Shown here one piece after another: positions 1 through 64,000 of a stretch of 64,000 nucleotides of DNA (its first letter is position 1; each line of letters opens with the position of its first letter). The notes beneath the pieces were generated by a model. The model worked only from the letters and a program-made list of their open reading frames with translations. It was not told the origin of the DNA and did not search any database. The stretch is from Nesterenkonia sp. LB17 (lineage in GTDB: Bacteria > Actinomycetota > Actinomycetes > Actinomycetales > Micrococcaceae), in the NCBI RefSeq assembly GCF_022565915.1, contig NZ_JAJOYX010000002.1:566293-630292 (forward strand). The letters are read 5' to 3'. The translations under genes and the position numbers were made by a program.

Positions 1-16
1 CCGGCACCTCTCCCCC

Positions 17-64
17 GTGGTTGAGTCTTCCGGCCGAAACGTCAGGACCGGATAACTCAACCAC
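17..64. terminator. Hairpin downstream of the GNAT/synthetase gene
   Basis: Ten-base arms GTGGTTGAGT (17-26) and ACTCAACCAC (55-64) are perfectly complementary, and an inner TCCGG/CCGGA pair (29-33, 48-52) extends the stem. It lies 15 bases past the stop of the leftward gene at 79. It lacks a clear U-tract, so its role as a terminator, possibly bidirectional, is inferred. Confidence 0.4.
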
Positions 65-78
65 CCAGGAGGGGTGGG

Positions 79-2814
79 TCAGTAGCGGCTGATCGCGCGG
101 CGGGCTGAGTCGGTGCGCTGCTCCGGGTTCGCGATCTCGATCGCGGCGTGCAGCACCTGCACGCCCTCCGGCGAGGCCAGCACCGGGGTCAGCTCCAGCG
201 ATGCCACCTGGGGGTGGTTGTCCTTGAGCGTGGCGACCCGCTGCAGCGTGTCCTCCAGTGCGACGATGTCCACCGCCGGGACGCCCTTATAGCCGAAGAG
301 CCGCTTCGCCGCGCGCGGGCGGCGGACCAGCCCGCGCACGTCCTGATCGGTCAGCGGCGGCACCGCATGCGCCCAGTCGTCCAGCAGCTCCACCGCGTCG
401 CCGGAGAGTCCGAAGGAGACCACCGGGCCCATCAGCGGGTCCTCGATCGCGCGGATCACGCAGCCCTGTCCGGCCGGCGCCATGGACTGCAGCTCCAGGC
501 CCCCGGCCCCGTAGTCGGCCAGGACCCGGCGCATCTCAGCGATCGTGCGGCGCAGCGCCTCGGGGTCCTCGATGTTCAGCTGGACCCCGCCGAGGTCCAG
601 GCGGTGACGCAGGTAGGTGTTGGTGGACTTCACCGCCACCGGATAGCCCAGCGTCTCCGCCGCGGCCAGGGCCTCCTCCTCAGTGGAGAACACCACCGAG
701 CGCAGCATGGACAGCCCGTAGGCCTCCAGCAGCTCGGCGCAGCGCTCGGGCTCGAGCTGACGCAGCGTCGCGCCCTCGACACCGTCGAGCCAGCCGTCGA
801 GCAGCTCGTCGCCGCGCCGGGACACCGTGGTGCCCTCCAGCCCGACCGGCACATAGGGCTCCCCGATCCCCTCGGAGCGCCAACGCTGATAGCGCACGAT
901 CTTCGCCAGCGCGGTCAGCGAGCGTTCCGGGGAGGAGAACACCGGGAAGCCCTGCTGCAGCGACCCCTTCTCGATCACCGGCGCCGCGTTGCCGATGTGG
1001 TTCAGCGGCACGCTGGTGTCCAGCACCCCGATCCAGGAGGCCACCATCGGTTTGGTGTGCTGGCGCGCTGTCTGCGAGATCAGTCGGCTGTGGTCATAGT
1101 GCTCCCCGGTGACCGCCGGCTCCAGGCACAGCGCCACCGCGTCCACGTCCTCGGCGGTGAACAGCTTCTGCAGCGCTCCGGCCAGCGCGGCGTCGGCCTC
1201 GGCGCGGGGAAGATCAAGGTCCAGGTCCCCGACGACGTGGGTCGCGGTCAGGTCCAGGGTGCCGGCGGTGTCGGCCAGGATCCGGCTCATCGAGGGTGAG
1301 TTCGAGAGGATCCCGACGCGCCCGCCGCCGGGCAGCGGCTGGGTGGCGAGCACCTGGAGCACATCCATGAGCGAATCATGGTTGCCCACCTGGATCACCC
1401 CTGAATGCTCCAGCATCGAGTCCACCGCGCCCATCGGCGCCCTGGTGGTGCGGACCTCGTGGCCCGGGGGCAGGCTGCGCCCCATGACGTCGGACTTCGC
1501 CACGACGACCGGCTTGGTGCGCGAGAGCCTGCGCGCGATGCGGGAGAACTTGCGCGGATTGCCGAAGCTCTCCAGATAGACCCCGACGGCGCGGGTGGAG
1601 TCGTCGTCCTCGAAGTACTGCATCGCGTCATTGCCGGAGAGATCCGCGCGGTTGCCCGCGGAGATCACCGAGGACAGTCCCAGCTCGCGCCGGTTGGCCT
1701 GGGCGAAGAGCGAGACCCCGATCGAGGCGGACTGGCTGAACAGGCCCACGCCCCCGCGCAGCGGCATGGTCGGCGAGAGCGAGGCGTTCAGCGAGACGTC
1801 CGGATCGGTGTTCAGCAGCCCGACCGAGGCCGGACCGATCACGCGCATCCCCCAGCGCCGGGCCAGGCGGACCAGCTCGCGCTGATCCAGCCGCTGATGG
1901 TCCTCCTCCTCGGAGTCGCGGCCAAGGTCGGGGGCGGTGATGATCAGGATCCCCTTGACTCCGTTGCGTCCGCAGTCGGCCACCACCTCGGTCAGGTGCT
2001 CCGCCGGAACTGCGACGACGGCGAGGTCCACCTCCTGCTTGATGTGCGCCAGGGAGGCATAGGCCTCCACCCCGCCGACCTCGAAGGCCTCCGGGTTCAC
2101 CGAATGAACGCCCCCGGTGAAATGGCCTTCGATGAGGTTCTGCACCAGGTGATAGCCCACCGAGCCGTACTCGCGGGACGCTCCGATGACCGCGACCTGT
2201 TCCGGGGCGAGCAGCTCGGCGATGCTGCGCGACTCGGCGCGATGCTCGCGGGCCTCCATCACCGCCCGGGAGCGCTCGGTGGGGTCGATGGGGAACTCCA
2301 CCATGACCACACCGTCCTCGAAGCTGCGCTGGGTCTCATAGCCGGCCTCGGAGAAGACCCCCAGCATCTTGCGGTTCTCCGGCAGCACCTCGGCGGAGAA
2401 CCGCTCAAGTCCTCGCTCGCGACCAGCCGCTGCCAGGTGCTCCAGAAGAATCGATCCAAGTCCGCGGCCCTGGTGCTGGTCAGAGATGTTGAACGAGACC
2501 TCTGCCTCCCGGGTGCCTTCGATGCGGTCATAACCGCCCACGCCGATGATCTCCTCGTCGAGCAGGATCACCATCGCGACCCGGTCGACGTGGTCCACCC
2601 GGGTGAACCGGGCGAGCTCCTTCTCGGTCAGCGCCGACTTGAAGGTGAAGTAGCGCAGGTAGATCGAGGACTCGGACTGGGAGGAATGCAGGCGCTGCAG
2701 CCGCTCCGCGTCCTCCGGGTTGATCGGGCGCAGTTGGGCCGCAGCCCCATCGCGCAGCACGACATCTGCTTCCCAGTGCGCCGGATATCCGCCGGTTCGG
2801 GGTGTCTCACCCAT
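79..2814 (-). CDS. GNAT acetyltransferase / NDP-forming acyl-CoA synthetase fusion (Pat-like)
   Basis: A 911-residue protein. Residues about 15-170 form a GNAT domain with the acetyl-CoA loop QGRGLG at 115-120. From about 205 it continues as an NDP-forming acyl-CoA synthetase: CoA-binding Rossmann domain starting at VAVIGAS, succinyl-CoA-ligase-like domain, and a C-terminal ATP-grasp domain at about 670-890. This is the architecture of Pat-type protein lysine acetyltransferases, in which the synthetase part is usually a regulatory remnant; here the GNAT is N-terminal, the reverse of Salmonella Pat. The usual phospho-histidine loop SHTGALAG is not recognisable and GHEVRTT stands in that region, so synthetase activity is doubtful. 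A TAGTCT box lies six bases before the ATG, so the mRNA is probably leaderless. Likely role: acetyl-CoA-dependent lysine acetylation of metabolic enzymes. Confidence 0.85.
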   Translation of the reverse strand: MGETPRTGGYPAHWEADVVLRDGAAAQLRPINPEDAERLQRLHSSQSESSIYLRYFTFKSALTEKELARFTRVDHVDRVAMVILLDEEIIGVGGYDRIEGTREAEVSFNISDQHQGRGLGSILLEHLAAAGRERGLERFSAEVLPENRKMLGVFSEAGYETQRSFEDGVVMVEFPIDPTERSRAVMEAREHRAESRSIAELLAPEQVAVIGASREYGSVGYHLVQNLIEGHFTGGVHSVNPEAFEVGGVEAYASLAHIKQEVDLAVVAVPAEHLTEVVADCGRNGVKGILIITAPDLGRDSEEEDHQRLDQRELVRLARRWGMRVIGPASVGLLNTDPDVSLNASLSPTMPLRGGVGLFSQSASIGVSLFAQANRRELGLSSVISAGNRADLSGNDAMQYFEDDDSTRAVGVYLESFGNPRKFSRIARRLSRTKPVVVAKSDVMGRSLPPGHEVRTTRAPMGAVDSMLEHSGVIQVGNHDSLMDVLQVLATQPLPGGGRVGILSNSPSMSRILADTAGTLDLTATHVVGDLDLDLPRAEADAALAGALQKLFTAEDVDAVALCLEPAVTGEHYDHSRLISQTARQHTKPMVASWIGVLDTSVPLNHIGNAAPVIEKGSLQQGFPVFSSPERSLTALAKIVRYQRWRSEGIGEPYVPVGLEGTTVSRRGDELLDGWLDGVEGATLRQLEPERCAELLEAYGLSMLRSVVFSTEEEALAAAETLGYPVAVKSTNTYLRHRLDLGGVQLNIEDPEALRRTIAEMRRVLADYGAGGLELQSMAPAGQGCVIRAIEDPLMGPVVSFGLSGDAVELLDDWAHAVPPLTDQDVRGLVRRPRAAKRLFGYKGVPAVDIVALEDTLQRVATLKDNHPQVASLELTPVLASPEGVQVLHAAIEIANPEQRTDSARRAISRY

Positions 2815-2820
2815 AGGATC

Positions 2821-2826
2821 AGACTA
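2821..2826 (-). promoter_or_regulatory. -10 box of a probable leaderless promoter
   Basis: TAGTCT on the minus strand, then six bases, then the ATG at 2814. Transcription would start at about the A of the start codon. No Shine-Dalgarno sequence is present. Confidence 0.45.
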
Positions 2827-2957
2827 ACCAACCCCGCCCCGAGATAGATACCCACCCTCCGAGCTGCACCAGATCACCGCACCTCCAGCTATTGTGAGAC
2901 CCCCGCGGCTGACACCTGCACCTGCCCTCCGAGAGATACAGGACCAGCACACTCGCT

Positions 2958-5522
2958 ATGGCCCGCCGTTCCAAGAGCGCCGACAGTCCCCCGGTCACCC
3001 CGGAGGAGAACATCATCGACATCGACGTCTCTGCGGAGATGGAGACCTCCTTCCTGGAGTACGCGTATTCGGTGATCTACTCGCGCGCCCTGCCCGACGC
3101 CCGCGACGGTCTCAAGCCGGTGCAGCGCCGGATCCTGTACATGATGGCGGACATGGGCCTGCGCCCGGAGAAGGGCCATGTGAAGTCGGCCCGAGTGGTC
3201 GGCGAGGTGATGGGCAAGCTGCACCCGCACGGCGACGCCGCGATCTATGACGCACTGGTCCGAATGGCTCAGTCCTTCGCCCTGCGGCTGCCGCTGGTGG
3301 ACGGGCATGGCAACTTCGGCTCGCTCGACGACGGGCCCGCCGCCCCGCGCTACACCGAGGCGCGGATGACCGCCGCGGCACTGTCGATGACGGCCGACCT
3401 CGACGAGGACGTCGTGGACTTCGAGCCCAACTACGACAACCAGCTCACCCAGCCCGGCGTGCTGCCCAGCGCCTTCCCCAACCTGTTGGTCAACGGGGCC
3501 TCCGGGATCGCGGTGGGCATGGCCACGAACATGCCCCCGCACAACATGCGCGAGGTCATCAACGGCGCCAAGCATCTGATCCTGCACCCGGAGTCCACCC
3601 TCGAGGACCTCATCCGCCACATCCCCGGCCCCGACCTCCCCTCCGGCGGTCGGATCGTGGGACTCGACGGGATCCGCGACGCCTACCGCACCGGCCGCGG
3701 CTCGTTCAAGACCCGGGCCAAGGTCTCGATCGAGCAGGTCTCGGCCCGCAAGACCGGCATCGTGGTGACCCAGCTGCCCTACATGGTCGGTCCGGAGAAG
3801 GTCATCGAGAAGATCAAGGACGCGGTGCAGGCGAAGAAGCTCACCGGCATCTCCGACGTCTTGGACCTGACCGACCGCAAGCACGGGCTGCGGATGATCA
3901 TCGAGCTCAAGGCGGGCTTCAACCCGCAGGCAGTGCTCGCCCAGCTCTACCGGCACACCCCGCTGGAGGACTCCTTCGGGATCAACAACGTCGCGCTGGT
4001 CAACGGCCAGCCGCGCACGCTGGGGCTGCTGGAGATGCTGCAGGTCTACGTGGACCACCGGCTGAACGTGGTCCGCCGGCGCAGCGCCTATCGGCTGCGC
4101 AAGCGCCAGGCCAGGCTGCACCTGGTCGAGGGGCTTCTCGTCGCGATCCTCGACATCGACGAGGTCATCCAGATCATCCGCGCCGCAGAGGACACCGCGG
4201 CGGCCCGGACCCGGCTGATGAGCATCTTCGATCTGAGCCAGGCGCAGGCCGATCACATCCTGGAGCTGCGCCTGCGCCAGCTGACCCGGTACTCCGCGCT
4301 GGAGCTGGAGCAGGAGAAGGAGCGCCTCGAGGCAGAGATCGCCGAGCTCGAAGCGATCCTCGGTTCTGAGGAACGGCTGCGCGGCCTGGTCGCCGATGAG
4401 CTCGACGAGGTGGCCGCCAAATACGGCGATGACCGGCGCACCGAGCTGCTCGACGCCGAGGTCGCCCCGGCCCTCTCCGCGCAGCCGGACCCCGCGGCCC
4501 CCGCCGGCGCCGGATCCAGTCTGCAGATCCCCGACGCCGACTGTTGGGCGGTGCTCTCGAGCTCTGGCCAGCTGGCCCGCACCACCAACCGGTCCACGCT
4601 GGTGCACCCCACCCGGCGCGCCCGCCACGATGCGCTGACCTCGGCGGTGCCGACCACCGCCCGCGGCGAGATCGGGGCGGTCACCACCGCCGGTCGGATG
4701 ATCCGCGTGCCGGTGGTGGACATGCCCGCCGTGGAGATGTCCTCCGGCGGCGTCAACCTCAACCAGGGGGTGAAGGCCAAGGAGTTCCTGCACCTGGAGA
4801 AGAACGAGGAGCTGCTCGCCTTCGTCCCGCTCGATGCTGTCATCGCCCTGGGCACCGCGCAGGGTCGGGTCAAACGGGTGAATCCGGACTACCCGCTGAA
4901 CCGCGACGACTGGGAGGTCATCTCGCTCAAGGGCGAGGGACGTGCCCAGGACCGGGTCGTCGGAGCCGCTGTGGCGGCCGACGACGCCGACCAGCTCTGC
5001 TTCATCACCGCCGGCGCGCAGCTGCTGCGCTTCGAGGCCGCGCTGGTCCGCGCCCAGGGACGCACCGCGGCCGGGATGCTGGGGATCAAGCTCAGCCCCG
5101 AGGACACCGTCATCGCCTTCTCCGTGGTGCCCGCCGCGTCAGGCAAGGACCAGACGCAGGACCCCGCACAGGGCCACGAGGCAAGCTCCGCGGCCCTGGT
5201 GGTGACCCTCGCCGCCGGCGACACCCCGCTGGAAGGCTTCGAAGCGGGCAGCATCAAGCTCACCGACTTCTCGGAGTTCCCGGCCAAGGGTCGCGGCACC
5301 GCCGGGGTGCGGGCTCATCGCTTCATGCGCGGGGAGGACCACCTGAAGCTGGGCTGGGCCGGCATAGGACCCGCGCTCGGCGCTGCGAAGAACGGCGTCG
5401 CGCGGATCCTGCCCTCGGAGATGGTGCGCCGAGACGGTTCCGGAATACCGCTGGAACGGGGCGTCGACGCCGTCGCTCCGAGTCCGGAGGCGCTGGCAGC
5501 CGCAGCGGTCGCGGCAACATGA
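2958..5522 (+). CDS. parC: DNA topoisomerase IV-type subunit A
   Basis: An 854-residue type IIA topoisomerase breakage-reunion subunit. The catalytic tyrosine is Tyr132 in APRYTEARM, and the winged-helix DNA-binding region with HPHGD lies at 89-93. A long coiled-coil arm (about 395-480) and a C-terminal beta-pinwheel domain (from about 520) follow. The C-terminal domain lacks a GyrA box (QRRGGKG-like), which points to the decatenase ParC rather than gyrase A. The residue matching E. coli GyrA Ser83 is Ala94, a substitution associated with lower intrinsic quinolone sensitivity in other actinobacterial enzymes. The partner parE is not in the window. It is transcribed divergently from the GNAT fusion; the ribosome-binding site before the ATG is weak. 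Confidence 0.9.
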
Positions 5523-5525
5523 CAC

Positions 5526-5552
5526 GTGATTACTACATCGTGTAGAAATCAC
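5526..5552. promoter_or_regulatory. Candidate BlaI operator upstream of blaI
   Basis: A 27-bp imperfect dyad centred on 5539 with core CTACA-N3-TGTAG and outer arms GTGATT/AATCAC. BlaI/MecI-family repressors bind dyads built from TACA/TGTA half-sites. It begins three bases after the parC stop and overlaps the -35 position of the promoter whose -10 is at 5566, as expected for autorepression. That BlaI binds here is inference. Confidence 0.65.
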
Positions 5553-5565
5553 GGGCCAGCAGGGG

Positions 5566-5571
5566 TATCCT
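5566..5571 (+). promoter_or_regulatory. Candidate -10 box for blaI
   Basis: TATCCT lies 14 bases downstream of the dyad at 5526-5552, so the dyad covers the expected -35 region. A transcript from about 5578 would have an 80-base leader before the blaI ATG. Confidence 0.4.
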
Positions 5572-5656
5572 TTGACATTATCTGGCTGCGCAGCCGCTCT
5601 CAGCGGCCACCCCACCAGCACTGTTGATGTCTCGCCGCAAGAAGGAGCACCCCAAG

Positions 5657-5998
5657 ATGGCCACTCTCGGAGGACTCGAGCGCTCGGTCATGAGCCTGCT
5701 CTGGGACGGCGCCGAATCGCTCAGCGCCAACGAGGTGCGCGACCGCCTCGGTGAGGATCTCGCCGTGACCACCGTGCTGACCGTGCTGTCCAGGCTGGAG
5801 CGCAAAGACATGGTTCGACGCGAACGCTCCACCCGCCCGCACCGCTACACCGCTGTCGCCTCCCGCGAGGAGCACACCGTAGAGATGCTCAACGAGGTGC
5901 TCGGCACCGCCGGAGACCGTGAAGCGGTGCTCGCCCGGTTCATCGGGGGCATTCCGGACTCCGAGGCCGCGGCCCTGCGCCGGCTGCTGCAGAAATAG
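5657..5998 (+). CDS. blaI: BlaI/MecI/CopY-family transcriptional repressor
   Basis: A 113-residue winged-helix repressor. It opens with LGGLERSVMSLLWDG, typical for BlaI, followed by the recognition helix region (AVTTVLTVLSRLERKDMV) and a C-terminal dimerisation helix ending in a leucine/arginine-rich tail. An in-frame TTG/ATG exists at 5624-5629, but AAGGAG at 5642-5647 sits nine bases before the ATG at 5657 and the family normally starts here. The next gene is an M56 peptidase, the usual BlaI/BlaR1-like pairing, in which proteolysis relieves repression. The dyad at 5526-5552 is its probable operator. No beta-lactamase or penicillin-binding protein gene is nearby, so the inducer is unknown. 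Confidence 0.9.
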   Translation: MATLGGLERSVMSLLWDGAESLSANEVRDRLGEDLAVTTVLTVLSRLERKDMVRRERSTRPHRYTAVASREEHTVEMLNEVLGTAGDREAVLARFIGGIPDSEAAALRRLLQK

Positions 5999-6067
5999 CC
6001 GCCCAGTACACGGACGCTCGCGCGGGCGTGACCAGACCCACGTGCGGAGACCGAGCTCCTCGGAGAC

Positions 6068-6073
6068 TAAACT
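6068..6073 (+). promoter_or_regulatory. -10 box of a probable leaderless promoter for the M56 peptidase
   Basis: TAAACT followed by six bases and the GTG start at 6080; no Shine-Dalgarno sequence. The peptidase may thus be transcribed separately from blaI. Confidence 0.45.
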
Positions 6074-6079
6074 GATCCG

Positions 6080-7105
6080 GTGACCATCCTCGCCGTCTGC
6101 CTCGCCGCACTGGCCCTTGCCCTGGCCATCCCTGTGCCGCGGGTGCTGAGCCGGGCGAAGTTCCGCGCACGCTCCCCCTGGGCGGCGATGCTGCTCTGGC
6201 AGGCGATCGCGCTGGCCGGGGGACTCTCCATGGTCGGCGCCCCGATCGTGTACGGGCTCGGCCCCTTCGGAGACACGGTGCCGGGCGCCGCGGTGCACGT
6301 GCTTCGACTCTCAGCGGCGGCCGACTTCGCTGCGCTGGCCGAGCTTCCGGTCCATCCCGGCCACATCTTCGCACTGTGTCTGGGCGTGCTTCTGGGCTGT
6401 CACCTGCTGGCGACGCTGCTGCTCACCTACGTGCGAGTGCTGGGCCAGCGCCGACGCCACCGCGATGTGGTGCGTCTGCTCTCGACGCCGGTCCAGGGCG
6501 ATCAGGCCGCGACCCTGGGGCGGCATCTGAACCTCTCCCCCGACCTGCTTCACGCCCACGTGCTCGAGCATGAGGCGCCGCTGGCCTATTGTCTGCCCGG
6601 TCGCACGAACTCTGGTTCGGTCACTGTGCTCTCCCGGGGACTGCTGGATCAGCTCTCCGAGGGGGAGCTCGCCGCCGTCGTCGCGCATGAGAAGACGCAC
6701 CTCCAGCAGCGACACCATTTCCTGACCATGGCCTTCGAGGCCTGGTACCGGGCGCTGCCCTGGCTGCCCACCACCCGGCACGGTCGCGCCGCGGTCACCG
6801 AGCTCACCGAGATGCTGGCCGACGACGGCGCCCTGCGCGCCCACGCGCGCGAGGATCTGGTGCGCGCCCTGGCGCTGAGCTCCGCCGGGCTGGAGCACCG
6901 CGATGTTCGGCGGGACGGGTCCGCGACGGAGGCGTTCACCGGTGGGGCCGAGGTCCAGGAGCAGTCGGCCCTGATCACCACTGCCCGGCTGAGCAGGCTG
7001 CTGATCCCGCCCGAGCCGCTGGGCGGGCCAGCCCTGGCCGGGATCGTGGCGATCGTGGCGGCCTTGATCCTGGTCCCCACCGCCGCCCTGCTGCTGGGCC
7101 CCTGA
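6080..7105 (+). CDS. M56-family membrane metallopeptidase (BlaR1-like, no sensor domain)
   Basis: A 341-residue membrane protein. Hydrophobic segments lie at about 1-22, 33-55 and 92-117, with a last one at 317-340. A gluzincin motif HEKTH at 203-207 supplies two zinc-binding histidines and the catalytic glutamate; EMLADDGA downstream is a plausible third-ligand region. Unlike BlaR1/MecR1 it has no extracellular penicillin-binding domain, as is common in actinobacterial blaI-linked M56 proteins. It probably cleaves or destabilises the neighbouring BlaI on the cytoplasmic side of the membrane; the signal is unknown. The GTG start is chosen because the -10 box lies six bases before it and no upstream ribosome-binding site exists. 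Confidence 0.85.
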   Translation: MTILAVCLAALALALAIPVPRVLSRAKFRARSPWAAMLLWQAIALAGGLSMVGAPIVYGLGPFGDTVPGAAVHVLRLSAAADFAALAELPVHPGHIFALCLGVLLGCHLLATLLLTYVRVLGQRRRHRDVVRLLSTPVQGDQAATLGRHLNLSPDLLHAHVLEHEAPLAYCLPGRTNSGSVTVLSRGLLDQLSEGELAAVVAHEKTHLQQRHHFLTMAFEAWYRALPWLPTTRHGRAAVTELTEMLADDGALRAHAREDLVRALALSSAGLEHRDVRRDGSATEAFTGGAEVQEQSALITTARLSRLLIPPEPLGGPALAGIVAIVAALILVPTAALLLGP

Positions 7106-7147
7106 CCCCTCTCCGCGCGGAGCGGCTCAGCCCGAGCGCGGAGCGGC

Positions 7148-7909
7148 TCAGCCGTTGGCGGCCAGGAAGTCCTCGGCGCCCCCGACGAGCTCGGTGTGCC
7201 CCTGCGGAAGATCCTTGCGCCCGATGAGCGCTGCGATCTCGGCGGCGAACTCCTCGACGCTGTAGAGCTTCCCGGCGGCCTCGCGGCGGGTCTCGAGGGC
7301 GCCCGGCTCCGCGCGCTCGAGCAGCGTCGCGGTGATGGTTCCCTCGATCATGTCCCCGGAGACGATGGTCAGCGTGATGCCCTTGGCGTCGAGCTCTGGG
7401 ACGAGTTCGAGCAGCGCGTCCTCGCCGGCCCGCTTGGAGCGTGCCACCGGCTCGTAGGCGTCCATGGTGGCCGTCTGCTTGATGAAGTGCGCCTGGTGGC
7501 TGGTCACGAACACGATCTGTGACCCTGCGGGCATCATCTCGAGGGCGGTGCGCGCCATCTGGACCTGGGCGTCCCGGTTGAGCTTCAGCGCGTAGTCCTC
7601 GCCGCGGCCGGACTCCATCCCTCCGGAGGCGTTGAGCACCAGCAGGTTCAGCGCACCGAAGTTCTCCACGGCGGCGTCGACCAGCGCCTGGGCGTCGGCG
7701 GCCTCGGTGAGGTCCGCACCCACGGCCACGGCGCGTCCACCGGAGGCCTCGATGCCGGCCACCACTTTCTTGGCCCGGGGCGCCTTCTGCCGGTAGTTCA
7801 CGACGACGCCGGCGCCGCGGGCCCCGATCAGGGCCGCGGTGGCGGCGCCGATGCCGCGCGACGATCCGGTGATGATGGCGCCGGTTCCGGCGAGATCCTG
7901 CTCTGTCAT
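7148..7909 (-). CDS. SDR-family protein with atypical active site
   Basis: A 253-residue short-chain dehydrogenase/reductase fold. The cofactor motif TGSSRGIG is at 14-21, an NNAG-like NASGG at 93-97, and beta-strand VFVTSH at 133-138. The canonical YxxxK is not present: Tyr152 is followed by Lys only at 159 (YEPVARSK). It may be a divergent oxidoreductase or a non-catalytic member. GAGG eight bases before the ATG supports the start. The upstream neighbour on the same strand is FabG, 93 bases away, so the two may be co-transcribed. Substrate unknown. Confidence 0.75.
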   Translation of the reverse strand: MTEQDLAGTGAIITGSSRGIGAATAALIGARGAGVVVNYRQKAPRAKKVVAGIEASGGRAVAVGADLTEAADAQALVDAAVENFGALNLLVLNASGGMESGRGEDYALKLNRDAQVQMARTALEMMPAGSQIVFVTSHQAHFIKQTATMDAYEPVARSKRAGEDALLELVPELDAKGITLTIVSGDMIEGTITATLLERAEPGALETRREAAGKLYSVEEFAAEIAALIGRKDLPQGHTELVGGAEDFLAANG

Positions 7910-8002
7910 GACGGTGTCCTCAGTTCTGCTTGTGCCTGATGCGTACGGGAGTGCGCGTGCTGGGGGTGCGGGTGCTGGGGAATGCGGGCCGGCGGGGAGG
8001 GC

Positions 8003-8794
<792 letters not shown>

Positions 8795-8854
8795 CTATGC
8801 CAGCCCGTATGTGACCGTCGCGTCACATCGCCGTCGGACACCAGGTTGGGCCAC

Positions 8855-8860
8855 TAGAAT
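8855..8860 (+). promoter_or_regulatory. -10 box of a probable leaderless promoter
   Basis: TAGAAT, a near-consensus -10, then six bases and the GTG at 8867. It would drive the DUF3099/Cys-rich/SURF1 unit. Confidence 0.5.
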
Positions 8861-8866
8861 AGACCG

Positions 8867-9382
8867 GTGAGCGACCAGGTCCACTCGATCACTGATGCTC
8901 CCCAGAAGCACAGTGACGAGCAGCACTCAAGGATGGTGCGCTATGCGGTGTCTATGGGCATCCGCATGGTGTGTTTCATCCTTGCGGTGATCCTGCAGAA
9001 CTGGATGACCTGGGTCTTGCTGGCTGCCGCAGTGGTGCTGCCCTATGTCGCGGTCACCACGGCCAATGTCGGCGCCGACCGGTACATGGGGCGTCGGCAG
9101 TCCGAGGACCTGGACTCCCCCGCGATGCTGGCCACCACCCATGAAGACGGTGAGCCCGAGGCTGACCGGCAGTGGTGGGAGGAGGACGAGCCCGCGCTTC
9201 ACAACGGCGCCTCCAACGGTTTCTCCGAGTCCGAGGTGATCGCCGGCGAGCTGGTGGAGCCCGACGACCAGGAGGAACAGGGCGAGAGTTCCGAGGATCA
9301 CACCAGGTCTCCGGATCCGGAGGAGCCCGCGCACCAGGACCGATCGACCCAGCCCCTCGATGATCAGGACTTGCACCGCTGA
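8867..9382 (+). CDS. DUF3099-family membrane protein
   Basis: A 171-residue protein with a polar N terminus, two closely spaced hydrophobic segments (about 30-48 and 50-66) forming a hairpin in the membrane, and a long acidic, low-complexity C-terminal tail rich in Glu, Asp, Ser and Pro. This layout and the motif VRYAVSMGIRMVCF match the actinobacterial DUF3099 family, whose function is not known. The GTG start coincides with the predicted transcript start. Its stop overlaps the ATG of the next gene (TGATG), so translation is likely coupled. Confidence 0.8.
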   Translation: MSDQVHSITDAPQKHSDEQHSRMVRYAVSMGIRMVCFILAVILQNWMTWVLLAAAVVLPYVAVTTANVGADRYMGRRQSEDLDSPAMLATTHEDGEPEADRQWWEEDEPALHNGASNGFSESEVIAGELVEPDDQEEQGESSEDHTRSPDPEEPAHQDRSTQPLDDQDLHR

Positions 9383-9702
9383 TGGACCTCTTGAACACCC
9401 TGGGCGGCGACGGCGCACAGCCCGGACCGCAGAGTCCTCAATGCTCGCGCAAGGACTGCCGGTTCGACGCGACCTGGCAGGTGCTCTGGAACAACCCGAA
9501 GGTCCATACGCCCGAGCGGCGCAAGATCTGGCTGGCGTGTGACGAGCACCGTCCCTGGCTGGAGAACTATCTCGCCCAGCGGCTCTTCTGGCGCAGCACC
9601 CAACCGCTCGACGCCGGCACCGCCCCCGAGTCCTTCAGCGACACCGCCGCCACCCGCGCTCCCAGCACCCCAGACGATGATCCGCATCGGAGGCAGCTGT
9701 GA
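9382..9702 (+). CDS. Conserved small protein with possible zinc-binding cysteines
   Basis: A 106-residue protein. Its core holds CSRKDC near residues 22-27 and CDEHR near 53-57; the C-x4-C and C-x2-H pairs could form one metal site. The centre has a conserved WNNPK...RRKIWLACDEH block seen in short proteins next to SURF1 genes in actinobacteria; some are labelled acetone carboxylase, which nothing here supports. It overlaps the upstream gene by one base and the SURF1 gene by four, so it is translationally coupled to both. A role linked to cytochrome oxidase assembly is inference from context. Confidence 0.6.
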   Translation: MDLLNTLGGDGAQPGPQSPQCSRKDCRFDATWQVLWNNPKVHTPERRKIWLACDEHRPWLENYLAQRLFWRSTQPLDAGTAPESFSDTAATRAPSTPDDDPHRRQL

Positions 9703-10628
9703 GGCGCTACCGCTTTCTGCTGACCCCCACCTGGCTGGGCTGGCTGGGCATCTGTGTGCTCTTCGCCGTGGCCTGCGTGTTCCTCGGCCAGTGGCAGATC
9801 GACCGGCGCGAGGTCGCGCTGGAAGAGATCAACCGGATCGTGGAGAACTACGACCAGGACCCGATCCCCTACACCGAGGGCCGCGAGCTCTTCGAGTCCG
9901 CCGATGAGCAGGACGAATGGACGGTGGTGGAGCTCACCGGCGAGTATCTCACGCAGGATTCCAGGCTGGTCCGCAACCGCGGCCACAGCGGCTCCGTGGG
10001 CTACGAATCGGTGGTCCCCTTCGCGGTGGCGGGCACCGAGGATGTGGTCGCCATCGACCGCGGCTGGCTGCCCACCGACAGCACCGACGGCTCCCGGCCG
10101 GCGCTGAATCCCGATCCGCCGGAGGGCGAAGTGGACCTGGTGGCTCGCATCCGTCCCGCGGAGCCGGAGATCAACCGGGACGCACCGGAGGGCCAGCTGG
10201 CCTCCATCGACCTGGATGAGTACCAGGACCAGCTGGGGTATGACCTGCTGACCGGCGGTTATGGACTCATGGCGGAGGAATCACCGGCACCCGAGGTCGC
10301 CCCGCGGCAGCTGATCCAACCCTCCCAGGATGAGGGCCCGCACCTGTCCTACTCGATGCAGTGGATCACCTTCGGGCTGCTCGGCTTCATCGGATGGGGC
10401 TACGCCGCCCGGATCCACGCCCGCAACCGTGACTACGAGCAGGCCGAGGCGCTGATCTCCGGAGAGCCGCACCACGCTGAGGGGCCTGGCGCTCCGGTGC
10501 ACGCGGCCTCCTCAGCGCCGGCGCAGGACCGGATCCGTGAGGCCAAGCGCCGGCAGCGGATCAAGACCGGCCGGCTCTCGGATGAGGACCTCGAAGACGC
10601 CTGGGTGGACCAGCGGCTGCACCGCTGA
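9699..10628 (+). CDS. SURF1-family cytochrome c oxidase assembly protein
   Basis: A 309-residue protein with the SURF1 topology: one transmembrane segment at about 7-28 (W-rich, ending GQWQIDRR), a large extracytoplasmic domain, and a second segment at about 222-240 (MQWITFGLLGFIGWGYAA). The arginine-rich C-terminal tail faces the cytoplasm. SURF1 helps insert heme a into the CuA/heme-copper oxidase subunit I. Its GTG overlaps the stop of the preceding gene (GTGA). Heme A synthase is encoded at 34.6 kb. Confidence 0.85.
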   Translation: MRRYRFLLTPTWLGWLGICVLFAVACVFLGQWQIDRREVALEEINRIVENYDQDPIPYTEGRELFESADEQDEWTVVELTGEYLTQDSRLVRNRGHSGSVGYESVVPFAVAGTEDVVAIDRGWLPTDSTDGSRPALNPDPPEGEVDLVARIRPAEPEINRDAPEGQLASIDLDEYQDQLGYDLLTGGYGLMAEESPAPEVAPRQLIQPSQDEGPHLSYSMQWITFGLLGFIGWGYAARIHARNRDYEQAEALISGEPHHAEGPGAPVHAASSAPAQDRIREAKRRQRIKTGRLSDEDLEDAWVDQRLHR

Positions 10629-10641
10629 GGGGATGTTCCCC
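10629..10641. terminator. Weak hairpin after the SURF1 gene
   Basis: GGGGA-TGT-TCCCC immediately after the stop codon. The stem is only five pairs and no U-tract follows, so this is a low-confidence terminator. Confidence 0.2.
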
Positions 10642-10765
10642 GCGGATGGGTGCCCATCCTCGCCCGACTCCGCCTGCCGCCGCTGCACGGATTCGTCGTC
10701 GAGCTGCCAGCGGGTGAGTTCTGTGCCCGGTCCGAGGCGGCAGGTCGGACCAGGCAAGCCGAAGC

Positions 10766-12364
10766 TCAGGCGAGCGTGATGAGGTCTTCGTATTCCTTGG
10801 TGTAGAGGTCTTCCTCGCCATCGGGCAGCAGCAGAACTCGGTCGGGGCTCAGCGCCTCGACAGCACCCGGGTCGTGGCTGACCAGGACGACGGCGCCCTC
10901 GTAGGTGCGCAGCGCGGCGAGGATCTCCTCGCGGCTGGCCGGGTCCAGGTTGTTCGTCGGCTCGTCCAGCAGCAGCACGTTCGCGCTGGAGGCCACCAGC
11001 GAGGCCAGCGCCAGGCGGGTCTTCTCGCCGCCGGAGAGCACCGAGGCGGGCTTGCTGACGTCGTCGCCGGAGAACAGGAAGGACCCGAGGATCTTCCGCT
11101 GATCGGTGTCGTTGAGGAACGGGGCGGCGGTCTTCATGTTCTCCAGCACCGAGCTCTCGGTGTCCAGGGTGTCGTGCTCCTGGGCGAAGTAGCCGAGCTT
11201 GAGTCCGTGGCCGGAGATGACCCGTCCGGAGTCTGCCTCGGCGGCCCCGGCAAGCAGGCGCAGCAGCGTGGTCTTGCCCGCGCCGTTGTAGCCCAGGATC
11301 ACCACGCGGGACCCGCGGTCGATCGCGAGGTCGAGCCCGGTGAAGATCTCCAGCGAGCCATAGGACTTCGAGAGTCCCTCGGCCATGAGCGGGGTCTTGC
11401 CGCAGGAGGACGGGGCGGGGAAGCGGATGTTCGCCACCCGCTCGGCGGCCCGCTCCCCTTCAAGTCCGGCCATCATCCGGTCGGCGCGCTTGAGCATGGA
11501 CTGGGCGGCGACGGCCTTGGTGGCCTTGGCGCGCATCTTCTCGGCCTGGAAGCGCAGCGTGCTGGCCTTCTTCTCCGCGTTGGCGTATTCCCGCTTACGC
11601 CGAGCGGCGTCCTGCTCGCGCTGGACCAGGTACTTCTTCCAGCCCATGTTGTAGACATCGAGCGTGGTGCGGTTGCCGTCGAGGTAGAAGACCTTGTTCA
11701 CGGTGGACTCGATGAGGTCCACGTCGTGGGAGATCATCAGGACTCCCCCTGCGTAGTTCTGCAGGTGATCGCGCAGCCAGACGATGGAGTCGGCGTCGAG
11801 GTGGTTGGTGGGCTCATCCAGCAGCAGCGTGTCGGCGTCGGAGAAGAGGATCCGGGCGAGCTCCACGCGGCGGCGCTGACCGCCGGAGAGGGTCTTCAGC
11901 GGCTGGGTGAGGATGCGTTCAGGCAGGTCCAGGTTGTTGCAGATCATGGCGGCCTCGGCCTCGGCGGAGTAGCCGCCGGCGGCGTCGAACCGGGTCTGGA
12001 CCTTCCCGTACTGGGTCATGGCCTTGTCCCGCACGGCGTCGTCGGTGCTCATCATGTCCTGCTCGGCCTGGCGCAGCTTCGTGGTGATCACGTCGAGCTC
12101 GCGGGCGGAGAGGATCCGGTCGCGGGAGAGCTGCTCCATATCGTCGATCTTGGGGTCCTGCGGCAGGTAGCCGATGCTGCCGCGGCGCTCCACATGGCCG
12201 GCGGCGGGCTGGGTCAGCCCGGCCAGCACCTTGGTCATCGTCGTCTTGCCCGCGCCATTGCGACCGACGAGCCCGACCTTGTCACCGGAGTCGATCCGGA
12301 AGTTGACCTCGTCCATCAGCAGGCGCGCGCCGGCGCGGAGTTCAAGATTGGATACGCTGATCAA
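10766..12364 (-). CDS. ABC-F family ATPase (ribosome-associated type)
   Basis: A 532-residue protein of two ABC ATPase domains without membrane segments. The first has Walker A GRNGAGKT (34-41), signature LSGGQ and Walker B LLLDEPTNHLD. A charged linker rich in Lys/Arg/Ala follows (about 245-300), then the second domain with GYNGAGKT, LSGGE and LLLDEPTNNLD. This is the ABC-F pattern; such proteins act on the ribosome in translation control or antibiotic protection, not in transport. The start is TTG at 12364, supported by AAGGGA upstream and by MISVSNL, the usual first strand. Which ABC-F subgroup it belongs to cannot be told by eye. Confidence 0.9.
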   Translation of the reverse strand: MISVSNLELRAGARLLMDEVNFRIDSGDKVGLVGRNGAGKTTMTKVLAGLTQPAAGHVERRGSIGYLPQDPKIDDMEQLSRDRILSARELDVITTKLRQAEQDMMSTDDAVRDKAMTQYGKVQTRFDAAGGYSAEAEAAMICNNLDLPERILTQPLKTLSGGQRRRVELARILFSDADTLLLDEPTNHLDADSIVWLRDHLQNYAGGVLMISHDVDLIESTVNKVFYLDGNRTTLDVYNMGWKKYLVQREQDAARRKREYANAEKKASTLRFQAEKMRAKATKAVAAQSMLKRADRMMAGLEGERAAERVANIRFPAPSSCGKTPLMAEGLSKSYGSLEIFTGLDLAIDRGSRVVILGYNGAGKTTLLRLLAGAAEADSGRVISGHGLKLGYFAQEHDTLDTESSVLENMKTAAPFLNDTDQRKILGSFLFSGDDVSKPASVLSGGEKTRLALASLVASSANVLLLDEPTNNLDPASREEILAALRTYEGAVVLVSHDPGAVEALSPDRVLLLPDGEEDLYTKEYEDLITLA

Positions 12365-12429
12365 CGGTGCAGCTTCCCTTCGGGCCGAACAGAGTGCGTC
12401 GGCCTGACAATTTCAGATGGGTGGGTTTG

Positions 12430-13119
12430 GTGGACAACCTCTCTAGTGTAACGACGACGCTCGATGCCGTCGCATTCGACGTCGATACGGCCGAGGGCGG
12501 GAGACGCCGGATCCTGCATCCACTGACCCTGACTCTGCACCAGCACCGGATCGCCGTGATCGGCGCCAACGGCTCGGGCAAGTCCACGCTGCTGCGTCTG
12601 ATCGCCGGTCTGGTGGCGCCCTCGCAGGGATCCCTCCAGCTCAGGCCTGCTGGCGTGCGCTCCGGGTTCATCTTCGCCAACCCGCAGGCTCAACTGATCA
12701 TGCCGGTGGTCGGTGAGGACATCGCGTTCTCGCTGCGCCGCAGCATCAGATCGGCCGCAGGGCGGCGTGAGCGCAGTCGTGAGATCTTGGACACCATGGG
12801 GCTCGGGGACCGTGAGGATTCGAGCATCTATGACCTCTCCTCCGGAGAGCGGCAGAAGGTCGCCCTCGCCGGAGTCCTGGCTGCCGAGCCGGAGCTGGTC
12901 CTGGCCGATGAGCCCACCACCCTGCTGGATCTGCGCAGCACCGTGGAGTTCACCGAGCTGCTGATGGGTCTCGACGCGCCGATGATCGTGGCCACCCATG
13001 ACCTCGAGCTCGCGGCGCGAGCCGAACGGGTGCTGGTCTTCGAAGCGGGCCGGCTCATCGCCGACGACGCGCCCGCCCCGGCGATCGCCCGCTACCGCGA
13101 GATCGCCGGCGCACTCTGA
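12430..13119 (+). CDS. Energy-coupling-factor/CbiO-type ABC ATPase, without transport partners
   Basis: About 229 residues if started at the GTG at 12430. Walker A GANGSGKST, a Q-loop region, signature LSSGERQKVALA and Walker B LVLADEPTTLLD are intact. The style is that of EcfA/CbiO ATPases of vitamin or metal ECF transporters. No EcfT or substrate-binding S protein lies next to it; the neighbours are an ABC-F gene and a polysaccharide transferase. Other in-frame GTG starts occur at 12367 and 12421; none has a good ribosome-binding site, and 12430 is chosen because the conserved fold starts a few codons later. It ends one base before the convergent sugar-transferase gene. Confidence 0.75.
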   Translation: MDNLSSVTTTLDAVAFDVDTAEGGRRRILHPLTLTLHQHRIAVIGANGSGKSTLLRLIAGLVAPSQGSLQLRPAGVRSGFIFANPQAQLIMPVVGEDIAFSLRRSIRSAAGRRERSREILDTMGLGDREDSSIYDLSSGERQKVALAGVLAAEPELVLADEPTTLLDLRSTVEFTELLMGLDAPMIVATHDLELAARAERVLVFEAGRLIADDAPAPAIARYREIAGAL

Positions 13120-13120
13120 G

Positions 13121-14584
13121 TCAGTAGGCCCCGGCCCCGCCGAAGACCGCCCGCGCGGTGCGCAGCACGATCTGAATGTCTCCCAGCAGCGTCCAGTTCT
13201 CAACGTAGTAGAGGTCCAGCCTCACGCTCTCCTCCCAGGAGAGGTCCGAGCGACCGGCCACCTGCCACAGCCCGGTGATCCCGGGCTTGACCAGCAGCCG
13301 CCGGTGCGTGTGGTCGTCGTAGGCCTCCACCTCACGGGGCAGCGGCGGGCGCGGCCCCACCACTGACATCTCCCCGCGCAGCACGTTGTAGAACTGCGGC
13401 AGCTCATCCAGGCTCAGCCGGCGCAGCACTGCACCGATCCGGGTGACCCGAGGATCCCTGCGCATCTTGAAGAGCACCCCGTTGCCTTCCGAACGCTCCT
13501 CCAGCAGCGAGAGATGTTCTTCGGCGTCGACCACCATGGAGCGGAACTTGAGCATCGAGAACCGTGAGTGATTGATCCCGACGCGCTCCTGCCGGAAGAG
13601 CACCGGTCCTGGGCTGTCCAGCCGGACCCAGATCGCGATGGTGATCAGCAGCGGGGCAAGCATCAGCAGCGCCAGCGCGGAGAAGACGACGTCGAAGGTG
13701 CGCTTGGTCAGCCGCGCCGTCCCGGTCAGTCGTGGGTAGGCCACGTGCAGCAGGGGGACTCCTGCGACCATGTTGGAAGTGATCCGCGAGCCGGCAGTCT
13801 CTGTGATGGAGGGCACCACGACGAGGTTCACATCCAGCGCGTCCAGCGCCCACCCCAGCTCCCGCACCCCCTGGGCGGAGAACAGGTCCGTCTCCGTCAG
13901 CAGCACCAGATCAGCGGCGCTGCGGGTGACGACGTCCACGATCTGCGCGACGACGCGCTCCCGGGTCTCGACGTCAGCAACGGTGTGATCGCCCTGGACC
14001 TCGTGGATCGCCGTGACAGTAGTGCCGGTGACCGTCCTGGATCCACGCACTGCCGAGACGACATGACGGACCTTTCGAGGATTTCCCACCACCACGGCAC
14101 GATGGGTCCACTTTCCTCGACGCCACTGGGCGTGGAGCATCCGGCGCCACAGCCAACGAGCCATCAGCACGGCGATCGTCCCGATCGGCAGCGACCAGAT
14201 GAGGTGTTCGCGGGCGACGGCCAGGTCGAGAGCGACCAGCGCGGTGAACAACAGACCGAAGCTCGTGAGCGTGGCGACCAGCACTCTCCGGTATTCCGTG
14301 ACGTCAGCCCCGATATGCCGCCAGTCCCGAGACCGGCTCACGCTCAGCGCGGCGATCCAGAGCACGCCGAGCACAGCGGTGGTGACCACCGGTGCTTCCG
14401 GCAGCGCCAACAGGTGGACCACGGTCAGGACACCGGTGATGACCGCGAGATCCGTGACCACCAGCCGCCTGGCGTAGCCTCGCTGCCAGCGGCGCGCCGA
14501 GGCGGGGCCCGCCGGTGAGCCCATCCAATCGAGTCTCTGCTCGGCGCTGGCGATGTTCACTGCAGAGGAGGGCTGGCTGGTCAT
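13121..14584 (-). CDS. Polyprenyl-phosphate sugar-1-phosphate transferase (exopolysaccharide priming)
   Basis: A 487-residue protein of the exopolysaccharide polyprenyl-glycosylphosphotransferase family. Four or five hydrophobic segments (about 40-150) are followed by a CoA-binding-like cytoplasmic domain with VVVGNPRKV. A further hydrophobic anchor at about 295-320 (KRTFDVVFSALALL) leads into the catalytic domain, with KFRSM, DELPQFYNVLRGEMSVVGPRPPLP and PGITGLWQV. It would transfer a sugar phosphate to undecaprenyl phosphate at the membrane to begin a repeat unit. Its ATG overlaps the stop of the upstream tupA-like gene (ATGA), so it is the last gene of the leftward polysaccharide operon. 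Confidence 0.9.
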   Translation of the reverse strand: MTSQPSSAVNIASAEQRLDWMGSPAGPASARRWQRGYARRLVVTDLAVITGVLTVVHLLALPEAPVVTTAVLGVLWIAALSVSRSRDWRHIGADVTEYRRVLVATLTSFGLLFTALVALDLAVAREHLIWSLPIGTIAVLMARWLWRRMLHAQWRRGKWTHRAVVVGNPRKVRHVVSAVRGSRTVTGTTVTAIHEVQGDHTVADVETRERVVAQIVDVVTRSAADLVLLTETDLFSAQGVRELGWALDALDVNLVVVPSITETAGSRITSNMVAGVPLLHVAYPRLTGTARLTKRTFDVVFSALALLMLAPLLITIAIWVRLDSPGPVLFRQERVGINHSRFSMLKFRSMVVDAEEHLSLLEERSEGNGVLFKMRRDPRVTRIGAVLRRLSLDELPQFYNVLRGEMSVVGPRPPLPREVEAYDDHTHRRLLVKPGITGLWQVAGRSDLSWEESVRLDLYYVENWTLLGDIQIVLRTARAVFGGAGAY

Positions 14585-15594
14585 GGAACAGCCCCCTCTG
14601 TCACTGCCCGGACGGGAAGGGGGCCGAGAACGACAAGGTCGGCAGGATCGGTGGCACTGTGGAAGACGACGGTGTGGTCCAGATCAACCGTGCCACCTGA
14701 CGAGACCGCATTGGCCGCGTTGATGACGCGCGGCAGTTCTGCCGGGTACTCCTTGACGGTGTCGAATCCAGCCCACCAGGCACCCAGCTGGAGATCCACC
14801 GCGTCCGGGCTGAAGGGATCCATTCCGCCGGAGGGGTAGGGAGTGAGCTCGCCGAACCACACTTCGCCATCAAGGCTGTAGAGGTCCACACGCATGAAGT
14901 CGTAGCCAGCACCGAGAGTCTCCGCAGCGCGGACCATCTCGCCGAAGTTCTTCGGTGGCGGAACAGCCGCACCACGTGGAGCCTCGTTGGTCATGTCGAG
15001 CGGTTCCCAGTCGCGGTTGTAAAATACCTCCGTGAAGTCGTCGGTGAAACGTCCGACGTCGGTGTGCAGTATCTTCAGCTGCCCGTGAAAGACATAGAAC
15101 TTGTAGTCGATCAGCGGCGCACCGTCACCGATGCGCGGTTCGATGATGAGTTCCCGCCGTGCCTGTCCGTAGGCCCACTCCCCCACCGCGATCCGGTCAT
15201 ACGGGCGCAGCCATCCCTTGGTCACCCGGCGCAGGTCCGCCAGGGTCGTGCTGCGATCCCCGAAGTACACGGCCTTGCATTGATGGTTCGGCTTGATCAC
15301 CCAGTGGTCAGGCAGGGTCGAGAGATCGAGCTGGTTCAGATCGGTGCCGTGCCACAGCGTCTCTGGCACGTTGATCCAGGGTGCTCGCTCGGCGGCGCAG
15401 TCCTTCATCGCTCGCTTGTCGCAGGTCCAGGCGATCTCCGGACTGCGGTCCTGAAGCATCCGCTGGGTCAGGAACTCGGTGAACCGCGAGGGTTTCTTGA
15501 AGTTCCCCCAGCGTCCGAATCGGCGGCGGTACATGATCTGCCGCAGTATGGGATCTGGAATGGGGGTCAGCAGTCGCCGGACTGAGGGGTGCAT
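14581..15594 (-). CDS. TupA-like ATP-grasp ligase, copy 1
   Basis: A 337-residue protein of the ATP-grasp family named after TupA (teichuronopeptide synthesis in alkaliphilic bacilli). Recognisable features are DHWVIKPNH (nucleotide lysine), RELIIEPRI, and the acidic metal-binding end GELTPYPSGGMDPF. It should form an amide or peptide bond on a sugar acid or amino sugar in the cytoplasm. It is closely related to the next two genes but has a longer, unrelated C-terminal tail of about 45 residues after VKEYPAELP. The start follows AAAGG by eight bases. A remnant of the flippase 3' end lies just upstream. The exact substrate is unknown. Confidence 0.8.
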   Translation of the reverse strand: MHPSVRRLLTPIPDPILRQIMYRRRFGRWGNFKKPSRFTEFLTQRMLQDRSPEIAWTCDKRAMKDCAAERAPWINVPETLWHGTDLNQLDLSTLPDHWVIKPNHQCKAVYFGDRSTTLADLRRVTKGWLRPYDRIAVGEWAYGQARRELIIEPRIGDGAPLIDYKFYVFHGQLKILHTDVGRFTDDFTEVFYNRDWEPLDMTNEAPRGAAVPPPKNFGEMVRAAETLGAGYDFMRVDLYSLDGEVWFGELTPYPSGGMDPFSPDAVDLQLGAWWAGFDTVKEYPAELPRVINAANAVSSGGTVDLDHTVVFHSATDPADLVVLGPLPVRAVTEGAVP

Positions 15595-15599
15595 GGTGA

Positions 15600-15656
15600 T
15601 TACCTTTCAAGGGGAGCGGCCCGTGTGGCAGGCATCGAAGACGGTGCAGGTTCGGT
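15600..15656 (-). repeat. Duplicated 3' end of the flippase gene, upstream of tupA-like copy 1
   Basis: Read on the minus strand, this stretch encodes TEPAPSSMPATRAAPLER and a TAA, nearly the same as the last codons of the flippase gene (TDPAPAPMPAVQAAPLER, TAA at 17599-17601). It is a footprint of tandem duplication; it now supplies the spacer and ribosome-binding site of the following ligase gene. Confidence 0.75.
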
Positions 15657-15685
15657 GGGTGCAGCTGCCGGGGTGGTCTGGGTGA

Positions 15686-16582
15686 TCATGGGAGGGATGG
15701 CGCCTCCTCGGTCAGGCCTCGCAGCTCTTCCGGGTACTCCTTGAGGGTGTCGAATCCGGCCCACCAGGCGCCCAGCTGCAGATCCACCGACTCCGGAGTG
15801 AAGAGATCCATTCCGCCGGAGGGGTAGGGAGTCAGCTCCCCGAACCACAGCTCCCCGTCGAGGTTGTAGAGGTCCACGCGCATGAAGTCGTAGCCAGCAC
15901 CGAGCGTCTCCGCAGCGCGTATCATGTCCTCGAAGTTCTTCGGGCGGGAAGCGACCGCCCCTCGTGGGAGTTCACAGGTGATGTCCAGGGGCTCCCAGTC
16001 GCGGTCGTAGAACACTTCCTCGAAGGGACCCGAGAAGCTGTCCAGGTCGGTGTGCAGGATGCGCGCTCGCCCATGGAAGACGAAGATCTTGAAGTCCGTG
16101 AGCGGAGCTCCGTCCCCGATGCGCGGTTCGATGATGAGTTCCCGCCGTGCCTGTCCGTAGGCCCACTCCCCCACCGCGATCCGGTCATAGGGAAGCAGCC
16201 ATCCCTTGGTCACCCGGCGCAGGTCCGCCAGGGTCGTGCTGCGATCCCCCATATAGACGGCTTTGCTTCGATGGTTCGGCTTGATCACCCAGTGATCGGG
16301 CAGGGTCGAGAGATCCAGCTGGTTCAGATCGGTGCCGTGCCACAGCGTCTCTGGCACGTTGATCCATGGTGCTCGTTCGGCGGCATAGTCCTTCATCGCT
16401 CGCTTGTCGCAGGTCCAGGCGATCTCCGGACTGCGGTCCTGAAGCATCCGCTGCGTCAGGAACTCGGTGAACCGCGAAGGTCTCTTGAAGTTCCCCCACC
16501 GTCCGAACTTGCGGCGGTACATGATCTGCCGCAGAACCGGGTCAGGGATGGGGGTCAGCAGCCTGCGAAAAGAGGGGTGCAT
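15686..16582 (-). CDS. TupA-like ATP-grasp ligase, copy 2
   Basis: A 298-residue paralogue of the flanking ligases. The first 160 and the last 75 residues are almost identical to copy 3, including the end EELRGLTEEAPSLP, and the first 160 to copy 1. Residues about 160-222 differ strongly (FHGRARILHTDLDSFSGPF in this copy). The ATP-grasp landmarks DHWVIKPNH, RELIIEPRI and GELTPYPSGGMDLF are kept, so the protein looks functional. The variable block lies between the nucleotide-binding part and the metal-binding end, where substrate recognition is expected (inference). AAAGG lies eight bases before the ATG. Confidence 0.8.
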   Translation of the reverse strand: MHPSFRRLLTPIPDPVLRQIMYRRKFGRWGNFKRPSRFTEFLTQRMLQDRSPEIAWTCDKRAMKDYAAERAPWINVPETLWHGTDLNQLDLSTLPDHWVIKPNHRSKAVYMGDRSTTLADLRRVTKGWLLPYDRIAVGEWAYGQARRELIIEPRIGDGAPLTDFKIFVFHGRARILHTDLDSFSGPFEEVFYDRDWEPLDITCELPRGAVASRPKNFEDMIRAAETLGAGYDFMRVDLYNLDGELWFGELTPYPSGGMDLFTPESVDLQLGAWWAGFDTLKEYPEELRGLTEEAPSLP

Positions 16583-16587
16583 GGTGA

Positions 16588-16644
16588 TTGCCTTTCTGGG
16601 GAGCGGCCTGCACGGCAGGCATCGGTGCTGGTGCGGGGTCGGTG
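16588..16644 (-). repeat. Duplicated 3' end of the flippase gene, upstream of tupA-like copy 2
   Basis: On the minus strand it reads TDPAPAPMPAVQAAP, identical to the flippase tail, then loses frame a few codons before the original stop through a small deletion. With 15600-15656 it shows that the duplicated unit ran from the flippase tail through one ligase gene. Confidence 0.75.
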
Positions 16645-16696
16645 AGTGGTGGACAGATTCATCTGACTCAGATGCCTGCCGGGGCGGTCTGGGTGA

Positions 16697-17593
16697 TCAT
16701 GGGAGAGATGGCGCCTCCTCGGTCAGGCCTCGCAGCTCTTCCGGGTACTCCTTGAGGGTGTCGAATCCAGCCCACCAGGCGCCCAGCTGCAGATCCACCG
16801 ACTCCGGAGTGAAGAGATCCATTCCGCCGGAGGGGTAGGGGGTCAGCTCCCCGAACCACACTTCGCCGTCGATGGTGGACAGATCCACGCGCATGAAGTC
16901 GTAGCCAGCACCGAGCGTCTCCGCCGCACGCACCATCTCGTCGAACTTCTCCGGCCGTGGCTCTACAGCTCCCCGAGGTCCGCCATTGGTGATGTCCAGG
17001 GGCTCCCAGTCGCGGTTGTAGAACACCTCCGCGAAATTGTTCCTGAAGCGTCCCAAGTCGGTGTGCAGGATCTGGAAGCGGCCGTGGAAGACGAAGATGT
17101 TGAGTTCCCTCAGCGGAGCTCCATCCCCGATCCTGGGCTCGATGATGAGCTCACGCCGCGCCTGTCCGTAGGCCCACTCCCCCACCGCGATCCGGTCATA
17201 CGGGCGCAGCCATCCCTTGGTCACCCGGCGCAGGTCCGCCAGGGTCGTGCTGCGATCCCCCATATAGACGGCTTTGCTTCGATGGTTCGGCTTGATCACC
17301 CAGTGATCGGGCAGCGTCGAGAGATCGAGCTCGTTCAGATCGGTGCCGTGCCACAGCGTCTCTGGCACGTTGATCCATGGTGCTCGCTCGGCGGCGTACT
17401 CCTTCATCGCACGCTTGTCGCAGGTCCAGGCGATCTCCGGACTGCGGTCCTGAAGCATCCGCTGGGTCAGGAACTCGGTGAACCGCGAGGGCTTCTTGAA
17501 GTTCCCCCACCGTCCGAACCTGCGGCGGTACATGATCTGCCGCAGAACGGGATCAGGGATGGGGGTCAGCAGCCTGCGCAAGGAGGAGTGCAT
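16697..17593 (-). CDS. TupA-like ATP-grasp ligase, copy 3
   Basis: A 298-residue ligase, the first of the three to be transcribed and in the position expected of the parent gene, directly behind the intact flippase. It keeps DHWVIKPNH, RELIIEPRI and GELTPYPSGGMDLF. Its variable block reads FHGRFQILHTDLGRFRNNF and differs from both sister copies. Two start codons are possible; ATG at 17593 is preferred because GAGAGG lies eight bases before it, as in the other copies, whereas the ATG at 17599 is only two bases from it. Probable role as for its paralogues: ATP-dependent amide bond formation on a cell-wall polysaccharide precursor. Confidence 0.8.
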   Translation of the reverse strand: MHSSLRRLLTPIPDPVLRQIMYRRRFGRWGNFKKPSRFTEFLTQRMLQDRSPEIAWTCDKRAMKEYAAERAPWINVPETLWHGTDLNELDLSTLPDHWVIKPNHRSKAVYMGDRSTTLADLRRVTKGWLRPYDRIAVGEWAYGQARRELIIEPRIGDGAPLRELNIFVFHGRFQILHTDLGRFRNNFAEVFYNRDWEPLDITNGGPRGAVEPRPEKFDEMVRAAETLGAGYDFMRVDLSTIDGEVWFGELTPYPSGGMDLFTPESVDLQLGAWWAGFDTLKEYPEELRGLTEEAPSLP

Positions 17594-17598
17594 GGTCA

Positions 17599-19101
17599 TT
17601 ACCTCTCTAGGGGAGCTGCCTGCACGGCAGGCATCGGTGCTGGTGCAGGGTCGGTGGCTGGTCGGGCAGCGGATGCTTCCGTGCGCGGGTGGCGGACAAG
17701 CCTGGAGGCCATGAGAAGTCCCGGGATGACCTGGGCGAGAGTCACTCCCAGGGCCATCGAGACTCCCGGAGCTGCGGGGCCCAGCCCCAGCTGTATCCCG
17801 AACAAGGTGCCCGGCACGACCAGGATGAGCAGCACCAGTGACATCGCCGCCTGGCGCCAGAATCCACGGCGGTCGGTGAAGAGATTGGTCTGGGTCAGAT
17901 GTGCGGCCTGCGCGACGAGGGCCGCTCCGAGACCGAGGACGACGCCCCAGGAAGGTACGAGAGCGCCCCCGGTGACGAGACCTGCCACGGGCCGGGCGAA
18001 GATGATGAAGCCCAGAGCAGCGCAGGCGCCGAGCCCGGTGAGCAACAGATTCGCTCGTCGCCAGAGCTGTGGACTCGGGTCCACGGCGAAGCGCGGCCAG
18101 AGCACCGTCGCGGCCATATAGAGGACCGAGTAGATCGGCATGTAGAGCTGCAGGGCGATGGCGTATTCGCTCAGGTCCAGGGCTGTGGCTGCACTGGCCA
18201 GGACCAGCCTGCCGTGCTGCTCGGAGAGGACCATCCCGGCGGTGGCCAGCAGCACTGGGAGCCCGCCAAGCAGGATGAGTCTGATCGACGTCCCCTCGGC
18301 GATCTCCTCACGGCGCTCGTCGTGTCCAGCAGGCACGGGGCAGCCGTCCACGGGGTTCTCGTTCGCGGATCGCTCCGGTATGAGGATCGTACGGATGCCG
18401 ATGCGCGGGTGCAGGAAGGCGAGGTAGCCGCAGACGCCGAGGAAGCCGAGCGTGCTCAGCGGCAGCCCGAGCGCCAGCCAGGCGACGGGCACTCCCAGCT
18501 GTCCGAGGGCGTAGACGACCAGCACGTTTCCGACCGAGGGGAGCAGACCGAGCAGGACGAGAACATCCGAACGGTCTCGACCCACCAGCACTCGCTCCGC
18601 GATCCCCAGCGGAAGGCTCAGGAAGAAGACCCCCAATACCAGACTCATGACCAGGTCGACCTGTGGGGCGAGTGTTTCAGGAACTTCAAAGACTCTGGAC
18701 CAGAATCCATACACTCCGCTCAGCGCCGCGGCCGTGGCACCGAGAAGTCCCACCGCGAGCAGCAGCAGGGCGGTGCGTCTGATGAGGGTGCGGACCTCCT
18801 CTGCGGCCCGTGCCGAACCATCAACCCGGGCCACCGCTCGAGCCACGGCCGCTCCCATGCCGAGATCGGCGAACGGGAGAGCAAGCTGCAGCTGGGCGAC
18901 CAGGGTGATGAATCCGAACGCAAGCACCCCGGCATAGTGCACGGTGAGTCCCGCCGTGGTCAGTGCACAGAGCGCGCTGATCGGCAGCACGGCGATGCGC
19001 AGACCAGCGGTTCGCGCGAACATCGCGGTCCAGCTTCGGTGCGGCCCCGGTCTCGGCGGCCCCGGGTTCACCGATGCGGCGTGTACTGTCTCTTCAGTCA
19101 T
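17599..19101 (-). CDS. Polysaccharide flippase (Wzx/MATE-like)
   Basis: About 500 residues with roughly 12-14 hydrophobic segments and an N-terminal block (MFARTAGLRIAVLPISALCAL) typical of polysaccharide transporters. It would turn lipid-linked repeat units from the cytoplasmic to the outer face of the membrane. The start chosen is ATG at 19101, overlapping the glycosyltransferase stop by eight bases; a longer frame to 19191 lies inside that gene and is unlikely. A charged loop near the middle (about 235-265, ERSANENPVDGCPVPAGHDE) is unusual. Its last 18 codons are repeated twice downstream, before two of the ligase genes. Confidence 0.85.
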   Translation of the reverse strand: MTEETVHAASVNPGPPRPGPHRSWTAMFARTAGLRIAVLPISALCALTTAGLTVHYAGVLAFGFITLVAQLQLALPFADLGMGAAVARAVARVDGSARAAEEVRTLIRRTALLLLAVGLLGATAAALSGVYGFWSRVFEVPETLAPQVDLVMSLVLGVFFLSLPLGIAERVLVGRDRSDVLVLLGLLPSVGNVLVVYALGQLGVPVAWLALGLPLSTLGFLGVCGYLAFLHPRIGIRTILIPERSANENPVDGCPVPAGHDERREEIAEGTSIRLILLGGLPVLLATAGMVLSEQHGRLVLASAATALDLSEYAIALQLYMPIYSVLYMAATVLWPRFAVDPSPQLWRRANLLLTGLGACAALGFIIFARPVAGLVTGGALVPSWGVVLGLGAALVAQAAHLTQTNLFTDRRGFWRQAAMSLVLLILVVPGTLFGIQLGLGPAAPGVSMALGVTLAQVIPGLLMASRLVRHPRTEASAARPATDPAPAPMPAVQAAPLER

Positions 19102-20050
19102 GCCCACCGACTTGCAGCATCCCGGACATGGCGACCACGATGGCCGCCGCGTGTGGGCGAGCCCGCAGGCACTTCGCCAGCTGTCGGACACCCTGGTTCC
19201 AGGCTCCGGAGGCGAAGGCGTCCCGCGCCACGACCGAGGCCTGGAAGTCGGCGCGGGAGCGTTCCGAGATCTCGGTGCCTATCGAGTCGAGCCAGCGTGA
19301 GCTGGCCTGCCAGTCCGCGCTGCGCGAGATGGAGCCGACGCTGGCCTGGTGCACTCGCACCAGCACCTCGGGCAGCATCGTCAGCGTCTTGCCGGCCGCT
19401 TCGAGCCTTGCGAGCCAGTCCCAGTCCTGGTGCCGGGTCAGCTCGTCGTTCCAGGGGACCTCCAGCGCGGTGGACCTGCTGCACAGCAGCGAGGAGGTCT
19501 GCATGAAGGTTCGCCGCAGCCGCAGCGTGGAGCGGTCGAGGATGTAGTCCACCACCGCCTCCGCGTCCTCGCCCTCTGCCTGGTAGAGCCGCTCGGGGAC
19601 CACTCGACTCGACGATCCCACGAGCAGCGAGCGCGAGCTCACCACGGTGTTGTCGTCCACCACCGCCATCTGCAGGGCGGCCTTCTCAGAGACCCACTCG
19701 TCGTCGTCGTCGAGGAAGGCCACATGCGTCGTGCTGGCGCTGCGCACTCCGAGGTTGCGGGCACCGGCTCCCCCGAGCCCTCCTGGGGTGAGGACCATGA
19801 TGTGCGGCAGCCCGGTGAGCAGCTTCTCGACGCTGGCGGCGTTCTCGGGCCGGTCGAGGACCACCAGGACTGTGGTTTCCCAGGTCTGGCGCAGCACCGA
19901 CCGGACGGCCCGCTTGAGCGAGCGGCGCCCTACGGTAGGGATGATCGCGGTCAGGGACCGAGCGTGCTGAGGTTCGGTGTACTCGTAGAGCTCAGCGGTG
20001 AACGGCCCGCGCCTCGCGGCGTCGATCCGGGAGGGGGTGTCGATGCTCAT
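19094..20050 (-). CDS. GT2-family glycosyltransferase
   Basis: A 318-residue GT-A-fold transferase: LTAIIPTVGRRSLKRAVRSV at the nucleotide-binding end, GGAGARNLGV, and the metal-binding acidic run FLDDDDEW. A C-terminal region with RHQDWDWLARLE matches the acceptor side of the family. It starts at ATG 20050 with GGAGG five bases upstream; this ATG overlaps the stop of the previous gene (ATGA). It would add one sugar to the lipid-linked repeat unit; donor and linkage cannot be told. Confidence 0.85.
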   Translation of the reverse strand: MSIDTPSRIDAARRGPFTAELYEYTEPQHARSLTAIIPTVGRRSLKRAVRSVLRQTWETTVLVVLDRPENAASVEKLLTGLPHIMVLTPGGLGGAGARNLGVRSASTTHVAFLDDDDEWVSEKAALQMAVVDDNTVVSSRSLLVGSSSRVVPERLYQAEGEDAEAVVDYILDRSTLRLRRTFMQTSSLLCSRSTALEVPWNDELTRHQDWDWLARLEAAGKTLTMLPEVLVRVHQASVGSISRSADWQASSRWLDSIGTEISERSRADFQASVVARDAFASGAWNQGVRQLAKCLRARPHAAAIVVAMSGMLQVGGHD

Positions 20051-20793
20051 CACGCCCTCCACATCAGCAGGGCGGCGAGCTTCATGGGTTCCAGGAGATA
20101 GCGTCCGGCGAGTCGACGCGGGTCTGTGGCCAGTCGCCACGCCCACTCCAGGCCCATCGCTCCGAGCCGGCGTGGGGCGAGCGACTGGGTGCCTCCCAGC
20201 TGGTCCAGTGCGCCTCCCACCGTGGCGATCACCGGGACGTCCACGCGCGAGGCCAGCTCATCGGCGATGCGCTCCTGCAGCGGCATGCCCATGCCGATCA
20301 GCAGAACCTGCGGATCGTGATCCCGAATGCTGGCGGCTACCTCTTCGATGTTCTCCGCTCGCCACGGGTCACCGGGAATGGCCTGCCAGTCCACCTCGCC
20401 GTCCAGTGAGCTCAGATGCTTCAGCACTGCGTCGCTGGCGGCCGGCGTGCCGCCGAGCAGAGACACGCGATGGATGCCCTCCAGGTCCGCCAGGCCCTCC
20501 ACCCAGTCGGTGGATCCGATGCGGTGCTCGGTGCGAAGCGGCACCCGGAGCCCGAGCCGCATCAGGGCCAGCAGCGGCATGCCGTCGACGACGACGGCCC
20601 CGGCCCGGTCATAGAAGTCGCGGAACTCCGGCAGGCTGTACCAGAGATAGACGGAGTGAAGATTGTGGCCGGCGACGAGCATCCGACGGTGTTCGCGGGC
20701 GGCGTCGCGGATATGGTCCAGAAGTTCTTCTCTGCGCAGCGGAGTGACATCGACGTTGAGCAGCGGAACATTCAGGGACGGGATGACAGTCAT
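20050..20793 (-). CDS. WecG/TagA/CpsF-family (GT26) glycosyltransferase
   Basis: About 247 residues. Landmarks are the N-terminal Asn/His region VAGHNLHSVYLW, GAVVVDGMPLLAL, GGTPAASDAVLKHL, the signature LLIGMGMPLQERI and VIATVGGALDQLGGT. In WecG and TagA this fold transfers an N-acetylmannosamine-type sugar to a lipid-linked first sugar. The start is ATG 20793, supported by GAGGAG seven bases upstream; the frame extends to 20928 but that part lacks conservation. It is the second gene after the Wzz-kinase and overlaps the next glycosyltransferase. Confidence 0.85.
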   Translation of the reverse strand: MTVIPSLNVPLLNVDVTPLRREELLDHIRDAAREHRRMLVAGHNLHSVYLWYSLPEFRDFYDRAGAVVVDGMPLLALMRLGLRVPLRTEHRIGSTDWVEGLADLEGIHRVSLLGGTPAASDAVLKHLSSLDGEVDWQAIPGDPWRAENIEEVAASIRDHDPQVLLIGMGMPLQERIADELASRVDVPVIATVGGALDQLGGTQSLAPRRLGAMGLEWAWRLATDPRRLAGRYLLEPMKLAALLMWRA

Positions 20794-20937
20794 CAGAGAT
20801 CTCCTCGTGGATGAATCGATGGTGCATGTGACGGTGCGCTGATGCGGTGCTGTATCACCTGTCTGGAGCGCAGGAGCAGGGCTCACCGCCGGGAAGGCGG
20901 TGGCGGGATCTGGGGTCGGAGAAGCCATGAACGCAGA

Positions 20938-22512
20938 TCACGTCCTGTCCTGCGGGAGGGTGAAGATGTGCGCACTGCCCGGGGCAGCCTCGGAGAGCGC
21001 CAGCGTGCCGTCGGGGAGCCGACGACGCCGCGCCGAGGAGAGCCCGGAGGCCCGGGCGCTCAGGCCCTGTCCGGAGTCGCCGGGATCTCCGTCACGTCCA
21101 CGTCCGCCACCGCGACGTCGCCGGCGTGACCCAGGGGGTCGACGGTCCTGGAGGCTGTCAGGTCCACGCGGGGGAACACCGGTGAACACCACTCCGACGA
21201 GTCGGGCGCGGGCTCGGGTCAGCAGTTCGAGCCCGGCGCTCAGCTGCGCCCGCGAGACCTCTCCGTAGCGGGCCACCACGATGACGCCGGTCGTGATCTG
21301 GGCAAGCAGAGCGGCAGCGGACTGGCTCAGCAGCGCAGGAGTATCGATGATGGTGACGTCGTAGGTCTCGGCGCAGCCTTCAAGCAGGGTGGCCATGGCA
21401 TCGAGGGCGCAGGCCTCCAGGCCGTGGTCCGCTCCCCGGCCGGCGGGCAGGATGTCGAGACCCGGTTCCGCATCGGTGATGATCACATCTTCGAAATAGG
21501 CGCTCCCGGACAGCACCTCGTTCAGTCCAGCAGGGGTGAGGTCGGTCAGCTGGCCCCCGCCCGAGGTGCTGGTGCGAAACCAGTGCACGATGTCGGGGTT
21601 CGCGAAATCCGCTCCGATCAGCAGGGTGCGGCGGCCACCTTCCACCAGGGATCGGGCCAGGTTCACCGCAACGGTGGTGCGACCCTCCCCCTCCACCGAA
21701 CTGGTGATCACATAGGAGCTCGGTGAGTCGAGGTACTTGCCGAACATCAGCCGCATGCGCATCTCCCGGAAGGACGCCACCGCCTCCACGGACCTCGGGT
21801 CGGTTCGATCCCCCTGAGTCGTCACCGTCGGCGCGCCCCTGGTGACGCCCAGCAGCGGCGCGGCTGTGAGGTCCTTGAGGTCGCGGGGAGTGCGCACCGA
21901 CGTGTCGCGGGCTTCGCGCAGGAAGGCCAGTCCGAGACCGAGGAGGATCCCGACCGCTAGGCCTGTTCCCAGGACGAGCTCCAGCCGCGGTCCCTGTGGA
22001 TGGGCAGACGCCACGGCGTCCTGCACCACTGAAAGTTCGACGAGGACTGCACCGTCTGAGCCAGGATCCTCGCCTGGACCTTCGATCTCGTTCACCAGGG
22101 TCTGCAGGCTGGTCACCGTGGAGTTGGCGATGTCTGCCGCTGCCTGAGCCTCGTCTGCGGTCGCGGTGATCTCCAGCAGCGAGGTGCCGCGGGGCACCTC
22201 TGCGTCGATGCTCTCGGCGAGCTGTGAGCTCGACATCGGCAGTCGCAGATCCTCGACCACGGGATCCAGCACCGCCGGGGTCGTGACCAGGTCTGCGTAG
22301 CTCTTGACCCGTTGTCCCACAACGGTGCTGCCCCGCTGGAGCTCCTCGAGACTCTCACCGGTCGCGGCAGAGACATAGATCTTGGTCGTGGACTCGTAGG
22401 TGACCGGCTGCAAGACGTAGATGGCGGCCGCGAAGAGCACGGCGATCACCGGAGTGAGCAGAATCGACGCCCAACGACGGCGGCAGATGCGCACAAAATT
22501 GTGCAAGGCCAT
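20938..22512 (-). CDS. Wzz-type chain-length regulator fused to a degenerate BY-kinase domain
   Basis: About 524 residues. A Wzz domain occupies about 1-200 with membrane segments at 16-36 and 178-197. A cytoplasmic ParA/BY-kinase-like domain follows (about 240-450) with Walker B VTIIDTPALL. The P-loop reads SSVEGEGRTT (271-280), so the invariant lysine is arginine, and Walker A' reads LLIGAD instead of LLIDAD. No tyrosine cluster ends the protein; the tail is Arg/Gly/Ser-rich. It is probably inactive as an autokinase but may still set chain length. Start ATG 22512; a TTG at 22521 is a weaker choice. It is the first gene of the leftward polysaccharide operon. Confidence 0.85.
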   Translation of the reverse strand: MALHNFVRICRRRWASILLTPVIAVLFAAAIYVLQPVTYESTTKIYVSAATGESLEELQRGSTVVGQRVKSYADLVTTPAVLDPVVEDLRLPMSSSQLAESIDAEVPRGTSLLEITATADEAQAAADIANSTVTSLQTLVNEIEGPGEDPGSDGAVLVELSVVQDAVASAHPQGPRLELVLGTGLAVGILLGLGLAFLREARDTSVRTPRDLKDLTAAPLLGVTRGAPTVTTQGDRTDPRSVEAVASFREMRMRLMFGKYLDSPSSYVITSSVEGEGRTTVAVNLARSLVEGGRRTLLIGADFANPDIVHWFRTSTSGGGQLTDLTPAGLNEVLSGSAYFEDVIITDAEPGLDILPAGRGADHGLEACALDAMATLLEGCAETYDVTIIDTPALLSQSAAALLAQITTGVIVVARYGEVSRAQLSAGLELLTRARARLVGVVFTGVPPRGPDSLQDRRPPGSRRRRRGGGRGRDGDPGDSGQGLSARASGLSSARRRRLPDGTLALSEAAPGSAHIFTLPQDRT

Positions 22513-22636
22513 AAGTGACAACTTCCCGGTGCAAGGTCAGTGGTCACCGTGCAGACGCCCCTGGAACGGAGGGGCGCCTGTACGGTGCGTTGACCACGCT
22601 AGGCCGGGAGGTGGGTCCTGCGTCACAGTGATGGGC

Positions 22637-22669
22637 GAACCCCCGCAGGGACTACGGGGGAACCCCCGT
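22637..22669. promoter_or_regulatory. Repeat and palindrome between the regulator and the wzz-kinase gene
   Basis: GAACCCCC occurs at 22637-22644 and again at 22660-22667, 23 bases apart. The second copy is part of a strong palindrome, ACGGGGG-AA-CCCCCGT (22654-22669). It lies about 140 bases upstream of the wzz-kinase start and 54 bases past the regulator's stop. It could be a terminator for the regulator, a regulator-binding site, or both. Between it and 22512 no promoter could be picked with confidence; a run of nine G lies at 22702-22710. Confidence 0.4.
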
Positions 22670-22722
22670 GATACCCCGTGGTGAGATCTTCAACCAGGTC
22701 AGGGGGGGGGCGTCGAACCGGC

Positions 22723-25665
22723 TCAGGCGCTGCGCAGGCCGCTTTCGGCCTCATCCTGGAGCATCCGACGCAGGGCGTGGCGAGATTCCAGCGCGAGCTT
22801 CCCCAGGGCGTTCGCCACGTGGTACTCCACGGTGCGCACCGAGAGGACGAGCTCCTCGGCCACGTCCTTGTTTGACAGGCCTTGACCCACCATCAGGGCG
22901 ATCTCCCGTTCACGGTTTGTCAGCCCGGTCAGCGCAAACCGGGCCTTGGAACTGAGCCCCTCGGGCAGATCGATCATCCGGGCGCGCTCAGTGGTCCCCG
23001 CGACTCCCGCCGGCTTGCGCAGCGTCTGGAAGACCTCATCGGCCTGATGGAAGAGTCCATCCGCGCCGCATCCCTGGAACATCGAACCGGCCCAGAGCAC
23101 CCATTCCGACGTCTGCTCGACCTTTTCCTGCAGAGAATCCCTGCCGAGCGCCACACAGTGCCCGAGGTCCAGTGCGAGGAGGCCGCGGTAGATGCTGAGC
23201 GCACCGCCATCACCGGGCACATGGGTCGATTTCAGCGCAGGAATCGCCGAGATCGTGGACATCGCGGCACTGAGGTGTTCATAGGCTGTCGCGTGCTTGC
23301 CGGCCCCCACGGCTGCCAGTCCGCGCAGATGCCGCAGCACATACTCGCGCTGAGCGGTGGAGGAGTGCTCGTCTGCACGGATCGTGCTGATCAGCGCCGG
23401 CAGCGCCTGTGCCCTGCCGCTGTGGAACAGTGACCTTCCCAGCAGCACCGCCGGCGTGAGTGCGCGGGACCAGATGTTGAGCTCCGCCTGCAGCCCGAGA
23501 ACGCTGCTGACCACTCGCTCGTGGTCCTGTGCCGACGTGGCCCCCCAGGCCTCGACGAACCCTCGTCCCGCGCGGCCGAGACTGGTGTCGGTCATTCGGC
23601 GGACATGCGCGCGCAGGTCGAAGGGCCAGTTCTGCGCCGCGCGCTGCCCGCGCGCTGCCGGCACGAGGTGAGCGGCGTTGAAGGCCACCGGTGCGACATT
23701 TTCTTCACTGATGTCCAGCACCTCGGCTGCGGCCGATTCCGCAAAGTCCTGCGCCTCGGACCACAGCCCGGCCTCGAAGAGCAGGTAGGTGATGTGTATC
23801 TCGGCCTGAGCCAGCGCGCGACGATTGCGGCCGGGCCAGTTCTCGATCGCGGCGATCAGGTCGGCATACGCCTCAGTGAGACGACCTGCGGTGCGCAGCA
23901 GCGCGCCTCGCGCCACCAGCAGCACCATCTGCGCGGATTCCGTGCCAGGAACACGTCTGACCTCATCGAGAAGCGTCTCGACCTCCCGGGAGAACGACTC
24001 GGGCTGGGCGGCGTCCATGTCTTCGAGCAGCCGCCAGAGCTGCAGACTGACCCTCAGCCCGCGGGTCTCGGCCAGGAGCTGTTCGGGCGTCGCCATCCGG
24101 GTGCGCACGGCCGGATCGTCGGCTTCTAGCTTCGCTTCGAGCAGCTGCAGCACCTCGACGGTGCGCTCAGCCACCTGGAAGAGGTGCCAGTAGGATCCGC
24201 GAAGGCCAGCGGTGCGCGACGCGGTCAGGACCGTGTCGGCATAGCACAGGAGGGCCTGGGGAGATGCCTCGGCCAGCCCTTCGCCGCCGGCCAGGAAGCC
24301 CAGTGTGCTCTCCAGATCGCCACGGATCAGGCTCTCGCGCGCGAGGATCCCGCGTCGCAGCACCGGGTGGACGTTGTCATGACTGTGCGCCCAGCTGATC
24401 GTCGAGTCGATGTCGACCCTGGTGCCTGCGCGCATCGCGGCGAAGGAGAGCACCTCCAGCGTGGCGCCGGATCGGTCCACCTCGAAGGCGAGCCGGCTCA
24501 GCTCAAGAGTCTCGGCATTGTCGCCGGCGCGGCTGGCGGCGCGCGCGGCATCGGTGAGAGCCGCGACGATCGCGGGGCGATCTCCCACCGAGGGATCCAG
24601 CAGCGCGGCTTCGGCCTGGTGCCGGGCCGCAGAGGTGCCCGCGTGGACGCGGGCAAGGCGCATGTGCAGGTCCACGCGCTGTTCGCGCGGAAGATCGACG
24701 ACCAGGCACTGCTGGAAGATTCTGTGCTGCAGGCAGAATCGGCCGGACTTCGCCGACTCCTGGACGAGGCTGGAATTGCGGAGCGCCTCGACGTCGACGG
24801 ATGCGACACCGAGCAGTTCCCGAATCTCGTGGTCCGCGAGCGGATAGCGGGACAGGGCCAGCAGCGCCAGCACCTGCTGCACATCGGCAGGAGCCTCCTC
24901 GAAGATCTGCCGGATGCGGAGCCGCTGAGACTCCGCAGGACCCGCGCCCCGGCCAAGTCCCTCCAGCGCACGGTCCAGCGCCGCGGCGGTGATCGCCTCC
25001 TCCGGGGCGGTGAGCGTGTCGATGACATAGCTCACAAACGACGGAAAACCGCCGGTGGCGTCATGGACCCGCGCCGCAACATTGGCGCTGATCGGGAGAC
25101 CCGTCTCCCGCTGGAGCAGCTCACGGACCTCTGCTCGACTGAAGGGCTCCAGCTCGATGCGCAGCGCCTCACCGGCTGTCGCGGTGTAGCGCTCCAGAGG
25201 CAGCAGGTCGGGACGCGTGGTGGGGCGGCTGGTCACCAGCGAGAGCATCGGGACGTCCTCGACCTCACGGATCGTCTGGTAGATGACGGCCGCAGAGAGC
25301 GAGTCCATCCACTGCAGGTCCTCGATGACCAGCGCGACGGGTTCGCGGATCCCATCTGTCTGCTCCTGGACCAGCGCCGCGAGTCCCTCGCCGTCGGTGG
25401 GCGCGCGGGAGCGCTGCGGCTTGTGGAGCAGGCGCACAGCGGCATACCCCGGCGTCGCCCGATCGGCGACGTCGAGGTATACATTCGCTCGCGACCAACC
25501 CGAGAGTCGAGCCACGGCCTCATTGAGCAAGGACGTCTTGCCTATACCTGGAGGGCCTTCGATCAGAATGAATCGCGGGTCGGAGGAGGAATGAACGGCC
25601 TCCGCCGCCGCCGCGATGAGTTCCAGCTCTGATTCCCGGCCCAGAAACCTGTTCAATCGTGACAT
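22723..25665 (-). CDS. Large LuxR-family ATPase regulator (LAL/MalT-like)
   Basis: A 980-residue STAND-type regulator. The N terminus has an AAA/NTPase domain with Walker A GPPGIGKT (37-44) and Walker B LVIEDLQW. A long helical, alanine-rich middle (about 350-880) resembles TPR-like sensor repeats. The last 66 residues are a LuxR helix-turn-helix: LTNREREIALMVGQGLSNKD and the recognition helix VRTVEYHVANALGKL. The ATG at 25665 follows AAGGGAG. It lies directly upstream of, and on the same strand as, the polysaccharide operon, so it probably controls it; ligand unknown. It is an actinobacterial large-ATP-binding LuxR regulator by architecture. Confidence 0.85.
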   Translation of the reverse strand: MSRLNRFLGRESELELIAAAAEAVHSSSDPRFILIEGPPGIGKTSLLNEAVARLSGWSRANVYLDVADRATPGYAAVRLLHKPQRSRAPTDGEGLAALVQEQTDGIREPVALVIEDLQWMDSLSAAVIYQTIREVEDVPMLSLVTSRPTTRPDLLPLERYTATAGEALRIELEPFSRAEVRELLQRETGLPISANVAARVHDATGGFPSFVSYVIDTLTAPEEAITAAALDRALEGLGRGAGPAESQRLRIRQIFEEAPADVQQVLALLALSRYPLADHEIRELLGVASVDVEALRNSSLVQESAKSGRFCLQHRIFQQCLVVDLPREQRVDLHMRLARVHAGTSAARHQAEAALLDPSVGDRPAIVAALTDAARAASRAGDNAETLELSRLAFEVDRSGATLEVLSFAAMRAGTRVDIDSTISWAHSHDNVHPVLRRGILARESLIRGDLESTLGFLAGGEGLAEASPQALLCYADTVLTASRTAGLRGSYWHLFQVAERTVEVLQLLEAKLEADDPAVRTRMATPEQLLAETRGLRVSLQLWRLLEDMDAAQPESFSREVETLLDEVRRVPGTESAQMVLLVARGALLRTAGRLTEAYADLIAAIENWPGRNRRALAQAEIHITYLLFEAGLWSEAQDFAESAAAEVLDISEENVAPVAFNAAHLVPAARGQRAAQNWPFDLRAHVRRMTDTSLGRAGRGFVEAWGATSAQDHERVVSSVLGLQAELNIWSRALTPAVLLGRSLFHSGRAQALPALISTIRADEHSSTAQREYVLRHLRGLAAVGAGKHATAYEHLSAAMSTISAIPALKSTHVPGDGGALSIYRGLLALDLGHCVALGRDSLQEKVEQTSEWVLWAGSMFQGCGADGLFHQADEVFQTLRKPAGVAGTTERARMIDLPEGLSSKARFALTGLTNREREIALMVGQGLSNKDVAEELVLSVRTVEYHVANALGKLALESRHALRRMLQDEAESGLRSA

Positions 25666-25761
25666 ATAAACTCCCTTGCACAGGCGGCATCCTGCCTGCT
25701 TCAGGGTACAGACATGGATGCCACCTGCTTCGGTCCAGCCTATGTCACGCTTCTTCCCAGG

Positions 25762-25781
25762 AAAAGACCTGGCAAGGCTTT
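25762..25781 (-). terminator. Rho-independent terminator at the end of the suf operon
   Basis: Read on the minus strand, the sequence forms AAAGCCT-TGCC-AGGTCTTT with one mismatch, and the 3' arm runs into TTTTCC. It sits just after the stop of the sufT-like gene at 25791. AT-rich sequence around it is unusual for this window. Confidence 0.45.
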
Positions 25782-25790
25782 AGTTCAAAT

Positions 25791-26123
25791 CTATATGTTA
25801 AAACCGAGGGCGCGCATCTGCTCGCGACCATCGTCGGTGATCTTCTCGGGGCCCCACGGCGGCATCCAGACCCAGTTGAGCCGCCATTCGTCGACCAGGG
25901 AGCCGACGTGCTGTCCGACCTGCTCCTCCAGAACATCGGTGAGCGGGCAGGCGGCGGTGGTCAACGTCATGTCGATGAGCAGTGCACCGTCCTCGGCGTA
26001 GTGCAGGCCGTAGAGCAGACCGAGGTCCACGATGTTGATTCCGAGCTCGGGGTCGATGACGTCCTTGAGGGCTTCCTCGACATCTTCAAGCGGCGTCTGG
26101 GCCGCGGTGACAGCGTCACTCAT
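25791..26123 (-). CDS. sufT: SufT-like metal-sulfur cluster assembly factor (DUF59/MIP18)
   Basis: A 110-residue protein of the MIP18/DUF59 family: DVIDPELGINIVDLGLLYG at the N-terminal half, then MTLTTAACPLTDVLEEQV with the conserved cysteine, and a C-terminal WVWMPPWGPEKIT. Such proteins help mature or deliver Fe-S clusters. AAAGGAG before the ATG supports the start. It is the last gene of the leftward suf operon, 89 bases after sufU. Symbol given by family and context. Confidence 0.85.
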   Translation of the reverse strand: MSDAVTAAQTPLEDVEEALKDVIDPELGINIVDLGLLYGLHYAEDGALLIDMTLTTAACPLTDVLEEQVGQHVGSLVDEWRLNWVWMPPWGPEKITDDGREQMRALGFNI

Positions 26124-26212
26124 GGCGCTCTCCTTTCCTTCGACGTTCTTGCGCGTACGTGCGGTGGTCTATGTTCGATCATCTGCTGGTTCCAACGTTG
26201 CAAGTCAAGGGT

Positions 26213-26671
26213 CTATGCCCTGCCGCGGGCCTGGACCAGTGCGTCGCGCAGCGCCATCCATCCCAGCAGAGCACACTTGATCCGTGCAGGATAGCGTGCC
26301 ACACCGGTGAAGGCCGAGGCGTCCTCCAGCGCCTCCAGGCGCGTGGGATCCAGCTCCCTGCCGCGCGCTGCCATCAGCTCACGGAAGTATCCACCGAGCT
26401 CCTCGGCGCGGGTGACCGGCTGCGAGATCACGAGCTCGTGCATGACCGAGAGCGAGGCCTGGGAGATCGAGCAGCCCTGGCCGGTCCAGCCGAGGGCCTG
26501 GATCGTCTCCCCCGCCGGGTCAAGCTGCACCCGGAGGGTGACCTGATCTCCGCAGGTGGGATTGATCTGGAAGGATTCTCCGCCGTATTCGGTGAGCTCA
26601 CCCTCACCCTGCCGCACCCGGGCGTGGTCGAGGATGACCTGTTGATAGAGCTGCTCCATCGCATCGGCCAT
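26213..26671 (-). CDS. sufU: SufU sulfurtransferase / Fe-S assembly partner
   Basis: A 152-residue IscU-like protein. Zinc/sulfur ligands Cys40 and Asp42 (PTCGD), Cys67 (GCSIS) and Cys133 (RIKCALLGW) are all present, together with the SufU-specific insertion between the second and third cysteines. In Gram-positive systems SufU accepts persulfide from SufS. Its ATG overlaps the sufS stop (ATGA), showing translational coupling to its partner. Confidence 0.9.
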   Translation of the reverse strand: MADAMEQLYQQVILDHARVRQGEGELTEYGGESFQINPTCGDQVTLRVQLDPAGETIQALGWTGQGCSISQASLSVMHELVISQPVTRAEELGGYFRELMAARGRELDPTRLEALEDASAFTGVARYPARIKCALLGWMALRDALVQARGRA

Positions 26672-28008
26672 CAGTGACCTCCCGCTGCGGAGTCGAGGCT
26701 TCCCGTGGGCGAGGGCGTCGCGAAGAACCTGCGGACCTCGTGCAGCCCGTCGATGAATGCCTCGATGTCCGCGGAGGTGGTGTAGACCCCGGCCGAGGCC
26801 CGAGCGGAGGCGTGGACGCCGAGGCGTCGGTGGATCGGCTGCGCGCAGTGGTGACCCACACGCACGGCCACCCCGGCGTTGTCGAGCACCTGGCCGACGT
26901 CGTGCGGGTGCACCGAGTCCACCTCGAAGGCCACGACGGCGAGCCGGTCGGTCGCGTCCTGCGGTCCCAGCACCCGGACCCCGGGCACCGAGGCGATGCC
27001 GTCAAGCAGCTGCCGGGTCATCTGTTTCTCATGTTCTGCGACCTGATCCATGCCCAGCTCGCGCAGGTAATCGACCGCGGCACGGAACCCGACGACCTGA
27101 GCCACCATCTGTGTGCCGGCCTCGAAGCGCTGCGGCGGGGGCATGAAGCTGGTGGAGTCCATGGTCACGACTTCGACCATCGAGCCTCCGGTGAGGAAGG
27201 GCGGCAGGTCGTTGAGCAGCTCGCGCTTGCCGTAGAGGGCGCCGACACCGGTGGGACCCACCATCTTGTGCGCGGAGAAGGCGGCGAAGTCGACGTTGAG
27301 CGCGTGCAGGTCCACCGGCATGTGCGCCGCGGTCTGACAGGCGTCGAGCACCACATAGGCGCCGACGGCTCGCGCGCGCGCCACCAGGGCGTCCACATCG
27401 GTGATCGCCCCGGTCACATTCGAGGCGTGGGTGATGGCCAGCACCCGGGTCCGCTCCCCGATCACCGAGAAGGTCTCCGGGTCCAGGCGTCCTTCGGCCG
27501 TGACGCCGATCCATCGCAGGGTGGCCCCGGTCTTGTGCGCCAGCTGCTGCCAGGGCACCAGGTTCGCATGGTGCTCCGCCTCGGTCACCACGATCTCGTC
27601 GCCGGGGGTGAGCGCATAGCGCTGGCGCGCCTCGGATGCCACCACCTCGGCGGCAGGGCTGCCGGGAGCGGCTGCGCCGGCGAGACTGGCGTTGAGGAAC
27701 CCGTAGGCCACCAGGTTCAGCGCCTCGGTGGCGTTCTTGGTCCAGACGATCTCATCCTCATCGGCGCCGACGAACTCCGCCACCACGGCGCGGGAGGCCT
27801 CGTAGGCCTCGGTGGCCTCCTCGGCGATCTGGTGTGCTCCGCGGTGCACCGCGGCGTTGGTCTGCGCGTAGAACGCAGACTCGGCGTCGATGACCTGCTG
27901 CGGCTTCTGCGCGGTGGCCCCGGAGTCCAGGTACACCAGCGGCTTCCCGCCGCGGACCGTGCGGGTCAGCAGCGGGAAGTCAGCCCTGATGGTGTCTGGA
28001 TTCAACAT
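26671..28008 (-). CDS. sufS: Cysteine desulfurase SufS
   Basis: About 445 residues, a group II PLP-dependent cysteine desulfurase that takes sulfur from cysteine for Fe-S cluster building. The PLP lysine is Lys248 in FSAHKMVGPTG, and the catalytic Cys388 sits in RVGHHCAQP. The N terminus (IRADFPLLTR...LVYLDSGATAQKP) is typical. The start is ATG 28008, seven bases after the sufC stop; the frame runs on to 28086 but overlaps sufC. Confidence 0.92.
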   Translation of the reverse strand: MLNPDTIRADFPLLTRTVRGGKPLVYLDSGATAQKPQQVIDAESAFYAQTNAAVHRGAHQIAEEATEAYEASRAVVAEFVGADEDEIVWTKNATEALNLVAYGFLNASLAGAAAPGSPAAEVVASEARQRYALTPGDEIVVTEAEHHANLVPWQQLAHKTGATLRWIGVTAEGRLDPETFSVIGERTRVLAITHASNVTGAITDVDALVARARAVGAYVVLDACQTAAHMPVDLHALNVDFAAFSAHKMVGPTGVGALYGKRELLNDLPPFLTGGSMVEVVTMDSTSFMPPPQRFEAGTQMVAQVVGFRAAVDYLRELGMDQVAEHEKQMTRQLLDGIASVPGVRVLGPQDATDRLAVVAFEVDSVHPHDVGQVLDNAGVAVRVGHHCAQPIHRRLGVHASARASAGVYTTSADIEAFIDGLHEVRRFFATPSPTGSLDSAAGGH

Positions 28009-28015
28009 GATTCGC

Positions 28016-28777
28016 TCAGGCCTGGGCGGGGGCGAGGAAGCGATCGTAGCCGTTGGCCTCGAGCTCGTCGGCCAGCTCGGGTCCACCCTGCTCGGCGACT
28101 CGGCCGTCGACGAAGACGTGGACGAACTGCGGGGTGATGTAGTTCAGGATCCGGGTGTAGTGGGTGATCAGCAGCGTGCCCATGTCGTTCTCGGAGTGCG
28201 CACGGTTCACGCCGTCGGAGACCACGCGCAGGGCGTCGATGTCCAGACCCGAGTCGGTCTCGTCGAGGACCGCGAACTTCGGCCTGAACAGCTCCATCTG
28301 CAGGATCTCCACGCGCTTCTTCTCACCGCCGGAGAAGCCTTCGTTGACGTTGCGGTTGGCGAAGTCGGCGTCGATCTTGAGCTTCTCCATGGCGCCGCGG
28401 ACGTCCTTGGCCCAGGTGCGCAGCTTCGGAGCCTCGCCGTCGATGGCGGTCTTCGCGGTGCGCAGGAAATTCGTCATGGTCACACCGGGGACCTCGACGG
28501 GGTACTGCATGGCCAGGAACAGCCCGGCCCGGGCGCGTTCGTCCACGGACATCTCCAGCACGTCGACGTCGTCGAGCATGATGGTGCCCGAGGTCACCTT
28601 GTAGCGGGGGTGGCCGGCGATGGTGGCGGCCAGCGTGGACTTGCCGGAGCCGTTGGGGCCCATGATGGCGTGGATCTCACCGGACTTGATGGTCAGGGTG
28701 ACGCCCTTGAGGATCTCTTTGGAGCCCTGCTCGGTCTCGATGGAGACGTGCAGGTCCTTGATCGCGAGAGTAGACAT
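28016..28777 (-). CDS. sufC: Fe-S assembly ATPase SufC
   Basis: A 253-residue ABC-type ATPase of the SufBCD scaffold. Walker A GPNGSGKST, the signature FSGGEKKRVEI and Walker B FAVLDETDSGLD are present, the last being the SufC-specific form. It drives conformational changes of SufB-SufD during cluster assembly in the cytoplasm. It lies between sufD and sufS. Confidence 0.93.
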   Translation of the reverse strand: MSTLAIKDLHVSIETEQGSKEILKGVTLTIKSGEIHAIMGPNGSGKSTLAATIAGHPRYKVTSGTIMLDDVDVLEMSVDERARAGLFLAMQYPVEVPGVTMTNFLRTAKTAIDGEAPKLRTWAKDVRGAMEKLKIDADFANRNVNEGFSGGEKKRVEILQMELFRPKFAVLDETDSGLDIDALRVVSDGVNRAHSENDMGTLLITHYTRILNYITPQFVHVFVDGRVAEQGGPELADELEANGYDRFLAPAQA

Positions 28778-28884
28778 TCTTTGCGTGTCCTTTGCTTGGT
28801 TCGTGAAAGTGCTGGTGGTGGAGCGAACGAGCCGCGGCAGCCGGCGGATTCCCTGCGGCCGGTGCGTCTAGAAGCCGGGTGACT

Positions 28885-30174
28885 CTAGAAGCCGGCGATC
28901 TTCAGTTCGTTCTCCAGGTCCTGCTGGACGGTTTCCTCGATCGACTCCACGCCGATGGCCTGGACGATCTCGTTGAGGAAGCCGCGGACCACGAGCTGGC
29001 GGGCCTCCTTCTCCGGGATGCCGCGAGCCATCAGGTAGAAGAGGTGGTTCTCGTCGAAGCGCCCTGTCGAGGAGGCGTGGCCGGCTCCCTCGATCAGGCC
29101 GGTCTCGATCTCCAGGTTCGGGATCGAGTCGGCGCGGGCGCCGTCGGAGAGGATCAGGTTCTGGTTCTTCTCATAGGAGTCGGTGCCTTCGGCGGCCTTG
29201 CGGATCAGCACATCGCCGACCCAGACGGTGCGAGCGTCCTGGCCCTGCAGCGCACCCTTGTAGAGCACGTTGGAGGTGTTCCGCGGGGAGTTGTGGTCCA
29301 CGAAGCTGCGATGCTCCAGGTGCTGCCCGGCGTCGGCGAAGTAGAGGCCGTACATCGAGGCTTCCGCACCTTCGGCCGCGTAGCGGACGTTGGAGTTCAT
29401 CCGGACGACCTCGCCGCCGAGGGTGACCGAGACGTGCTTGTACTTGGCGTCGCGGCCGACTTCAGCATCCTGCTGGCCCACGTGGACGGCGTCGTCGTCC
29501 CAGCGCTGCAGCGAGACCACGGTGACGTCGGCGCCGTCGCGCACGATGACCTCCACGTTGAGGTTCGCGTCGGCGGAGCCGCGGTGCTCCATCACGAAGA
29601 CCGCCTTGGAGTGGGCTCCAGCCTCGAGCACGAGGTGGCCGTTGGCGCGGTGCCCGGCGGCCTCACCGGTGATGTCGAGGAACACCGGCTCGCTGAGCTC
29701 GGTGTCGGCGGCGACCGAGATGTAGTCGGCCTGCGCAGTCTGGCTGTAGCCGACGACGGCGGCGCGGTCGGCCGCCGAGAACACGGTGCCGCGCGGGGAC
29801 TGGGCCTTCGCGAGCTCACCGCGGGTGACGCCGTCAGCCAGGTTGCGCACCTTCAGCGTCACGGGGGTCTGGGTGGCGGCGTCGGAGAGGACGCGGCCGA
29901 GCTTCTTCAGCGGCGAGAAGCGCCACTCCTCTTCGCGCCCGGTGGGCACGGCGAAGTCAGCCACGTTCAGGCTGGTGGTGCGGTCGGCTCGTGAGCCGCC
30001 GGTCTTGGCCTTGACGGTGGACTCGCCGAGGCCGCCATGGGTGTGTTCGGTCTCTTCATGGGCGGTGGCGAGGTTCTCGCCCTCCTCGCTCATGCCTGGG
30101 ATCGTGATGCGGGCTTCCCCGACCTCGACTCCTGCGACCTGTTCCGCCTGATCGGCGGACGCGGAATTCGTCAT
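28885..30174 (-). CDS. sufD: Fe-S assembly scaffold protein SufD
   Basis: A 429-residue beta-helix scaffold protein. It carries an N-terminal extension of about 70 residues rich in Glu and Thr before TSLNVADFAVPTGREEEWRFSPL. The C-terminal SufB/D core includes [20 protein letters not shown] and the conserved helix REARQLVVRGFLNEI-like region. It forms SufBC2D with its neighbours. An ACGCGTGTTTCTGATACGCG-like short repeat lies in the spacer to sufB. Confidence 0.9.
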   Translation of the reverse strand: MTNSASADQAEQVAGVEVGEARITIPGMSEEGENLATAHEETEHTHGGLGESTVKAKTGGSRADRTTSLNVADFAVPTGREEEWRFSPLKKLGRVLSDAATQTPVTLKVRNLADGVTRGELAKAQSPRGTVFSAADRAAVVGYSQTAQADYISVAADTELSEPVFLDITGEAAGHRANGHLVLEAGAHSKAVFVMEHRGSADANLNVEVIVRDGADVTVVSLQRWDDDAVHVGQQDAEVGRDAKYKHVSVTLGGEVVRMNSNVRYAAEGAEASMYGLYFADAGQHLEHRSFVDHNSPRNTSNVLYKGALQGQDARTVWVGDVLIRKAAEGTDSYEKNQNLILSDGARADSIPNLEIETGLIEGAGHASSTGRFDENHLFYLMARGIPEKEARQLVVRGFLNEIVQAIGVESIEETVQQDLENELKIAGF

Positions 30175-30310
30175 GTGTTTCTCTTCCCTTGTTTCTGATA
30201 CGCGTGTTTCTGATGCGCGGTTCGACTGAGGCTGCTCAGTGGGCGGCAGGCCCCAGCCGCCCGGTGTACGTGACCCCGAGCGGCTGGGTGGACTGCGTCG
30301 ACGGGGGTGG

Positions 30311-31768
30311 TCAGCCCACCGAGCCTTCCATCTGCAGCTCGATCAGACGGTTGAGCTCCAGGGCGTATTCCATGGGCAGCTCACGGGCGATCGGCTCGAT
30401 GAAGCCGCGCACGATCATGGCCATGGCCTCGTCCTCGGCGAGCCCGCGGGCCATGAGGTAGAACAGCTGGTCCTCGGAGACCTTGGAGACCGTGGCCTCG
30501 TGACCCAGGGTGACATCGTCCTCGCGGATATCGATGTAGGGGTAGGTGTCCGACCGGGAGATCGTGTCCACCAGCAGGGCGTCACAGACCACCGAGTTCG
30601 CGGAGTTCTTCGCTCCCGCGTTGATCTGGACCAGACCGCGGTAGGCGGCGCGGCCGCCGTTGCGGGCCACCGACTTCGACACGATGGTCGAGGAGGTGTT
30701 CGGCGCCATGTGGACCATCTTGGAACCGGTGTCCTGGTGCTGACCCTCGCCGGCGAAGGCCACCGAGAGCGTCTCACCCTTGGCGTGCTCACCGGTGAGG
30801 TAGACGGCCGGGTACTTCATGGTGACCTTGGAGCCGATGTTGCCATCGATCCACTCCATGGTGCCGCCGGTGTCGACCACGGCGCGCTTGGTCACCAGGT
30901 TGTAGACGTTGGTGGACCAGTTCTGGATGGTGGTGTAACGCACCCGGGCGTTCTTCTTCACCACGATCTCCACCACTGCTGAGTGCAGGGAGTCGGAGTC
31001 ATAGATCGGCGCGGTGCAGCCTTCGATGTAGTGGACGTAGGAGTCCTCGTCGGCGATGATCAGCGTGCGCTCGAACTGACCCATGTTCTCGGTGTTGATC
31101 CGGAAGTAGGCCTGGAGCGGGATCTCCACGTGCACGCCCTTGGGGACGTAGACGAATGATCCGCCGGACCAGACCGAGGTGTTCAGTGCGGCGAACTTGT
31201 TGTCGCCGACCGGGATGACCGAGCCGAAGTACTCCTCGAAGAACTCGGGGTGCTCCTTCAGCGCGGTGTCGGTGTCCATGAAGATGACGCCCTGCTCCTC
31301 CAGATCCTCACGGATCTGGTGGTAGACGACCTCCGACTCGTACTGGGCTGCGACGCCGGAGACCAGACGCTCACGCTCGGCCTCGGGGATTCCGAGCCGC
31401 TCATAGGTGTTGCGGATGTCCTCGGGGAGGTCTTCCCAGGTCTTCGCCTGCTTCTCAGTGGAGCGCACGAAGTACTTGATGTTGTCGAAGTGGATGCCGG
31501 AGAGGTCTGCGCCCCACATCGGCATGGGCTTGCGCTCGAAGTACTTCAGGCCCTTCTTGCGCAGCTTGAGCATCCACTCGGGTTCGCTCTTCTTGGAGGA
31601 GATGTCCTCCACGACCGACTCATCGATGCCACGCTTGGCGTTGGCTCCGGCGGTGTCGGAGTCCGACCAGCCGTATTCGTAGGAACCGATGCCGTGGAGC
31701 TCGGGGTTGCGCTCCAGGATGTCGGAGGTGACCCCCTGGTCCTTTTCGCGCTGGATCTGCTCGGTCAT
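30311..31768 (-). CDS. sufB: Fe-S assembly scaffold protein SufB
   Basis: A 485-residue protein. The typical N terminus ([18 protein letters not shown]) is followed by the beta-helix core with [19 protein letters not shown] and the C-terminal [21 protein letters not shown]. It is the main cluster-building scaffold. The ATG at 31768 overlaps the sufR stop by four bases (ATGA), so sufR and sufB are translated together. The next gene, sufD, begins 136 bases on; that spacer shows no gene. Confidence 0.93.
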
Positions 31769-32727
31769 GACAACCTCTCTTGTTGACGGGGGGAGATGAC
31801 GATTCGTCTTCGTCCGCCGCTGACCTTGCGCGACTGATGTGTCGCACCGGCTGCGGCGCTGATCTGTAGTTCTGCCTCTGCGCTTGCTGCGGCGCGTTCC
31901 CGCTGCTCAGCGGCGAGCTTCTCGCGACCTACCGGCACATGAGTGGTGCAGACGTGGGCTCCGGCCGCCTGGGTGGAGAGCCGCCTGACATCGACGTCGA
32001 GCAGGCGGGAGATCATATCGGTCTCCTCCTCACAGAACACCGGATGGGCCGCGGCTATTTCCCGGATCGGGCAGTGACCCTGGCACAGCTGCGTGGACTG
32101 CATGGCCAGAAGGGGGTTGTCACGACCCACCAGGCGAGTGAACCCGGCGAACCCTTCGTCGTTGAAGAGCTGGGAGAGCCGGTCGGTGCGCTGGTCGAGG
32201 TCCACGATCTCAGCGAGCTCCTGCTCCCAGCGCTGCTCGAAGCCGGCGAAGTACTCCCGCGCCAGGCCCGCGGCGGCCTCCTGGGTCGACGCGTCCTCGG
32301 CGGCGGCGCCCGCCTCGAGGGATCCGGCGCTGGTGTCCTGCAGCAGCGACAGCGCGGTCTTGACCAGGCCCAGGTAGTCGTCACCCATGGTGCGCTGGCC
32401 GCGCTGAGAGACGACATAGCGTCGAGAGGGGCGGCCCGCGCCGCGGCGACGGGTGGTGATGTTCTTGACCTCGAGGATTCCCTGTTCGGTCATCGCATCG
32501 AGATGGCGACGCACAGCGGCAGCGGTCAGCTGCAGCTCGCTGCCCAGCGCGGCGGCGCTGATCGGGCCCTCTTCGACCACCAGCTGCAAGACCCGCTGGC
32601 GGGTCGTGCTCTCCGCGTCGCGGATCGTCTCACCCGGAGCGTCGGGCACCGGAGCGTCGGAGACAGGCGCATCCACATCGCGTGACTGAGCATCTGCGGC
32701 TGCAGACTCGGAAGCGGTGGAATACAT
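31765..32727 (-). CDS. sufR: SufR-type Fe-S-sensing repressor of the suf operon
   Basis: A 320-residue DeoR/ArsR-like regulator. An N-terminal extension of about 45 residues precedes a winged helix ([20 protein letters not shown], then the wing [15 protein letters not shown]). The C-terminal domain carries cysteines in [17 protein letters not shown] and HVCTTHVP, the pattern that binds an Fe-S cluster in SufR. It would repress the suf genes when clusters are plentiful. Its start region holds a TTCTGA-N5-TCAGAA dyad. A short low-complexity Ser/Ala-rich segment (about 130-150) is unusual. Confidence 0.88.
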
Positions 32728-32734
32728 GACCCTA

Positions 32735-32751
32735 TTCTGACCTATTCAGAA
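32735..32751. promoter_or_regulatory. Candidate SufR operator
   Basis: A perfect inverted repeat TTCTGA-N5-TCAGAA, centred 16 bases upstream of the sufR ATG. It overlaps a CAGAAT box (minus strand, 32734-32739) that lies six bases before the ATG, the spacing seen at other leaderless starts in this window. Occlusion of the -10 would fit repression. Binding by SufR is inference. Confidence 0.5.
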
Positions 32752-32857
32752 CAAAGCCGCCAGCAAGGTGGACCTAAGTCGGCGGAGACCTTCCCCACTG
32801 CACGGCTGCAGCTGCCCGCTTCAGCTGCCCGATCGCGCCTCTGCTGACCCGGGGCTC

Positions 32858-32874
32858 TTCTACGGGGTGTAGAA
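32858..32874. promoter_or_regulatory. Candidate BlaI-like operator upstream of the ABC-ctaA unit
   Basis: Inverted repeat TTCTAC-N5-GTAGAA. It shares the CTAC-N5-GTAG core, the same spacing and the following AAAT with the dyad upstream of blaI (5526-5552). It lies four bases before the -10 box at 32878. A second gene group in the BlaI regulon is implied, but this is inference. Confidence 0.5.
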
Positions 32875-32877
32875 ATG

Positions 32878-32883
32878 TAGACT
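32878..32883 (+). promoter_or_regulatory. -10 box of a probable leaderless promoter
   Basis: TAGACT, six bases, then the GTG at 32890. No ribosome-binding site precedes the GTG. Confidence 0.5.
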
Positions 32884-32889
32884 GGTGCA

Positions 32890-33864
32890 GTGCCCCAGCA
32901 TCCACCCTGTCTGACCCTGCGCCATGTGCGCTATGCCGTCGGCTCCGCTCGCAGCCCCCAGGGACTCAAGGAGATCCTGCGGGGCGTGGACCTCACCGCG
33001 CGATCCGGAGAGGTCACGGTCCTGTTGGGACCCAACGGTGCCGGAAAGACGACCACGCTCAGCTGCGCCCAGGGGCTGCTGCATCCGTCGCAGGGAACCG
33101 TCGCTCTGCTGGGCCAGGATCCCTTCCGCGCGGGCGCCGAACTCCGCGCCCGGGTCGGGGTGATGCTCCAGGACGGCGGCATGCCGCAATCGGTTCAGCC
33201 CCGCGCGCTGCTGAAGCATGTCGCCTCGCTGCACCAGAACCCCTGGCCGGTGGAAGACCTGGTCTCCCGCCTGGACATGGGCGACTTTCTGCGCACCTCG
33301 ATCCGACGCCTCTCCGGCGGACAGAAGCAGCGGGTGGCGCTGGCGGCGAGCCTGCTCGGCCGTCCCGAGGTGGTGTTCCTCGACGAGCCCACCGCCGGGC
33401 TGGATCCGCAGTCCCGGCAGACCGTCTTCGAGCTCATCGGGGAGCTCCGCGAGATGGGGATGGGCATCATCCTGACCACCCATCTCCTCGAAGAGGCACA
33501 GAAGCTCGCGGACTCGGTCTTCATCCTCAAGGACGGTGAAGTGGTCCGCCATGGATCCGTCGCCGAGCTGACCGGTTCCGGTGCGACCGGTTCGGAGACC
33601 GCCACCGGTGCCGCACGGCGGATGGTGTTCACCGCCTCTCGAACCCTGACCCGTGCTGAGATCGGCAGCGCCCCGGTGAGCATCGAGCTCGACGGCGGCA
33701 TCGACAACGCACCGGGTGCCGCGTGGATGACCCCGAGCCTCACCGGCCCGACCCAGCTCCGCGAGCTGGCCGCCTGGTGGGAACTGATCGGCATGATGCC
33801 CGTGGAGGTCCGCATGGAAGCCCGCACGCTGGAAGACGTCTTCTGGGAGGTCTCCGTCTCATGA
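32890..33864 (+). CDS. ABC transporter ATP-binding protein
   Basis: A 324-residue ATPase of the ABC-2/DrrA type: Walker A GPNGAGKTTT, signature LSGGQKQRVALA, Walker B VVFLDEPTAGLD and the switch histidine in LTTHLLEEA. The last 100 residues form a C-terminal domain rather than a second ATPase. It pairs with the permease that overlaps its end (ATGA). In actinobacteria this two-gene exporter commonly precedes ctaA; the cargo is unknown. The GTG start coincides with the predicted transcript start. Confidence 0.85.
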   Translation: MPQHPPCLTLRHVRYAVGSARSPQGLKEILRGVDLTARSGEVTVLLGPNGAGKTTTLSCAQGLLHPSQGTVALLGQDPFRAGAELRARVGVMLQDGGMPQSVQPRALLKHVASLHQNPWPVEDLVSRLDMGDFLRTSIRRLSGGQKQRVALAASLLGRPEVVFLDEPTAGLDPQSRQTVFELIGELREMGMGIILTTHLLEEAQKLADSVFILKDGEVVRHGSVAELTGSGATGSETATGAARRMVFTASRTLTRAEIGSAPVSIELDGGIDNAPGAAWMTPSLTGPTQLRELAAWWELIGMMPVEVRMEARTLEDVFWEVSVS

Positions 33865-34622
33865 CCACGAGCCACGCCCCTCTGGCCCCGGCACCGCGCC
33901 CGGCGATGCGCCGGATCATCTCGCACGGGCTCTATGAGACCCGCAACGTGCTGCGCAACGGCGAGCAGCTGCTCGTCTCGCTGATCCTTCCGCTGCTGGT
34001 CCTCGTCGGCGCGCACCGGCTGGAGCTCATCACCTCCGCCGCCACACCGAGCATCGACGTCATCACCCCGGGCGTGCTGGCGCTGGCCGTGATGGCCTCG
34101 GCCTTCACCGGTCAAGGCATCGCGACCGGGTTCGAACGGCAGTATGGGGTGCTGGCATACCTGGCGACGACACCGCTGGGGGCCACGGGCCTGATCCTGG
34201 GCAAGGCCATCGCCGTGCTGGCGGTGGTCGCCGTCCAGGTGGTGGTGATCGGCACCGCCGGTCTGGTCCTGGGCTGGAACCCCGACCCGGTGGGTCTGCT
34301 GTGGCTGGGCGTCGTCGTCGTCCTGGGGGCCACCGCGTTCACGGCGCTGGGACTGCTGCTCGCGGGCACCGTGCGCGCCGAGGCGACGCTGGCGCTGACC
34401 AATGTCATCTGGGTGCTGCTCGGGGCCGCCGGCGGCTCGGTCTTCCCGCTCAACCACGACGGGGCCGGGGCGCTGCTGCTGCTGCTTCCCTCCGCGGCAC
34501 TGGGTGAAGGACTGCGCACCGCCTCACTCGATGGATCGTTCCCTGTCCTGGAAGCTCTGATTCTCGCCGGGTGGGCCGCGCTGGCCGTCCTGGCCGCACG
34601 AAGGTGGTTCAACTGGCGATGA
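33861..34622 (+). CDS. ABC-2-type transporter permease
   Basis: A 253-residue membrane protein with about six hydrophobic segments (about 38-55, 72-90, 112-145, 152-175, 180-200 and 228-248). The N-terminal cytoplasmic segment MRRIISHGLYETRNVLRNGEQ is typical of ABC-2 permeases. It starts at an ATG overlapping the ATPase stop and ends over the ctaA ATG, so the three genes are translated as a unit. Confidence 0.82.
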   Translation: MTTSHAPLAPAPRPAMRRIISHGLYETRNVLRNGEQLLVSLILPLLVLVGAHRLELITSAATPSIDVITPGVLALAVMASAFTGQGIATGFERQYGVLAYLATTPLGATGLILGKAIAVLAVVAVQVVVIGTAGLVLGWNPDPVGLLWLGVVVVLGATAFTALGLLLAGTVRAEATLALTNVIWVLLGAAGGSVFPLNHDGAGALLLLLPSAALGEGLRTASLDGSFPVLEALILAGWAALAVLAARRWFNWR

Positions 34623-35710
34623 AGTTCCCGATGAATGCGATCGAAGTCTTTCGCACCAACCTCCCCACTCGGATCACCCGGGTCACCAAGGTGCTGGCCT
34701 GGGCGACGCTGATCAGCAATATCGGCATCATCCTGACCGGTGGCGCGGTCCGGCTGACCGCCTCGGGGCTCGGCTGTCCGGAGTGGCCGCGCTGCACGCC
34801 CGAGTCCTGGGTCGCGACCCAGGAGATGGGCCTGCACGGGGCGATCGAATTCGGCAACCGCCTGCTCACCTACGTGCTGGTGCTGATCTGTGCGCTGATG
34901 TTCTTCGCGCTGCTGCGGATGCGACGCAGCCACCGTCCGCTGTTCCGGATGAGCCTGGTGATCCTCGCCGGGATCCCGCTGCAGGCGGTCATCGGCGGTA
35001 TCACCGTGTGGACGAACCTCAACCCGTGGATCGTGGCGCTGCACTTCCTGCTCTCCGCAGGCCTCGTGATGGTCGCGACCATGCTGCTGAACCGGATCCG
35101 TCTGGAGCTGCGCAGCGCGCAGGACGCCGCTGCGCAGGATTCAGCCGCGGACCCAGCAGCGGATCCGGCCAAGGAGTCGGGGCCGCGCGACGGTGTGGCC
35201 GGAATCCGGATGAGCCACGGCGCCTCCGACGCGGTCACCTCCGCGATGGCCCCGGTGATCCTTGCCGCGACCTGGGTCTCGGTGTTCCTGGGCACCGTGG
35301 TCACGGGAACGGGCCCACATGCCGGTGACCCCGGATCGCCTCGGCATCTCTTCGACCCCGATCTGGTGACCAGGATGCACGTGGCGCCGGTCTATGTCCT
35401 GTGCTTCGCGGCGATCGCGCTGCTGGTGCGCCAGTACCGGATCAGCACCGCTCCGAACCAGCGGCGCTCGGCCTGGTGGCTCATGGCCGTGATCATCGCC
35501 CAGGGGATCATCGGCTACGTCCAGCACTTCACCGGCCTGCCGATCATCCTGGTCGGGCTGCACATGCTCGGGTCGGCGCTGCTGGTGGTCACCGCGACCG
35601 CCGTGTTCGACAGCTACCGCGCCCGGTATGTGACCCGTGGACTCACCCGCTCCCTGACCCCGGTAGCTGCTGCAGCCGGGCCACAGACGGAGCCGGCGCA
35701 GAAGTCCTGA
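34619..35710 (+). CDS. ctaA: Heme A synthase
   Basis: A 363-residue CtaA/Cox15-like membrane protein with about eight hydrophobic segments. The first helix ends in GGAVRLTASGLGCPEWPRC, containing the conserved cysteine pair; heme-ligand histidines lie in GLHGAIEFGNR, ALHFLLS and the second-half equivalents RMHVAPVY and GLHMLGS. It oxidises the methyl group of heme O to make heme A for aa3-type oxidase. A linker rich in Ala/Asp/Ser between the two halves (about 165-195) is long. The ATG overlaps the permease stop. It converges with the peroxiredoxin gene, nine bases away. Confidence 0.9.
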   Translation: MKFPMNAIEVFRTNLPTRITRVTKVLAWATLISNIGIILTGGAVRLTASGLGCPEWPRCTPESWVATQEMGLHGAIEFGNRLLTYVLVLICALMFFALLRMRRSHRPLFRMSLVILAGIPLQAVIGGITVWTNLNPWIVALHFLLSAGLVMVATMLLNRIRLELRSAQDAAAQDSAADPAADPAKESGPRDGVAGIRMSHGASDAVTSAMAPVILAATWVSVFLGTVVTGTGPHAGDPGSPRHLFDPDLVTRMHVAPVYVLCFAAIALLVRQYRISTAPNQRRSAWWLMAVIIAQGIIGYVQHFTGLPIILVGLHMLGSALLVVTATAVFDSYRARYVTRGLTRSLTPVAAAAGPQTEPAQKS

Positions 35711-35719
35711 GCGAGCTGC

Positions 35720-36250
35720 TCAGCGCAGACGCCCCAGCAGGCTGAGCGCCTCATCGAGGTCACGCGCCTGTGAGGCTGGGACGGATTGGACATGCGCCAC
35801 CCGAAGGGTCGAGTCCAGCAGGAAGCTGCTGCGCCGAGCTGCGCCCTTCTCGAGATCGAACGCCCCGTAACGCTGCGCAATCTCCCCGTGCGGCCAGAAG
35901 TCGCTGACCAGATCGAAGGGCAGCTCCCCGGGCGCGGCACTTGCAGACTCGGCGTCAGAGGACTCGGCGTCGGCGACGTCGGAGGTGAGCATCTGCGCGT
36001 AGGCGCGCAGGCTGTGCATCGGGTCGCAGCTGATCGCCAAGACTCTGGCTCGCAGCTCGCGGACCCGGCACCTCCGCGCCACCAGGGCCTGCAGCTCCGA
36101 GTCGCAGACCCGGCTGAATGCAAAGGGGTAGAACATCAGCAGCACCGGTGAACCGGCAAGCCGCTGAAGCTCGATCACTTCGCCATGGTGGCTGCGACCT
36201 GAGAAGCCGGGTGCCTGCTCCCCGATCTCGGGGAGCGGCGAGGAGGTCAC
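35720..36250 (-). CDS. Peroxiredoxin (AhpE-like)
   Basis: A 176-residue AhpC/TSA-family peroxidase that reduces peroxides through its peroxidatic Cys49 (FYPFAFSRVCDSEL); Cys75 might act as resolving residue. An acidic, Ser/Ala-rich insertion of about 15 residues (91-105) sits between the core strands and is not usual. The GTG start overlaps the stop of the DUF3052 gene (GTGA). AhpE and a DUF3052 gene also lie beside aceE in Mycobacterium tuberculosis, so the arrangement is conserved. Confidence 0.85.
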   Translation of the reverse strand: MTSSPLPEIGEQAPGFSGRSHHGEVIELQRLAGSPVLLMFYPFAFSRVCDSELQALVARRCRVRELRARVLAISCDPMHSLRAYAQMLTSDVADAESSDAESASAAPGELPFDLVSDFWPHGEIAQRYGAFDLEKGAARRSSFLLDSTLRVAHVQSVPASQARDLDEALSLLGRLR

Positions 36251-36723
36251 TGCTTCTTGCGCCCCATCAGTCGGGTCGCGGCCCAGTGGGTGCTCACCCC
36301 GGCGGATGAGGTCACATGAAGACCCGCGTTGGGCGCCGCGTCCTGGATCTCAACCGGCGCGACGTAGCCGTCACGGCCGGAGCGCGGGGTCAGCAGCCAC
36401 AGCACGCCGCCCTCATCGAGAGTGCCAAGGGCATCCACGAGCGCATCCGTGAGATCGTCGTCGCCGTCTCTGAACCAGACCAGCACGGCGTCGACGACCT
36501 CCTGGACGTCCTCGTCGAGCAGCTCCTCGTCGAGAAGGGCCTCCAGACGGTCACGGAAGTCGTCGTCGACGTCCTCATCCACACCGATCTCCTGGACCAG
36601 GGAATCGGGCTTGAGCCCGAGCTCCTGGAGCAGGTCGCCGAGCGAGACAACATTGGTTCCGGCGTCGTTCTTGTGGTCCGTCGAGATGCTCGACGGACCC
36701 TCGGCTGCAGAAGCCTGACTCAC
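36247..36723 (-). CDS. DUF3052 domain protein
   Basis: A 158-residue acidic protein. A divergent N-terminal 30 residues lead into a helical, Asp/Glu-rich half (SLGDLLQELGLKPDSLVQEIG) and a C-terminal half with VLWLLTPRSGRDGYVAPVEI and STHWAATRLMGRKKQ, the DUF3052 pattern. Function unknown. The start is GTG 36723 because AAGGGA lies seven bases before it; an in-frame ATG at 36741 has no ribosome-binding site. It is divergent from aceE. Confidence 0.82.
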   Translation of the reverse strand: MSQASAAEGPSSISTDHKNDAGTNVVSLGDLLQELGLKPDSLVQEIGVDEDVDDDFRDRLEALLDEELLDEDVQEVVDAVLVWFRDGDDDLTDALVDALGTLDEGGVLWLLTPRSGRDGYVAPVEIQDAAPNAGLHVTSSAGVSTHWAATRLMGRKKQ

Positions 36724-36966
36724 CTGAGGTTCCCTTCCCATTCATTAACGTCTGAAACGCAGCTCCCACCCGAGGACGGGGCTGCCACCAGCAACGTTAC
36801 GCGGACCCCTGTCGGTTCGGGAAGTGCGACACCACCCGAGCGGGTAGAGTTGAGCTGAAATTCGGCCGCCGAACAACCGGTGGCAGATGACCTCGTGGGT
36901 CCCGCCCGTGGAACATCCCCGTCCATGGACCGCGTACCCAGACCCTTACCCCTTGAGAGGTGACCC

Positions 36967-39708
<2,742 letters not shown>

Positions 39709-39720
39709 TTCCTCGGCTGG

Positions 39721-39787
39721 CCCCTCCTGAGGGGCCAGCACGAAGAGCACCCAGCGGGGCCCGGAGCATCAGCTCCGGGCCCCGCTG
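39721..39787. terminator. Double hairpin after aceE
   Basis: CCCCTC-CT-GAGGGG (39721-39734) is followed by a perfect 16-pair stem (39752-39767 with 39772-39787) around the loop ATCA. The long stem is very GC-rich and no U-tract follows; it may stop transcription or block 3' decay. Confidence 0.65.
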
Positions 39788-39907
39788 CGTCCCCACCTGC
39801 GCATCTGTCGCATCGCTGTGCGACAGAACGGCTGGGGTGCCCGCGGAACGATCGGATTGCCCGCGGAGCGGCCGTCACGCGGGAGGGGCTGGCCGCGGCA
39901 GAGGGGT

Positions 39908-39924
39908 TTGTAGGGATCACACAA
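39908..39924. promoter_or_regulatory. Candidate operator upstream of the PucR/FasR-type regulator
   Basis: TTGTAGGGATCACACAA, a 17-bp imperfect dyad (TTGT/ACAA ends). It shares its first eight bases, its last four and its length with the dyad upstream of fabD at 41179-41195. It lies 25 bases before the -10 box of the regulator gene, about where a -35 would be. Confidence 0.5.
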
Positions 39925-39948
39925 CTGGCGGGGGAACCTCACACGGCC

Positions 39949-39954
39949 TAGGCT
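39949..39954 (+). promoter_or_regulatory. -10 box for the PucR/FasR-type regulator
   Basis: TAGGCT seven bases before the ATG at 39962, giving a transcript with no leader or a leader of one base. Confidence 0.4.
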
Positions 39955-39961
39955 CCTGAGC

Positions 39962-41137
39962 ATGACTGCATCTGCTCCGACGACGCCAGGGCCCGTACCG
40001 GTCTCCTGGGAGGCCCTGGAGGTGCTCCGCTCCGACGCGGGCAACCTCACCAACGAGGTCAACTGCTACCTGGAGGAGACCCTCACCTGGTACCGACACC
40101 TGAGCACCGATGAGCGGGCCTCGCTGCGCCTGATCGCTCAGCGCGGCATCGGGGGCCTGATCACCTGGCTGGAGAACCCCACCTCGCGTTCGCTCCCGCT
40201 GGTCAACGAGCTGCTCGGCAACGCCCCCACCGACCTGATGCGAACGATCTCGCTGCAGCGCGCGCTGCAGCTGATCCGCAGCATCGTCGAAGCGGTGGAA
40301 CAGCGCCTGCCCGGTCTGGTGCCGCAGCAGGACCAGCAGCTGATGCTTGAAGCAGTGCTGCGCTACTCCCGCGAGGTCGCCTTCGCGATCGCTGACGTCT
40401 ACGCCCGCGCGGCGGAGTCCCGCGGCGCGTGGGACTCACGCCTGGAGGCCCTGCTCGTGGATGCGGTGCTGCGCGGAGAGCCCGCCGAACAGATCGCCTC
40501 CCGCGCCGCGGCCGTCGGGTGGCGCAGCCACGAGGGACTGGTGGTCGTCGTCGGTGAGGCCCCGGAGCAGGCCGATGCGGTCTTCATGTCCCAGCTGCGA
40601 CGGCAATGCATCCGCTTCTCCTCCGATGCGGTGGTGGGGGTCCATGGCGACCGGCTGATCCTGCTGCTGGGCCGGGTCACCGGCCTCGGCGAAGGACTCG
40701 AGCGGATCCTCCCCCGCTTCGGTCCGGGCCAGGTGGTCTTCTCCAGCTTCGATGGTTCGATCAGCCAGGCGCACCCCAGCGCGCAGTCGGCCTTCACCGG
40801 ATTCACCGCGGTCGGGGCCTGGACCTCCGCGCCGCGCCCGGTGGCCGCCGAGGACCTGCTCCCGGAACGTGCACTCTGTGGAGACGAGACCGCGAAGACC
40901 GTGCTCAGGAGCAGCATCTTCGAGGTGCTCAGGGCCGCCGGCAACGGGCTGCTCGAGACCGTCACCGCCTACCTCGAGGCCGGTCACTCGCTCGAGGCCA
41001 CGGCGCGCGAGCTCTTCGTACACACCAACACCGTGCGCTATCGGCTGCGCCGCGTCACGGACATCACCGGCTGGGACCCCGTCTCCCCGCGCGACGCGTA
41101 CGTTCTGCAGACCGCGCTGGCAGTCGGCCGTCTCTGA
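39962..41137 (+). CDS. fasR: PucR-family regulator of fatty-acid synthesis genes (FasR-like)
   Basis: A 391-residue protein with an N-terminal helical sensor part, a GGDEF-like middle (about 190-270) and a C-terminal PucR helix-turn-helix (LLETVTAYLEAGHSLEATAR, then HTNTVRYRLRRVTDITG). A gene of this family lies between aceE and fabD in Streptomyces (FasR, an activator of the fabD-fabH-acpP-fabF operon) and in Mycobacterium, so the same role is likely. Matching dyads upstream of this gene and of fabD support that and hint at autoregulation. The effector is unknown. Confidence 0.8.
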   Translation: MTASAPTTPGPVPVSWEALEVLRSDAGNLTNEVNCYLEETLTWYRHLSTDERASLRLIAQRGIGGLITWLENPTSRSLPLVNELLGNAPTDLMRTISLQRALQLIRSIVEAVEQRLPGLVPQQDQQLMLEAVLRYSREVAFAIADVYARAAESRGAWDSRLEALLVDAVLRGEPAEQIASRAAAVGWRSHEGLVVVVGEAPEQADAVFMSQLRRQCIRFSSDAVVGVHGDRLILLLGRVTGLGEGLERILPRFGPGQVVFSSFDGSISQAHPSAQSAFTGFTAVGAWTSAPRPVAAEDLLPERALCGDETAKTVLRSSIFEVLRAAGNGLLETVTAYLEAGHSLEATARELFVHTNTVRYRLRRVTDITGWDPVSPRDAYVLQTALAVGRL

Positions 41138-41178
41138 CCGGGCCCCGTGGCCGACCTCGCACCGTCATCGAATCTGCG

Positions 41179-41195
41179 TTGTAGGGTACCTACAA
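41179..41195. promoter_or_regulatory. Candidate FasR operator at the fabD promoter
   Basis: TTGTAGGGTACCTACAA, an inverted repeat with seven-base arms around GTA. It contains a TAGGGT -10-like hexamer (41182-41187), so a bound regulator would sit on or beside the promoter. It lies 68 bases before the fabD start. Confidence 0.6.
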
Positions 41196-41262
41196 AGGCC
41201 ACGGTGGAGCTTGGTGAGCGCATGACCCCTGAAAACCATCCGCGATATGGGAAGTTGGACTT

Positions 41263-42186
41263 GTGCTTGCCATAGTTTGCCCCGGACAGGGCTCCCAGAC
41301 CCAAGGCTTCCTCTCGGAGTGGATCAGCGACGACGCCTCCCGCGCCACGCTCGACGCCTACTCCCAGCACTCAGGCACCGACCTGCTCACCCACGGGACG
41401 GTCTCCGATGCCGAGACGATCCGGGACACCGCGGTCGCCCAGCCTCTCATCGTGGCCGCCTCCCTGCTCAGCGCCTCAGCGCTGGATCTCACCGGGGCGA
41501 ATCCCGAGCGGGTCCTCTACGCCGGGCACTCCGTGGGCGAGATCCCGGCCGCCGTCCTGGCCGGGGTGCTCACGCCGCAGCAGGCGTTGGCGTTCATCCG
41601 CGTGCGGGCCACCTCGATGGCCGCCGCAGCCGCAGCGGTGCCCACCTCGATGGCCGCCGTCGTCGGCGGTGTCGAGGACGAGGTCCGCCAGGTGATCGCC
41701 GACGCCGGACTGACCCCCGCAAACGCCAACGGGCCGGGCCAGATCGTGGCGGCCGGGGAGCTGGACAAGCTCGCCGCGCTGGAGGCCAGCCCTCCCACCC
41801 GGGCCCGGGTCATCCCGCTGACGGTCGCCGGAGCATTCCACACGGAGTTCATGGACTCGGCCAAGCAGGCCCTGGCCGCCGCCGCCGCCAGCTTCGAGGT
41901 GGCCGACCCGCGACACCGGCTGATCTCCAATCGCGACGGCGCCTACGTCTCCACCGGCGCTGACGTCCTGGCGCGCCTTGTGGACCAGGTGACCCGTCCG
42001 GTCCGCTGGGACCTCTGCATGGAGACCATGGCGCAGGCCGAGGTCACCGGCGTGCTGGAGCTGCTGCCCGGCGGCACGCTGACCGGGTTGGCCAAGCGCG
42101 GACTCAAGGGCGTGAAGTCGCTGGCCATCAAGACCCCCGCGGACATCGACGCCGCCCAGGAATTCATCGCCGAGCATGCGGGTTGA
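41263..42186 (+). CDS. fabD: Malonyl-CoA:ACP transacylase
   Basis: A 307-residue transacylase that loads malonyl groups onto ACP. The N terminus LAIVCPGQGSQTQGFLSEW is typical, the nucleophile is Ser90 in AGHSVGE, and the partner histidine is in AGAFHTEFM. GTG start with GGGAAG upstream. It is the first gene of the FAS-II cluster; fabH follows after a 96-base spacer. Confidence 0.92.
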   Translation: MLAIVCPGQGSQTQGFLSEWISDDASRATLDAYSQHSGTDLLTHGTVSDAETIRDTAVAQPLIVAASLLSASALDLTGANPERVLYAGHSVGEIPAAVLAGVLTPQQALAFIRVRATSMAAAAAAVPTSMAAVVGGVEDEVRQVIADAGLTPANANGPGQIVAAGELDKLAALEASPPTRARVIPLTVAGAFHTEFMDSAKQALAAAAASFEVADPRHRLISNRDGAYVSTGADVLARLVDQVTRPVRWDLCMETMAQAEVTGVLELLPGGTLTGLAKRGLKGVKSLAIKTPADIDAAQEFIAEHAG

Positions 42187-42282
42187 GCCGAGAGGCCCGA
42201 TGTTGATGGCCTCAGACATCTTCTGTGCCGGCAGCACTGCCGCACAGCTACCCCACAATGATCCACGAAGGACGTTCCTGAC

Positions 42283-43335
42283 GTGACTGTCGCATTGAAC
42301 CAGCCCACCGCCCTGGCGGGCACCCGTGTCATGGGCCTGGGTGCCTACCGTCCTGAGCTCGTGATCGACAACGAGCAGATCTGCCAGTGGATCGACTCCT
42401 CCGATGAGTGGATCCAGCAGCGCACCGGCATCAAGACCCGCCACCGCGCCCCGCGCGACGTCTCTGTGGTCGACATGGCCGAAGGCGCCGCCCGCGAGGC
42501 GCTGGAGCATGCCGGGATCTCAGGCGACCAGCTCGGCGGGGTCATCGTCGCCACCGTCACGCATCCCTTCGCCACACCCTCCGCCGCGGCGGACCTGGCG
42601 CACCGCCTCGGCGCGACTCCGGCGGCGGCCTTCGACATCTCGGCGGCCTGTGCCGGCTACTGCTATGGGATCGGTCAGGCCGACGCCATGGTCCGCTCCG
42701 GGCTCTCGCCCTACGTCCTGGTGGTCGGGGTCGAGAAGCTCTCCGACTTCATCGACAACCACGAGCGCACCATCTCCTTCCTCCTCGGCGACGGTGCCGG
42801 AGCCGCGATCATCGGCCCCTCCGAGGTGCCCGGCATCTCGCCTTCGATCCTCGGCTCCAACGGCGAGAAGTGGGAGGCAGTGGCCATGGACAGCACGATG
42901 CTGAACTTCCGCGACGCCCTCGCCCGCGCTCGCGAGACCCAGGACGCCGCCGAGCTCCTCGATGCGGAGAACCGGTACTGGCCCACGCTGCGCCAGGACG
43001 GTCCCACCGTGTTCCGCTGGGCCGTCTGGGAGATGGCGAAGGTGGCCCAGCAGGCGCTGGACGCCGCCGGGATCACCGCCGATGACCTCGTGGCCTTCGT
43101 CCCGCATCAGGCGAACATGCGCATCATCGACGAGATGGTCAAACAGTTGAAGCTTCCTGAGCACGTGATGGTCGGACGGGACATCGTGGACGCGGGAAAC
43201 ACCTCCGCAGCCTCGATCCCGCTGGCCATGCATCGCCTGCTCAAGGAGAACCCAGAACTCTCCGGCGGTCTCGCTCTGCAGATCGGATTCGGAGCCGGAC
43301 TGGTCTACGGCACGCAGGTCATCCGACTGCCGTAG
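42283..43335 (+). CDS. fabH: 3-oxoacyl-ACP synthase III (KAS III)
   Basis: A 350-residue condensing enzyme that begins chain synthesis from an acyl-CoA primer and malonyl-ACP. The Cys-His-Asn triad is seen as Cys123 (AACAGYCYG), His in HQANMRI and Asn in GNTSAAS. GAAGGA lies ten bases before the GTG start. In actinobacteria its primer choice sets branched-chain fatty acid content. About 15 more residues than the E. coli enzyme lie in the insertion around DALARARETQDAAELLDAEN. Confidence 0.93.
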   Translation: MTVALNQPTALAGTRVMGLGAYRPELVIDNEQICQWIDSSDEWIQQRTGIKTRHRAPRDVSVVDMAEGAAREALEHAGISGDQLGGVIVATVTHPFATPSAAADLAHRLGATPAAAFDISAACAGYCYGIGQADAMVRSGLSPYVLVVGVEKLSDFIDNHERTISFLLGDGAGAAIIGPSEVPGISPSILGSNGEKWEAVAMDSTMLNFRDALARARETQDAAELLDAENRYWPTLRQDGPTVFRWAVWEMAKVAQQALDAAGITADDLVAFVPHQANMRIIDEMVKQLKLPEHVMVGRDIVDAGNTSAASIPLAMHRLLKENPELSGGLALQIGFGAGLVYGTQVIRLP

Positions 43336-43419
43336 CCCCGGGCCCGGGGCTGCCACGCAGGCCCGGGACAGATTCACCACGAACCCGAAAGAACCACCCA
43401 AAGAAAAGGAGTCGCCGAT

Positions 43420-43665
43420 ATGGCTGACAAGAACGAGATCCTCGCAGGCCTGGCAGAGATCGTGAACGAGGAGACCGGCCTGGAGGTCGAAGAGGTCAAG
43501 TCGGACAAGTCCTTCACCGAAGACCTGGACATCGACTCGATCTCGATGATGACCATCGTGGTCAACGCCGAAGAGAAGTTCGACGTGAAGATCCCCGATG
43601 AAGAGGTGAAGAACCTGGCCACCGTCGGTGACGCCGTGGACTTCATCGCCAACGCCCAGGGCTGA
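43420..43665 (+). CDS. acpP: Acyl carrier protein
   Basis: An 81-residue acidic four-helix protein. The 4'-phosphopantetheine attachment site is Ser40 in DLDIDSISMM. AAAAGGAG eight bases before the ATG is the strongest ribosome-binding site in the cluster, fitting its high expression. Confidence 0.95.
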   Translation: MADKNEILAGLAEIVNEETGLEVEEVKSDKSFTEDLDIDSISMMTIVVNAEEKFDVKIPDEEVKNLATVGDAVDFIANAQG

Positions 43666-43759
43666 TCCAGCCTCGCATCGGACGGGAGGGCTGCGGCGCA
43701 GCGCCGGGCCCTCCCCTCCTCTCCCCCACCTGCAGTCCCACTCTCATTGAGGTAGATCC

Positions 43760-45019
43760 ATGACACGTCGTCTTGTCATCACCGGTCTCGGCGCCACCAC
43801 CCCCATCGGCGGCGACGTGGACACGCTCTGGACCAACGCGCTGGCCGGCACGCCGGGAGCCAAGACCCTGGAGCACGACTGGGTCGAGAAGTACGAGCTT
43901 CCGGTGACCTTCGCCGCCGAGGTCTCGGTCGAGCCTGCAGAGGTGCTGGCCCGCCCGGAGACCCGCCGAATGGACCGCTCCACCCAGCTGGGCATGGTCG
44001 CCGCCCGGCAGGCCTGGGACGACGCCGGACTCAGCCGCCCCGGTGATGAGGGCTATGACCTGGATCCCGAGCGGGTCGCGGTGTCCTTCGCCACCGGCAT
44101 CGGTGGAGTCTGGACGCTGCTCGACAGCTGGGACACGCTGCGTGAACGTGGACCGCGCCGGGTCATGCCGATGACCGTGCCGATGCTGATGCCCAATGGC
44201 GCCGCCGGGGCGATCAGCCTCGATCTCGGCGCCCAGGGCGGCGCCCGCACCGCCGTCTCGGCCTGCGCCTCCGGTGTCGAGGCACTGGATGTGGCCTTGG
44301 AGATGCTGCGCAAGGGTGACGCCGACGTCGTCCTCGCCGGCGGCACCGAGGCTGCCATCCACCCGCTGCCCATGGCGGCGTTCAGCTCGCTGCAGGCGCT
44401 GTCCAAGCGCAACGAGGATCCCGCCGCGGCGTCCCGGCCCTATGACCGCGACCGCGACGGCTTCGTCATGGGCGAGGGCGCTGGAGCCCTCGTGGTCGAG
44501 ACCGAGGAGCACGCCAAGGCCCGCGGCGCCACGATCTACGCGGAGCTCGCTGGTTCTGGGATCACCTCAGACGCCCACCACATCACGGCCCCGGATCCTG
44601 AAGCGCTGGGAGCCTCCCGCGCGCTGCGCCGAGCCCTGGAATCCGCCGGCGCGGAGCTGGGCGACGTGACCCACGTCAATGCTCACGCCACGTCCACGCC
44701 GGTCGGAGACAAGCCAGAGTACGCGGCACTGAGATCGGTGTTCGGGGATCACCTCGAGAACGTCTGCATCTCCGCCACCAAGTCCCAGACCGGGCACCTG
44801 CTCGGCGCCGCCGGCGCCGTGGAGTCGGTGCTGACCGTGAAGGCGCTGCATGAACGCCGCGCACCGGTCACGATCAACCTTGACCACCAGGACCCGGAGA
44901 TGCCGCTCGACGTGGTCACCGGCTCGCCCCGCGACCTCGGCGACAAGCAGCAGGTGGCGCTGTGCAACTCCTTCGGCTTCGGCGGACACAACGCCGTGGC
45001 GGCCTTCCGCACCTACTGA
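43760..45019 (+). CDS. fabF: 3-oxoacyl-ACP synthase II (KAS II)
   Basis: A 419-residue elongating condensing enzyme. Catalytic Cys169 in VSACASGVEAL, His in NAHATSTPVGD and His in TKSQTGHLLGAAG give the Cys-His-His set of KAS I/II. The C terminus NSFGFGGHNAVAAF is typical. Spacing to acpP is 94 bases. A strong hairpin 39 bases past its stop ends the cluster; no fabG, fabZ or fabI lies in it. Confidence 0.93.
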   Translation: MTRRLVITGLGATTPIGGDVDTLWTNALAGTPGAKTLEHDWVEKYELPVTFAAEVSVEPAEVLARPETRRMDRSTQLGMVAARQAWDDAGLSRPGDEGYDLDPERVAVSFATGIGGVWTLLDSWDTLRERGPRRVMPMTVPMLMPNGAAGAISLDLGAQGGARTAVSACASGVEALDVALEMLRKGDADVVLAGGTEAAIHPLPMAAFSSLQALSKRNEDPAAASRPYDRDRDGFVMGEGAGALVVETEEHAKARGATIYAELAGSGITSDAHHITAPDPEALGASRALRRALESAGAELGDVTHVNAHATSTPVGDKPEYAALRSVFGDHLENVCISATKSQTGHLLGAAGAVESVLTVKALHERRAPVTINLDHQDPEMPLDVVTGSPRDLGDKQQVALCNSFGFGGHNAVAAFRTY

Positions 45020-45057
45020 GCCCTTCTGCCCGGGCAGGCCCGTGGCATGAGCACGCG

Positions 45058-45105
45058 AGAAGACCCCCGGCCAGGATCCTCAGGGATTTCGGCCGGGGGT
45101 CTTCT
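45058..45105. terminator. Strong bidirectional terminator between fabF and the DUF3145 gene
   Basis: A perfect 15-pair stem, AGAAGACCCCCGGCC (45058-45072) with GGCCGGGGGTCTTCT (45091-45105), around an 18-base loop. It lies between converging genes; the A/T-containing ends of both arms give partial U-tracts in either direction. Confidence 0.75.
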
Positions 45106-45264
45106 CTGCTTCATGTGGAAGCTGCCGCGCTGGGAAGCGATGGCCCGCTGGGGGGCTCTGTGCGGCAAGCCTGTAGTCGTGCACGTCGACCAGACGCTGC
45201 TGGGCTGCGCAGCTGCGGGACGGCGGTGGAGGGCGGTGGAGGGCGCCGCCCGGTCAGCCTCGGG

Positions 45265-45771
45265 TCAGCTGACCACCTGGTGAAGCCAGTGGACCGGTGC
45301 ACCCTCTGCAGCGTGGCGGAAGGACTCGAGCTCCTCGTCCCAGGCCTCACCCAGGGCCAGCGAAAGCTCCTGGTAGACGACCGAGGGGTCACCGGCGCCC
45401 ATCTCATAGGCGTAGCGGATCCGATCCTCGGACACGACGATGTTGCCGTGCACGTCGGTGGTGGCATGGAAGATGCCCAGCTCGGGCGTATGGGACCAGC
45501 GTCCGCCGTCGCAGCCCGGCGATGGGTCCTCGGTCACTTCGAAGCGCAGATGACTCACGGCGCGCAGCGCTGAGGCCAGGGTGGCGCCCAGTCCGGCTGG
45601 GCCCTCCCAGGAGAGCTCCGCCCGAAAGTCTCCGGGCGCGGCAGGCTGCGGGTGCCACGTGAAGTCCACTCGCGAGTCGACCGCCGAGGACACCGCCCAT
45701 TCAACATGCGGGCAGAGCGCGGCGGGCGCCGAATGGATGTGAAGCACACCTCGGGCCGTATTTTTCGACAT
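45265..45771 (-). CDS. DUF3145-family protein
   Basis: A 168-residue protein starting MSKNTARGVLHIHSAP, with HVEWAVSSAV, LRFEVTEDPSPGCDGGRW and YAYEMGAGDPSVVYQELS, which match the actinobacterial DUF3145 family. Function unknown. The frame extends to 45864, but GGAGG six bases before the ATG at 45771 marks the start. It converges on fabF across a strong terminator. The spacer on its other side (45772-45918) holds two GTTAAC sites and no gene. Confidence 0.8.
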   Translation of the reverse strand: MSKNTARGVLHIHSAPAALCPHVEWAVSSAVDSRVDFTWHPQPAAPGDFRAELSWEGPAGLGATLASALRAVSHLRFEVTEDPSPGCDGGRWSHTPELGIFHATTDVHGNIVVSEDRIRYAYEMGAGDPSVVYQELSLALGEAWDEELESFRHAAEGAPVHWLHQVVS

Positions 45772-45918
45772 ATCCATCCTCCACTGTGCTGTTGGTACGT
45801 CTTCCCCTACGACCAGACAGCAGCCAGGTGGCTGATGGTTTCGATGCTCTGCCAAGGTTAACACCTAGCGCGTCGAGCAACACTACTGATGTTAACAGAT
45901 CCAGGTCAGCTCACTTTC

Positions 45919-46896
45919 TCAGGCACGAGGATGAGCCTGGCCATAGGCGTCGCGAAGCCTGTCGATGGTGACGTGGGTGTAGAGCTGGGTGGTGCTCAAG
46001 GAGGCGTGTCCCAGCAGCTCCTGGACCGTGCGCAGATCAGCGCCCCCTTCCAGCAGATGGGTGGCCGCCGTATGCCGCAGCGCATGGGGCCCTCGGGCGG
46101 CAGTGGTCCCGAGCCGGGCCAGAGCATCGTCGACGACGCGGCGCACCGTTCGCACGTCTATGCGGCCCCCGCGGCGACCCAGGAAGCAGGCGTTCGCCGA
46201 GGCGGGTGTGGCCAGCTCAGACCGTCCGTGGTCGAGCCAGCTTCGCAGCGCGGTCTCCGCCGGCACGCCGTACGGGACGATCCGTTCCTTGTTGCCCTTG
46301 CCGAGCAGCCGGACCATCCGCCGACCGGTCTCGAAGGAGGCGAGGTCCAGGCCGCTGAGCTCGGAGACGCGCATCCCGGTGGCGTAGAGCAGCTCCACCA
46401 TCGCGGCGTCGCGCAGGCTCAGCGCATGAGCGATCGCATCCAGTTCCGCGGCCTGGCCGGCCTGCTGCGCCGCATCCGCGAGGTGACTGGTCAGTTCTTC
46501 GACGTGCTGATGCTGCAGCACATCGGGCAGGTGGCTGCTTCGACGGGCGGTCCGCAGACGGACGGAGGGGTCTTCTCGCAGGTGACCCCGGCGGTGCGCC
46601 CAGGCGGTGAAGGCCCGCACCGAGGCCGTCTTGCGGTTGAGGGTGTTCCGCGAGAGCCCCGCCTCGTGCAGCTCCCCCAGCCAGCTCCGGATCCCGGCCA
46701 GGCTGATCTCCTGCAGATCTCCGCGCCGCTGGGCGAGCTGACGCAGATCGCTGCGGTACGCCCGGATCGTCTGGGCCGAGAGCCCTCGTTCGTGTCTGAG
46801 GTGATCGATGAACGCCGTGATCAGCTCGGGGTCGACCGGAGCTTCGGTGTCTGATGGTCGATCGGTGTCTCGTGGTCGATCCTGCGCGGAGGCCAT
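45919..46896 (-). CDS. xerC: Site-specific tyrosine recombinase XerC/D type
   Basis: A 325-residue recombinase: N-terminal SAM-like core-binding domain ([21 protein letters not shown]) and catalytic domain with Arg in [10 protein letters not shown], Lys in GKGNKER, His-Arg in [18 protein letters not shown], His in [16 protein letters not shown] and nucleophile Tyr306. It resolves chromosome dimers at dif with a partner. Its place beside dprA is the standard housekeeping arrangement in actinobacteria, so xerC rather than a mobile integrase is likely. TAGACT lies six bases before the ATG. Confidence 0.88.
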
Positions 46897-46902
46897 GGCG
46901 GA

Positions 46903-46908
46903 AGTCTA
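46903..46908 (-). promoter_or_regulatory. -10 box of a probable leaderless promoter for xerC
   Basis: TAGACT on the minus strand, six bases, then the ATG at 46896. xerC can thus be expressed apart from dprA, whose stop lies 49 bases upstream. Confidence 0.45.
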
Positions 46909-46944
46909 CGACTGGACGCGCTGGGTCAGGGTTCTCCGCGCCGG

Positions 46945-48348
46945 TCATGCTCGGCCCCAGTGCCCGTTGACGGTCCTTGCGTGGCCGGAGCGCTGGAGCC
47001 GGGTCAGCTCGGCGAGCACCGTGGGCAGCGGGAGCCCCGCGACGGATGAGAGCTTGCCCGGGGCGCTCAATCCACGCCTGGGCAGCGCGTCGAGGAGCAG
47101 GCGCTGGGCCTCATCGAGTCCATCCTGCGGGTGATCCCGCCCCGCTGGTCCGGGAAGCTCTGGTTGGACGGTGTGTCGGGACGGTGGAGCCTGGCGCCCG
47201 GTCCTGTGGTCGATGGCAGGGCGGGGAACGTCGGAGTCGCCCGCCGGCGTTGGTCCGTAGGCTCTGCCGCCGGTGACGAGGGTCAGAACGTCGGTGGCGT
47301 CGCGCACCAGCTGTGCCGGGGTCTCCCGCAGCAGTCGGTGACACCCCGCCGAGGAGGCGGAGAAGACGCTTCCGGGCACCACCCCCACCTCCCGGCCAAG
47401 CGTGAGCGCATGGTGGGCGGTGGACTGAGCTCCGCTGCGCCATCGCGCCTCCGTGATGACCGTGACCATGCCCAGCGCTGCGATGAGCCGGTTTCGCTGC
47501 AGGAACCGGTGCCGAGTGGGCGCCGATCCAGGCGCCATCTCGCTGAGCAGCAACCCGGTCACCGCCACCTCCTGAAGCAGACTTTCGTTGCCAGCCGGGT
47601 AGAACCGGTCCAGGCCCCCGGCCAAGACCGCCAGTGTCGGCGCAGGCCGGGTTCCGCTCCAGGTGCCGGAAGCGGCGCTGGCCGCCGATCCCGGCCCCGG
47701 GCGCGAGCCTGAGACCGGCGCTGAAGCCGCGCGCAGAGCGGCCCTGTGCGCGGCGGCATCAACGCCGTAGGCGCCGCCAGAGACCACGCAGAGCCCGGTC
47801 TGCACCAGATCCTGGGTGAGTTCCGCGGTGATCCGGATGCCGTAGTCGGTGACTTCCCGGGATCCCACGATCGCCACGGCCCGGGTCGGCTCCGGGAGTC
47901 GACCCAGCGACTGGGACGCGATCTCCTCCGCGCCGCCCCGGAACCAGAGCGCCACGGGGGCAAGCGGGCCCAGGTCACGCAGCTGCGCAGGCCAGGTGGG
48001 ATCCTCAGGGATCAGCAGGCCCCCGCCGAGCCTGCTCATCGTGGCGAGATCGGCAGCTCCGCGCAGCTGCCCGCAGCGGGTGCGCCATCGCTCGAGCCCG
48101 ACGCGCAGGTCCTGCTGCCGAGGTCCGAGCCCCGCCGATTCGGCGGCCTGCGCCAGAGCGTGACGCTCCGCCACGGACGGGGGATGCTCTGAGGTGATCA
48201 GCGCGTGGAGGTGCTGGGCCCTGAAGGTCTCCAGAGCGAGCCCGGCCAGCAGGTCTCCGGGTTCGATCAGCCGGGACAGCTCTGCCCGGATGATCCGTTC
48301 TTTCCGGGAAGCAGCCCTCGGTTGGCCGGGGGCGGGATCTCGTTCCAT
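46945..48348 (-). CDS. dprA: DNA-processing protein DprA
   Basis: A 467-residue DprA/Smf protein. The Rossmann core carries AIVGSREVTDYG, VVSGGAYGVDAAAHRAAL, LAGGLDRFYPAGN and RHRFLQRNRLIAALG; a C-terminal winged helix begins near QRLLLDALPRRG. It loads RecA onto incoming single strands during transformation. Insertions rich in Gly/Ser (about 205-235) and a Pro-rich linker (about 355-390) make it longer than usual. AGGAGG four bases before the ATG sets the start. Confidence 0.9.
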   Translation of the reverse strand: MERDPAPGQPRAASRKERIIRAELSRLIEPGDLLAGLALETFRAQHLHALITSEHPPSVAERHALAQAAESAGLGPRQQDLRVGLERWRTRCGQLRGAADLATMSRLGGGLLIPEDPTWPAQLRDLGPLAPVALWFRGGAEEIASQSLGRLPEPTRAVAIVGSREVTDYGIRITAELTQDLVQTGLCVVSGGAYGVDAAAHRAALRAASAPVSGSRPGPGSAASAASGTWSGTRPAPTLAVLAGGLDRFYPAGNESLLQEVAVTGLLLSEMAPGSAPTRHRFLQRNRLIAALGMVTVITEARWRSGAQSTAHHALTLGREVGVVPGSVFSASSAGCHRLLRETPAQLVRDATDVLTLVTGGRAYGPTPAGDSDVPRPAIDHRTGRQAPPSRHTVQPELPGPAGRDHPQDGLDEAQRLLLDALPRRGLSAPGKLSSVAGLPLPTVLAELTRLQRSGHARTVNGHWGRA

Positions 48349-48362
48349 AGGTCCTCCTGGGT

Positions 48363-50000
48363 TCAGGTCTTGTGAGACCGCTGCCGCAGCTGCAGGGCAG
48401 CGTCGACCTCATCGGCCCCCGGTCGGTCGTTGTGCATGAGGTCGGCGATGGTCCAGGCCAGTCGCAGGACGCGAAGATATCCCCGCAGCGAGATCGCGGC
48501 CCGGTCCAGCGCGGCGTCGATGTGCCGGGTGGCACCGGCGGGCAGCCGCAGATCTCCGGTCAGCAGCTGCATAGGGGCCTGGGAGTTGGTGCGCAGGCCC
48601 CACAGGCGGAGGCGCTCGCGCTGTGCGCCTCGAGCGTCCAGGACTCGGGCGCGGACGACCGCGGAGCTCTCCCCCGGCGGTCCCAGTGCGTCGGCCGCTG
48701 ATCGCGGCCGGTCGACCTGAATCTGCAGGTCGATCCGATCCAGGAGCGGACCGGAGAGGCGCGCCATGTAGTTGCGGCGCTGAGCCACCGAACACCGGCA
48801 GCCTGTCCCGGCACCGACGTTGAGCCCGCACGGGCAGGGATTGGCCGCGAGGACCAGCTGAAAACGGGCCGGGTAGGTCACGCTGCCGGCGGAGCGGTGA
48901 AGTGAGATCCTTCCGGTCTCCAAGGGCTGGCGCAGGGCGTCCAGCGCGTGGCGCGGAAATTCGGGGGCCTCATCGAGGAACAGCACTCCCCGGTGTGCGC
49001 GAGTGACGGCACCGGGCCGCGCGATCCGCGCTCCGCCACCGACGATGGCTGCCATCGAGGCACTGTGGTGTGGGGCCTGGAACGGCGGTGTGCGTCGCAG
49101 CCTGGTCACGGTGCGGGGTTCTGCCGAGATCGACTCGATGGCGGTGGCTTCCATCGCCGCCTGATCATCCAGCGGCGGCAGTATGCCGGACATCCGCTCG
49201 GCCAGCATGGTCTTGCCGGCACCGGGAGCGCCGATGAGCAGAAGGTGGTGGCCGCCGGCGGCCGCCAGTTCCAGAGAGAACCGGGCCTCCTGCTGACCCC
49301 GGACCTCTGCCAGGTCAGGCGCCGGGTCGCAGGAGAGCGGCCTGCCGTCGTCGACCTCGCCACGGAGATCAGCAGAACAGACCTGCGGCGACCGGGCCGG
49401 CTGCGAAGGATCCACCAGAACAGGCGCCTCCAGAGAACGGTCTGCGGACCACCGTTCGAGCCCGGGAGCATCGCGCACCAGTGGTTCGAGCGCGGCGGAG
49501 GCGAAAGAAGCCGCCGCCTGCCGAACATGAGACCCGGCAAGGACCTCCATCCCGGGCACCAGGGCGGCCTCCTGAGCGTTCTCCTGGGCGACCACCACAG
49601 TCTGCGCGCCGGCAGCCTGTGCTGCCGCCACCGCGGGCAGCACACCGCGGACCGGTCGCAGCCGCCCGTCGAGACCCAGCTCCGCAAGGAAGACGACCTC
49701 GGACGTGCGGTGGACCCTCCCGTCTGCAGCCCAGGCGCTGATCAGGATGGCGAGGTCGAGCACCGAGCCGGATTTGGGCAGCGAGGCCGGAAGCAGGTTG
49801 ACGGTGAGCCGGCGGGCGGGCAGATCGATCCCGGTGTTCTTCGCCGCCGATCGGATCCGGTCCTGGCTCTCGCGCATGGAAGCGTCGGGCAGGCCCAGCA
49901 GGATGAACCCCGGAAGCGCCCGCCCGATATCGGCCTCCACCTCGATCAGATGCCCATCCATGCCGAAGAGCACCACCCCGCGGGCCCGACCCATGCTCAT
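48363..50000 (-). CDS. comM: Mg chelatase-like AAA ATPase (YifB/ComM)
   Basis: About 545 residues. An N-terminal Lon-protease-like domain (VEADIGRALPGFILLGLPDASMRES) precedes an AAA+ domain with Walker A GAPGAGKTMLAERM, HSASMAAIVGGG and the Mg-chelatase-type C terminus containing a CxCG cysteine cluster (NPCPCGL...CRC). ComM is a helicase that promotes branch migration during natural transformation. ATG 50000 overlaps the yraN stop (ATGA); the frame reaches 50117 but the extension lies inside yraN. It ends 14 bases before dprA. Confidence 0.9.
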   Translation of the reverse strand: MSMGRARGVVLFGMDGHLIEVEADIGRALPGFILLGLPDASMRESQDRIRSAAKNTGIDLPARRLTVNLLPASLPKSGSVLDLAILISAWAADGRVHRTSEVVFLAELGLDGRLRPVRGVLPAVAAAQAAGAQTVVVAQENAQEAALVPGMEVLAGSHVRQAAASFASAALEPLVRDAPGLERWSADRSLEAPVLVDPSQPARSPQVCSADLRGEVDDGRPLSCDPAPDLAEVRGQQEARFSLELAAAGGHHLLLIGAPGAGKTMLAERMSGILPPLDDQAAMEATAIESISAEPRTVTRLRRTPPFQAPHHSASMAAIVGGGARIARPGAVTRAHRGVLFLDEAPEFPRHALDALRQPLETGRISLHRSAGSVTYPARFQLVLAANPCPCGLNVGAGTGCRCSVAQRRNYMARLSGPLLDRIDLQIQVDRPRSAADALGPPGESSAVVRARVLDARGAQRERLRLWGLRTNSQAPMQLLTGDLRLPAGATRHIDAALDRAAISLRGYLRVLRLAWTIADLMHNDRPGADEVDAALQLRQRSHKT

Positions 50001-50380
50001 CAGCTCACGTCCTTGAGGTGCTCCAGCCGATGGATCAGATGCTCCTCGGCGTGCGCCGCAGCCGCTCCGCTGAGCAGCACCGCGACGACGTCCACGCGTC
50101 GCGGAACCTGGAGGCACTGCTGGCCGACGCAGTATTCCAGCAGCAGCCGGTGCAGCCGCGCGAGCTTGCGCCCGTTGACCGCTTCGAAGGGGTGCCCGTA
50201 TCCGATGCCCCGTCGGGTCTTGACCTCCACGGCGACCAGGTGGGCCCCGTCCCTGGTGATCAGGTCCAGCTCACCGTGCGCGCCGCGCCAGCGCCGCTCC
50301 AGGATCTGATGTCCCTGTCGGCCCAGATAGTCGGCCGCGATCTGTTCCCCGACCATGCCGGTGACGTCCTTGGCTCGCAT
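50000..50380 (-). CDS. yraN: YraN-family endonuclease-fold protein
   Basis: A 126-residue protein of the UPF0102 family: MVGEQIAADYLGRQGHQIL, GELDLITRDG, VAVEVKTRRGIGYGHP, matching the Holliday-junction-resolvase-like fold with an acidic E-x-K metal site. Function not settled. GAGGAG five bases before ATG 50380 sets the start. Confidence 0.88.
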   Translation of the reverse strand: MRAKDVTGMVGEQIAADYLGRQGHQILERRWRGAHGELDLITRDGAHLVAVEVKTRRGIGYGHPFEAVNGRKLARLHRLLLEYCVGQQCLQVPRRVDVVAVLLSGAAAAHAEEHLIHRLEHLKDVS

Positions 50381-50510
50381 TCGCGCTCCTCTCTCACAGG
50401 CACCAGCATCCGGCACAGCGCGACAGCAGAGGGACTGCCCCCGGGCTCTGTGGAGGACGCACGCGGACCGAGTGGGGAGGCGGCTCCTGGGGAAGACTCG
50501 GGAAGCCGTG

Positions 50511-50527
50511 GAAGTCAGAGTGACTTC
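50511..50527. terminator. Hairpin between rnhB and yraN
   Basis: GAAGTCA-GAG-TGACTTC, seven pairs, about 35 bases past the rnhB stop. No U-tract follows. A nearby direct repeat ACGGTGCGGTC (at about 50529 and 50553) is also seen. Confidence 0.35.
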
Positions 50528-50561
50528 AACGGTGCGGTCGGACTCGGGTCAGACGGTGCGG

Positions 50562-51230
50562 TCAGACCCCGAGGTTCCAGCTGAGCCGGTGCTGAGCGGT
50601 GGCCCCGAGCTCGAGCAGCGCATTCCGGTGACCCTGAGAGCCATACCCGCGGTTGGAGTCCCAGCCGTATCCGGGATGCTCCGCGGCGAGCTCCTCCATC
50701 AGACGGTCGCGTTCGAGCTTCGCCAGCACCGAGGCGCAGGCCACCGTCAGTGCCTTGATATCGGCCTTGACCATGGTCTGCACGCGGGGCGAGGCGCCAT
50801 GGGTCAGCCAGTCATGGGCGCCGTCCAGGATGACGGCGTCCAGCGGCCGACCGAGCTTGACCTCGACCGCGTTGAGCCCGGCGAGCCCGGCGGCCCGCAG
50901 CGCCCCGTTGATGCCCAGGGCGTCGATCTCCCGCGGCGCCCGGTGCTGGACGCTGTAGGCGGCGGCGTGTTCGCAGATGTGTGGATGCCAGCGCTGCCGG
51001 GCCTTGGCACTGAGCAGCTTGGAGTCGCGCACGCCGTCGAGCTGGGTACAGATCCCGCTCGTCGTCGGCGTCTGGGCGAAGACCGGGGCCTGAAGATCGA
51101 AGACCACCACTCCGATGCTGACCGGGCCCGCCAGGGCGCCGCGGCCGACCTCGTCGATCCCAGCGATGTAGCGGACGTCGCGTCCGGCGGCGATTCCCAG
51201 CTCGGGCAGCAGCGTGGCGTTCTCGGGCAT
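50562..51230 (-). CDS. rnhB: Ribonuclease HII
   Basis: About 222 residues. The first acidic pair is in AGIDEVGRGALAGP, followed by DSKLLSAKARQR, an Asp in DAVILDGAHDW and ASVLAKLERDRLMEE with the family's last catalytic region. It cuts RNA in RNA/DNA hybrids and removes misinserted ribonucleotides. The frame extends to 51341 but overlaps the signal peptidase gene; ATG 51230 with GAGG upstream is preferred. It starts 49 bases past the lepB stop. Confidence 0.88.
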   Translation of the reverse strand: MPENATLLPELGIAAGRDVRYIAGIDEVGRGALAGPVSIGVVVFDLQAPVFAQTPTTSGICTQLDGVRDSKLLSAKARQRWHPHICEHAAAYSVQHRAPREIDALGINGALRAAGLAGLNAVEVKLGRPLDAVILDGAHDWLTHGASPRVQTMVKADIKALTVACASVLAKLERDRLMEELAAEHPGYGWDSNRGYGSQGHRNALLELGATAQHRLSWNLGV

Positions 51231-51279
51231 CAGCGCAGCCCTCGCATGAGACGCGTGGCGCGGCGCCGGGACCAGACGC

Positions 51280-52044
51280 TCAAGGCTCCGGGACCGCCTC
51301 GAAGGGGTCACGCTCGGTTCCGCCGTCGCCGAAGTGGTCAAACGGCCAGATCACGACCGAGGACCGACCGATGACGTCTTCGATCGGCACCGCACCCATG
51401 TCGGGCTCATCCACGTGGAAGCGCGAGTCCGCGGAGTTCCCGCGGTGATCCCCGAGCAGCCAGACGCTGTCTTCGGCAACGGTCACCGCGAACTCACCCT
51501 CGCTGGGGACGTCGCCGGGGAAGATATAGGGCTCGTCGATGGGTTCGCCGTTGACCATGATCCGACCCTGATCGTCACAGCACTCCACCTCGTCACCGCC
51601 GAGGCCCACGATCCGCTTCACCACGAAGTGCGAGGAGGTGTCCGGCATCAGACCGACGAAGATCATCGCGTCCTGGAAGGCGTTCGTGGGCACCTGGCTC
51701 CCGGCGCCCCACCACTGGCGGGTGTCTTCGAAGACCACGACGTCGCCGCGCTCGACCTCCATGAGGTCTGGGGCGAGCAGGTTCACGATGATCCGGTCAT
51801 CGACCTCCAGGGTGGGCTCCATCGACTCAGAGGGGATGTAGAAGGCCCGGAAGAAGAAGGTCTTGACGACGAAGGAGATGACCAGCGCGAAGACCAGGAT
51901 CGTGGCGATCTCGATCAGGAATCCGACCACCGGGTGCCGCGCCGAGCGGGCCCGACGACGGCGTTCTCTGCGGCTCTCCGGCGATGGAGACGGAGGCCCG
52001 TCACTGGTGCTGATGAAGTGCCTCCGGAAGCTCTCGTCGTTCAT
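51280..52044 (-). CDS. lepB: Signal peptidase I (second of a tandem pair)
   Basis: A 254-residue membrane-anchored serine protease. An Arg-rich cytoplasmic tail precedes one membrane segment (about 40-64), then the nucleophile Ser74 (PSESMEPTL), the general base Lys143 (HFVVKRIVGLGGDEV) and GDHRGNSADSR. It removes signal peptides from exported proteins on the outer face. It overlaps the preceding lepB gene by 44 bases. Confidence 0.9.
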   Translation of the reverse strand: MNDESFRRHFISTSDGPPSPSPESRRERRRRARSARHPVVGFLIEIATILVFALVISFVVKTFFFRAFYIPSESMEPTLEVDDRIIVNLLAPDLMEVERGDVVVFEDTRQWWGAGSQVPTNAFQDAMIFVGLMPDTSSHFVVKRIVGLGGDEVECCDDQGRIMVNGEPIDEPYIFPGDVPSEGEFAVTVAEDSVWLLGDHRGNSADSRFHVDEPDMGAVPIEDVIGRSSVVIWPFDHFGDGGTERDPFEAVPEP

Positions 52045-52726
52045 TCCAGGGCCAGAAGACGCCGGTGACGCGGCCGAGGATGCGGTCTTCGCTGATCATA
52101 CCCCCGCCGGGTGCGCCCAGCAGCGCCCGCGAATCCAGGGACTGCTCGCGGTTGTCCCCCATGACCCAGAGTCGGCCCGGCGGAACCTCAGCCTCGAAGC
52201 TCAGCTCTGAGGCAGGAGCCTGCGCGGTGACGTCTCGGCCCAGATAGGGCTCCTCCACGGGTTCCCCGTTGACGGTGAGCTGCCCGGAGTCCGCGCAGCA
52301 CGCGACGATGTCTCCGCCGGTGCCGAGCACGCGTTTGACGTAGGTCGCAGGAGGTGTCGCGATTCCGAACCAGTGACCGACCCTCGCTCCGAGCTGCTCG
52401 AGGGTCGAACCCCCTCCCACGTAGGGGGTGAAGGAGCCTTCTCCGTCGAAGACGATCACATCTCCGCGCCGGACGCCCTGGTCCTCGGGATAAGCCTTCT
52501 CCACCAGGATCCGCTCGGAGTCAGCCAGAGTGGGCGCCATAGAGACCTGGGAGACGGTGTAGACGTCCACGACGAACAGGCGCAGCCCGGTGGCCAGCAG
52601 CACCGCGATGACGGCGGTCGCGAGCACCGCGATCCAGAGCCGGAAGCGGCGAGGACGCGTCAGACGCCGAGAACCCCGAGTCGCCGAGTCAGACTCGGGC
52701 GGCTCAGGGTTCTCTGCGCTGTTCAT
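52001..52726 (-). CDS. lepB: Signal peptidase I (first of a tandem pair)
   Basis: A 241-residue homologue of the next gene. One membrane segment (about 30-53), nucleophile Ser62 (SQVSMAPTL), base Lys131 (TYVKRVLGTGGDIV) and GDNREQSLDSR are intact, so both copies look active. The insertion between Ser and Lys (TPYVGGGSTLEQLGARVGHW) differs from the partner and may alter substrate choice. The two coding regions overlap by 44 bases in different frames. Confidence 0.9.
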   Translation of the reverse strand: MNSAENPEPPESDSATRGSRRLTRPRRFRLWIAVLATAVIAVLLATGLRLFVVDVYTVSQVSMAPTLADSERILVEKAYPEDQGVRRGDVIVFDGEGSFTPYVGGGSTLEQLGARVGHWFGIATPPATYVKRVLGTGGDIVACCADSGQLTVNGEPVEEPYLGRDVTAQAPASELSFEAEVPPGRLWVMGDNREQSLDSRALLGAPGGGMISEDRILGRVTGVFWPWNERRELPEALHQHQ

Positions 52727-52752
52727 AAGACGTACGAGCTCTCAGCGATGAG

Positions 52753-52781
52753 CCGAGGCCGATCCGCGGATCAGGCCTCGG
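52753..52781. terminator. Hairpin spanning the 3' end of rplS
   Basis: CCGAGGCC (52753-52760) pairs with GGCCTCGG (52774-52781); inside, GATCC pairs with GGATC. The rplS stop codon is within the 3' arm. It lacks a U-tract but is a strong stem. Confidence 0.5.
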
Positions 52782-53166
52782 TGACCTCTTCGACCTTCTC
52801 GCCCTGCTGGCGAGCAATGGTGGACTCACGCTTCTCCTTGATGCGTGCAGCCTTGCCATGGCGATCGCGCATGTAGTACAGCTTGGCGCGGCGGACGTCA
52901 CCGCGGGCCAGGACCTCGATCTTCTCGGTCACCGGGGAGTGGACCGGGAAGGTGCGCTCCACGCCGACGCCGAAGGACACCTTGCGGACCGTGAAGGTCT
53001 CGCCGATGCCGTGGCCCTGGCGGCCGAGGACGTAACCCTTGAAGACCTGAACACGAGTGTTCTTGCCCTCAACGATGTTGACGTGCACGTTGACGGTGTC
53101 ACCGGGGCCGAACTCCGGGATGTCGGTGCGCAGGCTGGCTGAATCAACGAAATCAAGCTTATGCAT
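52771..53166 (-). CDS. rplS: 50S ribosomal protein L19
   Basis: A 131-residue protein with [42 protein letters not shown] and [17 protein letters not shown], typical of L19. AAGGAG six bases before ATG 53166 sets the start; the frame reading to 53328 is not conserved. The 206-base spacer to trmD holds its leader and probable promoter, in which no clear box was identified. Confidence 0.95.
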
Positions 53167-53372
53167 ATGCTTCTCCTTGGACGACTGCCACAGGTCACTC
53201 GCCCGGGTTGCGACCTCTTGCGGACGGCGCACAAGGCGCCGATCACGCCGGAATCCGGCGCAGGTCAAAGCGTAAGGATCCGGATCGGGATGATTTCCCT
53301 CTCCGGCGGCCTGTCTGTTGACGGTCATCCCCTATGGCAGATGGAGCCGCCCAGCAGGCACGGTGGCCAATT

Positions 53373-54107
53373 CTATGTCAGATTCCGCTCCTGCGCGACC
53401 ACGTGCTTGGCCCACAGATCGGGGCGCAGCTTCCGGGTGCGGACGTCCTGCTGCGCCGCGCGCCAGGCGCCGATCTTCGCGTGGTCCCCGGAGAGCAGGA
53501 TCTCGGGCACATCGAGGCCGCGCCAGCGCGCAGGCTTGGTGTAGACCGGATACTCCAGCAGGCCGTCGGCATGGGACTCCTCCGCCAGCGACTCCGGGTT
53601 GCCGAGCACACCGGGGATCAGCCTGGTGATGGCTTCGACCATGACGACGACGGCGGACTCCCCGCCGTTGAGCACATAGTCCCCGATGGACATGGGGCGC
53701 ACCTGGAAATGCTCCGGCGCCCAGTCGAGCAGCCGCTGATCGATGCCCTCGAAGCGTCCGGGGGCGAAGACCAGATGCTCGGCCTGGGCCAGCTCTTGAG
53801 CGGTCCGCTGAGTGAGCACCTCCCCCGCAGGGGTGGGAATGATCAGGATCGGGGGATCATCCGATGCCGGGGTCTCCCGCTGGGTGAGCACGTGCTCCAG
53901 CGCCAGCGCCCACGGCTCGGGCTTCATCACCATCCCGGCGCCGCCGCCGGTGGGGGTGTCATCGACGCTGCGGTGCTTGTCGAAGCTGAAGTCGCGCAGC
54001 TGGTGCCGGTGCAGGGTGAGCAGTCCCTCGCGCTGGGCCTTCCCGATCAGGGAGAGGTCAAGGACGTCGAAGAACTCAGGGAAGATCGAGATGAGGTCGA
54101 TCCGCAT
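53373..54107 (-). CDS. trmD: tRNA (guanine-37-N1)-methyltransferase
   Basis: A 244-residue SPOUT enzyme: N terminus [32 protein letters not shown] and the knot motif [23 protein letters not shown] that binds S-adenosylmethionine. It prevents frameshifting by methylating G37. GAGGAG lies just before the ATG. It follows rimM by 14 bases in the usual rpsP-KH-rimM-trmD order. Confidence 0.94.
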
Positions 54108-54121
54108 GGCGCGCTCCTCGC

Positions 54122-54706
54122 TCAGAAGAGGCCGGGCGGCGGGGTCAGCACGATGCGCTGATGCTCCGCATCCACCTCGGGCACGAGCTCTTCGACGAAG
54201 GGGACCATCACGTCCTCGCCGGAGACGGCCGTGACCACGAGCAGATCCTGCGCCGAACCGGTGATCAGCTCCTTGAGCGTGCCCAGGCGCTGACCCTGTA
54301 GGTCCACGCAGGCGAATCCGGCGAGCTCGTGGCTGTACCAGCCGTCCTCGTCGGAGTCTTCCTCCATCGGCACCTCGACGTAGAGGGTGGAGCCGCGCAG
54401 GGCTTCGGCGCTGTCACGGTCAGTGATCTCGCGGAAGCTCAGCAGCGCGATGCTCTTGTTCCAGCGCTGCCGGGTCACAGTGAGCAGCGTGGTGATCCGG
54501 TCGACGGTCTGATCGCCGGCGATCCGGATGATCACCGAACCGGGAGCGAGTCGCTGCTCCGGGTCATCGGTGAAGAGTTGGGCAGTGACCTCGCCACGGA
54601 TGCCGTGGGGTTTGCCGATACGAGCGACCCGCAGGCGCTCTGCCGAATCTGGCAGTGCCTGCGGGTCGGTCTCATATGCTTCCTGGCCTTGCATGCCAGC
54701 AATCAT
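54122..54706 (-). CDS. rimM: Ribosome maturation factor RimM
   Basis: About 194 residues. The RimM barrel starts at [23 protein letters not shown], and a PRC-barrel domain follows after [19 protein letters not shown]. It assists maturation of the 30S head region. Start ATG 54706 with GAGG eight bases upstream; frames further upstream are not conserved. Confidence 0.92.
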
Positions 54707-54725
54707 GGTGCAGTCCTCATATCCG

Positions 54726-54983
54726 TCAGCGGCTGCGGTCGGTGTCGACCACGTCGACGCGGACATCGCCCCCACCGGGGAGGGCGGAGACCACAGTGCG
54801 CAGTGCCTTGGCGGTGCGCCCGGCCCGACCGATCACTCGACCGAGATCATCCGGATGAACTCGCACCTGGAGGACGTCGTAGCGACGCCCGCCCTTACGG
54901 CGGACATCGACGTCATCGGGTGCGTCCACGATTCCGCGGACCAGGTGTTCGAGCGCGTCACTCAGCACTGCATCAGCTCCCAT
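54726..54983 (-). CDS. khpA: KH-domain RNA-binding protein (KhpA-like)
   Basis: An 85-residue protein with one KH domain: LQVRVHPDDLGRVIGRAGRTAKALRTVV contains the GxxG loop GRAG. The gene sits between rpsP and rimM, the standard place of this small RNA-binding protein. It starts three bases after the rpsP stop. Confidence 0.9.
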   Translation of the reverse strand: MGADAVLSDALEHLVRGIVDAPDDVDVRRKGGRRYDVLQVRVHPDDLGRVIGRAGRTAKALRTVVSALPGGGDVRVDVVDTDRSR

Positions 54984-54985
54984 GA

Positions 54986-55393
54986 TTACTCTGCATTCTC
55001 CTGCGAAGCAGACTCAGCTGCCTCGTCGGCAGGAGCCGGAGCCTTGGTCTTCTTCTCCTGGATGACTGAGCCCTTGCTGGGAGCGACGAACTCCTCCTTC
55101 GGGGCCTTGGTCCGCAGAGTGCCTTCGGAGCCTTCGAGGCCCTTGAACTTCTGCCAGTCACCGGTGACCTTCAGCAGTGCATTGACCTGCTCGGTGGGCT
55201 GTGCGCCCACGGAGAGCCAGTACTGAGCGCGCTCGGAATCGATCTCGATCAGCGAGGGCTCCTGCGTCGGGTCGTATTTGCCGATCTGCTCGATGGCGAC
55301 GCCGTCACGCTTGGTGCGGGAGTCGGCGACGACAACACGGTAGAACGGTGCACGGATCTTGCCCATGCGCTTCAGACGAATTTTAACTGCCAC
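54986..55393 (-). CDS. rpsP: 30S ribosomal protein S16
   Basis: A 135-residue protein starting [21 protein letters not shown] with DSRTKRDG and IEQIGKYDP, typical of S16. The C-terminal extension of about 50 residues is rich in Lys, Ala and Glu, as in other actinobacteria. GTG start. The 217-base spacer upstream, towards ffh, is its promoter region and contains an 11-base direct repeat CTCAGCGCAGG (55593, 55610) at the ffh end. Confidence 0.94.
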
Positions 55394-55610
55394 TTGAGTG
55401 GTCCACTCCTGTTTCTTGTTTCAGGGGCGCGGTCAGGCAACGGATTGCGTGGGGACGTGCTGCACAATCGAGGCGACCACTTCAGAACATTGTCCCTACG
55501 GCGGGTTTAGAGGGTGCCCTCCGTCGAACAAAGTACCTGCCTATTGTGCCAGAGATCGGCCGAACACGCGATCTGAGACCCGGTCAGCCCTGCTCAGCGC
55601 AGGCCGAGAC

Positions 55611-57215
55611 TCAGCGCAGGTACTTCTCGAATCCCTTGGGGAGGTTCAGGTCCTCGGGCTTGAGATCCTTCGTGCCTGCGCCGAAGCTGGAGCCGTCCAT
55701 CCGCTTGGCGGCACCCTGGGTGCGCTTGAGCTCAGCCTCGCGGGCCTCCTGGGCGGCCTTGGCCGGGTTGCCGGACTTCTTCTTGGGCTTGGGCTGGGGC
55801 TTGCGCTTCTTCGAGGCGCCTCCTCCGGCACCCATGCCGGGCATCCCGCCCATCCCCGGCATCCCGCCGCCGCCGGGCATCGAGGGCATGCCCCCGCCGC
55901 CGGCCATCTTCTTCATCATCTTCTGTGCCTGGGTGAAGCGCTCCAGAAGCTGGTTGACCTCGGAGACGTGGACGCCGGAGCCCTTGGCGATGCGGGCCCG
56001 GCGGGAGCCGTTGATGACCTTGGGGACGTTGCGCTCATAGGGGGTCATCGAATAGATGATCGCCTCGACCCGGCCGATGGAGGACTCGTCGAACTGGTCC
56101 AGCTGCTGCCGCATCCCCTGCGCGCCGGGCATCATGCCCAGCAGCTTCTTCATCGAGCCCATCTTCTTGAGCTGCTGCATCTGACCGAGGAAGTCGTCGA
56201 GGGTGAAGTCCTCCTGGTCGGCGAACTTCCTGGCCATCTTCTCGGCCTCGCCGCGGTCCCAGTTGGCCTCGGCCTGCTCGACCAGGGAGAGGATGTCACC
56301 CATGTCCAGGATCCGACGAGCCATCCGGTCCGGGTGGAAGACCTCGAAGTCTTTCAGCCCTTCACCGGTGGAGGCGTACATGACGGGCTTGCCGGTGACC
56401 GAGGCGACCGAGAGCGCGGCACCGCCGCGAGCGTCGCCGTCGAGCTTGGTGAGCACCACGCCGGTGAAGTTCACGCCCTCGTTGAAGGCCTGCGCGGTGG
56501 TGACCGCGTCCTGACCGATCATCGCGTCGATCACGAAGAGCGTCTCGTGCGCGCCGACGGCGGCCTTGATGTCAGCGGCCTGACGCATCAGCTCGGCGTC
56601 GACGCCGAGGCGCCCGGCGGTGTCGATGATGATGACGTCGTGGAGTTTGCTGCGGGCCTCGGCGAGACCATCGGTGGCCACCTTGACCGGGTCACCGGTG
56701 GTGGACTCGAATTCCGAGGACACGCCGGGGTGCGGAGCGTAGACGGGAACACCGGCGCGCTTTCCGCCGACCTGCAGCTGGGTGACCGCGTTGGGCCGCT
56801 GAAGGTCACAGGCCACCAGCATCGGGGTGTGGCCCTGGTTCTTCAGATGGTGCGCCAGCTTCCCGGCGAGCGTGGTCTTGCCCGCACCCTGGAGGCCGGC
56901 GAGCATGATCACCGTCGGCGGGTTCTTGGCGAAGGCCAGTTCACGGGTCTGCCCGCCGAGGATCCCGACGAGCTCCTCGTTGACGATCTTCACGATCTGC
57001 TGACCCGGGTTCAACGCCTGTGCGACCTCGGACCCGAGGGCGCGCGCCTTGACCTTGGCGATGAACTCGCGGACCACCGGCACGGCGACGTCGGCATCGA
57101 GCAGCGCCCGGCGGATCTCCCGCGCGGTGCCGTCGATGTCGGCCTCGGAGAGCCTCCCCTTGCCGCGGAGGTTCTTGAAGGTGGCGCTCAGGCGATCGGA
57201 GAGGGAGTTGAACAC
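55611..57215 (-). CDS. ffh: Signal recognition particle protein Ffh
   Basis: A 534-residue GTPase. N domain, then the G domain with GLQGAGKTTLAGKLA, DTAGRLG and TKLDGDARGG, then the Met-rich M domain with GSRRARIAKGSGVHVSEVN that binds 4.5S/6S RNA and signal peptides. The C-terminal 70 residues carry a Gly/Met repeat (GGGGMPSMPGGGGMPGMGG) and a basic tail, longer than the E. coli protein. GTG start with AAGGGA upstream. Confidence 0.94.
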   Translation of the reverse strand: MFNSLSDRLSATFKNLRGKGRLSEADIDGTAREIRRALLDADVAVPVVREFIAKVKARALGSEVAQALNPGQQIVKIVNEELVGILGGQTRELAFAKNPPTVIMLAGLQGAGKTTLAGKLAHHLKNQGHTPMLVACDLQRPNAVTQLQVGGKRAGVPVYAPHPGVSSEFESTTGDPVKVATDGLAEARSKLHDVIIIDTAGRLGVDAELMRQAADIKAAVGAHETLFVIDAMIGQDAVTTAQAFNEGVNFTGVVLTKLDGDARGGAALSVASVTGKPVMYASTGEGLKDFEVFHPDRMARRILDMGDILSLVEQAEANWDRGEAEKMARKFADQEDFTLDDFLGQMQQLKKMGSMKKLLGMMPGAQGMRQQLDQFDESSIGRVEAIIYSMTPYERNVPKVINGSRRARIAKGSGVHVSEVNQLLERFTQAQKMMKKMAGGGGMPSMPGGGGMPGMGGMPGMGAGGGASKKRKPQPKPKKKSGNPAKAAQEAREAELKRTQGAAKRMDGSSFGAGTKDLKPEDLNLPKGFEKYLR

Positions 57216-57300
57216 GTCTGGGATGTCCCTTGGGTCGTGGATGGTGGCTACGCAGAACGGAGCAGAGTGCGACCACTGCGCAGTGGATGTACCGAGGCTC

Positions 57301-57306
57301 TAGAGT
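57301..57306 (+). promoter_or_regulatory. -10 box of a probable leaderless promoter for the giant glycosyltransferase
   Basis: TAGAGT, six bases, then GTG at 57313. It lies in the 97-base divergent spacer to ffh. Confidence 0.45.
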
Positions 57307-57312
57307 ATCAAT

Positions 57313-60300
57313 GTGCGATGGATAGACCTTCACCCCAGTGACACCGCCTCCGAGACCTCCACCGTCGCGGAGCGGGTATCTGCCACCGACGCTGATGTCC
57401 TCAGTGCGGCCCGGGCGGCGCACCACACCGCCCTGGAGGCCGCCGAGCAGGCGCACCGGGCCGCGGCCGGCGCCTGGTCAGGTCCGACGCAGAAATCGGT
57501 GGCGCCCAGCCTGCATCAGCATCACGCATCGGCGCACCTCAGACGCGCCGACGAGCTCTCCGAGCCCGGGTCTTCAGCCACGCGCGCGAGCGCAGACCAC
57601 GTGGAAGCGCCCACCGTCGCGTGGCGGAAGGCGCTCGGCGACGCGACGCAGCTGCCCCCCGCGGAGGCCGGGGTGTCCAGACCGCGCCTGGACCTGCGCG
57701 TGGGTCTGGTCGCCGGGCCGCGACTGCACGCCGGGTTCTTCGGCCTCGCCGAACTGCGCGATCTCACCGCCGAGAACTGGCAGACGGAGCTCGAGGATCT
57801 CGACCTGGTGCTGATCGGCTCGGAGGCAGAGGATTCCCGCGAATTCCTGTCCGAGACCCTGATCCCCGCAGCCCGCGACCAAGGACTCAGTGTGGCCCTG
57901 GTGGTCACCTCCGGACCCCGGCTGGGATCCTGGTCGGCGATCGCCGAGATCTGCACCCAGGTCTTCGCCCCAGACCCCGAGGCCGCCGCCCTGCTGCGCA
58001 GCCACTGCCCCGAGGACACTCCGGTAGAGGTCATCCCGCACCCGGTCAGCCCCGTGCTTCACTCCCCCATCGGAACCCGCCCGGCGCGCACCCCGCTGAT
58101 CGCGCTGCTGGGCATCGAACAGCTGCGCCCGGCCGCGCACCTCGAGGAACCCCAGTTCATCCCACCGCTCTTCGACGGGGTGCTGGGCTCCGGCCGGCCG
58201 ACGGCGCTGCTTCCACCGCATCTCACCCCCGGCTTCCCGGCGATCGAGACGGCCTCCGAGCCGACGTCACAGACCACGCCCCCACCCACGTCGGTGCCGA
58301 CCCGCCGGCCGACATCGGAGCCCTCAGCACCACTGCCCTCACCACCACTGACGTCACCACCCGCCGCCCGCGAGCCCCAGGCCTACCGATGGGCCATCCC
58401 GGCCGACTATGCGCCCTGGACCGTGACCCGCGCAGAGGCGGCACTGCTGGGAACGGCCCCGGAGTCGGCCCGGCTGCAGCGCGCGATGGACGTCGGGCTC
58501 GCGGTCAATGCCGTGAAGGACTCCCAGGCGGTGTTCGATCCGCAGATCCTGCAGCTGCAGGCCAGCGGCACCATGGTCTTCTCGACCTATAACCAAGGCG
58601 TGAACTCCTACTACCCCCAGGTCCACATCGCGAACTCCGCAGAGGACGTCTCCAAGACGCTCGAGACGATGACCCTGGAGGAGCTGCGCCGGGTCCAGGG
58701 CGACGGGATCAGGAAGATCTTCACCGATCAGCACGGCAGCGACGTGCTGACCCGAATCGCGGCCAAGGCCGGATGCGCGGTCGAGACGGCCCAGGATCGA
58801 GTCCTGGTGGTGGCCGATGAACTCACCGACGCCCTGCGCGCCGACATCGCGTCCCAGACCCACCCCAGGGTCGAGATCGCCACCTGGGCGGAGCTCGCCG
58901 CATCGTCTGAGGACGACGACGCCGAGGGCCCGCACCACCACGCCAGCCTCGATGCCGCTGTCGCCCCCCTGACAAGCCGCTTCGAGATCCTGGTGCCCCT
59001 GGATTCCGCTCGACGCTACAGCCCGGAGTACCTGGCCGATCACGTGGCGGCGTTCCGTTATCAGGCCGCCGCGGTGACCACGAAGCTCGACGGAGCCGCC
59101 GCCGACACCGACGACGCCGCCCACCAGCGCCGGGCCGGCGTCACCGACCTGGGCCTCTCTGCCTGGTGGCGGCCCGCGTCTTCGGCCCTGCAGTCCCCCG
59201 ACGCTCTGCTCGGAACCCTTGAGGCGGACCAGGGCGCCTCGAACTCGATCATGCCGGTCTACGCCCTCGACCACCTGGGGCACCGGCCCGCCGGAGCCCG
59301 GCGGCAGATCGACCGTGCGCAGGGCACCGACATCGCTGAGGCTCGGGAGGAGTTTCGCCAGACCGCCCAGGAGCAGGGACTCGAGCTCGCCGTCGTCGTC
59401 CCGATCTACAACAATGGGGATCACCTGCGGCACAAGGCCTTCGCCTCGCTGCGCCGTTCGGGGATCTTCGAGAAGATGCATGTCCTGCTGATCAACGACG
59501 GCTCCACCGACGCCTCCACGGTGGACACCATCGAGGAGCTCGCCGACGCCTGGCCCAACGTCTCGGCGTTCCATCACCCTCTGGGCGGATCCGGCTCAGC
59601 ATCCCGTCCGCGCAACACCGGGCTTGCGCTGAGCTTCACCGAGTTCGTCACCTACCTCGACCCCGATGATGAGGAGCTCGAGGACGGCTATTGGGAGCTG
59701 CTGGAGCGGCTGCGTGAGGCACCCGAGGCCGACTATGCGTTGGGCACCATGGCGGTCTGGACCCGCAACTACGCGGTCCATGACTACCACGAGCGGTTCC
59801 AGGCCGGCGTCGAGCACCGGGACGGACTGGACTGGCCCAAGCCCGATGGCCTGGTCACGCTGAACTTCCGGCCGGCCTCCATCGAAGCGCTGGTCGCGCG
59901 CACCGTCTGGCTCCAGAGCCTCGGCCTGGTCCAGCCTGTGGGCGCGGTCGGGCAGGACACCTACTTCTTCCAGCAGATGTTCTTCCACACCCGGGCCTAT
60001 GTCCCGGTGTACCGACCGGTGTATACCTACTACGGAGCGGTGGAGACCTCCATCGTGAACGTGATCTCCCCGAACTACTTCCGGAAGTACCTGATCCTGG
60101 AGCAGGATCGCGCAGCCTGGCTGCGTGAGGTCGGACTGCTCGAGGTCTACCGCGAACAGCGCTTCGAATCCTTCTTCGTCTCCTGGTACCTGCAGAAGTT
60201 CAAGCATGTGCTGCCTCACGATCGTGACGAGGCGGCAGGCGTGCTCCGGGAACTCATCGCCGCGTACGGAGACGTGCGTTGGCGAGACCCGCGCGGCAGA

Positions 60301-60453
60301 GAGTTCTTCCGCAGCCTCGAGGGGCGTCTTGGACCTACGAACGCTTCATCCCGCGGCCGGACCGCGGATCACAGCAGGACCGGGGATCGCAACAGCGCCG
60401 CCGGGGGCGGCCGGGACACCATCGATGTGAAGGACAGTGAAGGCGATGACTGA
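57313..60453 (+). CDS. Giant two-domain glycosyltransferase, paralogue A
   Basis: A 1046-residue cytoplasmic protein with no membrane segment. Residues about 115-490 resemble CgeB/DUF3880-type GT-B transferases, with the end FSTYNQGVNSYYPQVHIANS and LEELRRVQGDGIRKIF. A Pro/Thr/Ser-rich linker (about 312-356) interrupts this part and is missing in paralogue B. From about 690 a GT2 domain follows: VVVPIYNNGDHLRHKAFASL, INDGSTDASTV, SASRPRNTGLAL and the metal site TYLDPDDEELEDG, with VGQDTYFFQQMFF at the acceptor side. It probably adds two sugars to a wall or surface polymer (inference). It overlaps the next small gene by eight bases. Confidence 0.78.
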   Translation: MRWIDLHPSDTASETSTVAERVSATDADVLSAARAAHHTALEAAEQAHRAAAGAWSGPTQKSVAPSLHQHHASAHLRRADELSEPGSSATRASADHVEAPTVAWRKALGDATQLPPAEAGVSRPRLDLRVGLVAGPRLHAGFFGLAELRDLTAENWQTELEDLDLVLIGSEAEDSREFLSETLIPAARDQGLSVALVVTSGPRLGSWSAIAEICTQVFAPDPEAAALLRSHCPEDTPVEVIPHPVSPVLHSPIGTRPARTPLIALLGIEQLRPAAHLEEPQFIPPLFDGVLGSGRPTALLPPHLTPGFPAIETASEPTSQTTPPPTSVPTRRPTSEPSAPLPSPPLTSPPAAREPQAYRWAIPADYAPWTVTRAEAALLGTAPESARLQRAMDVGLAVNAVKDSQAVFDPQILQLQASGTMVFSTYNQGVNSYYPQVHIANSAEDVSKTLETMTLEELRRVQGDGIRKIFTDQHGSDVLTRIAAKAGCAVETAQDRVLVVADELTDALRADIASQTHPRVEIATWAELAASSEDDDAEGPHHHASLDAAVAPLTSRFEILVPLDSARRYSPEYLADHVAAFRYQAAAVTTKLDGAAADTDDAAHQRRAGVTDLGLSAWWRPASSALQSPDALLGTLEADQGASNSIMPVYALDHLGHRPAGARRQIDRAQGTDIAEAREEFRQTAQEQGLELAVVVPIYNNGDHLRHKAFASLRRSGIFEKMHVLLINDGSTDASTVDTIEELADAWPNVSAFHHPLGGSGSASRPRNTGLALSFTEFVTYLDPDDEELEDGYWELLERLREAPEADYALGTMAVWTRNYAVHDYHERFQAGVEHRDGLDWPKPDGLVTLNFRPASIEALVARTVWLQSLGLVQPVGAVGQDTYFFQQMFFHTRAYVPVYRPVYTYYGAVETSIVNVISPNYFRKYLILEQDRAAWLREVGLLEVYREQRFESFFVSWYLQKFKHVLPHDRDEAAGVLRELIAAYGDVRWRDPRGREFFRSLEGRLGPTNASSRGRTADHSRTGDRNSAAGGGRDTIDVKDSEGDD

Positions 60454-60838
60454 GACCGAGCAGACCAGCACCACCGCGGCGGCGCCGACCGAGGACGCGC
60501 TCACAGCCGAGACCGACCTCAGTGAGAACACCCGTGAGGTCGTGGTCGAGCTGCTCAAGCAGCACCAGGCGCTGCTCAGCGAGCTCCACTGGGCCTATGG
60601 CCAGCTCGAACGTGTCCAAGAGGTCGACATCGCAGCTCTGAAGCAGCGCGTCTCGGAACTCGAACAGCGCCGCCCCGGCGGGAAAACCTCACGGGCGACG
60701 TCCGTGACGGCGTCCTCGAAGCTGCGCAAGCGTGTCGAGTTCACCTTCCAGCATCCCGACAAGGCCGCGCGGGCCGCAGGACGCAAGCTCTCAAGACCGT
60801 TCGAACAGGTGGCCCGCAGAGCTGGGTTCAGCCGGTGA
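60446..60838 (+). CDS. Small coiled-coil protein between the two glycosyltransferases
   Basis: A 130-residue protein. A Thr/Ala/Glu-rich N terminus leads into a helix with heptads (VVVELLKQHQALLSELHWAY, then VQEVDIAALKQRVSELEQRR) likely to form a coiled coil, and a basic C terminus (FQHPDKAARAAGRKLSRPFE). No signal peptide, membrane segment or known domain was recognised. It is locked between the two glycosyltransferase genes by overlaps on both sides (eight bases and four bases), which suggests a subunit or adaptor of a glycosyltransferase complex; this is inference. Confidence 0.6.
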   Translation: MTETEQTSTTAAAPTEDALTAETDLSENTREVVVELLKQHQALLSELHWAYGQLERVQEVDIAALKQRVSELEQRRPGGKTSRATSVTASSKLRKRVEFTFQHPDKAARAAGRKLSRPFEQVARRAGFSR

Positions 60839-63639
60839 CTCCCCAGGCGGGCCGCCCCAGCCCGCACCTGCGCCAGGCTCGCCTGGAAGCAGGCGCCGCT
60901 AGGATCGCTGAGCTCCTGGCCGCACCCGACCCGCTGCGCGCGCTGCACGAGGGCGGGTCCCTTGCGCTTCTGGGCCCGGCTCCCGGAAGCCCGTTTTCTC
61001 GGGGCCGGACTGACGCCTCGGACCTGATCGAGCAGCTGGCCCCGGCGATGGCCGCGCTGCCAGACCCAGAGTCCGGGGTCTCGAGGCCGCGCCTGGCGCT
61101 GCGTATAGCAGTCATCGACGACGAGGCGACCCAGCAGGTGCTTCGCGGGGCCGCTGAGGTCATCGGCCTTCCCGCGACGCAGCTCAGACAGGACCCCTCG
61201 GCGCTTGACGGTGTCGACCTGGTGATCCTGACTCCGGTCAGCATCGGCGCCCGGTACAGCTTCCCGCCGGAGGGGACCGTGGAGAGCACCGAGGACGAGC
61301 GTCAGGCCTGGGTGAAGCTGCTGCTGACCGAGGTGATACCCGGCTGCCGCAGCCGAGACATCCCCGTCGTCTTCTGGGACCGCACCACGCGCAGCACCAC
61401 CGCCACCGGGCGCGACCTGGCCAGCGCCTGCGACCGGGTCTTCGCGGTCTCAGACGAGGCCGCCCGCCGCTATGCCGCCACGCGGAGGAACGAGACAGCA
61501 GTCCTCCGGGTGCCGATGGTGGTCAACCCGCTGCAGAACACGCCGCTGGGCACCCGTGGAGCCGGCTCCACAGTCATCACCATGGGCGACGCCCAGGTTG
61601 CCCAGAACCCCGAGGACCTGCGGATGATGGCGGACTGGATCCTCGACGGCGTCAGCGCCCAGGGCCTCCCCGCCGCGCTGCTGCGCCGGGGTGAGGCGGA
61701 CACCTTCCCGGCCGGCATCGGGGCGGGCTTCGCGGCACGCCACTGGCCGCTGCTCGTGGACAATCCCGGACCCGCCGCGATCGCGGCCATCGACCGGGTG
61801 ACCGACATCGGCATCGTGCTCAATGACGTGCTCCGCTCCCAGATCCTCTATGACCGGCGCATCATCGAGCTGCAGGCCGCCGGCTCCCTGGTGCTCAGCG
61901 GCTACAACCAGGGCGTGAACTCCTACCTGCCGCATGTGAGGATCCCGCAGTCAGCGGTGGACGTCTCCGATGCCCTCTCCTCACTGACCCTCGGGGAGCT
62001 CCGGCGCGTCCAGGGGGACGGGATCCGCACCGCCTTCAGCAACCACCACGTCTCTGACGTGCTCGCGATCATCTGTGCGGCGGTGGGCTTCTCACCAGCG
62101 CCACCACCAGAACGGGTGCTCGCGGTCGTCGAGCAGACCGCCCCCCAGAAGCAGGGGGACCAGTTGGACCAGGTACTGGGCGCAGAGATGGCTTCGCAGA
62201 CCTACGCCGAGATCCCCCTGGTCTCCTGGGACCAGCTGCCGGCCCGCCACGGCAGCTATGACATCCTGCTGCCGGTCTCCGCCGAGCGACACTACTCCCC
62301 CACCTACGCAGCAGACATGGTCACCGCGTTCCGCTATCAGCGCGCCGGCATCGTCTCGAAGCTGGACGGAACTGCCGAGGAGACCGATCACGCCGCGCTG
62401 CGCCACGGGACGCTGTCTCCTGCAGCGACCGAGACGCTCTCCCTCGACCTCACGGCCTGGTGGCATCCCGCCGTCTCCGCGACCGCCAGCGCCCCGGCCC
62501 TGCGAGCGCATGCCCGCGATCAGCGGATCCTCTTCGGCGATCATCTCGGTCATCATGCTCGGCTGACCGGCGCCTCGGCCCGGCGAGATCGCCCCTCGCT
62601 GGTGGCAGATGAGGATCGCGCGGCGAGCTCCGCGCTCGTCGCCGCCACGGCGCAGGCACTGGATCTGCAGCTGACCGTGATCGTGCCGGTCTACAACAAC
62701 GGTGATCACCTTCGACATAAGGCCTTCGCCTCGCTGCGCCGATCTTCGGTGTTCGAGAAGATGCACGTGCTGCTGGTCAACGACGGGTCGACCGACCCGG
62801 TCACGGTGGACACCGTGGAGGAGCTGGCCCACGAGTACCCGAATGTGACGGCCTACCACCACGGCGGGGGCGGCTCGGGTTCTGCCTCCCGACCGCGCAA
62901 CACCGGCCTCGAGCTGACCCAGACCCCCTTCGTCACCTACCTGGATCCCGATAATGAGGCGGTGGAGGACGGCTTCGCGCGTCTGCTGTCGGACATCTCC
63001 TCGCACGAGGACGTCGACTTCGTGCTCGGTGATATGACCCAGTGGGCCAGCCGGTTCGGAAGGCTGCGCTACAGCCAGCTGCTGAGGGAGGCCCTTGCTG
63101 ACTACCAGGATCCCTCCGGCACGATCACCGTGCCGCGCGATGCCCTGGAGCGACTGCGCTTTCGACCCATGGGAATCCAGACCGTCATCGCTCGCACCGA
63201 ATGGCTCAAGGGCTGCGGACTCGAGCAGCCCCTGGGCGCGGTGGGTCAGGACAGCTACTTCTTCCAGCAGATGCTCTACTGCGCCCGCCGCATCCGGGTG
63301 CAGAACATCGGGGTGCATACCTATTACGCGGTGGTCAGTGACTCCACGGTGAACACCATCAACCCGGGCTACTTCGAGAAGTACCGTCCGCTCGACGCCG
63401 CACGCGCCGACTGGCTGCGCGAGGTGGGCAAGCTCGAGGCCTACCGGGCCCTGCGTCTGGAGCCGTTCTTCGTGAGCTGGATGCTGCCGAAGCTTCGCCG
63501 GCTCGAGTCAGATCCGGCCAGCTGGCTCTTCGCGGCCGAGACCCTGGAAGACATGCTGGGATACTACGGGGATCACCAGTGGACCACGGCTGAGGCGATC
63601 GAGTTCTGGGACCAACTGGCTGAGGCGCGTCGCGGCTGA
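60835..63639 (+). CDS. Giant two-domain glycosyltransferase, paralogue B
   Basis: A 934-residue homologue of the gene at 57313. The CgeB-like part (about 85-400) has LSGYNQGVNSYLPHVRIPQS and LGELRRVQGDGIRTAF; the GT2 part (from about 611) has VIVPVYNNGDHLRHKAFASL, VNDGSTDPVTV, SASRPRNTGLEL, TYLDPDNEAVEDG and VGQDSYFFQQMLY. The two copies are similar through most of their length, so they arose by duplication; B lacks the Pro/Thr-rich linker. GTG overlaps the preceding stop (GTGA). Sugar and acceptor unknown. Confidence 0.78.
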   Translation: MTPQAGRPSPHLRQARLEAGAARIAELLAAPDPLRALHEGGSLALLGPAPGSPFSRGRTDASDLIEQLAPAMAALPDPESGVSRPRLALRIAVIDDEATQQVLRGAAEVIGLPATQLRQDPSALDGVDLVILTPVSIGARYSFPPEGTVESTEDERQAWVKLLLTEVIPGCRSRDIPVVFWDRTTRSTTATGRDLASACDRVFAVSDEAARRYAATRRNETAVLRVPMVVNPLQNTPLGTRGAGSTVITMGDAQVAQNPEDLRMMADWILDGVSAQGLPAALLRRGEADTFPAGIGAGFAARHWPLLVDNPGPAAIAAIDRVTDIGIVLNDVLRSQILYDRRIIELQAAGSLVLSGYNQGVNSYLPHVRIPQSAVDVSDALSSLTLGELRRVQGDGIRTAFSNHHVSDVLAIICAAVGFSPAPPPERVLAVVEQTAPQKQGDQLDQVLGAEMASQTYAEIPLVSWDQLPARHGSYDILLPVSAERHYSPTYAADMVTAFRYQRAGIVSKLDGTAEETDHAALRHGTLSPAATETLSLDLTAWWHPAVSATASAPALRAHARDQRILFGDHLGHHARLTGASARRDRPSLVADEDRAASSALVAATAQALDLQLTVIVPVYNNGDHLRHKAFASLRRSSVFEKMHVLLVNDGSTDPVTVDTVEELAHEYPNVTAYHHGGGGSGSASRPRNTGLELTQTPFVTYLDPDNEAVEDGFARLLSDISSHEDVDFVLGDMTQWASRFGRLRYSQLLREALADYQDPSGTITVPRDALERLRFRPMGIQTVIARTEWLKGCGLEQPLGAVGQDSYFFQQMLYCARRIRVQNIGVHTYYAVVSDSTVNTINPGYFEKYRPLDAARADWLREVGKLEAYRALRLEPFFVSWMLPKLRRLESDPASWLFAAETLEDMLGYYGDHQWTTAEAIEFWDQLAEARRG

Positions 63640-63663
63640 ACACTTAGATGATGCCCGAGCCGG

Positions 63664-64000
63664 TCATCGCTGCAGCGCGGGCTCCATGCGTTCGCCCAGC
63701 TCGCCGGTGACCGACCGCACGAAGTTCTGTGAGACGTGGCTGTTGTCGTTATAGGTGATCGCCCCGCCGAGGACCGCGTAGCAGGTGGCCTCCTCCTCCG
63801 AACACAGCAGATCCTCCGTCGGCACGAAGTGGTAGTTCTCCGTATCGGCGAAGACCGTCTCGGACTGGGTCAGCCAGCGCTCCGTGACCCGGGTGTCCTC
63901 AAGGTCGTCGTTGCAGGATGACGGGTCCTCCTCGTTCAGCGCCACGCACTCTGGCAGCGTCTCCTCGTCATTGCGCTCGACGTTGAGCCGGGGAATCTCG
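63664..64000 (-). CDS. C-terminal part of an SGNH-type acyltransferase, running off the window
   Basis: The reading frame stays open to the window edge, so only the last 112 residues or so are visible. They include PECVALNEEDP, TEDLLCSEEEATCYAVLGG and, near the end, YNDNSHVSQNFVRSV, whose Asp-x-x-His is the last catalytic pair of SGNH hydrolase-like domains fused to OafA-type membrane acyltransferases. Such proteins O-acetylate surface polysaccharides. It converges with the giant glycosyltransferases, 25 bases away. The membrane acyltransferase half would lie outside the window. Confidence 0.65.
   Translation of the reverse strand, partial: EIPRLNVERNDEETLPECVALNEEDPSSCNDDLEDTRVTERWLTQSETVFADTENYHFVPTEDLLCSEEEATCYAVLGGAITYNDNSHVSQNFVRSVTGELGERMEPALQR

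Follow-up and report, generated by a model that had tools for sequence, protein, structure and literature searches.

Three tandem TupA-like ATP-grasp genes of a Nesterenkonia glycan operon differ mainly in one central block

To our knowledge, substrates have been worked out for few TupA-like ligases, and the family PF14305 presumably takes its name from TupA of Bacillus halodurans (lentus) C-125. One source describes the teichuronopeptide of this strain as an acidic polymer in the wall of an alkaliphile (PMC4332470). The C-terminal domain of Cj1438 from Campylobacter jejuni, a TupA-like ATP-grasp, is reported to use ATP in converting the C6 carboxylate of glucuronic acid to an amide (PMC11800379), and HS19.11C, the C-terminal domain of HS19.11, is likewise described as an ATP-dependent ligase (PMC13276843). 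For the ATP-grasp ligase MysD, product choice is reported to lie in an omega-loop segment of 26 residues, and within it in two residues, and swaps of the omega loop change the product (PMC11983340). ATP-grasp ligases that are linked in operons are said, in many cases, to carry out one ligation after another, with distinct moieties (PMC4431377). A word search of a comparative paper on Nesterenkonia (PMC8875376) returned no mention of TupA, teichuron or ATP-grasp, and we found no literature joining ATP-grasp with gene conversion.

How does the Nesterenkonia locus compare? In the stretch of 64,000 nucleotides analysed here (the window; Nesterenkonia sp. LB17), three PF14305 genes lie in tandem on the minus strand and are transcribed in the order C, B, A (Table 1), confirming the first-pass annotation, which had described three TupA-like ligases that differ mainly in a central block. 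The start homologous to those of B and A is the second ATG of gene C, at 17593, which that annotation had used. The longer C-terminal tail of A is alignable with that of the last copy in the sister species N. sandarakina (sand2), and the C-terminal end of B together with the spacer preceding it is almost the same as the end of C together with the end of the flippase-like gene.

Table 1. Features of the tupA-like operon, in window coordinates
Feature	Position	Strand	Evidence or remark
Polyprenyl glycosylphosphotransferase, initiating enzyme	13121..14584	-	PF02397 4e-70; TIGR03025 412.5 bits, above cut-off
tupA-like gene A, last copy, long C-terminal tail	14581..15594	-	PF14305 104.5 bits, cut-off 25
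Divergent block of A	14938..15114	-	Identity and clustering; D163, K165, R182, P212 all kept
B-A spacer: more degenerate copy of flippase-like gene 3' end	15595..15685	-	Read by eye
tupA-like gene B, middle copy	15686..16582	-	PF14305 105.7 bits, cut-off 25
Divergent block of B	15926..16102	-	Identity and clustering; S at R182 and P212
C-B spacer: copy of flippase-like gene 3' end and ribosome-binding-site-like sequence	16583..16696	-	Read by eye
tupA-like gene C, first copy, adjoins flippase-like gene	16697..17599	-	PF14305 98.8 bits, cut-off 25
Divergent block of C (A numbering 161-219)	16937..17113	-	Identity and trees; E-L-N at D-x-(K/R) site
Membrane protein, 11 hydrophobic segments, flippase-like (from position)	17599..19101	-	Hydropathy
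GT2 glycosyltransferase, start inferred, ORF to 20146	19094..20050	-	PF00535 2.7e-11
WecG/TagA/CpsF-type glycosyltransferase, start inferred, ORF to 20928	20050..20793	-	PF03808 6.9e-31
Wzz chain-length protein with kinase-like ATPase part	20938..22521	-	PF02706, PF13614
LuxR-type regulator with AAA domain	22723..25665	-	PF13191, PF00196

The neighbours include two hallmarks of a Wzx/Wzy-type operon, the initiating phosphotransferase and the Wzz-type protein, and the LuxR-type regulator adjoins the operon in the window and in close sister genomes. In the profile search no Pfam family reached its cut-off with the flippase-like protein. When the genus operon's Wzy-like gene was searched for, nothing in the genome of the window matched at E ≤ 0.001, nor did the window hold a convincing match, and in the clade with several tupA copies the operon is without this gene. 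The window's genome has a different Wzy_C gene at C1:50697. Across 14 Nesterenkonia operons the number of tupA-like genes at the operon site ranges from 0 to 3, with one broken, and four genomes have the operon without tupA. The first-pass annotation had envisaged the decoration of one polysaccharide. Its decoration part fits, since in these four genomes the operon persists although tupA is missing; its polymer part is not borne out by the multi-copy operons, given their lack of a Wzy-like gene. A UDP-ManNAc dehydrogenase was considered as a partner and set aside, as some match occurs in 29 of 30 genomes, and close relatives (at least 63%) occur in genomes with and without tupA, and none in G010 or G025, all of which speaks for supply rather than linkage.

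Amino-acid identity for C/B, C/A and B/A is 96, 94 and 94% over residues 5-158, falls to 62, 61 and 59% in the block (residues 161-219), and is 92, 86 and 86% over residues 221-285. The strong divergence reported earlier for residues of about 160-222 is thus upheld, as is the near identity of residues 1-160, while 'nearly identical' is too strong for residues 223-285 of copy A. In a clustering test with 59-codon windows and 10,000 shuffles, the windows richest in amino-acid differences were 161-219, 160-218 and 161-219 for the three window pairs, and third-position differences peaked at 165-223, 152-210 and 155-213 (p = 0.0001 in each case), which rules out an even divergence along the genes for all three pairs. 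Among orthologs used as controls, C/sand1 (the first N. sandarakina copy) showed no clustering (p = 0.74 for amino acids, 0.61 for third positions), and A/sand2 was borderline (0.09 and 0.06), but a third ortholog pair, aura2/E16_2, clustered in amino acids (p = 0.0015), though not in third positions (0.29). Synonymous differences among codons for the same amino acid amount to 12/36, 15/35 and 13/34 in the block and to 26/196, 39/191 and 33/191 in the flanks (Fisher p = 0.0058, 0.0084 and 0.0098). As synonymous changes also cluster in the block, the block is older than the flanks.

The trees agree with such a mosaic. The block of C groups with sand1 (support 100/99), and a clade of window blocks only is rejected (AU p = 0.0023 for DNA, 0.00028 for protein). 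For the N flank, the AU test on DNA rejects C with sand1 (p = 0.035) and A with sand2 (p = 0.013); the protein tree does not reject the latter (p = 0.36), and for the short C flank no tested grouping is rejected at 0.05 with DNA or protein. The block grouping of A with sand2 is weak (44/77 DNA, 66/78 protein). Among the window copies, flank synonymous divergence is younger than that of the block and than that between species. Both the disagreement of N-flank and block trees and the younger flanks are signs of concerted evolution, and the disagreement implies that either the flanks were homogenised, with the block spared, or the blocks were exchanged. The proposal that gene conversion kept the flanks alike gains from these two observations and from the duplicated spacers, and loses from the short C flank and from the strictest conversion test, on silent-only identical runs, which was not significant in any of 10 pairs (96 codons); identical runs over all sites gave p = 0.0010 for C/B, 0.0006 for C/A and 0.028 for B/A. 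Homogenisation is not general, since both copies differ throughout in N. aurantiaca and E16_10 in the synonymous and dN/dS comparison. Nor does a spared block appear to be a habit of tandem TupA genes: four other tandem pairs, L113-L116, picked by hand from match lists in which not all are close neighbours, are divergent over the greater part of the sequence, with two dips in L113.

We think it probable, with some reserve, that A, B and C are three amide ligases that serve in decoration and differ in their substrate segment, and that their scaffold was homogenised while their older blocks were spared. A second explanation, possible although somewhat unlikely, holds that the copies are recent duplicates in which the block was replaced from divergent alleles, either of other strains or of a lost resident copy. 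The B unit indeed resembles a recent duplicate of C in its end and spacer, yet their blocks share only the 62% given above; the B block comes nearest to that of the second copy in N. aurantiaca and in E16_10 (72 and 69% protein identity), in a weak grouping (46/0 DNA, 66/74 protein); and sand1/E16_2, among 28 pairs tested, share an identical run (codons 249-262, p = 0.0004). However, third positions of the C/sand1 block are 67% identical, as in other operon genes between the two species (64-77%), and this, like the matching tails of A and sand2, fits old resident copies. For copy B, block replacement and flank conversion are equally likely.

Have C and B, or one of them, ceased to be ligases and become regulators or inactive partners of A? 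Substitutions in the block lend this some colour. Among 18 aligned proteins, 16 have D at 163 and K or R at 165, where C has E and N and sand1 is the other exception; in B, S takes the place of R182 (R in 17/18) and of P212 (P in 15/18). Only A keeps all four common residues, C and B each being without two. Against this, all 20 positions that are invariant across the 18 proteins are kept in A, B and C, and the form of C is common to the first N. sandarakina copy and under purifying selection, which makes such a loss distinctly unlikely. The 20 include K60, K101, E139, E152, R235, D237 and E249 (A numbering), which we take to be the nucleotide and metal landmarks that the first-pass annotation had seen as kept in all copies. 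Very unlikely, finally, is a loosely constrained block drifting fast in redundant dosage copies: aura2/E16_2 blocks do share 81% against 97% in the N flanks, with amino-acid differences clustering there (p = 0.0015) and third positions not (0.29), but the greater age of the block shows at synonymous sites too, dN/dS of the C/sand1 block is 0.14, aura1/E16_1 blocks are identical in protein, and family entropy (from 13 of 18 alignment rows) is about equal in block and N part (1.68 and 1.62), albeit above the C part (1.31), so that the idea of a block that evolves fast throughout the family is not supported. Positive selection on average is not seen in the block either, all 14 pairs compared having a block dN/dS below 1.

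What might the block do? It aligns by profile to the stretch FYDYTAKY of D-Ala-D-Ala ligase (Ddl); with a narrower profile hhalign gave a weak match (probability 1.8%, P = 0.027). AlphaFold models were poor (mean pLDDT 44.4 and 49.9), probably because only nine close sequences were usable, and the first, low-confidence model (44.4) gave ATP-grasp matches. A search for solved relatives by sequence gave a single match (E = 0.016), judged spurious, and of 41 pattern matches in a search for viral relatives none was confirmed. The different substrate pockets proposed earlier are thus suggested indirectly, by the Ddl alignment, the low-confidence model and the precedent of MysD.

In the scenario that we favour, in which decorating ligases keep distinct blocks in a shared scaffold, A, B and C would be soluble enzymes that form amide bonds on a lipid-linked surface glycan at the expense of ATP; family membership and the Cj1438 domain point to a uronic acid carboxylate as the most likely target. 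Extra copies would have arisen by tandem duplication of a unit that spanned tupA together with the 3' end of the flippase-like gene, before the split of the window species and N. sandarakina, as the trees indicate for C and more weakly for A. Later recombination between neighbours would have kept the scaffold alike (residues 1-160 and about 221-285), while the 59-residue block retained the separate, older identities under purifying selection that we observe and may set substrate choice. The three ligases would then share ATP and glycan machinery and differ in amine or acceptor; they would act either at alternative sites or one after another. More speculatively, and in our view doubtfully, the clade may have traded its Wzy-like polymerase for a growing ligase set, with the spared omega-loop-region blocks as specificity cassettes and, as the product, a short glycan carrying a defined, peptide-like amide series and no longer polymerised in the old way. 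Three close paralogs that differ mainly in one segment, with the N. sandarakina copies as controls, offer a natural experiment on the substrate-choosing part of an ATP-grasp enzyme, and the range of 0-3 copies at one operon site allows a comparison of one ancestral glycan between operons that have its ligases and operons that do not.

Set beside known systems, the Nesterenkonia genes recall MysD in the idea of a specificity segment; however, MysD belongs to a different ligase group with a different product, and its available passages describe neither tandem copies nor concerted evolution (PMC11983340). With TupA of B. halodurans C-125 they share a family name and are likened to it by description. 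The linked ligases of PMC4431377 are of different families, whereas the Nesterenkonia copies are close paralogs. As in Cj1438 and HS19.11, a TupA-like ATP-grasp here stands in a glycan-operon setting; but the Cj1438 domain, to which we liken the copies by description, is fused to a glycosyltransferase, whereas in Nesterenkonia the ligases stand alone and in tandem.

What can be discerned about the history of the three tandem TupA-like ATP-grasp (PF14305) genes, C, B and A in order of transcription? The first-pass annotation had described one strongly divergent central block between like flanks, and the alignment bears this out (59-62% versus 86-96% identity). Amino-acid identities for C/B, C/A and B/A are 96/94/94% over residues 5-158 (N flank, numbered as in A), 62/61/59% over the block (161-219) and 92/86/86% over 221-285 (C flank), and differences cluster beyond chance in all three pairs, for amino acids and third positions (p=0.0001). 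Differences between the first and last copies of N. sandarakina, sand1 and sand2, are also clustered (amino acids p=0.0002, third positions p=0.023). Among orthologs, C/sand1 shows no clustering (p=0.74 and 0.61, same order), A/sand2 is borderline (p=0.09 and 0.06), and the last copies of N. aurantiaca and N. sp. E16_10 cluster for amino acids only (p=0.0015; third positions p=0.29).

From N flank to block, dS between the window paralogs rises from 0.19-0.30 to 0.73-1.55 and third-position identity falls from 81-86% to 47-57%; C versus sand1 is even along the gene (dS 0.57, 0.67, 0.52), and six other operon and regulator genes are 64-77% identical at third positions between the window and N. 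sandarakina. Because of these values, the flanks look younger than the split of the two species, and the blocks look no younger than that split. In trees of 14 sequences (AU p values uncorrected for the number of tests), the block unites C with sand1 (support 100/99), rejecting a clade of window blocks only (p=0.0023 for DNA, 0.00028 for protein) or of N. sandarakina blocks only (p=3.8e-5 and 0.00046). With N-flank DNA the window copies stay together (78/80), and both C+sand1 and A+sand2 are rejected (p=0.035 and 0.013, respectively); with N-flank protein the former is rejected (p=0.047) and the latter is not (p=0.36). Sawyer-type run tests over all sites favour conversion (C/B p=0.0010, C/A 0.0006, B/A 0.028). 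Gene conversion of the flanks, as originally proposed, is thus favoured by the discord of block and N-flank trees, by dS and by all-site runs, but not by silent-site runs, which lend it no support, or by the C flank, where no tested grouping is rejected at 0.05 (lowest p 0.059 for DNA, 0.063 for protein). Since the two copies of N. aurantiaca and of E16_10 differ along the whole gene, homogenisation would belong to the window/N. sandarakina line. Codons 249-262 form an identical run between sand1 and the last E16_10 copy (p=0.0004, one of 28 pairs), which hints at exchange among Nesterenkonia lineages.

Both inter-copy spacers carry a copy of the flippase-like gene's 3' end with a ribosome-binding-site-like sequence (by eye), which marks the duplication unit. 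As the B unit is nearly that of C outside the block, a recent duplication with block replacement is as likely for B as conversion.

The minus-strand, operon-like row in this 2.82 Mb genome comprises a LuxR/AAA regulator, Wzz with a kinase-like part, a WecG/TagA-type transferase, a GT2 transferase, a membrane protein termed flippase-like for its position, the ligase genes C, B and A, and the initiating phosphotransferase; the genome has a fourth PF14305 gene outside this row. The window matches N. sandarakina at 84%, and N. aurantiaca and E16_10 at 77% each. Its WecG is matched in 16 of 30 Nesterenkonia genomes, 14 with the operon and two (G016, G002) arranged differently. Sister operons keep the order WecG, GT2, flippase-like gene, tupA if there, phosphotransferase; Wzz is on the far side of the phosphotransferase in G001 and G029 and has no match in G013 and G025, and not every operon has the regulator beside it. 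Locus L074, at a distance of ~65-76 kb from C, B and A, contains a wecB-like start and the beginning of an SMC-like protein in two copies each, next to two acyltransferase-like genes, as if the segment were duplicated.

PF14305 occurs in 25/30 Nesterenkonia genomes and in 21/365 others sampled from the same taxonomic family (Fisher p=3e-22, ignoring kinship). Operons hold no tupA (G026, G012, G009, G024), one copy (G019, G013, G001, G029, G010), two (N. sandarakina G020, N. aurantiaca G004, E16_10 G023) or, in the window, three; in G025 the tupA gene is fragmented, with its parts in different frames. The four tupA-less operons have at its position an ORF of a few dozen codons, possibly a scar of lost tupA; it starts with GTGAA behind a similar ribosome-binding-site-like sequence, and its end overlaps the phosphotransferase start.

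Coordinates of features in the window and in loci extracted from the genomes
Feature	Locus	Position	Remark
Mini-ORF	L096	6560-6760	by eye
Mini-ORF	L097	9340-9480	by eye
Mini-ORF	L098	9320-9460	by eye
Mini-ORF	L099	9800-9980	by eye
Wzy-like membrane gene	L038	14271-15539	
Wzy-like membrane gene	L096	9917-11173	
Wzy-like membrane gene	L097	4881-6137	
Site without Wzy-like gene	window	about 20793-20938	
Broken tupA (G025)	L043	9728-10604	
Segment with repeats	L074	793-11862	

A Wzy-like gene, one member of which matches Wzy_C below cut-off and another not at all, occurs in 8/30 genomes, all among the 14 operon holders: 4/4 zero-copy and 4/5 single-copy genomes. In zero-copy operons and in those of G019 and G010 its neighbours are Wzz on one side and the WecG-type gene on the other, and a genome-wide search of the 30 did not find it in any of the four multi-copy genomes, in G013 or in G025; the window genome has another Wzy_C gene. 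Multi-copy tupA goes with its absence (Fisher p=0.015), which is not independent evidence, because all four multi-copy operons fall into a single clade (100/99, tree of 13 operons) beside G019, which has one tupA and the Wzy-like gene; its loss and tupA duplication may be a single event.

With a UDP-ManNAc dehydrogenase and a WecB epimerase, both above curated cut-offs, and a UDP-glucose-dehydrogenase-like gene, the window species can probably make uronates; the first of these occurs in genomes both with and without tupA. Cj1438C, described as a TupA-like ATP-grasp protein, uses serinol-P or ethanolamine-P to amidate glucuronic acid at its carboxylate (PMC11800379; PMC13276843). The pattern in C, B and A is real and evolutionarily unusual, within an enzyme family already known rather than a new kind of enzyme.
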